The translations under genes were made by a program, and so were the position numbers. Below, one piece after another: positions 1 through 47,453 of a stretch of 47,453 nt of DNA (position 1 is the stretch's first letter; every line of letters begins with the position of its first letter). The notes below the pieces were generated by a model. That model did not search any database. It was not told where the DNA came from and saw only the letters and a program-made list of their open reading frames with translations. Source of the DNA: Anaerolineales bacterium (GTDB lineage: Bacteria > Chloroflexota > Anaerolineae > Anaerolineales > Villigracilaceae); the NCBI GenBank assembly GCA_014860745.1, contig JACZJC010000019.1, positions 1 through 47,453 on the forward strand, written 5' to 3'.

Positions 1-1757
1 CCCCCGCACCCACGCTTGGCCCGCTTTACCCGGCCAGCGCGCCAGATATTGCCAACGGCAAAATCATATACGCAGAAAAATGCGCACCCTGCCATGGCAG
101 CACCGGCCTCGGTGACGGCCAGCAAGGCAAGGAACTTCCCGTCACTGTAGCTGCATTTGCATTGCCCGAAACCGCACGCAAAGCATCACCCGCTGAATGG
201 TACATCACCGTCACACAAGGCAACCTCGACCGCTTCATGCCGCCCTTCGTCAGCCTGAGTGATCAGGAGCGCTGGGATGTTGTAGCTTACGCGCTCACCT
301 TCCAAACCACACCTGAACAGGTTGAAACGGGCAAGTCATTGTTTGCAAAAAACTGTGCAGATTGTGCCAAATTTTTCAGCAACCAGGAAATGATGTCCTC
401 CCTTTCTACGGATGAAATTGTGAAGTTGATCAAGGAAGGCGCGGGCGATATCCCTGCTTTTGGAAGTAATTTAAGCGACGAGGAAGTTTATGCCGTTGCG
501 GCCTACGTCCGCACATTGAGCTTCACGGCTCTCTCCGCGCCGGTAGTTGAATCAGTGACTGAGACTCCCGTCGCTGCTGTGGCAGGGACTCCGTCAGCCG
601 AGGCAACGCCGCTCAATGGCACAGCCCAGGCTCAAGTCACGCCCGAAGCGACTGTGGAACCCGTTATTGTCAACTCGAGCAAAATCACCGGTACCGTCGA
701 TAATCGTACTGGTGCAGACCTGCCATCTGACCAAAAGATCACCTTGCGCGGCTTCGATCACGGCACAGACCCAAGCGCCGGTCCGCAGGAAATTCTCACC
801 CTCGACGGAATCGTCAATGCTGACGGAACCTATGCATTCGAGGATTTGGAGATCATCGAAAGCCAGATCTTCCTGGCGGAAATTGAAGTGGATGGGTTGA
901 GCTACCAGAGCGAGTTTGCCGTTGTTCCCGCCGGCGCCGCTGGACTGACTTTGCCGGACATCATCGTTTATGCCACGACCGAGGATTTCAGCACATTGAA
1001 GGTCGACGCGGTTCAGATGTTCTTCGATTTTGCCACGGAAGATATTGCGCAAATCTTTACGGTTTATAACATTTCCAACACTGGCGATAAAACCATCGTC
1101 ATAAAAATGGGCGATGAGCAGAAAGTCCCATTCATTGCCTTCCCCGCAGGCTCCGAAGCGCTTGGTTATGAAGCCGGTCAGGACAGCGCAGCCTTCGTGC
1201 CCACCGCGGACGGTTTTGCCATGCCGCCCAGCGAAATACCCTACAACCTGATTGCCTTCGCTTCCATCCCAAAAGAAAAAGAAATCACCATCTCCCAGCC
1301 TGCATTGCTTTCCATCAGCGGGTTGACCCTCTTCCTGCCCGAAGGCGTGGAAGCCAAAGGCTCAGCGCTTACCGATGATGGCATTCAAACCCTTCAAACA
1401 ACGAACTTCCATGTTTATTCGGCCGACGCCGTGAATAAAGGCGATACCATCGAGTTCACGCTGACGGGCAAGCCAACGGATACGGCCGTTTCCCCGAATG
1501 TGATGCAGAATAAAAACCTGTTGATTGGCATTGGCGCGCTCGGTGTCGTGCTTATCCTCGCCGGTGTGTGGATGTTTATGCGCGACCGCAAAAAAGAGGA
1601 GGAACTTGAGGAAGAGGAGGATGAATTTGACGACACCGAATCCATCATGGATGCCATCATCGCCCTCGACGACCTGCACCGCTCCGGAAAACTCTCCGAC
1701 CAGGCCTACAAACAAAGACGCGAAGAATTGAAAAACGCGTTGATGAGAAAGGGGTAA
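1..1757 (+). CDS. Membrane-anchored c-type cytochrome, 5' partial
   Basis: The reading frame is open from base 3, so the gene begins upstream of the window. A heme-binding CAPCH motif lies at 81-95 and is followed by a class I cytochrome c-like stretch. A second cytochrome-like repeat starts near 330, but its motif at 354-368 reads CADCA: the heme-ligating His is replaced by Ala, so this copy may not bind heme. After a Thr/Pro/Val-rich linker comes a region of about 270 residues likely to be beta-rich, then one transmembrane helix (about 1504-1580), an acidic Glu/Asp run and a short C-terminal helix. The topology suggests an extracytoplasmic electron-transfer domain held by a C-terminal anchor. 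It lies directly upstream of ccmABCD, which fits a need for heme delivery. The physiological partner is unknown. Confidence 0.85.
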   Translation, partial: PAPTLGPLYPASAPDIANGKIIYAEKCAPCHGSTGLGDGQQGKELPVTVAAFALPETARKASPAEWYITVTQGNLDRFMPPFVSLSDQERWDVVAYALTFQTTPEQVETGKSLFAKNCADCAKFFSNQEMMSSLSTDEIVKLIKEGAGDIPAFGSNLSDEEVYAVAAYVRTLSFTALSAPVVESVTETPVAAVAGTPSAEATPLNGTAQAQVTPEATVEPVIVNSSKITGTVDNRTGADLPSDQKITLRGFDHGTDPSAGPQEILTLDGIVNADGTYAFEDLEIIESQIFLAEIEVDGLSYQSEFAVVPAGAAGLTLPDIIVYATTEDFSTLKVDAVQMFFDFATEDIAQIFTVYNISNTGDKTIVIKMGDEQKVPFIAFPAGSEALGYEAGQDSAAFVPTADGFAMPPSEIPYNLIAFASIPKEKEITISQPALLSISGLTLFLPEGVEAKGSALTDDGIQTLQTTNFHVYSADAVNKGDTIEFTLTGKPTDTAVSPNVMQNKNLLIGIGALGVVLILAGVWMFMRDRKKEEELEEEEDEFDDTESIMDAIIALDDLHRSGKLSDQAYKQRREELKNALMRKG

Positions 1758-1789
1758 TTTGTAATTGGTAAATTTACAATTACAAATTA
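1755..1789. repeat. AT-rich perfect inverted repeat
   Basis: Two 13-base arms, TAATTTGTAATTG at 1755-1767 and its complement at 1777-1789, flank a 9-base loop. The left arm includes the stop codon of the cytochrome gene. No T-tract follows, so it is a weak terminator candidate. It could instead stabilise or process the cytochrome-ccm transcript. Confidence 0.6.
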
Positions 1790-1799
1790 TGACCTTCCA

Positions 1800-2498
1800 A
1801 TGATCGAAACCAAAAAACTCGTCAAACGATTTGGCTTGAAAACCATCCTGCGCGGAGTGGATTTTTCGGTAGAGCCCGGTGAGTTCGTGGCCTTGCTCGG
1901 GCCGAACGGAGCGGGCAAAACCACCTTCCTGCGGATTCTCGCCTCCCTCTCCCGCCCCAGCCTGGGAAGTGTCAAAGTGGCAGGATACTCCCTTCCAAAT
2001 GAGTCTGCCCAAGTCCGTGCAAAATTGGGCGTGGTTTCACACATGCCCCTGCTCTATCCCGACCTGACAGCCGAAGAAAATTTACAATTCTATGCCCGCA
2101 TGTATGGGCTTATGGATTATCAATTAAGAATCACAAAGGTTTTGGAAATGGTCGGTCTTGAACACCGCCGCAAAGACCTTATCCGCACATTTTCACGCGG
2201 AATGCAGCAGCGTCTCGCCATCGGCCGGGCTGTCATCCATGACCCCGAAGTGATGCTCTTCGACGAGCCGTACACCGGTCTCGACCAGGATGCCTCCGAA
2301 ATGCTGGATGGTGTACTTCGCTCCGTTGCTGCCGAGGGACGCACTGTCGTCATGACCTCGCACGACCTCGCTCGCGCCGAAGATCTCGCCACCCGGTTCG
2401 ATATCCTCTCCCGCGGAGTCATTGCAGCCTCGGCAAAACGCACAGATTTTAAGAACACGAATCTGCTGGATTTTTACAAGAAAGCGCTGACGGATTAA
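1800..2498 (+). CDS. ccmA: Heme exporter ABC ATPase CcmA
   Basis: ATP-binding subunit of the CcmABCD complex, which acts in release of heme for cytochrome c maturation. The 232-residue protein has a Walker A GPNGAGKTT, an ABC signature in the form FSRGMQQR, a Walker B LFDEP and a D-loop, all in the usual order. Length matches the CcmA family (about 200-230). The start ATG lies 42 bases after the cytochrome gene. No clear Shine-Dalgarno is seen. The ABC ATPase assignment is certain. The CcmA subtype rests on the ccmB, ccmC and ccmD genes that follow. Confidence 0.92.
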   Translation: MIETKKLVKRFGLKTILRGVDFSVEPGEFVALLGPNGAGKTTFLRILASLSRPSLGSVKVAGYSLPNESAQVRAKLGVVSHMPLLYPDLTAEENLQFYARMYGLMDYQLRITKVLEMVGLEHRRKDLIRTFSRGMQQRLAIGRAVIHDPEVMLFDEPYTGLDQDASEMLDGVLRSVAAEGRTVVMTSHDLARAEDLATRFDILSRGVIAASAKRTDFKNTNLLDFYKKALTD

Positions 2499-2501
2499 CG
2501 C

Positions 2502-3230
2502 ATGAAAACCGAAACCAACACCGCCGAACATCGTCCATCGTCCATTATCTATCGTCCGTCTTTTTTCAAAGCCACCATGGCCATCGTCCAAAAAGACCTT
2601 GCCGCAGAATTGCGTTCGCGCGAACTGCTCTCCGCCATGCTGGTCTTCTCCATGCTCGTCATCCTCATCTTCAACTTTGCGCTCGAATTGGATGTTAAAG
2701 TGCGGCAATCTGTCACCGCCGGTGTCTTGTGGACCACCTTTGCTTTCGCCGGTACCCTCGGCCTCAACCGCTCGATGGCCGTGGAAAAAGACCGCGGCTG
2801 TATGGACGGTCTCCTGCTCGCGCCCGTGGATCGTTCCGCCATCTTTTTCGGCAAAGCCATCAGCAACCTCGCCTTCATGCTCATCGTCGAAGCCATCGTC
2901 CTCCCTCTTTACGCCCTGCTTTACAACGAAACCCGCATTTTTCAACCCAGTTTCCTTGGTGTGATCCTGCTCGGCTCCATCGGCTATATCGCCGTCGGCA
3001 CGCTGCTTTCTGCCATGTCCGTACAAACCCGCACGCGGGATGTACTGCTCCCGATTCTGCTGTTCCCTGTGGCGGTCCCCGTTTTGCTGGCATCCGTCAA
3101 AGCCAGCGGCGGGTTATTGAATGGCGCAACTTTTGCAGAGATCCTCGCCCCGCTCAACCTGCTCATCGTCTATGATGTGATCTTCATCGCCGTTGCCTTC
3201 ATGGTCTTTGACTTTGTCGTTGAAGAATAG
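2502..3230 (+). CDS. ccmB: Heme exporter membrane subunit CcmB
   Basis: Membrane subunit of the heme ABC exporter. The chain has six predicted hydrophobic helices and family features such as the N-terminal 'IVQKDLAAELRSRELL' segment and the AVEKDRGCMDGLLLAPVD motif between helices. It starts three bases after the ccmA stop, suggesting translational coupling. The first 25 residues are encoded by a stretch of short repeated TCGTCCA-like words (2530-2560) and are absent from typical CcmB, so ATG 2577 is an alternative start that better matches family length (about 220). Neither start has an obvious Shine-Dalgarno. Confidence 0.9.
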   Translation: MKTETNTAEHRPSSIIYRPSFFKATMAIVQKDLAAELRSRELLSAMLVFSMLVILIFNFALELDVKVRQSVTAGVLWTTFAFAGTLGLNRSMAVEKDRGCMDGLLLAPVDRSAIFFGKAISNLAFMLIVEAIVLPLYALLYNETRIFQPSFLGVILLGSIGYIAVGTLLSAMSVQTRTRDVLLPILLFPVAVPVLLASVKASGGLLNGATFAEILAPLNLLIVYDVIFIAVAFMVFDFVVEE

Positions 3231-3344
3231 AAATCTTCAAAATCTACAACCCAAAAAAATCCATTCTCAGCAAACGTTATATCAATTGAGATTTAATCGG
3301 CAATTGTAGATTTGAAATCGTAAATTTTAAAAGGAGTTCGTTCC

Positions 3345-4043
3345 ATGCAATCCAAACCAATTGCACTCACCATTCTCGATATTGTTTCCATCATCGTTCT
3401 CGGCGTTGCCACCTATCTGGCGCTCGTCTTCGCCCCCACCGAGCTGGTCATGGGGGATGTACAACGCGTCTTCTATTTCCATGTCGGCACAGCCTGGGTC
3501 GGTCTCGTTGGTTTCGTCCTTGCGGCCGTTTCAGGCATTGCCTACCTCATTACCAAGAACATGAAATGGGACCGCTTCGAAGTCGCGGCTGTTGAAGTCA
3601 GCACCATGTTCTTCTTTATCACCATCGTCCTCGGTTCCATTTGGGCGCGCCCCGCCTGGAACACCTGGTGGACCTGGGATCCCCGTCTCACGACCGCCGC
3701 TGTCACCGAACTCATCTATATCGCCTACTTCATGCTTCGTCAGGGCATCGAAGATCCCGACAAACGCGCCCGCTTTGGAGCCGTCTACGCCCTGCTTGGC
3801 GGTCTCAGTGCGCCCATCACCTTCATGGTCATCCGCCTCTTCCGCACCATCCATCCCGTTGTCATTGGGAATGCAAGCGCTGAAGCCCAGGGCGGTTTCG
3901 ATATGACCGCTGATATGCGCACCGCCTTTTTCTTCGCCCTCTTCGCCTTCACCGTCATATTCATAGACATGATGTGGCACCGCATCCGCCTCAGCAGTTT
4001 GCAGGAAAAAGTCGAAGAGCTCAAACTCAACGTCTCAATGTAA
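3345..4043 (+). CDS. ccmC: Heme exporter/handling protein CcmC
   Basis: Integral membrane protein of the heme-handling family that presents heme at the outer membrane face. It shows the tryptophan-rich WNTWWTWDPRLT motif (WWD domain) near residue 105, flanked by conserved His residues in FYFHVGTAW and in RTIHPVVIG, which are the usual heme ligands. Six transmembrane segments fit the 232-residue length. A good Shine-Dalgarno (AAGGAG) precedes the ATG. It is third in a ccmABCD run; the 114-base gap after ccmB is AT-rich with no obvious gene. Confidence 0.94.
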   Translation: MQSKPIALTILDIVSIIVLGVATYLALVFAPTELVMGDVQRVFYFHVGTAWVGLVGFVLAAVSGIAYLITKNMKWDRFEVAAVEVSTMFFFITIVLGSIWARPAWNTWWTWDPRLTTAAVTELIYIAYFMLRQGIEDPDKRARFGAVYALLGGLSAPITFMVIRLFRTIHPVVIGNASAEAQGGFDMTADMRTAFFFALFAFTVIFIDMMWHRIRLSSLQEKVEELKLNVSM

Positions 4044-4055
4044 TTGGAGTAAAAA

Positions 4056-4220
4056 ATGGAAACCTTTCCCGACACCTCAGGCTACATGATCGCAGGGTTC
4101 GTCATTGCATTCGCCACCATGGGTATTTACATCTTCAGCATCTACCTGCGAAACAGGAACCTCAAGAGTGACCTCGAAACCCTCGAATCGCTTGAGACCA
4201 AACAGTCCAAAAAGAAATAG
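4056..4220 (+). CDS. ccmD: CcmD-like small membrane protein
   Basis: A 54-residue protein. It has a short N-terminal segment, one transmembrane helix (about residues 10-31, GYMIAGFVIAFATMGIYIF) and a charged cytoplasmic tail ending in lysines. Size, topology and position right after ccmC match CcmD, which helps release apo-CcmE with heme in proteobacterial systems. It starts 12 bases after the ccmC stop with a GGAG Shine-Dalgarno. Primary sequence is poorly conserved in this family, so the call leans on context. Confidence 0.8.
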   Translation: METFPDTSGYMIAGFVIAFATMGIYIFSIYLRNRNLKSDLETLESLETKQSKKK

Positions 4221-4229
4221 CCCTTTAAG

Positions 4230-4264
4230 AAAGAGTCCGCTGTATAATATGTGCGGACTCTTTT
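4230..4264 (+). terminator. Hairpin terminator after ccmABCD
   Basis: Eleven-base arms AAAGAGTCCGC (4230-4240) and GCGGACTCTTT (4253-4263) enclose a 12-base loop and end in a short T-run. The loop contains TATAAT, so a promoter role for the next gene cannot be excluded. A GTG at 4251 sits inside this hairpin and is unlikely to be a real start. Confidence 0.65.
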
Positions 4265-4271
4265 GATTCCG

Positions 4272-5891
4272 ATGCAGAGACGCCGCTGGAAGATCGGGCT
4301 CCTTTCGATCATGATCGCCATCTCGAATATGGCGTTCATGCCTAATCTTGCGCCTGCTCCTGAACCCAATCCCCCGCCTGGCCCGGACCGCTTCTCCATC
4401 ATTGCTGTGGAATATACCGCCTACGAATGGAACCTGCTGACATGGAAGAAAAAAGAATTGGCATGTTCCGTGGTGGTTGACCACGAAGGCATGCCGTTAC
4501 CGGGGGAAGTCTACAGAGATTGTGGGGAAACCATTTATCAGAAATGGATCACCCAGCCTCCCTGCATCATCCGCGAATATAAAAATTGCGAGGGGTTCTA
4601 CGCTGTGCTTATTGACAGCCGTCGGAAGGAAAAAGAGATCGGCATGCAGCTCGCACCGGCCGGCGCATGGATATCCCTCGAAGGCTGCGAATCCGTCCCA
4701 AGCACCTCCACCAATATTTGCGAAACCCAGCCCACACTTGTCATCACAGGGCAGGAACCGCTGCCGAATGAATCGATCATTCAAATTGCAGGGACCTACA
4801 ACGGCGAGGCCTTCGATTGCGACGAAACCGACATCTGCAAATTCCGCATCCCTGAAACGGATGACGATGGCGTCACTGTGGAATTCTGGTCTTATTCAAC
4901 CTATGGAGACAGCAGCCCTGTTTTTACCGCCGAAGTCCGTGTGAAGCTGGTCGATGAAGGCGACCCGGACCAACTCTATTGGTATGTGGATGTACTCTCC
5001 TCTCAATGGCAGGGGGGTGAGGTTGCCTCCTGCTCAGACGCTTGGGGAGTATTTCCTCCCGTCGGCGGCGCTCCTGAATGGCTCTCCACACCGACACAAA
5101 GTGAAGAGCTGAGCAGCGATATTCCATATACCTATCTTGCCTCCAACCTGATCATCCAAGGCGTAGTGGATGCGAGTGCCTGCCCCGATGGCGGCATGGC
5201 TGCGGGGAATCTTGTCAATCAATGCGGTCTGGAAAAATCGCGGGATGCGGTGAAGGAATGGCAAAACCAGTTCGATGAATTGATCCTGACCACGTCGAAA
5301 GAAACCGGCGTACCGGCCCGGGTACTGAAAAATCTTTTCGCGCGTGAAAGCCAGTTTTGGCCGGGCATCTTTCAGGCGGGTGGAGACGTGGGTTTGGGGC
5401 AATTGACGGAGAACGGCGCAGACACCACCCTGTTCTGGAATCGATCCTTCTACAATCAATTCTGCCCGCTTGTGATGGATGCGAGTATTTGCGGCGCGGG
5501 TTATATGAATTTGGACGAGGCCGATCAGGCCGCCCTCCGCAGCGCGCTGGTGAGAAGTGTCAACGCCACTTGTGAAGAGTGTCCGCTCGGACTCGACCTT
5601 TCGCAGGCAGACTTTTCCATCGGGGTTTTTGCTCATACCATGATTGCAAACTGCGAACAGGCCGGGCAGGTGGTGTACAACTACACGGGTTCGTCCCCCG
5701 GCGATGCCGCCACTTACGAAGACCTTTGGAAATTCACTCTCGTCAATTACAACGCAGGCGGGGGCTGCCTTGCAGATGCCATCACCAACACCACAGGCAG
5801 GGGATTGGAACTAACCTGGGAGAATGTTTCCTCTCATCTCACCGGCGCATGTGCCGGGGCCGTCGATTACGTAAACGACATAAGCAAATAA
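4272..5891 (+). CDS. Lytic transglycosylase-like (SLT) exported protein
   Basis: A 539-residue protein starting with a basic n-region and a hydrophobic segment (signal or anchor). It then has an unrecognised, Cys-rich region of about 300 residues and a C-terminal SLT/lysozyme-like domain. The catalytic Glu is E359 in the FARESQFWPG motif, followed by GDVGLGQLT, the hallmark of soluble lytic transglycosylases, and a later NYNAGGG motif that matches the family NYN/AGP segment. It probably cleaves peptidoglycan glycan strands. ATG 4272 was chosen because the in-frame GTG at 4251 lies in the terminator loop. The N-terminal region has many Cys residues, suggesting disulfides outside the membrane. 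Its ligand is unknown. Confidence 0.78.
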   Translation: MQRRRWKIGLLSIMIAISNMAFMPNLAPAPEPNPPPGPDRFSIIAVEYTAYEWNLLTWKKKELACSVVVDHEGMPLPGEVYRDCGETIYQKWITQPPCIIREYKNCEGFYAVLIDSRRKEKEIGMQLAPAGAWISLEGCESVPSTSTNICETQPTLVITGQEPLPNESIIQIAGTYNGEAFDCDETDICKFRIPETDDDGVTVEFWSYSTYGDSSPVFTAEVRVKLVDEGDPDQLYWYVDVLSSQWQGGEVASCSDAWGVFPPVGGAPEWLSTPTQSEELSSDIPYTYLASNLIIQGVVDASACPDGGMAAGNLVNQCGLEKSRDAVKEWQNQFDELILTTSKETGVPARVLKNLFARESQFWPGIFQAGGDVGLGQLTENGADTTLFWNRSFYNQFCPLVMDASICGAGYMNLDEADQAALRSALVRSVNATCEECPLGLDLSQADFSIGVFAHTMIANCEQAGQVVYNYTGSSPGDAATYEDLWKFTLVNYNAGGGCLADAITNTTGRGLELTWENVSSHLTGACAGAVDYVNDISK

Positions 5892-5914
5892 TTCTTGCGG
5901 GAAATTCATTAAAA

Positions 5915-5950
5915 CCGTTGAAGCGTCTTCAATGGTATTTTTGTTTTTAT
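5915..5950 (+). terminator. Intrinsic terminator
   Basis: A nine-base stem (CCGTTGAAG at 5915-5923 with CTTCAATGG at 5927-5935, one G-U pair) with a three-base loop is followed by the T-rich tract TATTTTTGTTTTT. It follows the transglycosylase gene. Confidence 0.7.
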
Positions 5951-6053
5951 CCGCCTTAAGTACTGTAAGTACCTTCTACGCATATCCCTTTTGCACCCGA
6001 AAGGATATGATGGTTGCAGTCTATATTTATTGATTCTTTATCAAGGAGCAGCC

Positions 6054-7133
6054 ATGAAATTCAGGAATGTAAAAATCGTTTTTGCTGTTTTGAGTTTGTT
6101 CGCGACCCTTCTGGCCTGCACGTTTCCATCGGCCAATCAAGCGACTGAAGCTCCCGGCACGGAGGTCCCTGCCACCGAACAAGCCACGTCGGAAACTGCA
6201 CCTCCGGCCCAGCCAACCGCAATACAACATCAAACCATACCCGTGGGGCTGCCGGAGAATCAAAGCGGCCAGGCAGGCGATTTCGATTCCTCGAGCGTGC
6301 TCGAATCCAAAACCGCCATTGGGGGCGACCGTTTCACCTTTGGCCGCTTCGAGCGCCCCTTCAATGCAAATACCATGGATGTTTATTATTCCCAGCTTGA
6401 TATCGTTGATACAAAGGTTTTTCAGGATGACATCTGGATCTTTGGCAATATGACCATCAAGGATTTGACCGCCAGCAGTTCCTCCACGGAAAAATACGCC
6501 CTCGAATTGGATGTTACCCTGGATGGAAAGGGAGATTGGCTTATTGTTGCGCTCAAACCTGAATCCACCGACTGGACGGTGAACGGCGTTAAAATCTTTG
6601 AAGACGCGAACGACGATGTCGGTGATATACAGCCCATGCTCACGGATGAAAACGCAACCGAAGGAGACGGCTTTGAAAAGCTAATCTTCAGCGCTGGCGA
6701 AGGCGATGACCCTGATTCTGCATGGGTGCGCATCTCCCCAAATGACTCGAACACAGTGGAAATCGCTGTAAAGCAGTCTGTTTTGGGCTCGCCAAAAAAA
6801 TATCTCATCAATATGTGGGCGGGTACCAACCTGCTTGACCCGGCGCTCTTCGACCTCAACGACCATTTTACTCATGAACAAGCAGGTGCCGCGGACAGGG
6901 GGTTTGAATTTTTCTATCCCATCAAGGCAGTCTATGAGATCGACAACTCCTGCCGTATGGCGGTCGGTTTTCAAGCGAATGGAAGTGAGCCTGGCATTTG
7001 CCCGCTGCCACAACAGGAGCAAAGTGGAGAGCCTGTCCCGCCTGGAAGTTCCTGTCCTGAAGGCTATGTCTTATATTGCAGTCCAAACGGTTGTGTTTGT
7101 CGCGGACCTTCAACAAACAACCAATTTCCATAA
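6054..7133 (+). CDS. Hypothetical lipoprotein
   Basis: A 359-residue protein with a lipoprotein signal peptide. The lipobox LLAC places the lipidated Cys at residue 22, followed by a Thr/Pro/Glu-rich linker up to about residue 70. The rest is a probable beta-rich extracellular domain with repeated Asp-rich turns. It ends in a small Cys-rich tail (CPEGYVLYCSPNGCVC) that could form disulfides or bind a ligand. The start at ATG 6054 is supported by an AAGGAG Shine-Dalgarno seven bases upstream. No catalytic motif is recognised. It stands alone between two terminator-like hairpins. Confidence 0.85.
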   Translation: MKFRNVKIVFAVLSLFATLLACTFPSANQATEAPGTEVPATEQATSETAPPAQPTAIQHQTIPVGLPENQSGQAGDFDSSSVLESKTAIGGDRFTFGRFERPFNANTMDVYYSQLDIVDTKVFQDDIWIFGNMTIKDLTASSSSTEKYALELDVTLDGKGDWLIVALKPESTDWTVNGVKIFEDANDDVGDIQPMLTDENATEGDGFEKLIFSAGEGDDPDSAWVRISPNDSNTVEIAVKQSVLGSPKKYLINMWAGTNLLDPALFDLNDHFTHEQAGAADRGFEFFYPIKAVYEIDNSCRMAVGFQANGSEPGICPLPQQEQSGEPVPPGSSCPEGYVLYCSPNGCVCRGPSTNNQFP

Positions 7134-7203
7134 AAAAGATAATAGGATTCTGATGGGCGGGATGTAAAATCCGATTCGTTGGCACTAGCTTAATTCTCAA
7201 ATT

Positions 7204-7238
7204 ACCCAGTCTGGAAATGCTTTCAGACTGGGTTATTA
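7204..7238 (+). terminator. Hairpin, probable terminator
   Basis: Ten-base arms ACCCAGTCTG (7204-7213) and CAGACTGGGT (7224-7233) surround an inner AAA/TTT pairing and are followed by TTATTAAT. The T-tract is weak, but the position after the lipoprotein gene fits termination. Confidence 0.55.
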
Positions 7239-7362
7239 ATATTAAGGATGATTATTCGCAGGAGATAGAATTCCAGAAGCTGAATCAACTTCAAGTTACG
7301 GAGTGAAGCTTATTTACCCCTCAATTAAGGGGAAAGGAACAGGGGTCAGGAATTGAGGAGAG

Positions 7363-7368
7363 TATAAT
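7363..7368 (+). promoter_or_regulatory. -10 element TATAAT
   Basis: A perfect TATAAT lies 14 bases before the ATG at 7383, giving a predicted leader of about eight bases. No Shine-Dalgarno is present in that leader. No convincing -35 hexamer was seen. Confidence 0.45.
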
Positions 7369-7382
7369 ATCCAAACTTATAT

Positions 7383-9284
7383 ATGAGTGCCAAAATTTTT
7401 TCATCCCCCAATAAAATTAATTTTTTCGCCTGGCAGTTCCTCTGCCTGGCTGTCTCCACCGCTCTGTATATTGCAATCCTGGAAAACCGTTCACCGAATA
7501 TTCTGCGTTCATTGAGCATTTCCCTGCGCACAAGCTTTGGGGTGGTGGTTCTTCTTACCACGCTCGGTTTGTATTTGGTTTATCGGATTCCCGGTAGAAT
7601 CGGCCAGCTTGCCGGCATGGCCGCAACTCTGGCGCTGTTTGCATTGGCTCTTGCAGGGGTATGGGCTTCGGGCCATACCCAATCAATTCTGATCAGCGGG
7701 TTAATACCCGTGAGTGATGCCACAGGCTATTATATTGACGCGAATCGCATTCTATACGGCACGGATGTTTCCAATTTTTCAGCAATGCGTCCGTTATTTC
7801 CCGGGTTTCTTGCTTTCCTTTTAGGTTTAACAGAACGCAACTTGATGTCTGCTGTCGGGATTCTTACGGCTCTCGCCGGCCTGGCAGCCTACATTGCCTC
7901 AAGGGAAATTCAGAAAACACACGGTACAGAACCTGCGATCATTTTCCTGATGTCCATGTTTCTTTATTTCCGCCATCACAGCGGCACGACCCTGTCGGAA
8001 TCGCTTGCGGTGACGGTGAGTTTGTTGGGCATAGCACTGATCTGGCTGGGAAAAAACAGAAGCAGCGAGTGGATCACATTATTCGGGATCGGCGTGACGG
8101 CATTTGCCCTGAACATCCGCCCTGGAGCGATGTTTGTCCTTCCCGCCCTTCTTCTTTGGGGAGGGTGGTACTTTCGGGGAGATAAACGTTTTTCCTTCGA
8201 ATTCTTTTTAGTCGGAACGGCACTGATTACATTAGTATTTTACTTAAACAACCTCATGATAGATATCCTGGGCGGCCCGGACGGCGTTGCATTCCAAAAT
8301 TTTTCATGGGCAGTGTACGGTCTTGCCTCGGGTGGAAAGTCCTGGACGTATATCTTCGAGGCGCACCCGGAAGTATTTTTCTTGAACGCTGAGGAGCAGA
8401 ACCGCGCCATTTATAAGCTCACCATCGAATTGATCCTTCAAAACCCGGCGCTGCTGATTCAGGGCGCACTTCAATATTGGAAAATGTTCTTTTCCAATAC
8501 ATGGTACAACGCTTATTCCTTTGTAGCAGGGAATAATTACCATGTCAACGAGGTTGCGCGCTGGAGCATGTACTTCCTGTGCGGAATGGGGGTTGTGAAA
8601 TGGTGGAAGGATCGCAAAGATGAATATGCGAGTCTGGTTTTACTGGCGGCGCTCGGTGTGCTGGCATCCGTGCCCTTTGTTCCCCCAACCGATGCGTATC
8701 GTGTCCGCCTGTATGCTGCGACCATTCCATTTTTTGGTTTGCTGCCCGCCATGGGAGTTGCCTATCTTCGCGACAGATTCGGTTTTCGTCTTTTTCCAAA
8801 ATCCATGCCTGAGGCCCCGCAAATCACCTGGATGGTCCAGTTTTCGATCCTGCTCCTTGTGGCAGTTTTGACGACTCCCATCCTGATAAAGACGAACAGC
8901 CGGCCGCCTCATCTCGGATCTGAATCTTGTCCTTCCGAATTTAATATGATCACCATCCGATACGATCCCGGCACGTATGTCAATGTGGCAAGGGAAAGCA
9001 CGGTCTTTCTAGATTGGATGCCAAATTTTCATGTTAGCGATTTTCGGCAGGGTTCCCACAGCCTCGCAGATATAAATTTAATTCAAGCCATGGAGACTAT
9101 CGCCCCTCCCAGAACTCTGTTCTACGCGCTGGATATTCAGACGAATAAAGAGACGCTTGTCATTATCAGGACGGATGAATTACCCAAACCGGGTCAACTT
9201 GTGTCACTTTGTGGTCAATGGGACGATGATCCAAATGTAGCGATATATGGAGTCTTTCATGCAGACTTTATGGCTGAAAAGTGA
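7383..9284 (+). CDS. Polytopic membrane protein, GT-C glycosyltransferase-like
   Basis: A 633-residue protein with about 10-12 transmembrane helices through residue 500 and a C-terminal soluble region. After the first helices it has a loop with SDATGYYIDANRIL followed by MRPLFPGFLAFL. This matches the arrangement in GT-C (PMT/ArnT-like) mannosyl- or arabinosyltransferases that use polyprenyl-phosphate sugars, where an acidic residue in the first outer loop is catalytic. The family call is by topology and this loop, not by a strict motif. It could also be a related membrane protein without transferase activity. It appears to be a single-gene unit. Confidence 0.6.
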   Translation: MSAKIFSSPNKINFFAWQFLCLAVSTALYIAILENRSPNILRSLSISLRTSFGVVVLLTTLGLYLVYRIPGRIGQLAGMAATLALFALALAGVWASGHTQSILISGLIPVSDATGYYIDANRILYGTDVSNFSAMRPLFPGFLAFLLGLTERNLMSAVGILTALAGLAAYIASREIQKTHGTEPAIIFLMSMFLYFRHHSGTTLSESLAVTVSLLGIALIWLGKNRSSEWITLFGIGVTAFALNIRPGAMFVLPALLLWGGWYFRGDKRFSFEFFLVGTALITLVFYLNNLMIDILGGPDGVAFQNFSWAVYGLASGGKSWTYIFEAHPEVFFLNAEEQNRAIYKLTIELILQNPALLIQGALQYWKMFFSNTWYNAYSFVAGNNYHVNEVARWSMYFLCGMGVVKWWKDRKDEYASLVLLAALGVLASVPFVPPTDAYRVRLYAATIPFFGLLPAMGVAYLRDRFGFRLFPKSMPEAPQITWMVQFSILLLVAVLTTPILIKTNSRPPHLGSESCPSEFNMITIRYDPGTYVNVARESTVFLDWMPNFHVSDFRQGSHSLADINLIQAMETIAPPRTLFYALDIQTNKETLVIIRTDELPKPGQLVSLCGQWDDDPNVAIYGVFHADFMAEK

Positions 9285-9369
9285 ATAATTTCTAGTGGAA
9301 TCGATGATTATTTCCTGAAATAATCGCATTTGCCGCCTTTCCTTAAAAAAATACCCTCAAAAAAACACA

Positions 9370-9378
9370 TGGTATAAT
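9370..9378 (+). promoter_or_regulatory. Extended -10 promoter of tRNA-Ser
   Basis: TGGTATAAT fits the extended -10 pattern TGnTATAAT and lies 16 bases before the first base of the tRNA. No good -35 is seen, consistent with an extended -10 promoter. Confidence 0.55.
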
Positions 9379-9394
9379 TCGCCAGCTTGAACTT

Positions 9395-9481
9395 GGAGAG
9401 GTCGCGTAGTCTGGCTTAGCGCGCACGCTTGGAAAGCGTGTAACCCACAAAGGTTCGCGGGTTCGAATCCCGCCCTCTCCG
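9395..9481 (+). tRNA. tRNA-Ser (anticodon GGA)
   Basis: An 87-nt class II tRNA. The acceptor stem GGAGAGG (9395-9401) pairs with CCTCTCC (9474-9480), and the discriminator is G9481. The anticodon arm CACGC-TTGGAAA-GCGTG gives anticodon GGA, reading UCC/UCU serine codons. A long variable arm and a T-arm GCGGG-TTCGAAT-CCCGC are present. The 3' CCA is not encoded. A terminator follows within ten bases. Confidence 0.97.
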
Positions 9482-9489
9482 CTGGTTGT

Positions 9490-9515
9490 GTCCCTCTCTT
9501 TTGAGGGACGTTTTT
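9490..9515 (+). terminator. Terminator of tRNA-Ser
   Basis: Arms GTCCCTC (9490-9496) and GAGGGAC (9503-9509) form a seven-base stem with a six-base loop, followed by G and five Ts. Confidence 0.8.
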
Positions 9516-9550
9516 ATTTGGGTTCGCGAGTCCCCTTTGAGGGGATGATA

Positions 9551-9571
9551 TTCGAATCCCGCCCTCTCCGC
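9551..9571 (+). repeat. Duplicate of tRNA-Ser 3' end
   Basis: The 21 bases from 9551 are identical to 9462-9482, the T-loop and 3' acceptor half of the tRNA-Ser gene. Eight further matching bases (GGTTCGCG, 9521-9528 versus 9452-9459) lie upstream, separated from the copy by a small CCCC...GGGG hairpin. This resembles an attachment-site remnant or a partial tRNA duplication. No integrase is present nearby. Confidence 0.75.
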
Positions 9572-9613
9572 CACAAGTCCCTTTTGCGAGGGGGGGGTAT
9601 CTGAACTCGGAAT

Positions 9614-9651
9614 AAAAAATGACCTGATCTTTTTTCGACCAGGTCATTTTT
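9614..9651. terminator. Bidirectional terminator
   Basis: AAAAATGACCTG (9615-9626) and CAGGTCATTTTT (9640-9651) form a 12-base stem that is A-rich on one side and T-rich on the other. It can end plus-strand transcripts from the tRNA side and minus-strand transcripts from the alternative complex III operon, whose last gene stops at 9666. Confidence 0.8.
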
Positions 9652-9665
9652 GTTTTGAGGCGTGA

Positions 9666-10358
9666 TTAAGGCGTGGGGGTTGGCGTCGCTTCCACTACAG
9701 GGGATGGGGTTGCCCTTGGGTCAGGTGCGGGAAGGGGTGTGCCCGCGAAAATCAATAGGTCTGATTTGATTTCGGCATGGCCGGGAACATCCGCTTTGCT
9801 GGTGGAAATAAACTCATACAGCAGGGAGGAGTCCCATTTCCCAGCGCTGAGAATGTCTGTTCCGGTGGATTCTGCGTCGGCGCGGCGCGAACCGGCCATA
9901 ATTCCCGCGTAGGTGCTCAAATCCAACTGAGCAGGTGAAACGGCCACATCCACTGAATGGCAGGAAACACAGGCGAGGGAACCGGTATACCATTGGTTGC
10001 CTTCGATCAGGAGCGATCTCACTTCATCAAATGTGGATTCGCAATTTTGTCCGGAGGCGTCTACAAACTGAAAGACATCCGTTTCGGGGGAACCCACCTC
10101 GACCCATGCGCCGATCAAATCCACGGCCGCGACACGGCATTCATTGGGAGCCGCGGCATTATGCGCTGTATCCTGCATGACAGGAAGGGTTGCCGGGAGA
10201 AGTGTGGGGATGGGGGTGCGATCCACTGCCGGTTGGCCACGGTTGCATGTCAATGTAAACCCGCAGGCGTTGACGAAAAGGAAGCCGACCCACACAAGCA
10301 CACCGACCACAAAGACAGTCAATGTGCCATAGATATATTTTCTTACATCATCATTCAT
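9666..10358 (-). CDS. Membrane-anchored monoheme cytochrome c, end of ACIII operon
   Basis: A 230-residue protein with an N-terminal transmembrane helix (about residues 10-30), a Pro/Thr linker and one heme motif CVSCH near residue 132. An axial Met is not obvious, although AGIMAGSRR shortly after could supply one. The C-terminus is a Pro/Thr-rich tail. It is the last gene of the alternative complex III operon, 12 bases after actE with a GGAG Shine-Dalgarno. It may be an accessory subunit or the electron acceptor of the complex. It is not a recognised ActA-F subunit by sequence alone. Confidence 0.8.
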   Translation of the reverse strand: MNDDVRKYIYGTLTVFVVGVLVWVGFLFVNACGFTLTCNRGQPAVDRTPIPTLLPATLPVMQDTAHNAAAPNECRVAAVDLIGAWVEVGSPETDVFQFVDASGQNCESTFDEVRSLLIEGNQWYTGSLACVSCHSVDVAVSPAQLDLSTYAGIMAGSRRADAESTGTDILSAGKWDSSLLYEFISTSKADVPGHAEIKSDLLIFAGTPLPAPDPRATPSPVVEATPTPTP

Positions 10359-10370
10359 TGAACCAACTCC

Positions 10371-10949
10371 CTATTGCCCTTCCGCCGCTTTGAGCGTACG
10401 TAGGTAATTGACAATATCCCACCGTTCGCGCACGGTCAGGTTTTCGTTCAGAGGCGGCATTTGGCCGGAGAATTCCACTTCGGGGAAGAGTGTGTTATTC
10501 GGGTTGAATATGCCGTTGGAGATGGCGAGGAACAAACTGCCGTCGCTTTTGCTCTGAACCAGTTCGCTGGTGAGGTCGGCGGGTTTCTTTTTGACGAGGA
10601 AGGCGGAAATCGTTCCATTTCCCTGACCGCCAGCCCCATGGCACATCTGGCAATGAATGGCAAAAAGTTCCGCGCCGCGCGCAATGGATGTTTCGTCGGC
10701 GGGTACGGGATTTGCCGGTGCGCCTTCGCCGGGAATGTAGGCAGCGCCTTCCACCGGTATGGACTGAGCGGGCACAGGCAATGGGCCGGCGCCGGTGACC
10801 ATATCAACATCCTGGTTTCCAAAGGACGGCTGGATTTCCATGAATACGACCCAGTCGATCTTGATCACATCATAGGCAAAGATCATCAGTGCGCCAAATA
10901 ATACGGCAAGCACCGCAAATACTACAACGAGTTGTTTAAGGAGTCTCAT
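10371..10949 (-). CDS. actE: Alternative complex III subunit ActE (monoheme cytochrome c)
   Basis: A 192-residue cytochrome c with an N-terminal membrane helix and a heme motif CQMCH near residue 101. The probable axial Met is in FSGQMPPLNE, the canonical class I arrangement. In alternative complex III, ActE carries electrons from the pentaheme ActA to the downstream acceptor. The start overlaps the actD stop by four bases (ATGA), indicating translational coupling. Length fits the ActE family. Confidence 0.88.
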   Translation of the reverse strand: MRLLKQLVVVFAVLAVLFGALMIFAYDVIKIDWVVFMEIQPSFGNQDVDMVTGAGPLPVPAQSIPVEGAAYIPGEGAPANPVPADETSIARGAELFAIHCQMCHGAGGQGNGTISAFLVKKKPADLTSELVQSKSDGSLFLAISNGIFNPNNTLFPEVEFSGQMPPLNENLTVRERWDIVNYLRTLKAAEGQ

Positions 10950-11482
10950 AGGTGCTGCGCCTCCGCAGGCCTCACGGATTCCGCACCCAGCTTGTTCAAG
11001 GCGTCCATTATTTTCTTTTCATCTGCATGCGGGCATTCGATCAGTATGGCAATCTTCCCATCGCTCACTTCGGGAACGTATTTCATGGGGCGGTAATTTG
11101 GGAAGTAGCTGTCGAGAAATACGCCGAGGAAGGTGGATAACAACATGCCGAGCATGGTCAATTCAAACAGGACAACAACAGTGGGAGGGCCCGGGGTGAA
11201 GGATTGTGTACTTACCTGGATGGGATAAGGGTAAAGGAACGGGGCAACATAGGCAAGAAAGAAGCCTCCTAAAAATCCCAATGCGGCGCCGCCCATGGCG
11301 ATGCGGGGCACGTTCGTCCATTGGTTCGGGCGGCCCAGCATGGCCTCCGTGACGGGAATTCCAGAGATGACGTTCATGCAGTCGTCGTGAATGCCCAATA
11401 AGCGGAGTTGCTCAATCGCGTCGGCGGCAGGCTCCAGCTCCGGAAAGACCGCCAGTATATCTACAATTTTGGATTCAGCCAT
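10946..11482 (-). CDS. actD: Alternative complex III subunit ActD
   Basis: A 178-residue protein of the DUF3341 type, with an N-terminal ferredoxin-like cytoplasmic segment, two transmembrane helices (about residues 65-85 and 105-130) and a C-terminal soluble part. This topology is typical of ActD, a membrane subunit without cofactors. The start has a strong AGGAGG Shine-Dalgarno, nine bases after actC. The GRPNQWTNVP stretch before the first helix is in the position of the family loop. Confidence 0.88.
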   Translation of the reverse strand: MAESKIVDILAVFPELEPAADAIEQLRLLGIHDDCMNVISGIPVTEAMLGRPNQWTNVPRIAMGGAALGFLGGFFLAYVAPFLYPYPIQVSTQSFTPGPPTVVVLFELTMLGMLLSTFLGVFLDSYFPNYRPMKYVPEVSDGKIAILIECPHADEKKIMDALNKLGAESVRPAEAQHL

Positions 11483-11491
11483 CGCATCCTC

Positions 11492-12919
11492 CTATTCCAA
11501 ATCGCTGACCGTTACAACGGTCTCGCGTCCAAATTTTTTGATCGCATGCGCCATCTGGCCTTCCTGTACTTCCCAAACCGGGACGAGAGGAATAAGACGG
11601 GATGCCGCCATGTAGAGCAGGATGAAGAAAGCCAACGTTCCGATGCCCATGGGGACTTCGATGCCGGGCTCATACAGGCGCCAGGTGAAGGGCATGCGGT
11701 TGATCGTTACAGAAACGGGGATGATAATGTAGCGTTCGAACCACATGCCGACATTAATGAGCAGGCCGACGATGAATACGATCCAGGGGGTGGAGCGCCA
11801 TTTTCGATTCCACAAAACGGACCAGGGGATCACCACGTTGAAGACCAGCATGGCAAACCACATCCAACCCAGGGGACCCGCTTCGTGAAAATGAAGGAGT
11901 TGACGAGTCCATTTGTCTCCGCCATACCACTGCACCATATAATCGTTGAAGAAGAAGTAAGCCCAGGTCATGGAGATGATCAGCATTAGTTTGCCAATGG
12001 CTTCAAAGTGCTCTGGGCGGATGAAATATTTCATATGCTTCATGGTTCCGCGGACGATTGCCAGCACCATGATCACCGCGCCCATGCCTGAGTGAAGCGC
12101 GCCCACTACAAAGTACGGACCGAAAATGGTGGAATTCCAACCGGGGCGGGTGGCAGCGGCGAAGTCCCAGGACACAATGGTGTGCACCGAGAACATGACC
12201 GGGATGATCGCGAACGCAAAGATATTCATGGCGTTGCGAAGATGCGTCCACTCGCCTTCCGTACCCCGGAAGCCCAGGGCAAGAGTCTTGTAGAAGGATT
12301 TCCGCCAGCCGGTGGATCGGTCACGCGCCATGGCCAGATCCGGGATCAGCGGCAGGAACAGGTACATGGTTGAGGAAAGCAGGTAAGTGGTGATGGCGAG
12401 CAAATCCCATGTCAATGGGGAATGCAGGTTCGGCCATAACATGCGCTGGTTCGGGTAGGGGAACAGCCAGTATGCGATCCAGACGCGGCCCATGTGCATG
12501 AATACACTGAAACCAGCCTGCACGAGGCCGAAGGTGGTCATCAATTCCGCGGCGCGCGTGAAGGGACGGCGGAATTCAGCCTTGAAGACGCGCAAGATCG
12601 CGGAGATGAACGTTCCTGCATGGCTAATACCGATCCAGAACACGGTGTTGACCAGGAAGATGCCCCAGTAATCGGGTCGCATCACACCGGCCACTCCCTG
12701 ACCTTCGATGATAAGTACGGCCCAGTCGTAGAACAGGTAGACCGCAACGATCACACTCAGGATTGCGAAGACCACCCAGAATTTCCATGAGGTTGTATTC
12801 ATGGATTCCATCACCATGTCGTTCATTTGACCGCGCGGCAGCGGGTCGAGCATCAAATGTTCTTCACGCAGATGCTCTTCGTGCGATTTCTCTTGATGTT
12901 GTTTGTTTTTCTCAGCCAT
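11492..12919 (-). CDS. actC: Alternative complex III subunit ActC (NrfD/PsrC-like)
   Basis: A 475-residue integral membrane protein with about ten helices, related to the NrfD/PsrC quinol-interacting family. It begins with a His/Glu/Lys-rich N-terminus followed by a conserved 'LDPLPRGQMNDMV' segment. In ACIII, ActC forms the main quinol oxidation site facing the iron-sulfur subunit ActB. It lies two bases after the Fe-S subunit gene, in the standard gene order. No second NrfD-like paralogue (ActF) is in the window. Confidence 0.92.
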   Translation of the reverse strand: MAEKNKQHQEKSHEEHLREEHLMLDPLPRGQMNDMVMESMNTTSWKFWVVFAILSVIVAVYLFYDWAVLIIEGQGVAGVMRPDYWGIFLVNTVFWIGISHAGTFISAILRVFKAEFRRPFTRAAELMTTFGLVQAGFSVFMHMGRVWIAYWLFPYPNQRMLWPNLHSPLTWDLLAITTYLLSSTMYLFLPLIPDLAMARDRSTGWRKSFYKTLALGFRGTEGEWTHLRNAMNIFAFAIIPVMFSVHTIVSWDFAAATRPGWNSTIFGPYFVVGALHSGMGAVIMVLAIVRGTMKHMKYFIRPEHFEAIGKLMLIISMTWAYFFFNDYMVQWYGGDKWTRQLLHFHEAGPLGWMWFAMLVFNVVIPWSVLWNRKWRSTPWIVFIVGLLINVGMWFERYIIIPVSVTINRMPFTWRLYEPGIEVPMGIGTLAFFILLYMAASRLIPLVPVWEVQEGQMAHAIKKFGRETVVTVSDLE

Positions 12920-12921
12920 AA

Positions 12922-13659
12922 TTACCCTCCCTTGAGGTAGGTCACGTTGGGAAGCGTGCCAAGTTCCTCAAGATGTTTTACTCCGTGTCCGTGCGCACGA
13001 GCCATTTGGGAGACAAGCGATTTAGGATCATCCACGCGTCCAAAGGTTATGGCGTTTGCAGGGCAGGCCTGCGCACAGGCGGTGGTGAATTCACCATCCA
13101 CCACTTCGCGGCCTTCAGATTTTGCCTTATCCTGAGCTTTGTGGATACGCTGGATACAGAACGTGCACTTCTCCATCACGCCCTTGCGGCGGACGGTCAC
13201 ATCGGGATTAAACTGGTTGGGCAATGGTTCCGGGCGTTGATAATCGCGCCAATTAAAGGCACGGACCTGGTACGGACAGTTGTTCGCGCAATAGCGAGTA
13301 CCCACACAGCGGTTATAAACCTGCAGGTTCAACTGCTCAGCCTGCGAATGTACGGTGGCAAAGGCAGGGCAGACAGGCTCACAAGTGGCATGGCCGCATT
13401 GCTGGCACAGCATGGGCTGGTTGGAGGTCATTTTTACCTCGGGGTACTCACCCTCCCAGAAGCGCTCTATGCGGATCCAGTGCATCGAGCGGCCATATCC
13501 CGAGTCCACTTCACCCACAAAAGTGACATTGTTCTCCATCGCACAAGCGGCCACACAAGCCTGACAACCCGTGCAAATATCCTGGTCGATCACCATACCC
13601 CATTTGCCGGTCTGTTCTTCGCTCATTTTCATTTCGGAGATTTTATAATCAGTCGTCAT
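12922..13659 (-). CDS. actB2: ACIII iron-sulfur subunit (ActB C-terminal half)
   Basis: A 245-residue ferredoxin-type protein with four Cys clusters: CTGCQACVAAC, CQQCGHATCEPVC, CVGTRYCANNC and CTFCIQRI with a later CAQAC. These are the usual ligands for up to four Fe-S clusters in the NrfC/PsrB/ActB family. In many ACIII operons this module is fused to the molybdopterin-like half; here it is a separate gene, starting two bases after it. It connects the quinol site in ActC to the hemes. Confidence 0.9.
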   Translation of the reverse strand: MTTDYKISEMKMSEEQTGKWGMVIDQDICTGCQACVAACAMENNVTFVGEVDSGYGRSMHWIRIERFWEGEYPEVKMTSNQPMLCQQCGHATCEPVCPAFATVHSQAEQLNLQVYNRCVGTRYCANNCPYQVRAFNWRDYQRPEPLPNQFNPDVTVRRKGVMEKCTFCIQRIHKAQDKAKSEGREVVDGEFTTACAQACPANAITFGRVDDPKSLVSQMARAHGHGVKHLEELGTLPNVTYLKGG

Positions 13660-13661
13660 AA

Positions 13662-15878
13662 TTAATGCTCCTCACCAAGACCAACACCATAGACACCCAT
13701 AATACTTTCGAGGCGTGAAAGCGGCTGCTTCCTGCCTGTCTTTTTGATTTTGACCTTCATACCGGCAAACGCAAGATCACCGGCTTCATTATAGTGCTGG
13801 CCAAGCAGGTCAGCAGGATTGACGCCGCGCGCGATAACATTTCCGTTTTCATCCATTGAAGTCGCATACCTGCCATAGGCTGTGTGGCCCTGACCAAAGG
13901 GGATCGCGATCGTATCCGGGCGGATGGCTGGGTAACGGTAAACCGGCACCTCCAACTCCCCGGCCTCGCTGATGATACTGACCACATCATCGTCCTCGAG
14001 CCCAAGTTCACGGGCGGTTTCGGGATTGATCTCGACCCAGGTATTCCACATGACGGTTGTCGTCGGGTCGGGCAATTCCTGAAGCCACGGCTTATTCGCG
14101 CCCGCTTCAGCCAGGGTCGGCGATACGAACGGGACGAAATAGAACTCCCCTTCGCCGGCAAATTCCGCTTCTCCGGCAGATAGATTGCGATTTAGGACAT
14201 CCGCCGCATTGGGTACACCGCGGCCATCTGAAAGCTTCCAAAAGCCGCCATGCTGTTGAAAGTAGGCCATAAAAGTAGGCAGGTCCGGCCCAGAGATGGA
14301 GCCGTCCGCTTCGTTCATTAATGAAGAAACTTTACTTTGCAGGAATTCAACCTCATCTTTGAAAGGGAGTGCATCGGCAAATTTACCACCCGCCAGTTGA
14401 GCAGCGGCGATCAGCACATCTGCCGTGGCGCGGGTATTGTAATATGGGGAGACCACCGGTTGCGCGCCGGACAAAACCGGTTGAGCCGACCCGGTAGCCA
14501 CACGCTGGTAACCCCAGGATTCAAGTCCGTGATGATCGGGGAAGATATAATCCGCTTCGCGCGCAGTTTCATCTGGGAAGGTCGCGAAGGAAATGATCTG
14601 GCTGACAGTTTTGCTCGCGCCGCCAAATTCAAGCGAGGTGGGCAATTCAAATAACGGATTGACGCCATGCACAAACAAGACCTTAATTTTGCCATCGAAC
14701 ATCTTCTGAATGAATTCCCGCATTTCCTGGGTGGAAGCAGGGCGTTGATGCTCGGTCTGATTTGGGGCAAGAGCGGAAAGGTAAACGCCGCCTGGCTTGC
14801 CAAAATTATTGGAGAGTGCATTCAAAGCCAGGACAGCTTCGGCAACGGCAAGCCCATTAGTTTGGCCGAGCGCTGCACCGCCGGGTATGGCGAGTGCCCC
14901 TGTAGAATTTGCGAACATCCCGGCAAGATGTTCAAGCGTTTCGAGTTTGATCCCGGATTTCGAGGCCACATCGAGCGGATTCACATCGGCGAAAGCACGG
15001 GGCATGGCGCCCCCGCGAATCTCAGAGGCGAGTTTGCCGATTGCCAGCGCAACCAGTGCTTCGGTCCCGGGGCGAAGCGGAACCCACTCATCAGCCTTGC
15101 CGCCGGTTTGCGACATCCGCGATTCAAATTGCACGAATTTTCCGCGTTGTTTTGTCAGAGCTTCGCGCAAGCCTGCAAATCCGCGGGTGTAGGAGACTGG
15201 TGAAAGCCAGGTTTCGAGGAAGTTCGCTCCAAAGGAAAAAACCACCTGCGCCCCGCCTATATCGAAGAAAGGCAGACCCGGCCCACCGAAAAGATTCTCA
15301 ACGGCTTTGCTCAAGGTGGCACGAGCTTCGAACATACCGAGGGCGCCAAAACGGACCGGGGAGTTCATACCGGTTGCCTTGGCAAGATCGGTGACGAGGT
15401 CAAAGAGATGATCGGGTGCCATACCCATCAAAAATGCGATCTCTTCGGGTTTGTTATTCTTGAGGGCTTCAGCCACTACTTGAAGGGCGGCATCCCAATC
15501 CATTGTCTGGGTGGAGTCGCCGCCGCGAGAACTGCGCTTGATCGGGTCGGTAACCCGGTCGGGATTGTATAGCCCATGCAGGGTAGCCTGTCCGCGCGCG
15601 CAGGTCTTGCCCAGGTTCAGCGGATTGTTCGCATTGCCTTCGGTTTTGATCGCGCGGCCTTGAACGGTGCGGACGATGAGTCCGCAGCCTGCCGCACATT
15701 CGCGGCAGGTCGTGGCGTAATATGTACTCTGGCCGTTATAGTTGTATTCGGGCATCTGCATGTAGGGTTCGCGCTTGACATAACGCGAAGCCGGCCCGCA
15801 ACCAGTGAGGATGGCGGTGGTCGCCGCTCCCACACCAGCCAGCTTGAGAAAATCACGCCGGGAAAATTGTTCGCTCAT
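13662..15878 (-). CDS. actB1: ACIII molybdopterin-oxidoreductase-like subunit (ActB N-terminal half)
   Basis: A 738-residue protein with a twin-arginine signal (SRRDFLKLAG) followed by LTGC, a possible lipobox. It has an N-terminal Cys set CRECAAGC plus a later Cys in KTCARGQ, in the position of the 4Fe-4S site of the molybdopterin family. The rest follows the MopB fold, and this ACIII subunit is thought to lack the molybdenum cofactor. It lies between actA and the Fe-S gene, with an AAAGGAAA Shine-Dalgarno 20 bases after actA. The Tat signal places it on the outer side of the membrane. Confidence 0.9.
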   Translation of the reverse strand: MSEQFSRRDFLKLAGVGAATTAILTGCGPASRYVKREPYMQMPEYNYNGQSTYYATTCRECAAGCGLIVRTVQGRAIKTEGNANNPLNLGKTCARGQATLHGLYNPDRVTDPIKRSSRGGDSTQTMDWDAALQVVAEALKNNKPEEIAFLMGMAPDHLFDLVTDLAKATGMNSPVRFGALGMFEARATLSKAVENLFGGPGLPFFDIGGAQVVFSFGANFLETWLSPVSYTRGFAGLREALTKQRGKFVQFESRMSQTGGKADEWVPLRPGTEALVALAIGKLASEIRGGAMPRAFADVNPLDVASKSGIKLETLEHLAGMFANSTGALAIPGGAALGQTNGLAVAEAVLALNALSNNFGKPGGVYLSALAPNQTEHQRPASTQEMREFIQKMFDGKIKVLFVHGVNPLFELPTSLEFGGASKTVSQIISFATFPDETAREADYIFPDHHGLESWGYQRVATGSAQPVLSGAQPVVSPYYNTRATADVLIAAAQLAGGKFADALPFKDEVEFLQSKVSSLMNEADGSISGPDLPTFMAYFQQHGGFWKLSDGRGVPNAADVLNRNLSAGEAEFAGEGEFYFVPFVSPTLAEAGANKPWLQELPDPTTTVMWNTWVEINPETARELGLEDDDVVSIISEAGELEVPVYRYPAIRPDTIAIPFGQGHTAYGRYATSMDENGNVIARGVNPADLLGQHYNEAGDLAFAGMKVKIKKTGRKQPLSRLESIMGVYGVGLGEEH

Positions 15879-15898
15879 ATTATTTCCTTTCGCCCGGT

Positions 15899-16453
15899 TT
15901 AATAATGGCAGGTGCCGCAGTCGCTGAGCTTGACCAGTTTTTCATGGTCATCGCCCGCGCTTTCAACGTGGCAATTCAAACACCACCCCATGTTGAACAC
16001 CTGCGGATTTTGGGCAATGGTCACCTTGGACATGTCGCCATGACAATCTTCGCAGTTCTTTCCGGCTGCGATATGCGCCCGATGATTGAACTGAACGAAG
16101 TCCGGCACTTGCGCAACCGGCACCCATTGGATGGGCGTGCCGCTCAACACCGCATCCTTCAAAGGCGCGAGGAGCGCGCTTGTCTGCGTCTTGGCGATCT
16201 GATTATGGCAGCCCCAGCATTTAGCCTGGGAGGGCAGACCCGCCGCTGGTCCCGAAGACGCGCCCGGGTGGCAGTACAGGCACTGAATGCCGAAAGCAAT
16301 GTGAGTTTGGTGCGGGAACTGAATGGGCTGTTCAGGCGATTGTTGGGTGGTATATAACCCGTACGCCGCAAGACTGAAAAGCGACAGGAAGGCGATCCCC
16401 ACCGCAATCAGGCCTAGTGGCTGTTTCAGCCAGTCAAAAATTCTCTTGATCAT
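15899..16453 (-). CDS. actA: Alternative complex III pentaheme cytochrome ActA
   Basis: A 184-residue protein with an N-terminal membrane helix and five CXXCH motifs (CLYCH, CWGCH, CEDCH, CLNCH, CGTCH), plus extra His residues (FPHQTHIAF, FNHRAHIAAG) that supply distal ligands. This is the pentaheme ActA signature. ATG 16453 was chosen over an upstream in-frame start because an AGGAG Shine-Dalgarno lies six bases before it. It leads the core ACIII operon, with a hairpin about 30 bases upstream. Confidence 0.93.
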   Translation of the reverse strand: MIKRIFDWLKQPLGLIAVGIAFLSLFSLAAYGLYTTQQSPEQPIQFPHQTHIAFGIQCLYCHPGASSGPAAGLPSQAKCWGCHNQIAKTQTSALLAPLKDAVLSGTPIQWVPVAQVPDFVQFNHRAHIAAGKNCEDCHGDMSKVTIAQNPQVFNMGWCLNCHVESAGDDHEKLVKLSDCGTCHY

Positions 16454-16480
16454 GGAAGCTCCTGAAATGAACTTAAGCAC

Positions 16481-16506
16481 AAAACCGCCGTATGGGCAAC
16501 GGCGGC
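16481..16506 (-). terminator. Hairpin between small ORF and actA
   Basis: Read on the minus strand, CCGCCG and CGGCGG (16500-16505 and 16485-16490) form a stem followed by TTTTG. It resembles a terminator or attenuator. Only about 30 bases separate it from the actA start, with no promoter seen in between, so some transcripts must read through it. Confidence 0.5.
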
Positions 16507-16520
16507 CTTGGCTGAATTAC

Positions 16521-16643
16521 CTACTCAATACAATACATACAAAAAGAGAAAGATGATTCCATTGCGGCATGGATGTACATAAAACCCGTCCCGATGATCA
16601 TCAGGACGAGAATAGGAAACAGAATTTTCATGAATACATCCAT
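16521..16643 (-). CDS. Possible 40-residue membrane peptide upstream of actA
   Basis: A 40-codon ORF encoding a short basic start, one hydrophobic helix (FPILVLMIIGTGFMYIHA) and a tail with CMYC. ATG 16643 has a GGAGAG Shine-Dalgarno at good spacing and lies about 48 bases after a TATAAT element. Longer in-frame starts exist at 16655 and 16727 but lack this site. It might be a small accessory subunit of alternative complex III or a leader peptide for the hairpin that follows. No homology can be stated. Confidence 0.45.
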   Translation of the reverse strand: MDVFMKILFPILVLMIIGTGFMYIHAAMESSFSFCMYCIE

Positions 16644-16697
16644 GACTCTCTCCATAGTTGACCAATTGCTGATCCCCGCCAGCAAATAACTCGGCGG

Positions 16698-16703
16698 ATT
16701 ATA
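16698..16703 (-). promoter_or_regulatory. -10 element of ACIII operon
   Basis: TATAAT on the minus strand, about 55 bases before the small ORF and in the intergenic region divergent to the gene at 16783. The -35 hexamer is poor. This is the best promoter candidate for the actA-actE operon. Confidence 0.45.
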
Positions 16704-16782
16704 CAATGAAAGTACAATAAAGTACATACAAGACTAAATTTATACACTTTGAACGCGTGATAAAATTATATCCAACAAATCG

Positions 16783-17031
16783 ATGAAAATAACTCCCACT
16801 TCAACTTTCGCTCTCTTCCTCATCCTTCTCTTCGCCGTGCTCGCTTTTGCCAATTTCAGCCCACCCGTCGTGCCGGTACAAGGCGCAGCCGGGGTTGCAC
16901 TACAGAGCACCCCAACTCCCCAGGCGGATGACGCCTCAGTGATCGGCTCCACCGATGGGATTCTCATCATGGGCTTGGTAATTGTTTTGATCGTTACCCT
17001 GCCCCTGTTGTTTCGCAAGAGAAGGAAATAA
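16783..17031 (+). CDS. Small exported membrane protein
   Basis: An 82-residue protein. It has an N-terminal signal or helix (FALFLILLFAVLAFANF), a short outer segment rich in Pro/Thr/Gln, and a C-terminal helix (ILIMGLVIVLIVTLPLLF) with a basic RKRRK end. The topology resembles sortase-like wall-sorting tails but has no LPXTG. It is divergent from the ACIII operon and followed by a bidirectional terminator. No function is recognised. Confidence 0.6.
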   Translation: MKITPTSTFALFLILLFAVLAFANFSPPVVPVQGAAGVALQSTPTPQADDASVIGSTDGILIMGLVIVLIVTLPLLFRKRRK

Positions 17032-17057
17032 AAAAAGACAGGTGTTCCTGTCTTTTT
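17032..17057. terminator. Bidirectional terminator
   Basis: AAAAAGACAGG (17032-17042) and CCTGTCTTTTT (17047-17057) form an 11-base stem with loop TGTT. It lies between two convergent genes and should end both. Confidence 0.88.
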
Positions 17058-17665
17058 CATAAAGAGATCAGCCCAAGCTCGATCCCGCGCCGCACTGCTT
17101 CGGTGCGGCTTGAAATCCCCATTTTTGTATATAAAGATGAAAGATGAAATTTAACCGTGTGCTCGCTGATGCCCAGCGAAAGCGCGATCTGTTTATTGGC
17201 CAGTCCCTGCGCCATTAATTGCAGGACTTCCTTTTCCCGCGCAGTTAACGGCTCGATCAGAGAATCTTCGCTCGTAGATTCCCCTATCCTGGGAAAACGC
17301 ATCAGTTCTCCGATCAGGCTTGGTGCGCCGACCCAAAGCCCTTCCCCCGCTGCGAGGATGGCCGCCACCAATTCATCCTCCGTTGCTTCAGAGGATAACA
17401 CGCCCCACGCCCGCACATTTGAATTCAAGAGGGGCCGCACTTCATCGACATCATCCGTCAGAAATAATACTGCATACTCTTTCTTGCCTGTCAGCAGAGA
17501 AAAAGAAGAGACCGAGGCAAGCACCAACACCTCGGTCTCGTTTTCATTCACACCTTCAAGATTCACCGCTTCGCCCGTCACGCTGATTCCGGTATGGCTG
17601 CCCAGCATTTCACGCAGGCCTACCCGCAAGGCATGATTCGGCGAAACAATCGTGACGCGGATCAA
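17057..17665 (-). CDS. LuxR/NarL-type regulator with degenerate receiver
   Basis: A 202-residue protein with a receiver-like N-terminal half and a clear LuxR helix-turn-helix (LTAREKEVLQLMAQGLANKQIALSLGISEHTVKFHLSSL as two adjacent helices, residues about 138-180). At the place where receivers have the phospho-accepting Asp, the strand reads EVLVLASV with no Asp. The usual acidic pair near the N-terminus is also missing, so phosphorylation is unlikely. It starts with TTG directly after the stop of the upstream protease gene, with GGAG upstream, so the two are probably co-translated. It may respond to a ligand or to the protease. Confidence 0.85.
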   Translation of the reverse strand: MIRVTIVSPNHALRVGLREMLGSHTGISVTGEAVNLEGVNENETEVLVLASVSSFSLLTGKKEYAVLFLTDDVDEVRPLLNSNVRAWGVLSSEATEDELVAAILAAGEGLWVGAPSLIGELMRFPRIGESTSEDSLIEPLTAREKEVLQLMAQGLANKQIALSLGISEHTVKFHLSSLYTKMGISSRTEAVRRGIELGLISL

Positions 17666-18565
17666 TTATCTTTCTCCAACAATCACATTCACCACCTGTA
17701 AGGTACCCCCGCGCAAAACATCCAGCGGAGTCGACTTGCCAACCACATCCCCGCTCAGACGCGTGAACAACTCATCGTGATGTTCGATAGCCTCGCCCGC
17801 CACCCCCGCAAGGATGTCGCCAACCATCAAGCCGCCTTTTCCGGCGGGGCTGTCTGCCTCCAGACCGACAATCAAAAGGCCGGTCTCCTGTTTGCGATTC
17901 AATTGGCTTTGCGCCTCTTCCGGAATATTCACTGTCTGGCTGCGAATGCCGAGGTAACCACGTTTGATCTTTCCATGTTTAGCCAGGATCTCAGCAATTT
18001 TCCACGCTGTATCGGCAGGGATCGTAATCGCACCGCCGCGGCCAAAACCCGAAGTATTGATGCCATACACCTGACCTTCTCCATTGATCAAAGGTCCACC
18101 GGAAAAGCCGGGGTAGGAAACAACATCGGTTCTGATATAGCTCTCCAACATACCGCCGCGTCCCGTGCGGACGGGACCGCCAATTGCGTTCACCGTACCA
18201 AAGCTGGATTCAATCCCATTTTTGGAAGGGCGGCCAATTGCAAGTACGAATTGTCCCACCCGTGCTGGAGTCTTTGCAATTTCGGCGGGAACTGCGGAGG
18301 CGGAATCCAATTTCAAAACAGCCAGGTCAGTCCCCGGGTCCCGACCGGCGAGGCGGGCAGTGAGTTCGGTCTTATTGTCGAGGGTCACTTTAATATCTTC
18401 GTCGCGTTCCACAACATGGTCGGCGGTAAGGATCATATCTTTTGCAAAGACAATGCCGCTGGCCGGGATACGGCGACGCGCATCCACCATTACGGTGGAT
18501 TTGCCCGCTTGGTCGGCAGCAGATGCCATTGCGTCTGAAAGTTCCGAAAAAATATTTTTACTCAT
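17666..18565 (-). CDS. HtrA/DegP-like serine protease with PDZ domain
   Basis: A 299-residue trypsin-like protease with an intact triad: H50 in TADHVV, D80 in GTDLAVLKL and S155 in GFSGGPL. The C-terminal 90 residues form one PDZ domain. No signal peptide or membrane helix precedes the protease domain, unlike most HtrA proteins, so the enzyme may be cytoplasmic. ATG 18565 has an AAGGAG Shine-Dalgarno; an in-frame start at 18682 lacks one. A TATACT element lies at 18585-18590. The gene is directly followed by the regulator gene, suggesting a two-gene unit. Confidence 0.9.
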   Translation of the reverse strand: MSKNIFSELSDAMASAADQAGKSTVMVDARRRIPASGIVFAKDMILTADHVVERDEDIKVTLDNKTELTARLAGRDPGTDLAVLKLDSASAVPAEIAKTPARVGQFVLAIGRPSKNGIESSFGTVNAIGGPVRTGRGGMLESYIRTDVVSYPGFSGGPLINGEGQVYGINTSGFGRGGAITIPADTAWKIAEILAKHGKIKRGYLGIRSQTVNIPEEAQSQLNRKQETGLLIVGLEADSPAGKGGLMVGDILAGVAGEAIEHHDELFTRLSGDVVGKSTPLDVLRGGTLQVVNVIVGER

Positions 18566-18584
18566 GGGTTTTCTCCTTGAAGCC

Positions 18585-18590
18585 AGTATA
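18585..18590 (-). promoter_or_regulatory. -10 element of protease-regulator unit
   Basis: TATACT on the minus strand, 19 bases before the protease ATG, with the AAGGAG ribosome site starting right after the predicted transcript start. No good -35 was seen. Confidence 0.4.
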
Positions 18591-18660
18591 GCGAGGGCGT
18601 GATTGGAGTGTATCGCCAAAAGGGATTGTTTTGCACTGGACGTTCGGGTAGGTATTTTGG

Positions 18661-18752
18661 ACACGGACAACACGGATCGCACAGAGCTTCACGGAAAAAC
18701 CTTTTAAGCAAGCTGCTCTTTTCCGTGTTATCCGCGCGCGAAGCGCCCGTGT
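18661..18752. repeat. Imperfect inverted repeat (ACACGGA family)
   Basis: ACACGGACAACACGGA (18661-18676) is mirrored by TTCCGTGTTATCCG (18721-18734) and CCCGTGT (18747-18752 region). The roughly 90-base palindrome fills the gap between the cbiO stop and the protease promoter. It resembles dispersed palindromic intergenic repeats. Confidence 0.5.
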
Positions 18753-18763
18753 ACAAAGCTAAT

Positions 18764-19519
18764 TTATGGCTTTTCCAGCCCATGCGCGTTTAGCAATGCC
18801 TCGTCTTCCAAAATTTCAAAGGTCAAACCATCGGCTACAACCCGCCCTTCATCCATGACGATGGTGCGCGGAAATAACTCCTGGACCAGTTTCATATCAT
18901 GTGTGGAGACGAGCATGGTGATCGGCAGTTCGCGCAGCAAATTGATCAGGGTCCTGCGGGCGCGCGGGTCGAGTCCCGCCGAAGGTTCATCCAAAATCAA
19001 GACGCTTGGATTCATCGAAAGCACGGTGGCGATTGCAATGCGTTTCTTTTCGCCAACACTCAAATGATGCGACAAACGATCCCGATATCCCGTCATCCGA
19101 ACTGCTTCCAGCGCCGCATCCACGCGTGTACGCACATCCGCTTCAGGCAGACCCATGTGAAGCGGGCCAAAAGCCACATCTTCAAATACAGTTGGTGAAA
19201 AAAGTTGGTCATCTGGATTCTGGAATACCAACCCAACCATTGCGCGGATGGTTGGTAAGTTTTCACGTGTAAGGCGCTTCCCTGCAATTTGAACTTCGCC
19301 GCGCCCGCCCAGGATCCCATTCAAATGCAGCATCAATGTGGATTTGCCCGCACCGTTCGGCCCAACCAGCGCAACCTTATCACCGCCGCATAACTTCAAT
19401 GACACGCCATGCAATGCGGCATGTCCATCGGGATATGAGAAATGCAAATCATTCACGACCAACACGTCGCCTTCACATTCTGGCATTTGAAAATTACTTT
19501 TCACATGAGTAACCGGCAT
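18764..19519 (-). CDS. cbiO: Nickel/cobalt ECF transporter ATPase CbiO
   Basis: A 251-residue ABC ATPase with Walker A GPNGAGKST, Q-loop FQNPDDQLFS, signature LSVGEKKR and Walker B LILDEPSAGLDP. The FQNPDDQLF segment is typical of energy-coupling-factor ATPases (CbiO/NikO/EcfA). It follows cbiQ with a one-base overlap (TAATG). It powers metal uptake through CbiMN and CbiQ. Whether the metal is Ni or Co cannot be read from this subunit; the regulator suggests Ni. Confidence 0.92.
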   Translation of the reverse strand: MPVTHVKSNFQMPECEGDVLVVNDLHFSYPDGHAALHGVSLKLCGGDKVALVGPNGAGKSTLMLHLNGILGGRGEVQIAGKRLTRENLPTIRAMVGLVFQNPDDQLFSPTVFEDVAFGPLHMGLPEADVRTRVDAALEAVRMTGYRDRLSHHLSVGEKKRIAIATVLSMNPSVLILDEPSAGLDPRARRTLINLLRELPITMLVSTHDMKLVQELFPRTIVMDEGRVVADGLTFEILEDEALLNAHGLEKP

Positions 19520-20310
19520 TAGAACCTTCCTACAACTTGAACGATAAAAATCACCGCAATTGCAAACGCAGTGACATAATAATCACGCGGTTTCATTTCA
19601 TGCGGATTCAACGTATACAAATGGCCTGAATAACCGCGCGACATCATCGCATTGTAGATGCGGTCGCTGCGCTCGTAACTTCGCAAAAAGAGTTGGCCGG
19701 CCATATTTCCCGCCACCTTGGCCCGCCAAAAAACGCCTCCACCGGACCTGTTCCCTGCCGCCGCCCCCGAACGGGATTCCCTCGCCCGAAGCAGGCGGGA
19801 TACTTCATCAATCAACACGAAAAGATAACGGTACAGGAAGGCAATGATGGTGGTGAGAATGGCAGGGACTTTTAAATGTTCTAGTGCGTGAATCAGGTCC
19901 GGGAAGCGTGTGACCGCCACAAGCAGGATCGCCATCTGCACTGAAAGCCAGGAACGGATAAGGATGCTCACAAAGCGCAAAAATCCCGCATCTGTAACCG
20001 TCAAGGTCGACATAAAAAACTGGAAGGTATAAAGCGGTTTACCAGGAATGGAAAATAAAACTGTGACCGCGATCAAAGCAAAGGGCAGGGCAACAATCGA
20101 ACGCTTGAACGTATAACCAATCCCCAACTGCGAAAATAAATTTGCAGCATTTAAAAATAACCACGCACAAACGAAGGCCAGCCACGCGCCGTCTGGAAGC
20201 AGGGCATTGGAGACAATAAAGATAATGGTCAAAAGGGCTTTCACGCGCGGATCGAGGCGGTGGAGAAAGCTTTCTTTTTCGTGGTAGCGGTCGAAGGCGT
20301 CGAAGTGCAT
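19519..20310 (-). CDS. cbiQ: Nickel/cobalt ECF transporter transmembrane coupling protein CbiQ
   Basis: A 263-residue membrane protein with 5-6 helices. It begins with the family-typical 'FLHRLDPRVKALLTII' segment, and its cytoplasmic coupling region includes RLLRARESRSG. CbiQ/EcfT-type proteins link the ATPase CbiO to the substrate-binding CbiM. It overlaps cbiO by one base. A 43-base hairpin fills most of the 84-base gap before it. No clear Shine-Dalgarno is seen. Confidence 0.9.
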   Translation of the reverse strand: MHFDAFDRYHEKESFLHRLDPRVKALLTIIFIVSNALLPDGAWLAFVCAWLFLNAANLFSQLGIGYTFKRSIVALPFALIAVTVLFSIPGKPLYTFQFFMSTLTVTDAGFLRFVSILIRSWLSVQMAILLVAVTRFPDLIHALEHLKVPAILTTIIAFLYRYLFVLIDEVSRLLRARESRSGAAAGNRSGGGVFWRAKVAGNMAGQLFLRSYERSDRIYNAMMSRGYSGHLYTLNPHEMKPRDYYVTAFAIAVIFIVQVVGRF

Positions 20311-20338
20311 ATGAATAAGAATAGTGATAAATCATAAA

Positions 20339-20381
20339 TTCATGATGCGTAATCGATTAATCCACAATTAAGCATCATGAA
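20339..20381. repeat. Intercistronic hairpin between cbiM and cbiQ
   Basis: TTCATGATGC (20339-20348) and GCATCATGAA (20372-20381) are perfect inverted arms around an AT-rich centre with TAATCGATTA. It lies within an apparent operon and could affect mRNA stability or be a small mobile repeat. Confidence 0.5.
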
Positions 20382-20394
20382 CACAGAAGCTCAT

Positions 20395-21330
20395 TTACGC
20401 TTTGGCCTTCATCCCGCGGCCAATCAATACAATCACGGCGCCAACTACGATGACACCGATCACGCCGGCCATGATGGTAGATAGGGCAGTTTCACCGAGG
20501 AAAGGTAATGTGTAATCAGGGATGATCGAATAGGGAGCAGACTGGCCTGAGTCTATGAAACCCATGTCAATGGCTACACGCTCCAAGCCGTCAGGATTTC
20601 CAGAAGCGAAAGGTGATAGCAGGACAACAGCGAGCGCAATGACTCCGCCTGCAACCACCCATCCACGCCCGCCCTTGGCAGATTCAGAGCCTTCCCCAAG
20701 CAGGTCAGGCCGGGTTTGTATAATAAAGGATAGCGCTGCGACCGTAATGAACGCTTCGCCCAACCCGATTAAGCTGTGGACTCCAAGCATGGCAGGGATG
20801 ACAATGCCCAGTTGGGAAGTGCCGCTCAACCATAATTGAAGTGAGGTCAACAATGCGCCCGCCATTACAGACAGCCATGCAGCAATACCAGCCACGCCAA
20901 GTTTAACGGCTTTTGATTGACCAGCAACAGCGCGATAGAGTCCATAACCGATTGCTGCAGTGACCAATCCCATGTTGAGGATGTTCGCGCCCATGACGAG
21001 TAATCCGCCATCTTGAAACAGAAGAGCTTGCACAGCCACCACGGCGGTCATTACAACCATCGCGGCCCAGGGACCCAGCACAATGGCAGCAAGTGCACCG
21101 CCCAGCAAGTGACCAGACGTACCACCCGCTACTGGAAAGTTGATCATCTGGGCGGCAAAAATGAAGGCAGCCATCACACCCATGAGCGGGATCTGCTTTT
21201 CGCCAAGTGCTTTATTCGTTTTAGAAATGGCAAGACTAAGGGTGACGATCGTGATTACCCAGCAAACAACTGAGATGGCAACACTGAGAAATCCATCGGG
21301 AATATGAAGAGGGGTAGGTGAAAAATGCAT
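20395..21330 (-). CDS. cbiM: Nickel/cobalt ECF substrate-binding protein CbiM with CbiN-like tail
   Basis: A 311-residue membrane protein starting MHFSPTPLHIPDGFLS. In the CbiM/NikM family the N-terminal Met-His coordinates the metal, supporting ATG 21330 over an upstream in-frame start; the ribosome site AAGGAAA agrees. Six helices follow with conserved FPVAGGTSGHLLGG. The C-terminal 100 residues include PDGLERVA and PDYTLPFLGE plus a final helix, the CbiN/NikN-like module, so this is an MN fusion. It starts one base after the stop of the Fur-family gene, showing tight coupling. Confidence 0.93.
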   Translation of the reverse strand: MHFSPTPLHIPDGFLSVAISVVCWVITIVTLSLAISKTNKALGEKQIPLMGVMAAFIFAAQMINFPVAGGTSGHLLGGALAAIVLGPWAAMVVMTAVVAVQALLFQDGGLLVMGANILNMGLVTAAIGYGLYRAVAGQSKAVKLGVAGIAAWLSVMAGALLTSLQLWLSGTSQLGIVIPAMLGVHSLIGLGEAFITVAALSFIIQTRPDLLGEGSESAKGGRGWVVAGGVIALAVVLLSPFASGNPDGLERVAIDMGFIDSGQSAPYSIIPDYTLPFLGETALSTIMAGVIGVIVVGAVIVLIGRGMKAKA

Positions 21331-21331
21331 G

Positions 21332-21757
21332 CTATTTTCCTTTTTGACAATTTGGACAAAGACCAAAAAAAGTGATGTGGCCGCTGGTTAGTCGATAGCC
21401 GCTTTCAATCTCTAATTGCCGATAAAGCTTTTCTAATGTGGAGTGTTCCACTTCCATTTCGCTTCCACAGTTTCGGCATTTCAAATGATGGTGGTTATGG
21501 CCTGCTATTTGATAGGCGAGATGTCCATTCCCAAGGGGAGCGGGATGAGCAAGCCCGTTCTCAGCCAGGAATTCGAGCGTACGATAGACGGTGGTTTCGG
21601 TCAGGCTGGGTGCGTCGGCGCGTGCCTGTTCATAAATTTCGATGGGAGAAAGATGTCTCCCAGAGTGATGTAAAACATGCAGGATCGCCAGCCTTTGCGG
21701 AGTCATTCGGTATCCGCGGGCTCGGAGTTGGGGGGTATATTTTTCTGCGCAGGACAT
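21332..21757 (-). CDS. Fur-family metalloregulator, Nur-like
   Basis: A 141-residue Fur-family protein with the winged-helix motif RMTPQRLAILHVL, TETTVYRTLEFL recognition region, the HNHHHLKCRNC metal segment and two CXXC pairs (CRNC and CPNC) for a structural zinc. It is the first gene of the ni/co uptake operon, and its promoter carries a TTGCAA palindrome like that of Nur, the nickel-responsive member. Nickel-dependent repression of cbiMQO and itself is the most likely role. Zur or other subtypes remain possible. Confidence 0.85.
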   Translation of the reverse strand: MSCAEKYTPQLRARGYRMTPQRLAILHVLHHSGRHLSPIEIYEQARADAPSLTETTVYRTLEFLAENGLAHPAPLGNGHLAYQIAGHNHHHLKCRNCGSEMEVEHSTLEKLYRQLEIESGYRLTSGHITFFGLCPNCQKGK

Positions 21758-21766
21758 AATTTCCTT

Positions 21767-21784
21767 ATTGCAACTTTTTGCAAT
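21767..21784. promoter_or_regulatory. Palindromic operator, Nur-box-like
   Basis: ATTGCAA (21767-21773) and TTGCAAT (21778-21784) form a perfect 7-base inverted repeat with a four-base spacer. On the minus strand TATACT lies at 21790-21785 directly upstream and an AAGGAAA ribosome site directly downstream, so the operator covers the transcript start. The pattern resembles the TTGCAA-N5-TTGCAA box described for Streptomyces Nur, with one base less spacing. Confidence 0.65.
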
Positions 21785-21790
21785 AGTATA
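21785..21790 (-). promoter_or_regulatory. -10 element of nur-cbiMQO operon
   Basis: TATACT on the minus strand ends at the edge of the TTGCAA palindrome. The predicted transcript start falls within the operator, giving a leader of about 20 bases. Confidence 0.5.
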
Positions 21791-21888
21791 TTTAATAGAG
21801 TAGCACGGAAGAGGGTTTCTTACCTTAAAAAGAAAAATCCTCCTTCTTCAAACGAAAAGAAGAAAGAGGAAAGAACGTCATTCTGATT

Positions 21889-22581
21889 CTATGGCTCCCA
21901 GACATAGCGAGCCAGGGCAGCGATGTAAGGTTTTCCGTCAAGATATTCCATACCCATGGCCCAGGTCTGCCAATCGAGGCCGCTGAATTCGTCGCTGCCG
22001 GGGAAGTAGACAGAGTAATAATCCATTTCAGGATAGGGCCATTCTGGAATGTAGGTGGCGCCGCCGGTCTGCAATTGACCGCAAACAATCAATGAGTTTG
22101 GCGTGAATACCTGCTCCAGCGTCGGCAGGATCACATCCTGGAACGAGCCGATGGTGGGTTCACCACTTCCAAAGGAGAGTCCCCAATCGGCTTGATAGGT
22201 GGTCTCAAAAACGAATTTGGCATGTTCTACATCGTAATTGATCACTTTGCCGTCACGGTAATAGCGGACATCGATGCCATTGGTTGGGGATACAAGCGAG
22301 GCAAGCAAGGCGCCGTCTTTGCTGGCAACAGCTTTGCTGAAAGTTTTGATCAATTCCGTCCCGCGGACATCAGCGCAGAAATCGGGAGGCTGCATGGGGA
22401 TGGGAGTTTGTGTTAACACGGGAGGCATTGTCAGCGTGGGGATGGCGGTAAATGTTGGGGATGGGATCAATGCCAATTGGGGAGTGACAGATGGAAGAGC
22501 GGTGGGAGGCGGGGGCTCATCGATGGGAATCGCGCAGGATGCGAGAATCAATAACAAAAGCGGGAACAGGATGCGTTTCAT
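21889..22581 (-). CDS. Hypothetical lipoprotein
   Basis: A 230-residue lipoprotein with lipobox LASC (lipid Cys 16), a Pro/Thr-rich linker to about residue 65 and a globular domain. Its middle, SPTNGIDVRYYRDGKVINYDVEHAKFVF in two adjoining pieces, suggests an alpha/beta domain; no enzyme motif is recognised. ATG 22581 has an AAAGGAAG Shine-Dalgarno. It stands alone downstream of a terminator for the NACHT-associated unit. Confidence 0.82.
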   Translation of the reverse strand: MKRILFPLLLLILASCAIPIDEPPPPTALPSVTPQLALIPSPTFTAIPTLTMPPVLTQTPIPMQPPDFCADVRGTELIKTFSKAVASKDGALLASLVSPTNGIDVRYYRDGKVINYDVEHAKFVFETTYQADWGLSFGSGEPTIGSFQDVILPTLEQVFTPNSLIVCGQLQTGGATYIPEWPYPEMDYYSVYFPGSDEFSGLDWQTWAMGMEYLDGKPYIAALARYVWEP

Positions 22582-22631
22582 TCTTCTTCCTTTCGTAAAT
22601 TCAAGTCCGCAATATTCAGAATTTCAGCAAA

Positions 22632-22659
22632 TAAAAAACTGGCGGAGGGTTCCGCCAGT
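22632..22659 (-). terminator. Terminator of the NACHT-FGE unit
   Basis: ACTGGCGGA (22638-22646) and TCCGCCAGT (22651-22659) form a nine-base stem with loop GGGT. Read on the minus strand it is followed by a run of Ts. It follows the small partner gene. Confidence 0.85.
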
Positions 22660-22666
22660 CATTGTA

Positions 22667-23101
22667 CTATTTTGCGTCCGCGACCGTTTCTTCCGCAGCT
22701 TTTTTCGCGATACGTTTGACCACTTCCGCCACACCGCCGATTGGATTCTTCAAGGTCTCGATGGCGACTTCGGCGATTTCGGGAGCCATGCGTTTGAGGA
22801 CGCGCAAACGGCGCGTGAGGAAGGTCTCATCGGGGTTTGGTTTTTCGAGCGCAGTTTGAATCTCCTGCAGTTCGTCCTTCAGGTCCTTCTTTTTCTGCGC
22901 GTCGATCTCAGCGGCTTCATCGACCTTTTTGTAGATCTCCTCAAACAAGGGCGCAATATTAATCGTTTGATTTACCGTTTGGATCGTCGTTCGGTTCTTC
23001 GACCCAAGCAGGACGTTACTCCCTTTCACATCGCCGGTGATGACGATGCTGCCATCCCCGGCGCTCACTTCTGCTTTTTTCCTTCTGCCTTTGCCAGCCA
23101 T
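22667..23101 (-). CDS. Small partner protein of NACHT NTPase
   Basis: A 144-residue protein. After a basic start it has GDGSIVITGDVKGSNVLLG (residues 15-33), which matches in spacing and several residues a segment near the N-terminus of the upstream NACHT protein. The rest is predicted helical: a central coiled-coil-like stretch (residues about 50-85) and C-terminal helices. It starts 30 bases after the NACHT gene with a GGAGG Shine-Dalgarno and is followed by a terminator, so the two genes form one unit. Function is unknown; it could be an adaptor or effector-associated domain protein. Confidence 0.82.
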   Translation of the reverse strand: MAGKGRRKKAEVSAGDGSIVITGDVKGSNVLLGSKNRTTIQTVNQTINIAPLFEEIYKKVDEAAEIDAQKKKDLKDELQEIQTALEKPNPDETFLTRRLRVLKRMAPEIAEVAIETLKNPIGGVAEVVKRIAKKAAEETVADAK

Positions 23102-23131
23102 GTTTCCTCCGGTGAATTTTCAGGTTCTTCT

Positions 23132-25765
23132 TCAGGATTCCTTCGGCGCGATGACCACACGAAAACCAAGATCGTCATTGAACATCAACGGAATGGACCA
23201 GTTGCAGAATGAGGAGCGCGCAAACCATTGATAACCGATCCATGATCCGCCGCGCACGATGCGGTACTTATTGTCGTCATCATACCATGAGCCTGTCCAT
23301 TCCCAAACGTTGCCGCTCATATCCCACGCCTCCGTTGGGCTGACGCCCTGCGGGAAGGTGCAAACGACAGTGGTGCCGCCCAAACCCGAGCCCGAGGAAT
23401 CGCTGTCCCAGGTGTTGGCCGCGGATTTATCGAAGCCTTCACCCCATGGATATTCGTGACCGTCCGTTCCCCGCGCGGCGCGCTCCCATTCGCCATCGCG
23501 TGGGAGACGGATGGTGTAGCCCTCCGGCACTGCCACGATCTTTTTAGCAAGCCAGTTGCAATAGGCTTCGGCTTCATACCAACTCACTCCCACCACCGGC
23601 ACGATCGGATTGCTGAGCTCAATGTTATGCCAATAATAAGGCACGTTGCGTTTCGGAAGCGGGCGATGTTCCAGCCAGTCGCGTGAGACGGCTTCCATTG
23701 TGCGCGTATCATATTTTCCGGTGCGCCATTCCCAGCCTTCCTCGCTCCAAAATTCGCGGGATTGATATCCATCCTCTTTTACGAAACGCGCAAACTGGAT
23801 ATTGGTAACCGGATACTTTGCGATGAAATACATGTACGGGATTTCCCTCGCTTCTTTCTTAACCCCGGCCTGATACTCACCAGCAGGCACTTCCACAAAC
23901 CGGTCCAGGTCGCCGGGCCGCCAGCCTAGCCGCCCCAGAAGAAGGCCGGCATGCCGGCGTATCTCAGGACGGATTTCTCCCCCTTGCATTGTGACAACCA
24001 AGGATTGGACGACATGGTCCTTGCTATGCAAAGGAACGCCGCCAGGCCAGGTATCCAAAACCGCATCACCGGCCAGCACAACTGCTTCACCGGCAGGGCC
24101 GGGCTGATGATCCACCAGCGCTTCGACAACTTCACCGGAGATTTTTGGCAGCTGCTGACGGATGCCGAGATAGCCGATGGTCAACAAAGTCACTTCACGC
24201 CAGGCTTGTTCCCCAACATGGCGGAAGAGAGTCTCAATAATTGGAGTTGAATCGCCCTGCCCTTTCAATGCAAGCGCAACTGCGGCGAGATATTCTTCAA
24301 AGGTCAGGTGAATGAAACCATATTCACCCGGTCCGCGCTCCAAAAGGACGGCGGCATGGTCATGAACATCGGTCAGGAATTGGCGGGCAGCCTGATGGGG
24401 AGAGGGGTCGCCGCGTTCCAAAAAAAGTTCTTCCAGCTTGCGGCGCAGTTCTTCCCGCCCCACGAGACCCACCCCCGGGCTGACCTCATGCATCCACAAC
24501 GCCAGCGGCGCTAGGATCCGAATCGTTTGGATCTCGTCGATATCTCTTCCGGGCGCGCGTCCACTGATACTACGGGCGCGGTTCCAGGTGGAAAGCAGGG
24601 TATTCACATATTGATCGTAGAGCTGCACGCGGCGTTCCGGCAGGGATACTCCCTGCCGCTTCATCAAAGCCAGAATGGTAAGCAGCAATGGCGTGGAGGC
24701 AAGCTGCCGCACGCCGGGATTTTGTTGAATGGCATCCAACAGTTCGCGGCGGTCCGTTTCAGCATCAGCGCGCGCAACGGCGGTATTCCCCTGGGCTTGT
24801 TTTTCGAGGGCGGTTGTCCATTGCCCGACAAATTCCTCGATCTCATCCTCTTCGAAATCGACGATGGTACATTCGACCAAATCCTCCGCCGAAGGGCGGA
24901 CAGCGCGATAGCCCACCACACGGCTGGTGAGAACGAATTTGTTCCCCTCCCGGCGGTGAAATGCGAAGAAATCCACTACACGTTCCACGACGGTGTTGCG
25001 CATGTTCAAATCACGGACTTCATCAAGGCCGTCGAGAAGAATGAGCGCCCGCCCCGCCTTGAGCGCTTCGCGCAGCATCGGGCCAACCGGCAGATCCGCG
25101 CCGATGCCGTTGAAATATTCAATGATGAAATCGTCCAGCCGAATATCGTGGGATTGAAGCGCATTGGCAAAAGCCGCCAAGGGCAAAAGGATGGGCAGGA
25201 AATCATTCAGCCCGATCTTTTGTCCCTCACCACGCGCGAGACGCAGGGCGAGGTATTTTACAAAAGTTGTCTTGCCAGCCCCCGGGTCGCCCAGCACGAT
25301 TACACCGGAGTGTCTCTGCAAAATTTCCAGCAATGGAACCGGCTCCCCAAAGTGAATCAGTTCCTGCTCATGATCGGTGATATCGCGCCCGGCCAGGCTG
25401 AGGTCGCGCTTCCAAGTATCGCCTTCTGGAAGCTCCATGCGTGCCTTGAGCGGGACGTACAAGTCGAGCAGTTTTAATTTTAATGGGACGCGGTCTGAAA
25501 CCCCCATCCCTTTCAAGGACAGGTAATAATGACGGTCCGTCAGGTAGTTCAGATAGGCTGCAGTGGACTCCCGAATCGTCTCGGCTGGCAGGGCAGGCTG
25601 AAGGTCCCGCCAGAAGCGATCTGCAAGCACGATGGTCTGACCATGGATAATAGCGCTGTCGGTCACAGACCCGCTGACGGCAATGCTCTGGTCGCCTGCC
25701 TGAATTTCAGGCTCAATCTTTGGTTTTTTGGTCGTTTTTTGGGGCATTGTACGTTTTTCAGTCAT
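23132..25765 (-). CDS. NACHT NTPase with C-terminal FGE-sulfatase/C-type-lectin-like domain
   Basis: An 877-residue STAND-type protein. Residues 24-42 (GDQSIAVSGSVTDSAIIHG) share a motif with the partner protein. A helical region leads to the NACHT NTPase, with Walker A GDPGAGKTT (159-167), Walker B LILLDGLDEV (241-250) and a winged-helix part up to about 500. A helical linker follows, then residues about 622-877 form an FGE-sulfatase (SUMF1/DUF323) fold, with PVTNIQFARF, VPVVGVSWYEAEAYCNWL, RLPRDGEWERAARG and a final RGGSW...GFRV. The CXXXXC pair of true formylglycine-generating enzymes is absent, so the domain is likely a binding or sensor module. TATACT lies 23 bases upstream. A defence or signal-transduction role is inferred. 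Confidence 0.9.
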   Translation of the reverse strand: MTEKRTMPQKTTKKPKIEPEIQAGDQSIAVSGSVTDSAIIHGQTIVLADRFWRDLQPALPAETIRESTAAYLNYLTDRHYYLSLKGMGVSDRVPLKLKLLDLYVPLKARMELPEGDTWKRDLSLAGRDITDHEQELIHFGEPVPLLEILQRHSGVIVLGDPGAGKTTFVKYLALRLARGEGQKIGLNDFLPILLPLAAFANALQSHDIRLDDFIIEYFNGIGADLPVGPMLREALKAGRALILLDGLDEVRDLNMRNTVVERVVDFFAFHRREGNKFVLTSRVVGYRAVRPSAEDLVECTIVDFEEDEIEEFVGQWTTALEKQAQGNTAVARADAETDRRELLDAIQQNPGVRQLASTPLLLTILALMKRQGVSLPERRVQLYDQYVNTLLSTWNRARSISGRAPGRDIDEIQTIRILAPLALWMHEVSPGVGLVGREELRRKLEELFLERGDPSPHQAARQFLTDVHDHAAVLLERGPGEYGFIHLTFEEYLAAVALALKGQGDSTPIIETLFRHVGEQAWREVTLLTIGYLGIRQQLPKISGEVVEALVDHQPGPAGEAVVLAGDAVLDTWPGGVPLHSKDHVVQSLVVTMQGGEIRPEIRRHAGLLLGRLGWRPGDLDRFVEVPAGEYQAGVKKEAREIPYMYFIAKYPVTNIQFARFVKEDGYQSREFWSEEGWEWRTGKYDTRTMEAVSRDWLEHRPLPKRNVPYYWHNIELSNPIVPVVGVSWYEAEAYCNWLAKKIVAVPEGYTIRLPRDGEWERAARGTDGHEYPWGEGFDKSAANTWDSDSSGSGLGGTTVVCTFPQGVSPTEAWDMSGNVWEWTGSWYDDDNKYRIVRGGSWIGYQWFARSSFCNWSIPLMFNDDLGFRVVIAPKES

Positions 25766-25787
25766 GTCCGGCCTCGTTGATTAAAAC

Positions 25788-25793
25788 AGTATA
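25788..25793 (-). promoter_or_regulatory. -10 element of NACHT-FGE unit
   Basis: TATACT on the minus strand, 22 bases before the ATG at 25765. No clear -35 is seen. Confidence 0.4.
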
Positions 25794-25844
25794 CAATAAT
25801 TCAGGCCCACCGGTATATACCAAATTGAAAGGTGATTCTACATC

Positions 25845-25868
25845 AAAAAACCCGCCTTTTTTGGCGGG
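25845..25868 (-). terminator. Terminator of kinase-FIST unit
   Basis: On the minus strand CCCGCC (25868-25863) pairs with GGCGGG (25856-25851) around a six-A loop, followed by six Ts. It separates the FIST gene from the NACHT unit. Confidence 0.88.
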
Positions 25869-25894
25869 CTTTGAGTTTAAATTCCTAAAGTTGT

Positions 25895-27046
25895 CTAACT
25901 CTGTTCAGATTCCCCGAAAACAATCACCACAATATGCTGGTTCAAAAACCTGGGCGTGTGTCCTTCCGGTGAGGTGACCTGACCAAGAGTGTAGCCGCCT
26001 GCCACGGGGATGTGAGTTCCTAAAATTTCCTGCACGGCGGTGATCTCTGCACCAGGTTGGGCTTTTAACAGCATCTGCCAGGCGACATCTACAAGCACAA
26101 GAGCCAGGGCAGGTTTGGCGCTGCCCAATTGCAACAAAGCCTGTTGTGTGGCTTGCCTCGCTGCACGCTCGCAAGCCGCGCGGCTGCCTACCAGCAAAAA
26201 TGCATCTATGCCGTCGCGGATCGTTGCGTTCATACGGAAACTTCCATCCGCCTCTACACGGATCGGCGCACGTACAATCAACTCATCGCCCTGCTCCACA
26301 CCGAGCGGGTACAGGCGCGCAAGATGGCTTAAGGGAGGAAAGGCCCAATCGCGGGCGGGATAACCGAACAAACTGGAATACGTTTCGGAGGCGGGGCGTC
26401 CATCCAATGTGCGAAGCCAGAATCCGCGCGAACGCGTGACTCGAAATTGGCTTCCGACAGGGTCCCAGCCGTGGTTATAGCCGACGCCCATTTTAAGATT
26501 GCCGCGAAGCAAAGCCGCCACAAGCCCGCCGGTACCGGTTTGGCTGCCTGTCATTTGATAGGTGTTGCCGGTGTGCAAATCACCGCTGGAGAGCGCCCCC
26601 GTGGCATTTAATTCGGATGTGATTCCGCTGCAAAACTGTTCGGCATCGCCGTTGAAACCGTCGGCAAAAAATAACATGGACTGACGCTCGACCCGCGCCG
26701 ACACCTGCTGCTCTATCTTTGAGGCTGTCTCACGCCCGGACTGGGCATAGCCCGGCAGCCAGAGGGTATCGACTTCGAAGTCACCACTAAGCAAAGCCAC
26801 CACCACAGCATGCGGGTGCTGGCCGTCTCCGGTAAGGCCGGCCGGCGAACTAAACCCGATCATGGGACAATCTCCCAGCAAACTGCTGACCCCATTTAAT
26901 ACTTCTCGCGGCTGGTATTGATGGGAGGAAATCACCACCGCAAAACCCGGTGCATTTGCACCTAACAAGTTCAACGCTTTATGCGCCGCCTTCAAACCAG
27001 CCTCACGGCCATCCAGCGCTTTTGCATATCCTACGGATGCAATCAT
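25895..27046 (-). CDS. FIST-domain sensor protein
   Basis: A 383-residue protein with the FIST N-terminal domain (about 25-220) and FIST C-terminal domain (about 230-365). The FIST family is thought to bind small ligands such as amino acids and is found with signalling proteins. Motifs include PMIGFSSPAG, GFNGDAEQFC and SGDLHTG. It starts 15 bases after the stop of the histidine kinase gene with an AAGGCGAG site, so the two are probably one transcript. It lacks an output domain of its own, which suggests it reports to the kinase. Confidence 0.85.
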   Translation of the reverse strand: MIASVGYAKALDGREAGLKAAHKALNLLGANAPGFAVVISSHQYQPREVLNGVSSLLGDCPMIGFSSPAGLTGDGQHPHAVVVALLSGDFEVDTLWLPGYAQSGRETASKIEQQVSARVERQSMLFFADGFNGDAEQFCSGITSELNATGALSSGDLHTGNTYQMTGSQTGTGGLVAALLRGNLKMGVGYNHGWDPVGSQFRVTRSRGFWLRTLDGRPASETYSSLFGYPARDWAFPPLSHLARLYPLGVEQGDELIVRAPIRVEADGSFRMNATIRDGIDAFLLVGSRAACERAARQATQQALLQLGSAKPALALVLVDVAWQMLLKAQPGAEITAVQEILGTHIPVAGGYTLGQVTSPEGHTPRFLNQHIVVIVFGESEQS

Positions 27047-27061
27047 TCTCGCCTTACCTCA

Positions 27062-30000
27062 TTAACCTTCCGCAACCGGGATGGTAAAGTGGAAGGTCGT
27101 GCCTTTGCGGAACTCGCTCTCAAACCAGATTTTCCCGCCCTGCATTTCCACCAAACTCTTGGTGATATTCAATCCCAGGCCGGTGCCGGGCGCTTCACGC
27201 GCCTTGGGGTCTTCAGAACGGAAGAATTTCTGGAACATTTTTTGCTGGTCTTCCAGGGCCATGCCTATGCCGTCATCCTTTACCCACAAATGAATCACCC
27301 GCGGTGCGCCGTCGAGATCCCAACGGTTCTCAGTCTCTTCCACACCCACTTGAAGCGCTCCGCCTTCGGGAGTGTACTTGTAGGCATTGCTGAGCAGGTT
27401 GGTAAGCACCTGCCCAACGCGGATGCGGTCCGCCCACATTGGCGGCAATTTTTCGGGAATGACCAGTTCGAGGGTTTGTTTTCTATCCTCGATCTGGCGC
27501 TTCATGGTGCGGACAACTTCATCCACGAGGTCGGCGGCGCTAGTGGCTTTATACTCCAACCGCAAACGGCCAGCTTCGATCTTCGAATTGTCGTTCAAAT
27601 CCGAAACCAGCGTGGACATGCGCTCGACATTTGACTTAATAGTATGCAGGAAGTTGGTCTGCATTTCGTTAATCTGCCCCACCGCCCCGCCGGCCAGCAA
27701 TTCGGTGTAGCCCTTGATGGAAGTCATTGGGTTCTTTAATTCGTGTGCCACAAAAGAGACGAAATCGCTCTTGGCAAGGTTGGCGCGCTGAACCTCGCTA
27801 TAAAGTTGGGCATTCGAGATGGCTATGGCGGCGTGGTCGGTAAGCCGGGTGAGGAAATCGATATCCACCTGCGAGTCATTGGTGCTTTCCAGATATAACA
27901 AACCGATCACCGCCGTTTCGCGGCGGATGGGGATGACCATTTGGGTGTGCGAGGTGTCGATCAATTTGTCTTTTGAAGCAGCAACCGTCAATTGCTGCGG
28001 CTGTCCTGTTTCAACCGCGCGCAGCATGGCGGGCAGTTCCACCTTAATCGTTTGATCCTGCAAGCCGGCAAGATAGTCATCGAATCCCACAAATGACATG
28101 ACACGGAGTTTTTCCTCCTCCAACATGCCGATCAATCCCGCCTCCGCGCCGGACTGCCTCAATGCCCAATCCAATGTGATGCTCATGGCGCGGTCCATTT
28201 CGAGGCTGGCATTCAATTCACGGTCGATCCTCTGCATGACCGAAAGTTCCTCGACGCGTGCGGCAAGTTCCTGGTCGGTCAGGGTATAGAGGCGGGCGTT
28301 TTCAATCGCCACCGCCGCCTGGCCTGCAAAAGCAGTAAGCAGGGTCTGGTCATCCTGCACGAACGGAAGTCCATCCCGACGGTTGATAACTTCAACCACG
28401 CCGGTGACGTGATCCTTTACCTGCAACGGGACCGCCATCAACGAACGACTGACAAAGCCAGTCTGCTGGTCCACCCCTTTGAAGCGCGAGTCAGAATTCT
28501 GGTCTTCATTTTCGATGACAGGGCCGCGGGTTTGTACAGCGCGTCCAACAATACCGGTACCCGGAGGCAATCGCTTACCGACCAGGTTCGAGGCCACCGG
28601 TCCCACGGTCACTCTGAAAACAAGTTCGCCGGTCTGGTCATCCACCAAAAACAGACTGCCCGCTTCACAGTTCAAAATTCCGACCGCGTTTTCGAGAATG
28701 TTTTGCAGCAGGGGGTCGAGATCGAGCGTGGATGTCAATTGCCGGGTAATCTCATTCAGTGTTGAAAGTTGATGAGCGCGTTGCTGTGTCTCCTCGAGCA
28801 GGCGGGCTTTAACAATGGCACCGGCTGTTTGATCTGCGATGGCTTGCAGAAGTTCAAGCTGGCCGCGAGTGTACACAATTGCGCCATCGCGGCTGCCCAC
28901 GCTCAACGCGCCGATGGAAACGGCACCGGCGTTCAGCGGCACGCCCATCCATGCAAATACATTTTCGAGCACAGGAGTATTGCCGCGCGCCTGACATTCT
29001 CGGAGGTAATCCTGCGTGATGACCGGGCGGCTCTTACGGATCACATCCGGTGCCAGGCCTGTGTTCTTCGAAAAAGGCAGGTTCTCCCGCTCCTGGATGC
29101 GCTCGTTATTTTCGAGACAAAAGCCGTAGTAATAATAATCGCTATCCCGGTTGTATAAAGTGATGTGAAAATGTGAGGTGGGGATAATCTGCGCAGTTTG
29201 GGCGTAGATCAATTCGAGCACATCGTCGAAAGTGAGTGTGACGTTCACGCCCTGAGAAACGCGGGTAAGCGCGTTCATTTCAAGGATTCGGCGTTCGAGG
29301 TGGGCAACCGTTTGCACCCGCTCGATGGCGATCGAGGCCTGGTCACAAATATTTTCGAGGAATCGCAGGTCACGCGGGGTGTAAGGTTGACCGGATAAAC
29401 GCGGGCCAAGAGCCAGCCAGCCATTGGGACGTTCCTTGCCAGGCAAAACAATGAAGAGCCGCGCTCCAAGAAGGGCCAGGCGGGATTGTTCCGATTGCAG
29501 TGATGCGGGTAGTTCGGTTGTGTTATCCAGATATAGCGGCAAGCGTTCGGATTCAAAATACCGCGCCAACGGACTCAAGGAAGTAAAACGGATATCGCTT
29601 GTGGGTCGTCTGTCCGCAGCGGGCAGGGCAGAGTAAAAGTCGTTGAGGGAATCGTAGGTATAGATGTGGACCCTGCTCGAGGTCAGGGTGGAGGCGATTT
29701 GTTCGCTTAGGATTAAACCTATCGTGTTGAGGTCCAATGCAGTGGTAAGCCGGTGGGAAAAATCCTCCAACTGTTCTGCAAAGGCGCGCTCGCCGCGGAA
29801 GAAAATCGTATCCACGGTGGTTTGCAGCCGCGTGCGCAGCGGTTCGAGAAAAATCGCAATTAGAAAGATGTAGCCGCCCACCAAATAGGCATTGTTTGCA
29901 GGCAGGTTGCTGTTGAATAACAGGCCGGCGCCTGTCACAAGCAGGGCATAACCGAGCATCACGGTCAGCGACAGCAGGAAGTACATGAATCCGCGACGGA

Positions 30001-31078
30001 CGATTTCATCGGTGCGCAGGAAGCGGAAGCGCAAAATGGTGTATCCGATCACAAGCGGGAAGAGTGCAAGCGGGAGGAAGAGATATGGCGAAAAATTTAT
30101 CGGTTTGATGAACCCAATCCCCAGCCAGATGCTTAATGGCACGAAGGCGAACACCGTCCCAATCAAAATCGTCCGAGCCTGGGTCTTCACTACTGGCGAC
30201 TGCGCGTAAAACGCGTGATAAAGATTCATGAAAATGTAAAAGAAAATGCCCAGCGCAATAAAACCATATATAAATTGCCAGCTGCGGATGTAGGTGGTGG
30301 GCTGGCTGAAATTGAACAGGGTGCGGAAGGAGTTTATTGCAAGGAACAGGCCGACGTAGATCCCGCTCCAGCGCAGGTAGGGACGATTGATCACCACGCG
30401 CGGTTCCAGCGGAAAAACAAAACCCAGGTTGAACAACGCGCCGCCCGCAATCCCGCAGGCAAGAGTCCAGAGGGCGGTGAACTCATGAGTGGTGATCAGG
30501 TTGAAATATGCGCCTGTGATAATGGCAAGGGAGGATGTAAAAAGTGAAAATGCGCGCCCGGCTGATTCATTACGGCGAAAGCCAAAGATCCATAAACTGA
30601 CTGCAAGAAAGATTCCGCCCAGTATCGATGGGACAATAAAGTAAACAGTGCGGCTGACATCCGGGAATGAATACAAGGTGATGTCGAAATTCCGCTTTTC
30701 CCCGCCCGCCGAAAGGACGGTTACCGTAACATCCTCGCCGGGGAAGCGGCCTTTCAGGATTTCCCGAATCTCAAGCGAACTGCGGACGGGCGTATCGTTG
30801 ATGGCAAGCAGCTGGTCCCCCACATTAACTTTTTCATATAATGCCCAGGCAGGGTCAGCTTCATCCGGGCCGGTGCCATTGAACACCATGGTATGTTCGT
30901 AAAATGCGCCGATAAAGGGCTGCTGAAACCAGCGGTTTGCAAAGAACAATCCGATCAAAAAGATGACGACAGCGGCCGCCTGGTATCCAAACACCGCCCA
31001 TTGCAGGATCTGGCTAATCAGAACACTGTACCGCCGGGAACCGAGCCGCTCTTTTTGCTGCAAGCCTTGGGCAATCAT
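27062..31078 (-). CDS. Large membrane histidine kinase with PDZ and GAF domains
   Basis: A 1338-residue hybrid-free sensor kinase. It begins with a membrane helix and a PDZ-like outer segment (VNVGDQLLAINDTPV), then seven or more helices to about residue 410. At least three or four GAF-like sensor domains follow (for example CEAGSLFLVDDQTGELVFRV). It ends with a HisKA domain with phospho-accepting His in SDFVSFVAHELKNPM (about H1112) and a HATPase with N box LLSNAYKYTPEG, KDDGIGM and GTGLGL boxes. PDZ plus multiple helices plus kinase recalls ComP-type receptors. No partner response regulator is adjacent. A TAAAAT element sits nine bases before the ATG. Confidence 0.9.
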   Translation of the reverse strand: MIAQGLQQKERLGSRRYSVLISQILQWAVFGYQAAAVVIFLIGLFFANRWFQQPFIGAFYEHTMVFNGTGPDEADPAWALYEKVNVGDQLLAINDTPVRSSLEIREILKGRFPGEDVTVTVLSAGGEKRNFDITLYSFPDVSRTVYFIVPSILGGIFLAVSLWIFGFRRNESAGRAFSLFTSSLAIITGAYFNLITTHEFTALWTLACGIAGGALFNLGFVFPLEPRVVINRPYLRWSGIYVGLFLAINSFRTLFNFSQPTTYIRSWQFIYGFIALGIFFYIFMNLYHAFYAQSPVVKTQARTILIGTVFAFVPLSIWLGIGFIKPINFSPYLFLPLALFPLVIGYTILRFRFLRTDEIVRRGFMYFLLSLTVMLGYALLVTGAGLLFNSNLPANNAYLVGGYIFLIAIFLEPLRTRLQTTVDTIFFRGERAFAEQLEDFSHRLTTALDLNTIGLILSEQIASTLTSSRVHIYTYDSLNDFYSALPAADRRPTSDIRFTSLSPLARYFESERLPLYLDNTTELPASLQSEQSRLALLGARLFIVLPGKERPNGWLALGPRLSGQPYTPRDLRFLENICDQASIAIERVQTVAHLERRILEMNALTRVSQGVNVTLTFDDVLELIYAQTAQIIPTSHFHITLYNRDSDYYYYGFCLENNERIQERENLPFSKNTGLAPDVIRKSRPVITQDYLRECQARGNTPVLENVFAWMGVPLNAGAVSIGALSVGSRDGAIVYTRGQLELLQAIADQTAGAIVKARLLEETQQRAHQLSTLNEITRQLTSTLDLDPLLQNILENAVGILNCEAGSLFLVDDQTGELVFRVTVGPVASNLVGKRLPPGTGIVGRAVQTRGPVIENEDQNSDSRFKGVDQQTGFVSRSLMAVPLQVKDHVTGVVEVINRRDGLPFVQDDQTLLTAFAGQAAVAIENARLYTLTDQELAARVEELSVMQRIDRELNASLEMDRAMSITLDWALRQSGAEAGLIGMLEEEKLRVMSFVGFDDYLAGLQDQTIKVELPAMLRAVETGQPQQLTVAASKDKLIDTSHTQMVIPIRRETAVIGLLYLESTNDSQVDIDFLTRLTDHAAIAISNAQLYSEVQRANLAKSDFVSFVAHELKNPMTSIKGYTELLAGGAVGQINEMQTNFLHTIKSNVERMSTLVSDLNDNSKIEAGRLRLEYKATSAADLVDEVVRTMKRQIEDRKQTLELVIPEKLPPMWADRIRVGQVLTNLLSNAYKYTPEGGALQVGVEETENRWDLDGAPRVIHLWVKDDGIGMALEDQQKMFQKFFRSEDPKAREAPGTGLGLNITKSLVEMQGGKIWFESEFRKGTTFHFTIPVAEG

Positions 31079-31087
31079 AATGTCAGG

Positions 31088-31093
31088 ATTTTA
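31088..31093 (-). promoter_or_regulatory. -10 element of kinase gene, near-leaderless
   Basis: TAAAAT on the minus strand ends nine bases before the ATG at 31078, so the transcript would start within a few bases of the start codon. No Shine-Dalgarno is present. Confidence 0.4.
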
Positions 31094-31144
31094 CACTACA
31101 ACCAGACCCCAAGTGTATGGTACTTTCATAACAAAGAAGCAAGG

Positions 31145-31184
31145 TAAAAAAAGAGAGAGACGTTGCAAATGCCGCCTCTCTCTT
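31145..31184 (-). terminator. Terminator of gyrB
   Basis: Nine-base arms AAGAGAGAG (31151-31159) and CTCTCTCTT (31176-31184), with extra inner pairing, are followed by seven Ts on the minus strand. Confidence 0.85.
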
Positions 31185-31199
31185 CGGGACAACTGGGTG

Positions 31200-33158
<1,959 letters not shown>

Positions 33159-33166
33159 CTATTCAG

Positions 33167-34156
33167 TTAAGCCTGTTTGACCGCCTGATTTGGGCGAAGT
33201 TTTTCAATGACATTTTGAAGCCAGGCGTTCATATCGCGGTAATAAATGAAACTCCCTGCCAGCAGGGCTGTTGTAACAAATGAATGGCCGAAAATACCGA
33301 ACAGGGTCATCCATGAATCTTCCGGCGGAATGTTCCACAGAAAGTTCAACCCAAAGGAGAGCAGGAACACGGTCAGCACAAACATGCTGCTGGTGGGCAG
33401 CGTGAAGCGGGTCAACTGGATGCTGCTCAAAATGGATGTGATGAAGTTCTGCTTTTTTACAAAAACTCCATGCGGCCAGAAGAACAGCGGCACAATGATC
33501 CACATGGAGCCAAGGCTGAGAAACAGCACAAATAAATTCGCAAGAAATGAATTCAACTGGGTTATCAAAACCAGGACCAGGATCAAAGGCATTCCTATGG
33601 CCATCAAAATAATGCCGCAAGCAATCGAAACGAGGATCGTCTGTACAATGGCGCGGAAGGTTTGAACCACGCTTTCTTCATTTGGCACGGCTATCCACGC
33701 CACGCTGCGGAAGTAAAGTCCGCCGCCGACCCAGCCGAGAAATGTGAGCAGGAGAATCCAACCGGGGAAGGTTAAGGTGTTGACCTGCCACATGGCGGGA
33801 TTTCCCAGAGGCGTGGAGACTGCCTCTCGGGGAAGGAGCAGGCTCGAGATCCCGATTGGAAGCGTGCGCAGCAGCCAAAACAAGTTAATGTGGGGAATTG
33901 TCCCTTCGTAAAAGTTCAATACACGCTGGATATCTTCAGCCGGTACACCGCCTCTTTGCCAGATGCCCACCACTTCATTTTTGATCGAGTCAAAAAGGGC
34001 GTTCATTTTCAGGCGCGGACCCAGCCACATGAACAGGTTCAATAAAAGCGGCAAAAGAATCGCTGTAATGTGCGAAGCGATCGTGTCGAAGCCTGCCTTG
34101 ATGGAACTGATGATGCCCGGCGGGGGCGGGAGATTTTCTATTTTTGAAACTTCCAT
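33167..34156 (-). CDS. Hypothetical multi-pass membrane protein
   Basis: A 329-residue protein with about six predicted helices and a proline-rich start (ENLPPPPGIISSIKAGF). Outer loops contain a short amphipathic stretch before the second helix. No family is recognised. It lies upstream of gyrB with a 38-base gap and may be co-transcribed with it. An extended -10-like TGGTAGAAT ends nine bases before the ATG, so the transcript would be nearly leaderless. Confidence 0.8.
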   Translation of the reverse strand: MEVSKIENLPPPPGIISSIKAGFDTIASHITAILLPLLLNLFMWLGPRLKMNALFDSIKNEVVGIWQRGGVPAEDIQRVLNFYEGTIPHINLFWLLRTLPIGISSLLLPREAVSTPLGNPAMWQVNTLTFPGWILLLTFLGWVGGGLYFRSVAWIAVPNEESVVQTFRAIVQTILVSIACGIILMAIGMPLILVLVLITQLNSFLANLFVLFLSLGSMWIIVPLFFWPHGVFVKKQNFITSILSSIQLTRFTLPTSSMFVLTVFLLSFGLNFLWNIPPEDSWMTLFGIFGHSFVTTALLAGSFIYYRDMNAWLQNVIEKLRPNQAVKQA

Positions 34157-34206
34157 AACCGATTGATTCTACCATACCCCTGCTTGCGTTCATGCGGGCG
34201 CACAGG

Positions 34207-34212
34207 TACAAT
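34207..34212 (+). promoter_or_regulatory. -10 element of a leaderless gene
   Basis: TACAAT is followed by six bases and the ATG at 34219. A transcript would therefore start at or next to the start codon. Confidence 0.45.
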
Positions 34213-34218
34213 CTTTAT

Positions 34219-35028
34219 ATGCAAGAGAACCGTTCCACCCTGCCATCGGCGGACCGCATTGGGGTATTGATCGCATCCGTATTGCTGGCCTTTGCGCTGA
34301 CGAAGCTCATCCAATCGCCCAGTTTCACCGTTACTCTTTCCCTACCCGGTTTCTATTTTGCCCTTCCCCTCACTCTCGGAACCTTCATGACCATCCTTGC
34401 TGGAGCACTGGCCGCCGCAGGCATGGACTGGCTGACCCGCTCGCATCCGGTTTTGGGTGGAACAAACATCGAACACCTCATGCTCCCAACCATCACAACT
34501 TTTGTGATCGGCGCTTCGCTTTCGCTTTTACCAAACAACTTGGTATGGTGGACGGGGTTCGCGTTCAGCGCGGTTTTGCTGCTCATCGTTTTCCTGGCTG
34601 AATACATCACCATCAATCCATCTGCGCCGAGCTATGCGCTTGCGCGCGCCGGACTCACCGCGCTGGCGTATGCGTTGTTTCTCATCCTGGCCGCATCGCT
34701 TCGGTTTTCAGGCGCGCGTATGGTGGTGTTAATTCCAGCCGCCTTCCTGGTGGCCGCGTTGATAAGCTTGCGCATCCTTCATCTGGACGGCACAGACCGC
34801 TGGGATTTTCCCTGGGCCATTGGCATCGGCATTATTTGTGCGCAGATCGGTGCGGGCTTGCATTACTGGCCGCTTACGCCGGTTCAATTCGGCCTTGCAC
34901 TGACCGGTCCACTTTACGGGCTGACAATGCTATCGGTGAGCTTGGCGGAAAATATCCCCCTGCGCCGCGCAGTGGTGGGACCCGCCATCATCGTCGGTGT
35001 TGCATGGGCATTCGTCATTCTTTTATAG
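34219..35028 (+). CDS. Hypothetical multi-pass membrane protein
   Basis: A 269-residue, very hydrophobic protein with about eight predicted helices and few charged loops. ATG 34219 was chosen because it lies six bases after a TACAAT element; an in-frame upstream start overlaps that promoter. No family is recognised. The JAMM gene begins two bases after its stop, so the two are probably co-transcribed. The region is divergent from the gyrB-side membrane protein. Confidence 0.8.
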   Translation: MQENRSTLPSADRIGVLIASVLLAFALTKLIQSPSFTVTLSLPGFYFALPLTLGTFMTILAGALAAAGMDWLTRSHPVLGGTNIEHLMLPTITTFVIGASLSLLPNNLVWWTGFAFSAVLLLIVFLAEYITINPSAPSYALARAGLTALAYALFLILAASLRFSGARMVVLIPAAFLVAALISLRILHLDGTDRWDFPWAIGIGIICAQIGAGLHYWPLTPVQFGLALTGPLYGLTMLSVSLAENIPLRRAVVGPAIIVGVAWAFVILL

Positions 35029-35030
35029 CA

Positions 35031-35429
35031 ATGCAATCCCTCAAAATTTCAAAAGAACAATATCAAAGCATGGTCGCATATGTCCATTCACTTGCGCCGC
35101 TGGAGGCATGCGGACTTTTAGCAGGGCGCGATTCAAAAGTGGAGAGAATTTTCTTCGTGCAGAATCAGGCCAGGAGCGCGGTGCGATACGTAATGGATCC
35201 CATCGAACAGTTACACGCCTTCGAGTGGATCGATTCCAACGGGATGGACCTGCTCGGAATCTTCCACTCGCATCCTGCCGGGCCTGAAACTGTTTCGCCC
35301 ACCGACATCGCAGAGGCCGCCTATGCAGTGACCTACGTTATCCTCGCCCGGATGGATGGCGAGTGGCGCGCCCGCGGTTTTTGGATTGAACATGGCGATT
35401 TTCGTGAAGTGACCTTGCAGGTTCTATAA
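35031..35429 (+). CDS. JAMM/MPN+ metalloprotease-like protein
   Basis: A 132-residue protein with a complete JAMM motif: E25 in PLEACGLL and HSHPAGPETVSPTD with H79, H81, S89 and D92, the Zn-binding and catalytic set. Bacterial JAMM proteases act on ubiquitin-like sulfur carriers or process small modifier fusions. The gene starts two bases after the membrane protein gene. No ThiS/MoaD-like gene is next to it, so the substrate is unknown. Confidence 0.88.
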   Translation: MQSLKISKEQYQSMVAYVHSLAPLEACGLLAGRDSKVERIFFVQNQARSAVRYVMDPIEQLHAFEWIDSNGMDLLGIFHSHPAGPETVSPTDIAEAAYAVTYVILARMDGEWRARGFWIEHGDFREVTLQVL

Positions 35430-35490
35430 GCAAGCAACCTTATTTTGGTTTCCGTGTTTTCATGGATACACTCAAATCGGAGGAGTTTTG

Positions 35491-36180
35491 ATGCAAACTG
35501 TTATTGACCTTGGGGTTATCTTTCTGGCGTATGTTTTCGGCTCGATCCCATTCGGGTTATTGATCGTTAAACTTAAAACGGGAAAAGATATTCGCGAGGT
35601 GGAAAGCGGCAGGACGGGCGGAACAAACGCCATGCGCGCCGCAGGCTTTTGGGCGGGTTTTGCCACAGCCATGCTGGATATATTGAAAGGGTTTGGAGCC
35701 GCGTGGTTTGCTTCTTTCATCACCCCCGAACATCATTGGGTGCACGTAGTCGCCCCGCTGGCCGCCATCCTTGGGCATAATCATTCCATCTTTTTGCCGG
35801 AACGTAATGCAAGCGGAAAAATTATCGCTTTTCGCGGCGGCGCGGGGGGAGCGCCTTCCGTGGGCGGCGCCATGGGACTCTGGCCCGCTTCCATTCTTAT
35901 CATTTTGCCTCTCGGTATGTTGACCTTCTTCACGCTTGGCATTGCATCCATTACCACCATGGCGGTGGCTTTATTCGCCATCATCATCTTCGCAATCCGC
36001 GCCTCGCAGGGATTGATGCCCTGGATCGATGTCTGGTATGGCATCGGCGCAGAAATCTTGCTCATCTGGGCGCTGCGTCCGAATTTGAAGAAGCTGTTCG
36101 AGGGCAATGAACGGATCGTGAAATATAGTTTGAATGGCTGGCTGCGGGCAAGGCATGAGGGGAAGGAAGCAGGCAAATAA
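35491..36180 (+). CDS. plsY: Acyl-phosphate glycerol-3-phosphate acyltransferase PlsY, divergent
   Basis: A 229-residue membrane protein of the PlsY family that starts phospholipid synthesis by acylating glycerol-3-phosphate. The GSIPFG and SGRTGGTNAMRAAG motifs are visible, the latter replacing the usual SGNIGATN. The usual GGKG loop reads GGAGGAPSVGG here. These changes in binding motifs suggest a divergent paralogue. ATG 35491 has a GGAGGAG Shine-Dalgarno. It is followed by a strong terminator. Confidence 0.82.
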   Translation: MQTVIDLGVIFLAYVFGSIPFGLLIVKLKTGKDIREVESGRTGGTNAMRAAGFWAGFATAMLDILKGFGAAWFASFITPEHHWVHVVAPLAAILGHNHSIFLPERNASGKIIAFRGGAGGAPSVGGAMGLWPASILIILPLGMLTFFTLGIASITTMAVALFAIIIFAIRASQGLMPWIDVWYGIGAEILLIWALRPNLKKLFEGNERIVKYSLNGWLRARHEGKEAGK

Positions 36181-36183
36181 CAC

Positions 36184-36225
36184 AAAAAGGCTTTGAAAGA
36201 ATGGCAATCTTCCAAAGCCTTTTTT
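36184..36225 (+). terminator. Terminator after plsY
   Basis: AAAAAGGCTTTG (36184-36195) and CAAAGCCTTTTT (36213-36224) form a 12-base stem with a mismatched AGA/TCT inner part, ending in a T-run. Confidence 0.88.
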
Positions 36226-36330
36226 ATTTCAGGGTATTTTTCTCATCCATTAAACTGCTACATAACAGAAATGGTTTAGCGGCAGATGGGCGAACGTGGA
36301 CTTTGTTTGGAGGGCAAATAAACCTTGATG

Positions 36331-36807
36331 CTATAAACTAGTAAACCAATCCAAATTAACAGTAATCTCTTCAACTTCTACTTTTTGCACGGTTACACCC
36401 AAACTGAGTTCTTTTAGTTTATCTAAAAACTGTTCGCCATCAATCAAGTCAATTGGCGGCGCTCCATCGCGTGTGGCTTCCCTTACCGCATCTTTTGTAA
36501 ATGTCCCAGTAGTAATAAACAATCCCTTATCTGCCCGCCCAACCATTGCCCCACGAAAATCTCTGATTTCGCCCGCACTAACTGAACCCTGCCATTTCTT
36601 ACATTGAAAGATAACATGAAATCCCAACAAGCCACCCAAACGTACAATACCCTTACCATCTATTCCGCCATCGCCACTCCTTCCAGTAACTTCAACTTGT
36701 ATAAAGCCAGACTCTCGTAACATTCTCTGAGTCAATCTTTCAAAAGCGGCGGGAGAAATTTTGATAATGGTTTCCCATAATTCATCACGCCAATTGTTTT
36801 CAGGCAA
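36331..36807 (-). CDS. Mrr-type restriction endonuclease, catalytic half (broken gene)
   Basis: A 158-codon stretch encoding the Mrr catalytic domain: TGRSGDGGIDGKG, FHVIFQCKKW and the following QxK-type signature, a PD-(D/E)XK nuclease. Upstream codons run in the same frame back to a single TAA at 36859-36861, beyond which lies the Mrr N-terminal half. The in-frame TTG at 36807 has no ribosome site, so independent translation is doubtful. The enzyme family cuts methylated DNA. Confidence 0.6.
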   Translation of the reverse strand: MPENNWRDELWETIIKISPAAFERLTQRMLRESGFIQVEVTGRSGDGGIDGKGIVRLGGLLGFHVIFQCKKWQGSVSAGEIRDFRGAMVGRADKGLFITTGTFTKDAVREATRDGAPPIDLIDGEQFLDKLKELSLGVTVQKVEVEEITVNLDWFTSL

Positions 36808-36858
36808 AGCTTCATCTTCGGCTTCATGAGCGTTTTTGCTTTCATTTGCTTGCTTAAT

Positions 36859-37188
36859 TTACTTTCTGACAGATCGCACTACTTCGCGTTCGTCCACTTT
36901 GTCAATCTGATTTCCCTTGGTAGTGAGAGACCAAATTCCGCGAGAGGAGTTTTCCAATAATCCATATCGTTTAAGCCAAGTCCGTGACCAAGCTAAACGA
37001 TATTCAAACTCTGTTCTTCCACCTTCGGTGGGATTGTGCAATACTTCCATTTGTTCATCAGTAAGTTCAGCGATTTCAGCTACTTTATCGGTTAATTCCT
37101 CAATAGTAGCCGAACCACCCAGTTTTTTCAAAGCTTGAACAAGTGGATTCATCAGAGCATCATAAGTTGGAATATTCGCTTTTGTCAT
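36859..37188 (-). CDS. Mrr N-terminal winged-helix half (broken gene)
   Basis: A 109-codon stretch encoding the Mrr N-terminal winged-helix domain (NPLVQALKKLGGSATIEELT), with TEFEYRLAWSRTWLKRYGLLENSSRG as two adjacent segments. ATG 37188 has a GAGG ribosome site. It ends at the in-frame TAA that separates it from the catalytic half. If translated alone it would be a DNA-binding fragment without nuclease. Confidence 0.6.
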   Translation of the reverse strand: MTKANIPTYDALMNPLVQALKKLGGSATIEELTDKVAEIAELTDEQMEVLHNPTEGGRTEFEYRLAWSRTWLKRYGLLENSSRGIWSLTTKGNQIDKVDEREVVRSVRK

Positions 37189-37243
37189 AAACACCTCACT
37201 TTAATTTCATCATTATCACCAAGTCAAATTTAAATCTCTCCCC

Positions 37244-38257
37244 CTACTTCCCATACCTCTTCCTGATCTCCGGCAAAAAATACTCCTCAAAAAACCGATC
37301 CACATCATATTCAGGTTTCCAGCCCCAATCTTTTCGGGCGCGGGAGTCGTCCACATCTTCGGGCCACGAGTCCACAATCCCTTGCCTGCGCGGACTTGGC
37401 TCAAAGGTGATATTTGCATCGGCGAATGCATTCACCGCCCGCTGGCGAAACTCCTCGGCAGTGATGGCAAACGCCGCCACGTTATAGACATTGGTTGTCA
37501 ATTTCTCGCGCGGCGCATCCATGATCATCATCAGCGATTTGATCGCATCGGGCATGGCCATGAACGAAATTTTCGTGTCCGCGCGCACGAAGCAGGAATA
37601 GGCTTTTCCCTGGGCCGCCGCATGCAGCATCTCCGGACCGTAATCACTTGTGCCGCTGCTCGGCAATGTAAAAGCGGAGATCAGGCCGGGGAAGCGGATC
37701 GCTCGAAAGTCCAGCATGACCGGGGGTTTTTCATCCAAATGTTTCTGGCCGTAATATTTGCTGTAATACATCCCCAGTTTCTCGCAATATAATTTATTAC
37801 ACCCATACATCGTGTGCGGATTATCCCAATCCTCCTCCTTCACTGAACCCGCATTTTTCTTCGCTTCAATATTCGGCATCCCATATGCGGCAATCGAACT
37901 CGGGAACAAAAACTTCACCGACTTGCCATACTTCTCCGAACGATACGCCGCCAGCATCAGCAGCTGCATCGTCCCTTCCACATTGATGCGGTGCGCCTCT
38001 TCCGTAGCAATCTCCGCTTTCGATGAAAGCGAAGCCGCAAGATGGAAAATAATATCGAAATCGTAATCGTAGAAAGTTTTTATCTTGTAAACCAGATCCC
38101 CCTGCACATGTTCCGCCGAAAGATTTTTGATCGAATCCGGCAGCGGCATCATATCAGAGGTAACGATGCGATACCCACCCTTCTTCGATAATTCCTGCAC
38201 GAGCGCCTGACCAATTTCACCACACGCACCTGTCACCAGCACCTGCTTTTCGCTCAT
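37244..38257 (-). CDS. NAD-dependent SDR epimerase/threonine dehydrogenase-like
   Basis: A 337-residue extended short-chain dehydrogenase. It has the Rossmann glycine motif VTGACGEIGQALV, the HLAASLS segment, SSIAAYG and the catalytic YGCNK (Tyr-X3-Lys). The arrangement, including FRAIRFPGLIS, resembles the UDP-galactose-epimerase-like L-threonine 3-dehydrogenase group, but nucleotide-sugar epimerases cannot be excluded. ATG 38257 has an AGGAG Shine-Dalgarno. It appears to be a single-gene unit. Confidence 0.85.
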   Translation of the reverse strand: MSEKQVLVTGACGEIGQALVQELSKKGGYRIVTSDMMPLPDSIKNLSAEHVQGDLVYKIKTFYDYDFDIIFHLAASLSSKAEIATEEAHRINVEGTMQLLMLAAYRSEKYGKSVKFLFPSSIAAYGMPNIEAKKNAGSVKEEDWDNPHTMYGCNKLYCEKLGMYYSKYYGQKHLDEKPPVMLDFRAIRFPGLISAFTLPSSGTSDYGPEMLHAAAQGKAYSCFVRADTKISFMAMPDAIKSLMMIMDAPREKLTTNVYNVAAFAITAEEFRQRAVNAFADANITFEPSPRRQGIVDSWPEDVDDSRARKDWGWKPEYDVDRFFEEYFLPEIRKRYGK

Positions 38258-38352
38258 GGCCTACTCCTGGTATGCTAGAATAACGTTCACTTAATTTTAC
38301 GACATTATAAAAGAATTGATGTCACCAAATGCCCATGATATTTTCTACCCTC

Positions 38353-38446
38353 ATGTCATTGCGAGGGCGATGCTCTATCGCCCGAAGCAATCTCCAACTC
38401 AACGATAGATTGCTTCGCCGGACTGTCGTCCTTCTCGCAATGACAT
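38353..38446. repeat. Palindromic repeat element, ATGTCATTGCGAG family
   Basis: Outer arms ATGTCATTGCGAG (38353-38365) and CTCGCAATGACAT (38434-38446) are perfect complements. Inner arms CGAAGCAATCT and AGATTGCTTCG and a GGGCGAT/ATCGCCC hairpin lie between. A truncated copy is at 43033. The word family TGTCATTGCGAG is familiar from dispersed palindromes in other bacteria. Confidence 0.85.
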
Positions 38447-39192
38447 TATTAACTTCGTGCGCACAACTGGATGCGATACTTGCCACACCCACACCCATTC
38501 AGCCGACAGAAACCCCGCCTCCCACTGCGACCATAAACTGGTTCCCGCCATCGGCCACTCCCACACTGAAAACTTTATCGACCAAGTCCCCCACCCCCGA
38601 AATGCGCCCCGGCCTCGGCCAAGAGATCATCACCGACGATTTCTCAGACCGCTCCGTCTGGGACATTGCCGCCTCCAGCGAAGCCAGCGCGGATATAAAA
38701 AATAACCGCCTCACCCTTTCCGTTCAAAGCAAAGTCTATATGCTCAGCTTGAGAAATGACCTCGTGCTAACAGATTATTACGCCGAGATCACCGCCCGCC
38801 CCAGCCTGTGCCGGGGCGAAGATAATTATGGCGTTCTCATCCGTGCCAGCGCCGCGTATTATTATCGTTTCGTCCTTGCCTGCAACGGGACCGCTCGCGC
38901 GGAAAGAATCAGCGGCGGGACTCGCCTTATCTTGCAGCAACCTCTCGCCAGTGGAGACGTCCCGCCCGGCGCGCCGGGCGAAGTCCATATGGGCGTCTGG
39001 GCCGTGGGCCGTGAAATGCGCCTGTTCCTGAACGGTAGATTCCAGTTTAGCATTATTGACCCAAGCTTTCCAAGCGGCAGCTTCGGCGTCTTCGTCCGCT
39101 CTGTGGGAGAGACTCCCGCTGTTGTCTCCTTTTCCGATCTCACCATTCAAAGCGTCGATTATATTTTGCCGACACAGACATTGATTCCGTGA
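38353..39192 (+). CDS. Lipoprotein with LamG-like domain; signal peptide within a repeat
   Basis: A lipoprotein with lipobox LLTSC, a Thr/Pro-rich linker and a C-terminal beta-sandwich-like domain (LamG/DUF1080-type, DDFSDRSVWDIA at its start). The start lies inside a 94-base palindromic repeat (38353-38446). The arm of that repeat encodes most of the hydrophobic core of the signal peptide (LLRRTVVLLAMT). ATG 38353 opens the repeat; TTG 38410 would give a standard 17-residue signal and is a strong alternative. No Shine-Dalgarno is seen for either. Confidence 0.7.
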   Translation: MSLRGRCSIARSNLQLNDRLLRRTVVLLAMTLLTSCAQLDAILATPTPIQPTETPPPTATINWFPPSATPTLKTLSTKSPTPEMRPGLGQEIITDDFSDRSVWDIAASSEASADIKNNRLTLSVQSKVYMLSLRNDLVLTDYYAEITARPSLCRGEDNYGVLIRASAAYYYRFVLACNGTARAERISGGTRLILQQPLASGDVPPGAPGEVHMGVWAVGREMRLFLNGRFQFSIIDPSFPSGSFGVFVRSVGETPAVVSFSDLTIQSVDYILPTQTLIP

Positions 39193-39258
39193 GTAGCTGT
39201 TAGCTCCTTGCCGGCAAATTGATTTTGATTTAATATCTCACCCTACGCAGTAGCGCCT

Positions 39259-39348
39259 GTACCGCAAGATTCTTGTCCTGAGCGTGTTGAAGGGTATCTT
39301 GCGCAAGAGCAGCATAAACCCCCATTCGGGGACGATGTGTTGCGGTAC
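39259..39348. repeat. Imperfect palindromic intergenic repeat
   Basis: GTACCGCA (39259-39266) and TGCGGTAC (39341-39348) flank a 90-base segment with AAGAT/ATCTT pairing and the word CCTGAGCGTGTTGAAGGG, a type seen in dispersed repeats. The 224-base gap it sits in has no gene. Confidence 0.6.
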
Positions 39349-39416
39349 GCCAACATGAACAGGCGGGTCATTTAACCAACCACCGCCAATTACGAATTAC
39401 CAATTACTCATATCTC

Positions 39417-40397
39417 ATGCTCACCACTGCCGATCTGCTCCGTCTGCCGTATACTCCCGACCTGACCGAAGGCGGCATTGCATACGCGCTTCGTTCGCTG
39501 GCTCATTCCTTCGACCGCGCTGGTGTTTCACCATATGACCGCCTGCGCCGCACAGTTGCCAGCGTGGCTGTGGAGCTTGCTTTCCGGCGGTATCTTTCCC
39601 GGCAAAATATTCCCTTTGAAGTAAAAGCCGCAGCCCCATTCACTGACCGCGAGCGGTATGATGTCTCTCTTGGCAGGCAGCGGTGCGACCTGAAATCCTA
39701 TCTCATCTCACATCGCGGTCAAATCAAGGTGATGAGCCGCAACCCATCCGTTTTATTGAACGCGCCCGCGCTCGTCCCATCCGACCAGCACGCCAGCGAC
39801 GGTCACCTCCGCAATGATATTTACATCTTTGGATTTTTAGCTGGCCTGATCGCCGCTTCGCAAGCCGACATTAAGAAAGCCATCGAAACAGAACAACCGC
39901 ATTATCTACTCCATGTGTTGCCGGAAGCGTGGCGCAAGCCGACTCATTGGAATCCGCTTGGGACGCTGACCTTGAAATCTGATTCGGCGGAGGAACTGCT
40001 TGTAGAAATCAATGGGCAGGATGAGGGTCGGGAAATGAGGCGCAAGGTATTAAGTCTCCCGCCGAAAACAAAGGTGACGGTGGAGGGATCATTTTATTCG
40101 CTTGCAAGCATTCACATCCGCCGTGTGACGGAAGCGCGGGTTGGAATCAAATGCGGGGCGATTAAAGAAGCGCATGTGATCGCTCCGTTGGAATGGGGAA
40201 ATATTTGGGTGTATGGCATGGAGATTTTCCTGGCGGGGTATCTTTCGTATGAGGAATTCGGCAATCGGGCGGCTGCGCTCGCGCCGAACTCGAAAGTCTT
40301 TCAATACGAACATACCCGCGTAAAAAATTTATACCTGCCGGTTTCCAATTTGAAGCCGATGGGAAACTTGCTCAAGGGGAAGTCATTTTTGGGGTAA
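39417..40397 (+). CDS. Unknown protein, possible PD-(D/E)XK nuclease fold
   Basis: A 326-residue soluble protein not recognised as a named family. Residues 44-95 resemble a restriction-endonuclease-like core: E53 in a helix (VAVELAFRRYL), a strand with D82 and then D91-L-K93 (RQRCDLKSY), the spacing of a PD-(D/E)XK active site. The C-terminal 200 residues are a mixed alpha/beta region. ATG 39417 has no ribosome site. The amidase promoter follows its stop at once. Confidence 0.65.
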   Translation: MLTTADLLRLPYTPDLTEGGIAYALRSLAHSFDRAGVSPYDRLRRTVASVAVELAFRRYLSRQNIPFEVKAAAPFTDRERYDVSLGRQRCDLKSYLISHRGQIKVMSRNPSVLLNAPALVPSDQHASDGHLRNDIYIFGFLAGLIAASQADIKKAIETEQPHYLLHVLPEAWRKPTHWNPLGTLTLKSDSAEELLVEINGQDEGREMRRKVLSLPPKTKVTVEGSFYSLASIHIRRVTEARVGIKCGAIKEAHVIAPLEWGNIWVYGMEIFLAGYLSYEEFGNRAAALAPNSKVFQYEHTRVKNLYLPVSNLKPMGNLLKGKSFLG

Positions 40398-40403
40398 TAT
40401 TAT
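40398..40403 (+). promoter_or_regulatory. -10 element of amidase-transpeptidase unit
   Basis: TATTAT is followed by seven bases and the ATG at 40411, giving a leaderless or near-leaderless transcript. Confidence 0.4.
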
Positions 40404-40410
40404 ATAGAAC

Positions 40411-41208
40411 ATGGAATCTACAAAAGGAAAGCCAGCCTCACGATCCCCCAAAAAACCGCGCCTGCCGAATGCATTCACCTCCACCCTGGGTGTGGCCATT
40501 TTGCTGGCGACTCTTTTCACTGCATGGACTCCAAACAGCCTGTTTGCCAGCAACCTGCGGGAACAGATGCGGTCGATCCTCACGCCTCAGCCCGGACCGA
40601 ATGCTGTCACTTCACCCCAGCCGCAGTTACGCATTGGCATTGTGGCCGGCCACACCGGCAACGATTCGGGAGCGGTTTGTTTGGACGAAAACGGCCAGAC
40701 GGATTTAACCGAAGTGGATGTGAACCTTTCGATTGCCAGCCTGGTGCGCGATAGCTTGATGGCGAAAGGGTATCTGGTAGACTTGCTAAATGAGTTCGAT
40801 ACGCGCCTGAACGGTTACCGCGCTGTGGCGCTGGTATCCATTCATAATGATTCCTGTGAATTTATCAATGACGAAGCGACCGGATTCAAGGTGGCGGCCT
40901 CGCTGGAAACGCGCGACGTGAACCGCGCTCAACGCCTGACCGCCTGCCTGACAGATCGTTACCAGCAGATTACCGGGCTGACCTTCCACGCCAACAGCAT
41001 CACTTCAGATATGACCGAGTATCACGCTTTTTCTGAAATCGACCCGAACACCATTACAGCCATTATCGAAACTGGTTTCTTGAACCTTGACCGCGACATT
41101 TTAACCAAGCAGACCAGCCGGGTGGCTGAGGGAGTGACGCAAGGCATTTTGTGCTTCATTAATAATGAAAGCGTGCTGCCAACAGCCCTGCCTACCCTGA
41201 CACCATGA
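40411..41208 (+). CDS. N-acetylmuramoyl-L-alanine amidase (Amidase_3)
   Basis: A 265-residue protein with an N-terminal membrane helix (about 20-42) and an Amidase_3 domain. The zinc site and catalytic residues are complete: H81 in AGHTGND, E101 in LTEVDVN, H145 in SIHNDSC and E220 in IIETGFLN. It probably cleaves the bond between MurNAc and the stem peptide outside the membrane. It overlaps the next gene by four bases (ATGA). Cell-wall remodelling with the following transpeptidases is the likely role. Confidence 0.9.
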   Translation: MESTKGKPASRSPKKPRLPNAFTSTLGVAILLATLFTAWTPNSLFASNLREQMRSILTPQPGPNAVTSPQPQLRIGIVAGHTGNDSGAVCLDENGQTDLTEVDVNLSIASLVRDSLMAKGYLVDLLNEFDTRLNGYRAVALVSIHNDSCEFINDEATGFKVAASLETRDVNRAQRLTACLTDRYQQITGLTFHANSITSDMTEYHAFSEIDPNTITAIIETGFLNLDRDILTKQTSRVAEGVTQGILCFINNESVLPTALPTLTP

Positions 41209-41930
41209 GCAAATCAACGCCTCCCCTGCCAAAGAAAAGGTTTCATCCGGCTCTCGTCATAACCCTGCTGGCGGCTGCCACCGTCATCGCGGCATGGACA
41301 GCGACTTCGTCCGCTGCGCTTGGGCTGGTGGAAGTGACTGCAGTTCCCACGCATGCTCAATCCTTTGCCTTCGCAGAGATCGCAAAGCCCACATATACGG
41401 CGCTGCCAACGGCAACTGCCCTGCTTCCAACCCAAACACCGACAAATACACCCGAGCCTATGGTACAGGCCGAGATTGTTGATGTGTCTGTCAGCGAATA
41501 TATCCCGCCGGTGCTGCAAAACGATTACGAACAGGCTCCGATCTCCTACGGCGGGAACAAATACATCATCGTGGACATCTCTGAACAGCATATGTACGTC
41601 TATGATGGTGATGCGCTTGTTTTCAGTTTTGTCGCTTCCACCGGGATGAACAATGGCACCCGCGTCGGAAGTTTCTCTGTGCTGGATAAGATTCCCAACG
41701 CCTACGGCGCCACATGGAATATTTGGATGCCCAACTGGCTTGGCATTTACTGGTCTGGAACTCTTGAAAATGGAATCCACGCCCTGCCGATCCTGCCAAA
41801 TGGCGGGCAATTGTGGGCCGGTTATCTCGGTGTGCCGATTTCCTATGGGTGTGTGGTGCTGGGCGTTTATGAGTCTCAAGTGTTGTATGACTGGGCGGAA
41901 GTTGGCACGCCGGTTGATATTCGGAGGTAG
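41205..41930 (+). CDS. YkuD L,D-transpeptidase-like, atypical active site
   Basis: A 241-residue protein with an N-terminal helix, a Pro/Thr linker and a C-terminal YkuD domain. The catalytic motif reads ISYGCVVL with Cys216 present, but the His of the usual SHGC is Tyr214. An upstream NGIHALPIL supplies the other conserved His. This could lower or alter activity. It is the first of four consecutive YkuD genes and overlaps the amidase by four bases. Confidence 0.85.
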   Translation: MSKSTPPLPKKRFHPALVITLLAAATVIAAWTATSSAALGLVEVTAVPTHAQSFAFAEIAKPTYTALPTATALLPTQTPTNTPEPMVQAEIVDVSVSEYIPPVLQNDYEQAPISYGGNKYIIVDISEQHMYVYDGDALVFSFVASTGMNNGTRVGSFSVLDKIPNAYGATWNIWMPNWLGIYWSGTLENGIHALPILPNGGQLWAGYLGVPISYGCVVLGVYESQVLYDWAEVGTPVDIRR

Positions 41931-42035
41931 GAGTTTCAGGCGAAAACCACCACCCTCCAATGACAGGACGAAAGGCGATAAAGGTTTATAATTATCGTTG
42001 TCGCGTTTAATAGTGGACTTTCCCAAAGGTGAAAC

Positions 42036-43028
42036 ATGAACGAACCTCTTTCAAAACTACGCAAATCCATGGCTCAACAAAACGGGAAAATGCAGCAGGG
42101 TGGCGGCGACTTGGGAAACCGGAATCAGTCGAAAGGTCCGGTACGAAGCGGGATGCCAAAAAGTGGGAAAACTAAAAAGAAAAGTTATTTGATTCTTCCT
42201 ATCCTTTTGATTATGGTGGGGTGTGCGGTCTTTTTATTTGCTGCCTGGTCCGCGGTGAATTCGCCAGTACTGGCTTCCATTTTGAGCCTTTCCTCCGCGC
42301 CTCAGGAAATTCAACGAGGGCCAATACAATCCTTTGCGCAGGTGGATATTGCCAAGCCGACCTACACTCCGGTTGTGTCTCAGCCCTTGGCAGAGGTTCC
42401 GGTTGTGCAAGTGGTTCAACCAACTGCGACCTTCACATCCGTCCCTGTTGCAGTGGATACGGCTCCGCCAGAGATCGCTGCGCCGCTACTTGATGTGGTC
42501 ATCCTGCCAACGGATACGCCATTCATTGAACCAGCACCTGCAACAATCGTCCCGGAAGTGGCAGGCGATACCGGCGTGGTCTCGGCAGAGATCATTCCTG
42601 ATACGCCCACAGCCGAATATGTCCCGCCGCCCACCTCAGTGGCGTCCATCCCCCCGGCAGTGACAAGTTACAGCGGCGCGCATTGGATCGATGTCAATCT
42701 TTCGGAACAGCGTTTGTACGCTTACGCAGGCGATACACTTGTCAATTCGTTCGTGGTTTCGACCGGCACATGGCAAACACCGACTGTGACCGGGAAATAC
42801 AAAATCTGGATCAAGCTCCGCTCTGCTCCGATGTCCGGGCCCGGCTATTATTTACCCGATGTCCCATATATCATGTATTTTTATAAAGGGTACGGCCTGC
42901 ATGGCACCTACTGGCATAACAACTTCGGTACGCCGATGAGTCATGGTTGTGTGAATCTCACCATCCCGGATGCGGAATGGGTTTATAACTTCTCTCAGGT
43001 CGGGACGGTCGTGAACGTGCATTACTAG
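42036..43028 (+). CDS. YkuD L,D-transpeptidase
   Basis: A 330-residue protein with a cytoplasmic basic start, one membrane helix (about 50-75), a long Pro/Thr/Val-rich linker and a canonical YkuD domain: GLHGTYWHNNFGTPMSHGC with Cys305. These enzymes form 3-3 peptidoglycan crosslinks or attach proteins. An AAAGGTG ribosome site precedes ATG 42036 after a 105-base gap that contains TATAAT. Confidence 0.9.
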   Translation: MNEPLSKLRKSMAQQNGKMQQGGGDLGNRNQSKGPVRSGMPKSGKTKKKSYLILPILLIMVGCAVFLFAAWSAVNSPVLASILSLSSAPQEIQRGPIQSFAQVDIAKPTYTPVVSQPLAEVPVVQVVQPTATFTSVPVAVDTAPPEIAAPLLDVVILPTDTPFIEPAPATIVPEVAGDTGVVSAEIIPDTPTAEYVPPPTSVASIPPAVTSYSGAHWIDVNLSEQRLYAYAGDTLVNSFVVSTGTWQTPTVTGKYKIWIKLRSAPMSGPGYYLPDVPYIMYFYKGYGLHGTYWHNNFGTPMSHGCVNLTIPDAEWVYNFSQVGTVVNVHY

Positions 43029-43032
43029 CGCC

Positions 43033-43068
43033 ATGTCATTGCGAGGTGTACTCTTTTTCCAATGACGT
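43033..43068. repeat. Truncated copy of the ATGTCATTGCGAG repeat
   Basis: ATGTCATTGCGAGG at 43033-43046 repeats the outer arm of the element at 38353. A degenerate right arm, CAATGACGT (43060-43068), follows closely. It fills the gap between two transpeptidase genes. Confidence 0.7.
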
Positions 43069-43078
43069 GTAACTCCAA

Positions 43079-44119
43079 ATGAAATTAAATAACTTATCAC
43101 GGAGAGACTTTCTAAAACTGAGCGGTGTGGGGCTGGCAGGGTTGCTGGCACCCCCGCTCAGTTTTCTTTTTGACGATCCCTTCGCAGCCCAACAAGGACG
43201 AGTGACTACGCGCACGGTTTGGGTATACAACCATCCAAGCAGGCAAGCAGAAAAAGTCAGGTTCTATCAGCGGGATACAGTTTTGAGCATCAATAACACA
43301 GCCGTCAGCGATGAACTGGATGCGCACAACCGCATCTGGTATCAAGTGGGCACGGAACAATATACCGAAGGCTATGTCTACTCCGGCGACATCCATCCCG
43401 TGCGAACCATCCTCAACACCCCGCAAATGGCAATCCAAAAAGACGGCCTGCTTGCCGAAGTCAGCGTGCCGTATACCGACGCGCACAAAGAACCAAACAA
43501 CGAGTCCGATGTGGCCTATCGCATGTATTATGAGACCACCCACTGGGTCAAGGAAGCAGCGACAAATCCACAGGATGGGCAGGTTTGGTACAAAGTGCGT
43601 GACGATAAATGGGATAAATATTATTACGCCCGCGCGGAACACATCCGCATCATTTCGGCGGATGAACTTGCTCCACTCTCGCCGGAAGTCTCAAACAAAG
43701 ACAAAAAAATACAAGTCCGTCTCGAACAGCAGATCGTAATCGCCTACGAATACGACAACCCGGTCTTTGTTACGCCCGTATCCACAGGAGGCAGATTGCG
43801 GAGCGGAACCTACACCACACCGCAGGGCAACTTCCTCACCTACTACAAACGTCCTTCGCGTCACATGGCTGCAGGCGATATCGCCGCCAGCGGGTTCGAC
43901 CTGCCCGGCGTCCCCTGGGTGCAATACATCACAGAAAACGGAATTTCCTTCCATGGCACCTTCTGGCACAATGACTTCGGCCGGCCGCGCTCGCACGGCT
44001 GCATCAACCTCGCTACAAACTCTGCGAAATGGCTCTACCGCTGGACCTCGCCGCAAGTAGCCATGAACAAGGAATTTTCCTTCGGTGGTCTGGGCACCAA
44101 AGTTGAGATCCTCGAGTAG
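43079..44119 (+). CDS. YkuD L,D-transpeptidase with Tat signal
   Basis: A 346-residue protein with a twin-arginine signal (LSRRDFLKLSG) and helix, two SH3-like N-terminal segments and a C-terminal YkuD domain with ISFHGTFWHNDFGRPRSHGC (Cys308). It is closely similar to the next gene in architecture and motif. Export by Tat is unusual for the family and is shared by the two. Confidence 0.9.
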   Translation: MKLNNLSRRDFLKLSGVGLAGLLAPPLSFLFDDPFAAQQGRVTTRTVWVYNHPSRQAEKVRFYQRDTVLSINNTAVSDELDAHNRIWYQVGTEQYTEGYVYSGDIHPVRTILNTPQMAIQKDGLLAEVSVPYTDAHKEPNNESDVAYRMYYETTHWVKEAATNPQDGQVWYKVRDDKWDKYYYARAEHIRIISADELAPLSPEVSNKDKKIQVRLEQQIVIAYEYDNPVFVTPVSTGGRLRSGTYTTPQGNFLTYYKRPSRHMAAGDIAASGFDLPGVPWVQYITENGISFHGTFWHNDFGRPRSHGCINLATNSAKWLYRWTSPQVAMNKEFSFGGLGTKVEILE

Positions 44120-44243
44120 TACCGAAGACACATTCTCTAAACTTCTCCTCAACCTTTATGATTACGAAGTGCCGCAAAAAAACTAAATTATGATTATTTT
44201 CTAATAATTTCCGTAGAAATTATAGTGATTTAAAAACAAGCGG

Positions 44244-44249
44244 TACAAT
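44244..44249 (+). promoter_or_regulatory. -10 element of a leaderless gene
   Basis: TACAAT is followed by six bases and the ATG at 44256. No Shine-Dalgarno is present. Confidence 0.45.
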
Positions 44250-44255
44250 CGAATC

Positions 44256-45278
44256 ATGACCATCTCCCAGGTTTCGCGCCGCGACTTTTTAAAACTATCC
44301 GCTTCGGGCTTGCTCGGGCTGGCTCTCTCCAAACTGGGCATTCGCTCCGCCCTAGCCGCTCCACCCGCCTCGCAGGGACGCATCACCTGGAGCGGCATTC
44401 CCCTATACGATGCGCCCTCCCCTGCCGCTAATAAACTATTCTTATTCCCGATCGACAAAACCGTGGAACTACTCGGAGAAGTGGAAGGCGAAGGCATTGA
44501 TAACCCGTTCAATAAAACCTGGTATCAACTGGATGGCGGTTACACCTATTCCGGCTGGGTGCAGCCCGTTGAAACCAGGTATCAAAAACCATTCTTTGAG
44601 ATTCCCACCGAAGGAAAACTTGCCGAAATCAGCGTTCCCATGAGCCTGACCTATCGTGCCACTACCAATTACGCCAAAAATGCTCACCGCCTGTATTACG
44701 GAACTACGCATTGGGTCAAGAAAGTCGTCGTCACCCGCGATGAAAAAAGCGTCTGGTACGAAATCTTTGACAGCGAATTGAAAAAATCCTTCTACGTCCC
44801 ATCCTACAACATGCGCCTCATTCCCGACGTGGAGCTGACTCCGCTTTCTCCGGAAGTTCCCGCAGCTGATAAATTCATCCACGTCGATCTTGCCACCCAA
44901 ATGGTCGCCGCCTTTGAAGGCGAAAAAATGGTGCTTTCCGCCCGCTGTGCCAGCGGGCAAAGAGGTACAGACACGCCAAAAGGTGAATTCACAACCTATC
45001 ATAAAGGCCCATCCATCCACATGACCAACCAGGGCGATGCGGTTCAGAACGTCTACAACCTGCCAGGGGTTCCCTGGTGCTCGTTCTTCACCGGCGCAGG
45101 CCATGCTTTTCATGGAACATACTGGCACAATGACTATGGACGTCCGCGCAGCCATGGCTGTGTGAATTTGCCGACAGACATCGCCAAATGGGTCTATCGA
45201 TGGACAATGCCCGTCGTTCCCCCCAATGAGGATTATCTGCATTTACCCGGACAGGGAACGCGGGTGCAGATTGTATAA
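44256..45278 (+). CDS. YkuD L,D-transpeptidase with Tat signal
   Basis: A 340-residue paralogue of the preceding gene. It has a Tat signal (VSRRDFLKLSA), an SH3-like N-terminal part and a YkuD domain with HAFHGTYWHNDYGRPRSHGC (Cys302). The two proteins align over their full length by eye, which indicates gene duplication. It has its own promoter-like TACAAT, so it may be expressed separately. Confidence 0.9.
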   Translation: MTISQVSRRDFLKLSASGLLGLALSKLGIRSALAAPPASQGRITWSGIPLYDAPSPAANKLFLFPIDKTVELLGEVEGEGIDNPFNKTWYQLDGGYTYSGWVQPVETRYQKPFFEIPTEGKLAEISVPMSLTYRATTNYAKNAHRLYYGTTHWVKKVVVTRDEKSVWYEIFDSELKKSFYVPSYNMRLIPDVELTPLSPEVPAADKFIHVDLATQMVAAFEGEKMVLSARCASGQRGTDTPKGEFTTYHKGPSIHMTNQGDAVQNVYNLPGVPWCSFFTGAGHAFHGTYWHNDYGRPRSHGCVNLPTDIAKWVYRWTMPVVPPNEDYLHLPGQGTRVQIV

Positions 45279-45398
45279 CTCTGAGGTAACATCGGAGTCC
45301 CCCAGCTCTTATACCCGTCAGGGTGTGTGGAGAAAAATCGTGTAAACCGTAGGGTCACCCCTGCTGCTACGTATATCAACCAACCAAGAGGAGAAAAA

Positions 45399-45974
45399 AT
45401 GAATCCAATTTTTCAGTACAATCAATATTTGCTCAAACGCCAGGTCTTCGCCCTCGCAGGTAAATTTCGCTTTTATGCCCCGAACGGACAACTTGTAATG
45501 TACAGCGAGCAGAAGATGTTCAAACTACGCGAGGATATCCGTGTGTACGCCGATGAAGCCAAAACCCAGGAAGTGTTAATGATCAAAGCCCGCCAGATCA
45601 TGGACTTTTCCGCCGCCTTCGATGTGGTGGATAGCGCCAGCGGGCAAAAGGTTGGCGCCCTACGCCGCAAGGGGCTGGCGTCCATTTTGCGCGATGAATG
45701 GGAGATTTTGGATGTAAGCGACAATGTCATCGGCAAATTATTCGAAGACAGCATGGCCCTGGCGTTGGTGCGCCGCTTTCTGACCGGGCTTGTTCCCCAA
45801 AACTATGACATCACCGTCGGCGCAACCCGCGCGGCAGACCTTAAACAAAATTTCAACCCATTCTCGTATCAACTGAATCTGGATTTCAGCATGGATGTCG
45901 CTCACGCGCTCGATCGCCGTATCGGCATTGCTGCCGGAATTCTGTTGGCTGCCATCGAAGGGCGTCAGAGTTAA
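45399..45974 (+). CDS. LURP-one/scramblase-like domain protein
   Basis: A 191-residue protein whose N-terminal pattern (RQVFALAGKFRFYAPNGQLV, YSEQKMFKLREDIRVYAD, MIKARQI) fits the LURP-one-related (tubby-like beta barrel) family. The C-terminal end has a hydrophobic helix (GIAAGILLAAI). ATG 45399 has an AGAGGAG Shine-Dalgarno. Function is not established. Confidence 0.75.
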   Translation: MNPIFQYNQYLLKRQVFALAGKFRFYAPNGQLVMYSEQKMFKLREDIRVYADEAKTQEVLMIKARQIMDFSAAFDVVDSASGQKVGALRRKGLASILRDEWEILDVSDNVIGKLFEDSMALALVRRFLTGLVPQNYDITVGATRAADLKQNFNPFSYQLNLDFSMDVAHALDRRIGIAAGILLAAIEGRQS

Positions 45975-46048
45975 TCAACGCTTTCAACAACCATCTTTCC
46001 TCTTTCTTCTTTGTTTAGGAAAGAGAAAGAGGAAAGGAATCCAACTTC

Positions 46049-46477
46049 ATGCCAAACACCCCTCTTTTTGCCGGACTCGTAATCGATGAAGCAGGCAGGT
46101 CTGCCGAATCCTCTTTTATCGGAAGCGACCCCTGTTATGTCGTGAACGATGACGGCTTCAAACGTCACATCCCCGCCGAGCAGGTGGACCGCGCCGTGCT
46201 TGCGCATTTGGCTGAAATGATGAAAGGCAGTGAAGACCTCATCTCCGAGCAGACCGCAAAAATGCTTGGGCAGGAAGACCCCTTCTCCAAAGCCATCATC
46301 GAGCAGCAGCTCAAGAATATTGACAAGCAATTTGACGCGCTCATGCAAAACGGCATCCCCGAAGACATGCGCGCCTATCTTGGTATGATGGGGTTTAAAG
46401 TGGTCATCAATTACCACGGTGAAATCGTCCGCGTGGAGCAGCCGGGCAGCGCAAGTGGCGGTGAGGGTGATGAGTAA
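46049..46477 (+). CDS. Hypothetical protein
   Basis: A 142-residue protein with an N-terminal beta part, a central helical region (EDLISEQTAKMLGQEDPF) and a C-terminal acidic tail. No family is recognised. A ribosome site AAAGGAATCC-type precedes ATG 46049. It is followed by a stable hairpin. Confidence 0.75.
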   Translation: MPNTPLFAGLVIDEAGRSAESSFIGSDPCYVVNDDGFKRHIPAEQVDRAVLAHLAEMMKGSEDLISEQTAKMLGQEDPFSKAIIEQQLKNIDKQFDALMQNGIPEDMRAYLGMMGFKVVINYHGEIVRVEQPGSASGGEGDE

Positions 46478-46489
46478 AAGATAAAAGCA

Positions 46490-46520
46490 AACCTCCGAGG
46501 TCTTGAAGACTTCGGAGGTT
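46490..46520. terminator. Hairpin between convergent genes
   Basis: AACCTCCGAGGTCTT (46490-46504) and its near-perfect complement (46506-46520) form a 15-base stem with one mismatch and a tiny loop. The T-tract is poor, so it may be a dispersed repeat as well as a terminator. Confidence 0.55.
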
Positions 46521-46535
46521 ATTTGTTTAGAAACC

Positions 46536-46591
46536 GTAGTAGCGACTTTAGTCGCTTTTCGCCAAATAATAACGACTGAAGTCGTTACTAC
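46536..46591. repeat. GTAGTAGCGACT palindromic repeat
   Basis: GTAGTAGCGACTTTAGTCGC (46536-46555) and AACGACTGAAGTCGTTACTAC-type sequence (46571-46591) face each other. Each half is itself a palindrome. It resembles common dispersed palindromic repeats and lies just before the methyltransferase stop. Confidence 0.7.
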
Positions 46592-46595
46592 AAAG

Positions 46596-47330
46596 CTAAA
46601 TCTTCTCCACCACCCAAAAATGCGAAAGACCAAATACTTTCAACGGCGTGGCCTCCAAGAATTGCAACACCCCGCGCAGGAATTTCCCCAAGCTGCCAAA
46701 CCTTGCAATGATGTTATCGTACGCGCCGAAGATGATCGTGCGTTCGATGAATTTCACGGGCAGACCATCAAATAATTTTTGCATATCGCGCCGCGAATAC
46801 ACGCGTACATGCGGAGCGAACTTATCGCGCAACGTACGCGGCAAATAATTCACAAAGGGCTTGTTGCCAAAATAATATTTCCCCTTCCAAAAAATACCGT
46901 GAGTTTCAAACGGGTAGCCGCGGTTCGGGCAAAAGATCACCGCGCGCCCACCCACCCGCAGCACGCGCACCATCTCTGCAATCGCGGAGCGGTCACTCTG
47001 GACGTGTTCGATCACTTCGTGGCTGAGGATCAGGTCAAAAGTCGAAGCAGGAAGCGGGATAGATTCCCCTGCGGCGTTGAATATCTTATCGGAATTGACT
47101 CGCGCTTCACGCGCCCGCTCAAAGTCATATTCCAGACCGATCACATCCGCGCCCAGGGCAGATAGCTTTTCTACATACATTCCCACCCCGCAGCCATTTT
47201 CAAGAGCCCTCCCATGGATCCGTTCCCCCGCAAAACGGACGATCATATCAAGACGGCGCTGCTGCCCGTCGCGCCATACGTAGGAAGGTTCTCCGCGCAA
47301 TGCCGCTTTTTGCATATCTCTTTCAGTCAT
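46596..47330 (-). CDS. SAM-dependent class I methyltransferase
   Basis: A 244-residue methyltransferase with the SAM-binding ENGCGVGMYVEKL motif I, a following LEYD acidic residue, FDLILSHEVIEHV motif IV and LRVGGRAVIFCP motif VI. The Methyltransf_11-type layout is clear; the substrate is unknown. ATG 47330 was chosen because TATAAT on the minus strand ends seven bases before it, so an upstream in-frame start would lie before the promoter. Confidence 0.88.
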   Translation of the reverse strand: MTERDMQKAALRGEPSYVWRDGQQRRLDMIVRFAGERIHGRALENGCGVGMYVEKLSALGADVIGLEYDFERAREARVNSDKIFNAAGESIPLPASTFDLILSHEVIEHVQSDRSAIAEMVRVLRVGGRAVIFCPNRGYPFETHGIFWKGKYYFGNKPFVNYLPRTLRDKFAPHVRVYSRRDMQKLFDGLPVKFIERTIIFGAYDNIIARFGSLGKFLRGVLQFLEATPLKVFGLSHFWVVEKI

Positions 47331-47337
47331 GACCGAG

Positions 47338-47343
47338 ATTATA
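47338..47343 (-). promoter_or_regulatory. -10 element of a leaderless gene
   Basis: TATAAT on the minus strand is followed by seven bases and the methyltransferase ATG. The expected start of transcription is the first base of the start codon. Confidence 0.5.
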
Positions 47344-47410
47344 CCTTGCGCCTTCCCTGCCTCTATGCTAAAATTTCGGCCGTAAGGACAACCCAATAGA
47401 GAAGTCACCG

Positions 47411-47433
47411 AGAAGTGGGTAGCCCCCACTTCT
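47411..47433 (+). promoter_or_regulatory. Leader hairpin of a gene beyond the window
   Basis: AGAAGTGGG (47411-47419) and CCCACTTCT (47425-47433) form a nine-base stem with a five-base loop. An AGGAG ribosome site lies at 47447-47451 at the right edge, and a TGCTAAAAT extended -10-like element lies upstream at 47366-47374. GTGGG...CCCAC leader stems occur before rimP in several bacteria, but the gene itself is outside the window. Confidence 0.45.
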
Positions 47434-47453
47434 TCGCTTGTTAAATAGGAGTA

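Follow-up and report, generated by a model that had tools for sequence, protein, structure and literature searches.

The window, by which we mean the whole stretch of DNA that was analysed (47,453 nt of contig JACZJC010000019.1 from an Anaerolineales bacterium), contains a lipoprotein gene with a nested palindrome in its 5' part. The features at this locus, together with a second copy of the palindrome farther along the window, are as follows.

37244..38257, minus strand: divergent NAD-dependent epimerase gene, neighbour of the lipoprotein ORF
38294..38305, plus strand: conserved ATTTTACGACAT box, upstream of the ORF and kept in genus orthologues
38329..39192, plus strand: lipoprotein ORF, 287 aa, open across the whole element
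38329..38457, plus strand: putative signal peptide (by sequence), 43 residues from the first ATG
38353..38446, plus strand: palindromic element, 94 nt, with a 92-nt core TGTCATTGCGAG...CTCGCAATGACA, inside the lipoprotein ORF
38353..38365, plus strand: left outer arm, reading ATG TCA TTG CGA G (M S L R)
38366..38382, plus strand: variable hairpin A, 7 pairs and a 3-nt loop, differing between copies
38383..38417, plus strand: central stem, 38383-38393 / 38407-38417 (CGAAGCAATCT / AGATTGCTTCG), with a 13-nt loop
38420..38431, plus strand: variable hairpin B, 4 pairs
38434..38446, plus strand: right outer arm, reading CTC GCA ATG ACA (L A M T)
38458..39192, plus strand: Cys +1 and mature lipoprotein, Cys codon at 38458, with a predicted CBM66-like jelly roll
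43034..43067, plus strand: intergenic copy of the element, truncated and decayed, 5 nt past a stop codon

The first-pass annotation had described a 94-base nested palindrome with perfect 13-base outer arms, and this description held. The outer arms (38353-38365 / 38434-38446; 13 nt) and the inner arms (38383-38393 / 38407-38417; 11 nt) are both perfect, and the predicted RNA fold of the element has an energy of -47.1 kcal/mol, where shuffled sequences averaged -22.2 (z -8.5) and none of 200 did as well. The predicted layout is cloverleaf-like, the outer stem being followed by a hairpin, then by the central stem and finally by another, small hairpin. An Rfam scan of the element found no family at threshold, and its single match (18.9 bits, where the gathering score is 80) was put down to chance. 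Searches at E 0.01 gave no match in plasmids, with the element of genome G041 as the query, or in phages, with the element of the window as the query.

The in-frame start candidates of the lipoprotein ORF are ATG 38329, ATG 38335, ATG 38353, TTG 38359 and TTG 38410, and an in-frame TGA at 38317 means that the start cannot be earlier. Counted from the first ATG, the putative signal peptide consists of native MPMIFSTL, then an element-coded piece, then LLTS. The palindrome lies inside the ORF after the native MPMIFSTL, and it encodes residues 9-39 (MSLRG...LLAMT) of the 43, which is more than the core. As had been annotated, the right half encodes most of the signal core up to AMT, reading RLLRRTVVLLAMT and then LLTSC, and the 12-nt core of the right outer arm stops 12 nt 5' of the lipobox Cys codon. 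A lipoprotein signal peptide is composed of a basic n-region, a hydrophobic core and a lipobox, [LVI][ASTVI][GAS]C. By sequence, the element-made signal shows DRLLRR, TVVLLAMTLL and LTSC.

A sigma-70 promoter scan of the locus found no promoter. The structural model of the mature lipoprotein (mean pLDDT 75) was nearest to CBM66 carbohydrate-binding modules, and a Pfam search with the mature part returned no family. Named relatives of the lipoprotein belong to Anaerolineales and to other Anaerolineae, and metagenome-assembled genomes account for nearly all of them. Just 3' of the lipoprotein gene, at 39259-39348 of the window, there is a further inverted repeat (GTACCGCAA/TTGCGGTAC, 72 nt apart), perhaps another dispersed repeat. 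Farther downstream, at 41205-45278, are four successive genes resembling secreted L,D-transpeptidases; the one at 43079-44119 matches YkuD and the other three were judged by eye from their translations.

The palindrome had also been regarded as a dispersed repeat captured as coding sequence, and counting its copies in the genome agreed with this. The exact half-site pattern had 36 matches in the window's own genome and none in the reversed control, and the in-frame phase of the copies in orthologues, described below, upheld the capture. Full perfect-armed copies were present in 45 of 57 genomes of the genus, with none in the control, and a query of one own-genome copy with its flanks gave at least 26-59 matches per genome in six relatives, flank matches included and no more than 40 candidates being scored in any genome. 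Full copies measured 73-98 nt in 74 copies among the matches listed (the pattern limits being 68-98), and own-genome copies measured 79-125 nt. In an alignment of 20 copies the outer and central stems were nearly invariant and the hairpins variable, with two pairs of hairpin A showing compensatory change; the right arm ...GCAATGACA carried the ATGAC motif in 19 of the 20, the remaining copy having ACGAC.

Twelve of the 16 own-genome copies that were checked with crude ORF calls lay between ORFs. The truncated second copy, annotated near 43033, was confirmed at 43034, where an exact TGTCATTGCGAG arm is followed by a decayed remainder between two of the L,D-transpeptidase-like genes. The window has three exact matches to the 12-mer arm: the two arms of the element and the one at 43034. 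At two intergenic sites (L013 at ~1501-1597, and L009 at ~1501-1584 with L178-L191), the place is taken in close relatives by the element or by an unrelated repeat, or holds little. Comparison across relatives gave no evident target-site duplication at these two sites, and how the element may move we infer rather than observe.

Copies also lie in frame in other genes. A scan of 51 half-sites was made with at least 50 open codons demanded on each side, so that N-terminal cases such as the lipoprotein were excluded, and 11 long frames were found to span half-sites. Eight of these were run against Pfam (L016 on the plus strand, L209 on the minus strand and L216 being outside this set), and four had family matches flanking or crossing the element; L210 was matched on one side of the element only, and L009, L198 and L213 had no family match. 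Within the own genome, the element lies in frame in an alanine racemase (L011:850-2025; G000:C9:36654-37829), which matched TIGR00492 with 346 bits in two stretches around residues 164-197. The further cases were as follows.

L004:1130-3040: short in-frame copy in an FAD-linked oxidase carrying 4Fe-4S domains, own genome
L214:824-1999: in-frame copy in a PD40 beta-propeller protein, own genome
L209:2-973: in-frame copy in a class IV aminotransferase, genome G041

The element as an N-terminal extension of an aminotransferase (L016) and of RibF (L012) was set aside, since both could be matters of start-codon choice. A second element-made lipoprotein was not found with a 19-residue query and a lipobox sought after the right arm (matches in 14 of 57 genomes), and the long frames L166, L175 and L176 outside the lipoprotein gave no convincing exported protein.

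The alanine racemase was present in 53 of 57 genomes. An element arm occurred in 17 of the 30 racemase loci that were read, and the spacer was a multiple of three in all 30. These loci were the best-scoring against a query that itself holds the insert, and eight genomes that matched in two insert-skipping pieces were not among them, so the set leans towards insert-bearing rows. On a quick racemase tree the frame changes three times and presence nine times. The racemase model (mean pLDDT 52), with residues 161-196 below 50 and between a strand and a helix, was too poor for judging whether the inserted peptide is solvent-exposed, as is expected of an RPE-encoded (Rickettsia palindromic element) peptide.

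The lipoprotein was found in 51 of the 57 genus genomes at E <= 1e-40. Sixty lipoprotein loci were read, 53 in the genus (including the truncated G014 and two from G048) and seven outside it. The assessable genus loci numbered 51 after G006, for which the lipobox finder gave none, and G054, with too little upstream sequence, were left out. An arm with at most two mismatches was present in the signal region of 27 of these 51 loci and in none of the seven outside the genus. For a gene tree of 58 rows (G030 and G035 were dropped), hand labels gave 22 rows with the element, six remnants and 30 rows without it, five of the latter being the outgroup; the rows labelled as without the element include the other-repeat rows G005, G043 and G052, as well as G054.

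The element-free orthologues of the genus have their own hydrophobic stretch and lipobox, unrelated to the element, and by eye the same was true of all seven orthologues outside the genus. Most element-free signals begin similarly, with M[MTI]F.... The distance from the ATTTTACGACAT box to the Cys codon was 95 nt (seven rows) or 96 nt (six rows) in 13 of the 25 element-free genus rows, spread over several clades. It was 66-101 nt in seven more and 134-185 nt in another four, which have other inserts or unexplained length, and G054 was too short to read. The idea that element-free signals are themselves eroded elements was not supported: the -12/-15 place matches the right arm at 7-8 of 12 positions in a few rows (G017, G053, G055, G043, G052, and G013), but it also matches at 7 in an outgroup row. 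The mean best 10-residue hydropathy was 2.37 for the element-made signals (22 rows) and 2.70 for the element-free ones (23 rows), the former being slightly lower.

Element-bearing rows keep a few native codons to the left of the element and mostly four or five to its right, and the native core is gone. Since the element-free orthologues own a signal, comparison of these sequences indicates that the element replaced a native signal core rather than creating an export signal, and the earlier proposal that the repeat had created the signal was not borne out. Nor was there an orthologue with the same signal peptide and no repeat, as those without the element carry a different signal.

Other repeats occupy the same slot. 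In-frame inserts in G043 and G005 had 49 and 9 matches, respectively, in their own genomes, and an insert common to G003 and G050 had 3 and 18 in theirs, the query place being counted in each figure. A further family, TGGTCGAGTAG...TATCGAGACC, gave 5-46 exact pattern matches in each of seven genomes and some of these matches, in G044, G016 and G066, fall within the lipoprotein locus; by eye, variants of it were also seen in G046, G057, G048b and G021, and palindromic inserts in G052 and G065. As the two intergenic sites likewise have the element, another repeat or little, the signal stretch resembles an intergenic spacer that has to stay in frame. In one genome (G053, locus L064) an unrelated palindrome, noted by eye, lies upstream of the lipoprotein gene and is absent from the near relative G011. 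The capture had been called unusual, a view that fails: capture recurs in the genus, other families use the slot, other genes hold in-frame copies and, in the part of PMC2759123 that was available, there is a precedent in print. The first-pass interpretation was thus partly supported, being right on capture, wrong on creation and too narrow in scope.

How many times replacement occurred is less straightforward. Presence of the element changes 11 times on the gene tree by parsimony (bootstrap 10-12), at least nine of these changes being forced by well-supported branches. The left-arm offsets from the box differ clearly (35, 44/45, 49, 53/54, 60 and more, to 66, with second arms to 72), with the small differences among them possibly being leader indels. 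In nearly every row the distance from the end of the right arm to the Cys codon is 12 or 15 nt, and five rows have additional arms at 27 and 3 nt. From the presence pattern in these sequences we infer repeated gain, though the near-constant right junction does not obviously follow from separate insertions.

That junction is a point in favor of a single ancient insertion in the ancestor of the genus, followed by loss, erosion, gene conversion between elements and 5'-end exchange between species, to which we assign a real but less than even chance. Among five close species, the body tree conflicts with the repeat type and with the identities upstream. In both G003 and G050 a single right arm lies next to an other repeat that the two have in common, although the body tree pairs G050 with G071 (99/93). 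For G003-G050 the identity is 90.0% upstream and 84.0% in the body, and for G050-G071 it is 88.5% upstream and 90.4% in the body, a pattern expected from 5'-end exchange. These conflicts make 5'-end exchange, which could spread one insertion, or one old insertion with turnover, possible. In addition, the available text of the R. japonica paper (PMC3767692) favors a common origin for same-site insertions of RPE-4/6/7, while leaving hot spots possible. Against a single insertion, the element-free signals in separate clades are alike in length and sequence and look ancestral, and a native core, once replaced, would not easily be restored. The left arms begin at several offsets from the box, each of which is an element border (some maybe through leader indels), and clear right-arm remnants were not found in most element-free rows.

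If the gains were instead separate, the stretch between start codon and lipobox might be a landing pad, where at least four unrelated palindromic families (one more being nested) replaced the core in frame many separate times. The TGTCATTGCGAG hairpin, one frame of which happens to be basic and then hydrophobic, would then be a ready-made, portable signal core, and the family would belong to a class of coding palindromes that resembles RPE-4/6/7 and spans phyla. We offer this wider reading as a speculation with a real but less than even chance.

The reading phase of the arms bears on whether the element is translated at all. Relative to the Cys codon, all 22 left arms with at most two mismatches have the same phase, and a single phase is likewise common to 29 of the 31 right arms, which are all those near the lipobox, these counts coming from related sequences and not from independent events. 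The two off-phase right arms (G063, G042; loci L070, L071) are degraded copies upstream of the lipoprotein start. Phase is kept although the distance from left arm to Cys spans 53-155 nt and the inner parts use different frames, whereas the distance from the ATTTTACGACAT box to Cys takes all three values modulo 3 in orthologues. Other copies have near-random lengths, with remainders modulo 3 of 0, 1 and 2 in 30, 20 and 24 of the 74 among the matches listed, a set from which the lipoprotein copy of G015 was left out and in which a few copies may be coding. As phase is kept by the arms but not by the upstream box, translation of the lipoprotein very probably begins at the left arm or ahead of it and continues across the element.

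The frame used is also the one that suits a signal peptide. When 33 copies (13 own and 20 from G041) were read in both orientations, 17 of the 66 readings were open in the lipoprotein's frame. The last eight residues had a mean hydropathy of 0.77 in that frame and of -2.16 and -1.84 in the other two, so that among these copies it is the sole frame to give a hydrophobic right end. The right arms at most 60 nt from the lipoprotein Cys all read LAMT (24 of 24), while in the racemase 10 of 16 right arms read PRND and 6 read LAMT (Fisher p 9e-6, without correction for kinship). That the racemase uses two frames and the signal peptide only LAMT is the strongest indication of a role for the hydrophobic reading in the signal.

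Alternatively, the element could be a hairpin in an untranslated 5' leader, with translation beginning at TTG 38410 (MLRRTVVLLAMTLLTSC) or another late start. The predicted hairpin is very stable, a start at TTG 38410 would yield a short lipoprotein-like signal and, by eye, no Shine-Dalgarno-like sequence precedes 38329 or 38335. We nevertheless consider this improbable, as the 22 left arms, which lie upstream of such a start, keep phase despite their varied inner length and frame and the box does not, and in the alanine racemase a captured copy of this family is plainly translated. Even with a late start, the right half of the element would be signal peptide. A start downstream of 38446, which would have placed the element outside the protein, is likewise spoken against by the frames.

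It is more improbable still that the hairpin has been kept for mRNA regulation, such as attenuation or stability, with its coding capacity incidental. A strong predicted structure does lie close to the 5' end of the gene, but the palindromes of G004, G061, G067 and G008 are eroded or truncated and other rows have an unrelated repeat, and yet frame and hydrophobic stretch are kept. No terminator-like site was found at the locus, nor, as noted, an Rfam family at threshold. An assembly or binning artefact can be all but dismissed: repeats do invite misassembly, and most named relatives are metagenome-assembled, but the arrangement recurs in many assemblies, several of them from different projects, with the reading frame kept each time.

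Based on these comparisons, we think it likely, with good confidence, that a dispersed palindrome resembling the Rickettsia palindromic elements (RPE) was captured in frame, replaced the native core and is translated as the signal of the lipoprotein. The element would be a dispersed palindrome of one Anaerolineales genus, mostly intergenic and occasionally inserted in frame in genes. In the lipoprotein gene it would have taken over the position of the native hydrophobic core, after the start codon and ahead of the lipobox, and the ribosome would translate through it, presumably from one of the early start candidates. In the frame used, the right half is basic and then hydrophobic (RLLRR..VVLLAMT), and with the native LLTSC it could make a usable lipoprotein signal. 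Everything 5' of the Cys would be cleaved off, leaving the mature lipoprotein unchanged, which would explain both why the repeat is tolerated and why the slot is filled by several families.

In the available portions of the literature, in-frame palindromes have so far been tied to Rickettsia and Wolbachia, with single cases elsewhere; the present case adds environmental Chloroflexota in which many genomes can be compared. It may offer a natural series of rebuilt signal peptides, made from dispersed repeats and visibly constrained in frame and hydrophobicity, with alanine racemase, a cytosolic enzyme, as an internal control. Such a series makes it testable whether same-site coding insertions reflect hot spots or one old insertion, and what minimum is needed for a working export signal. 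For annotators, the warning is that repeat-coded N-termini (MSLRG...LLAMT) can be real.

Searches of the open-licence literature on Chloroflexi or Anaerolineae palindromic repeats, and for the arm sequence, returned no description of the TGTCATTGCGAG family, and those on repeat-derived signal peptides returned nothing on recurrent repeat-made ones. The nematomorph paper states, in its available part, that coding palindromes have rarely been reported (PMC6649704). An earlier repeat-made signal peptide is that of the enterobacterial repeat unit RU-2 in YPO1552 (Delihas 2007, PMC2759123), with a weaker prediction for a second RU-2 locus, YPO2495; as far as the available text of that paper goes, it concerns identical alleles of one main locus, with no lipoprotein, no genus-wide recurrence and no frame comparison. 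MITEs such as ERIC, RUP and NEMIS are, in the accessible sections of PMC10969869 and PMC2759123, short, with terminal inverted repeats, many copies and occasional in-frame ORF fusions. The element shares their terminal inverted repeats, but it lacked an evident target-site duplication at the two intergenic sites. REP/BIME sequences, described in the portion of PMC3733652 at hand as dispersed intergenic palindromes of 20-40 bp, differ in that the element here is longer (73-125 nt), three-armed and also found inside genes.

The closest likeness is to the RPE, which, in the available parts of PMC3767692 and PMC10969869, insert in frame in unrelated genes, share sites and carry ATGAC. Like the element here, they are dispersed palindromes of ~100 nt, both intergenic and in frame in unrelated genes, and with an RPE size of ~100-150 bp the element is at the short end. 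Orthologues of RPE-bearing genes have insertions at a common site, which in some cases belong to different groups, and here the element recurs in 27 of 51 lipoprotein and 17 of 30 racemase loci. The ATGAC motif, which lies in the palindrome of RPE-4/6/7 (PMC3767692), is in the right arm here. In contrast to the RPE, the host is a member of the Chloroflexota, the insertion makes up part of a signal peptide that is putatively cleaved and is always read in a single frame, and unrelated families share the slot. As the named relatives of the gene are Anaerolineales, outside Rickettsia and Wolbachia, and as the likeness described here is one of layout and behaviour, we refer to the element as RPE-like and not as an RPE.
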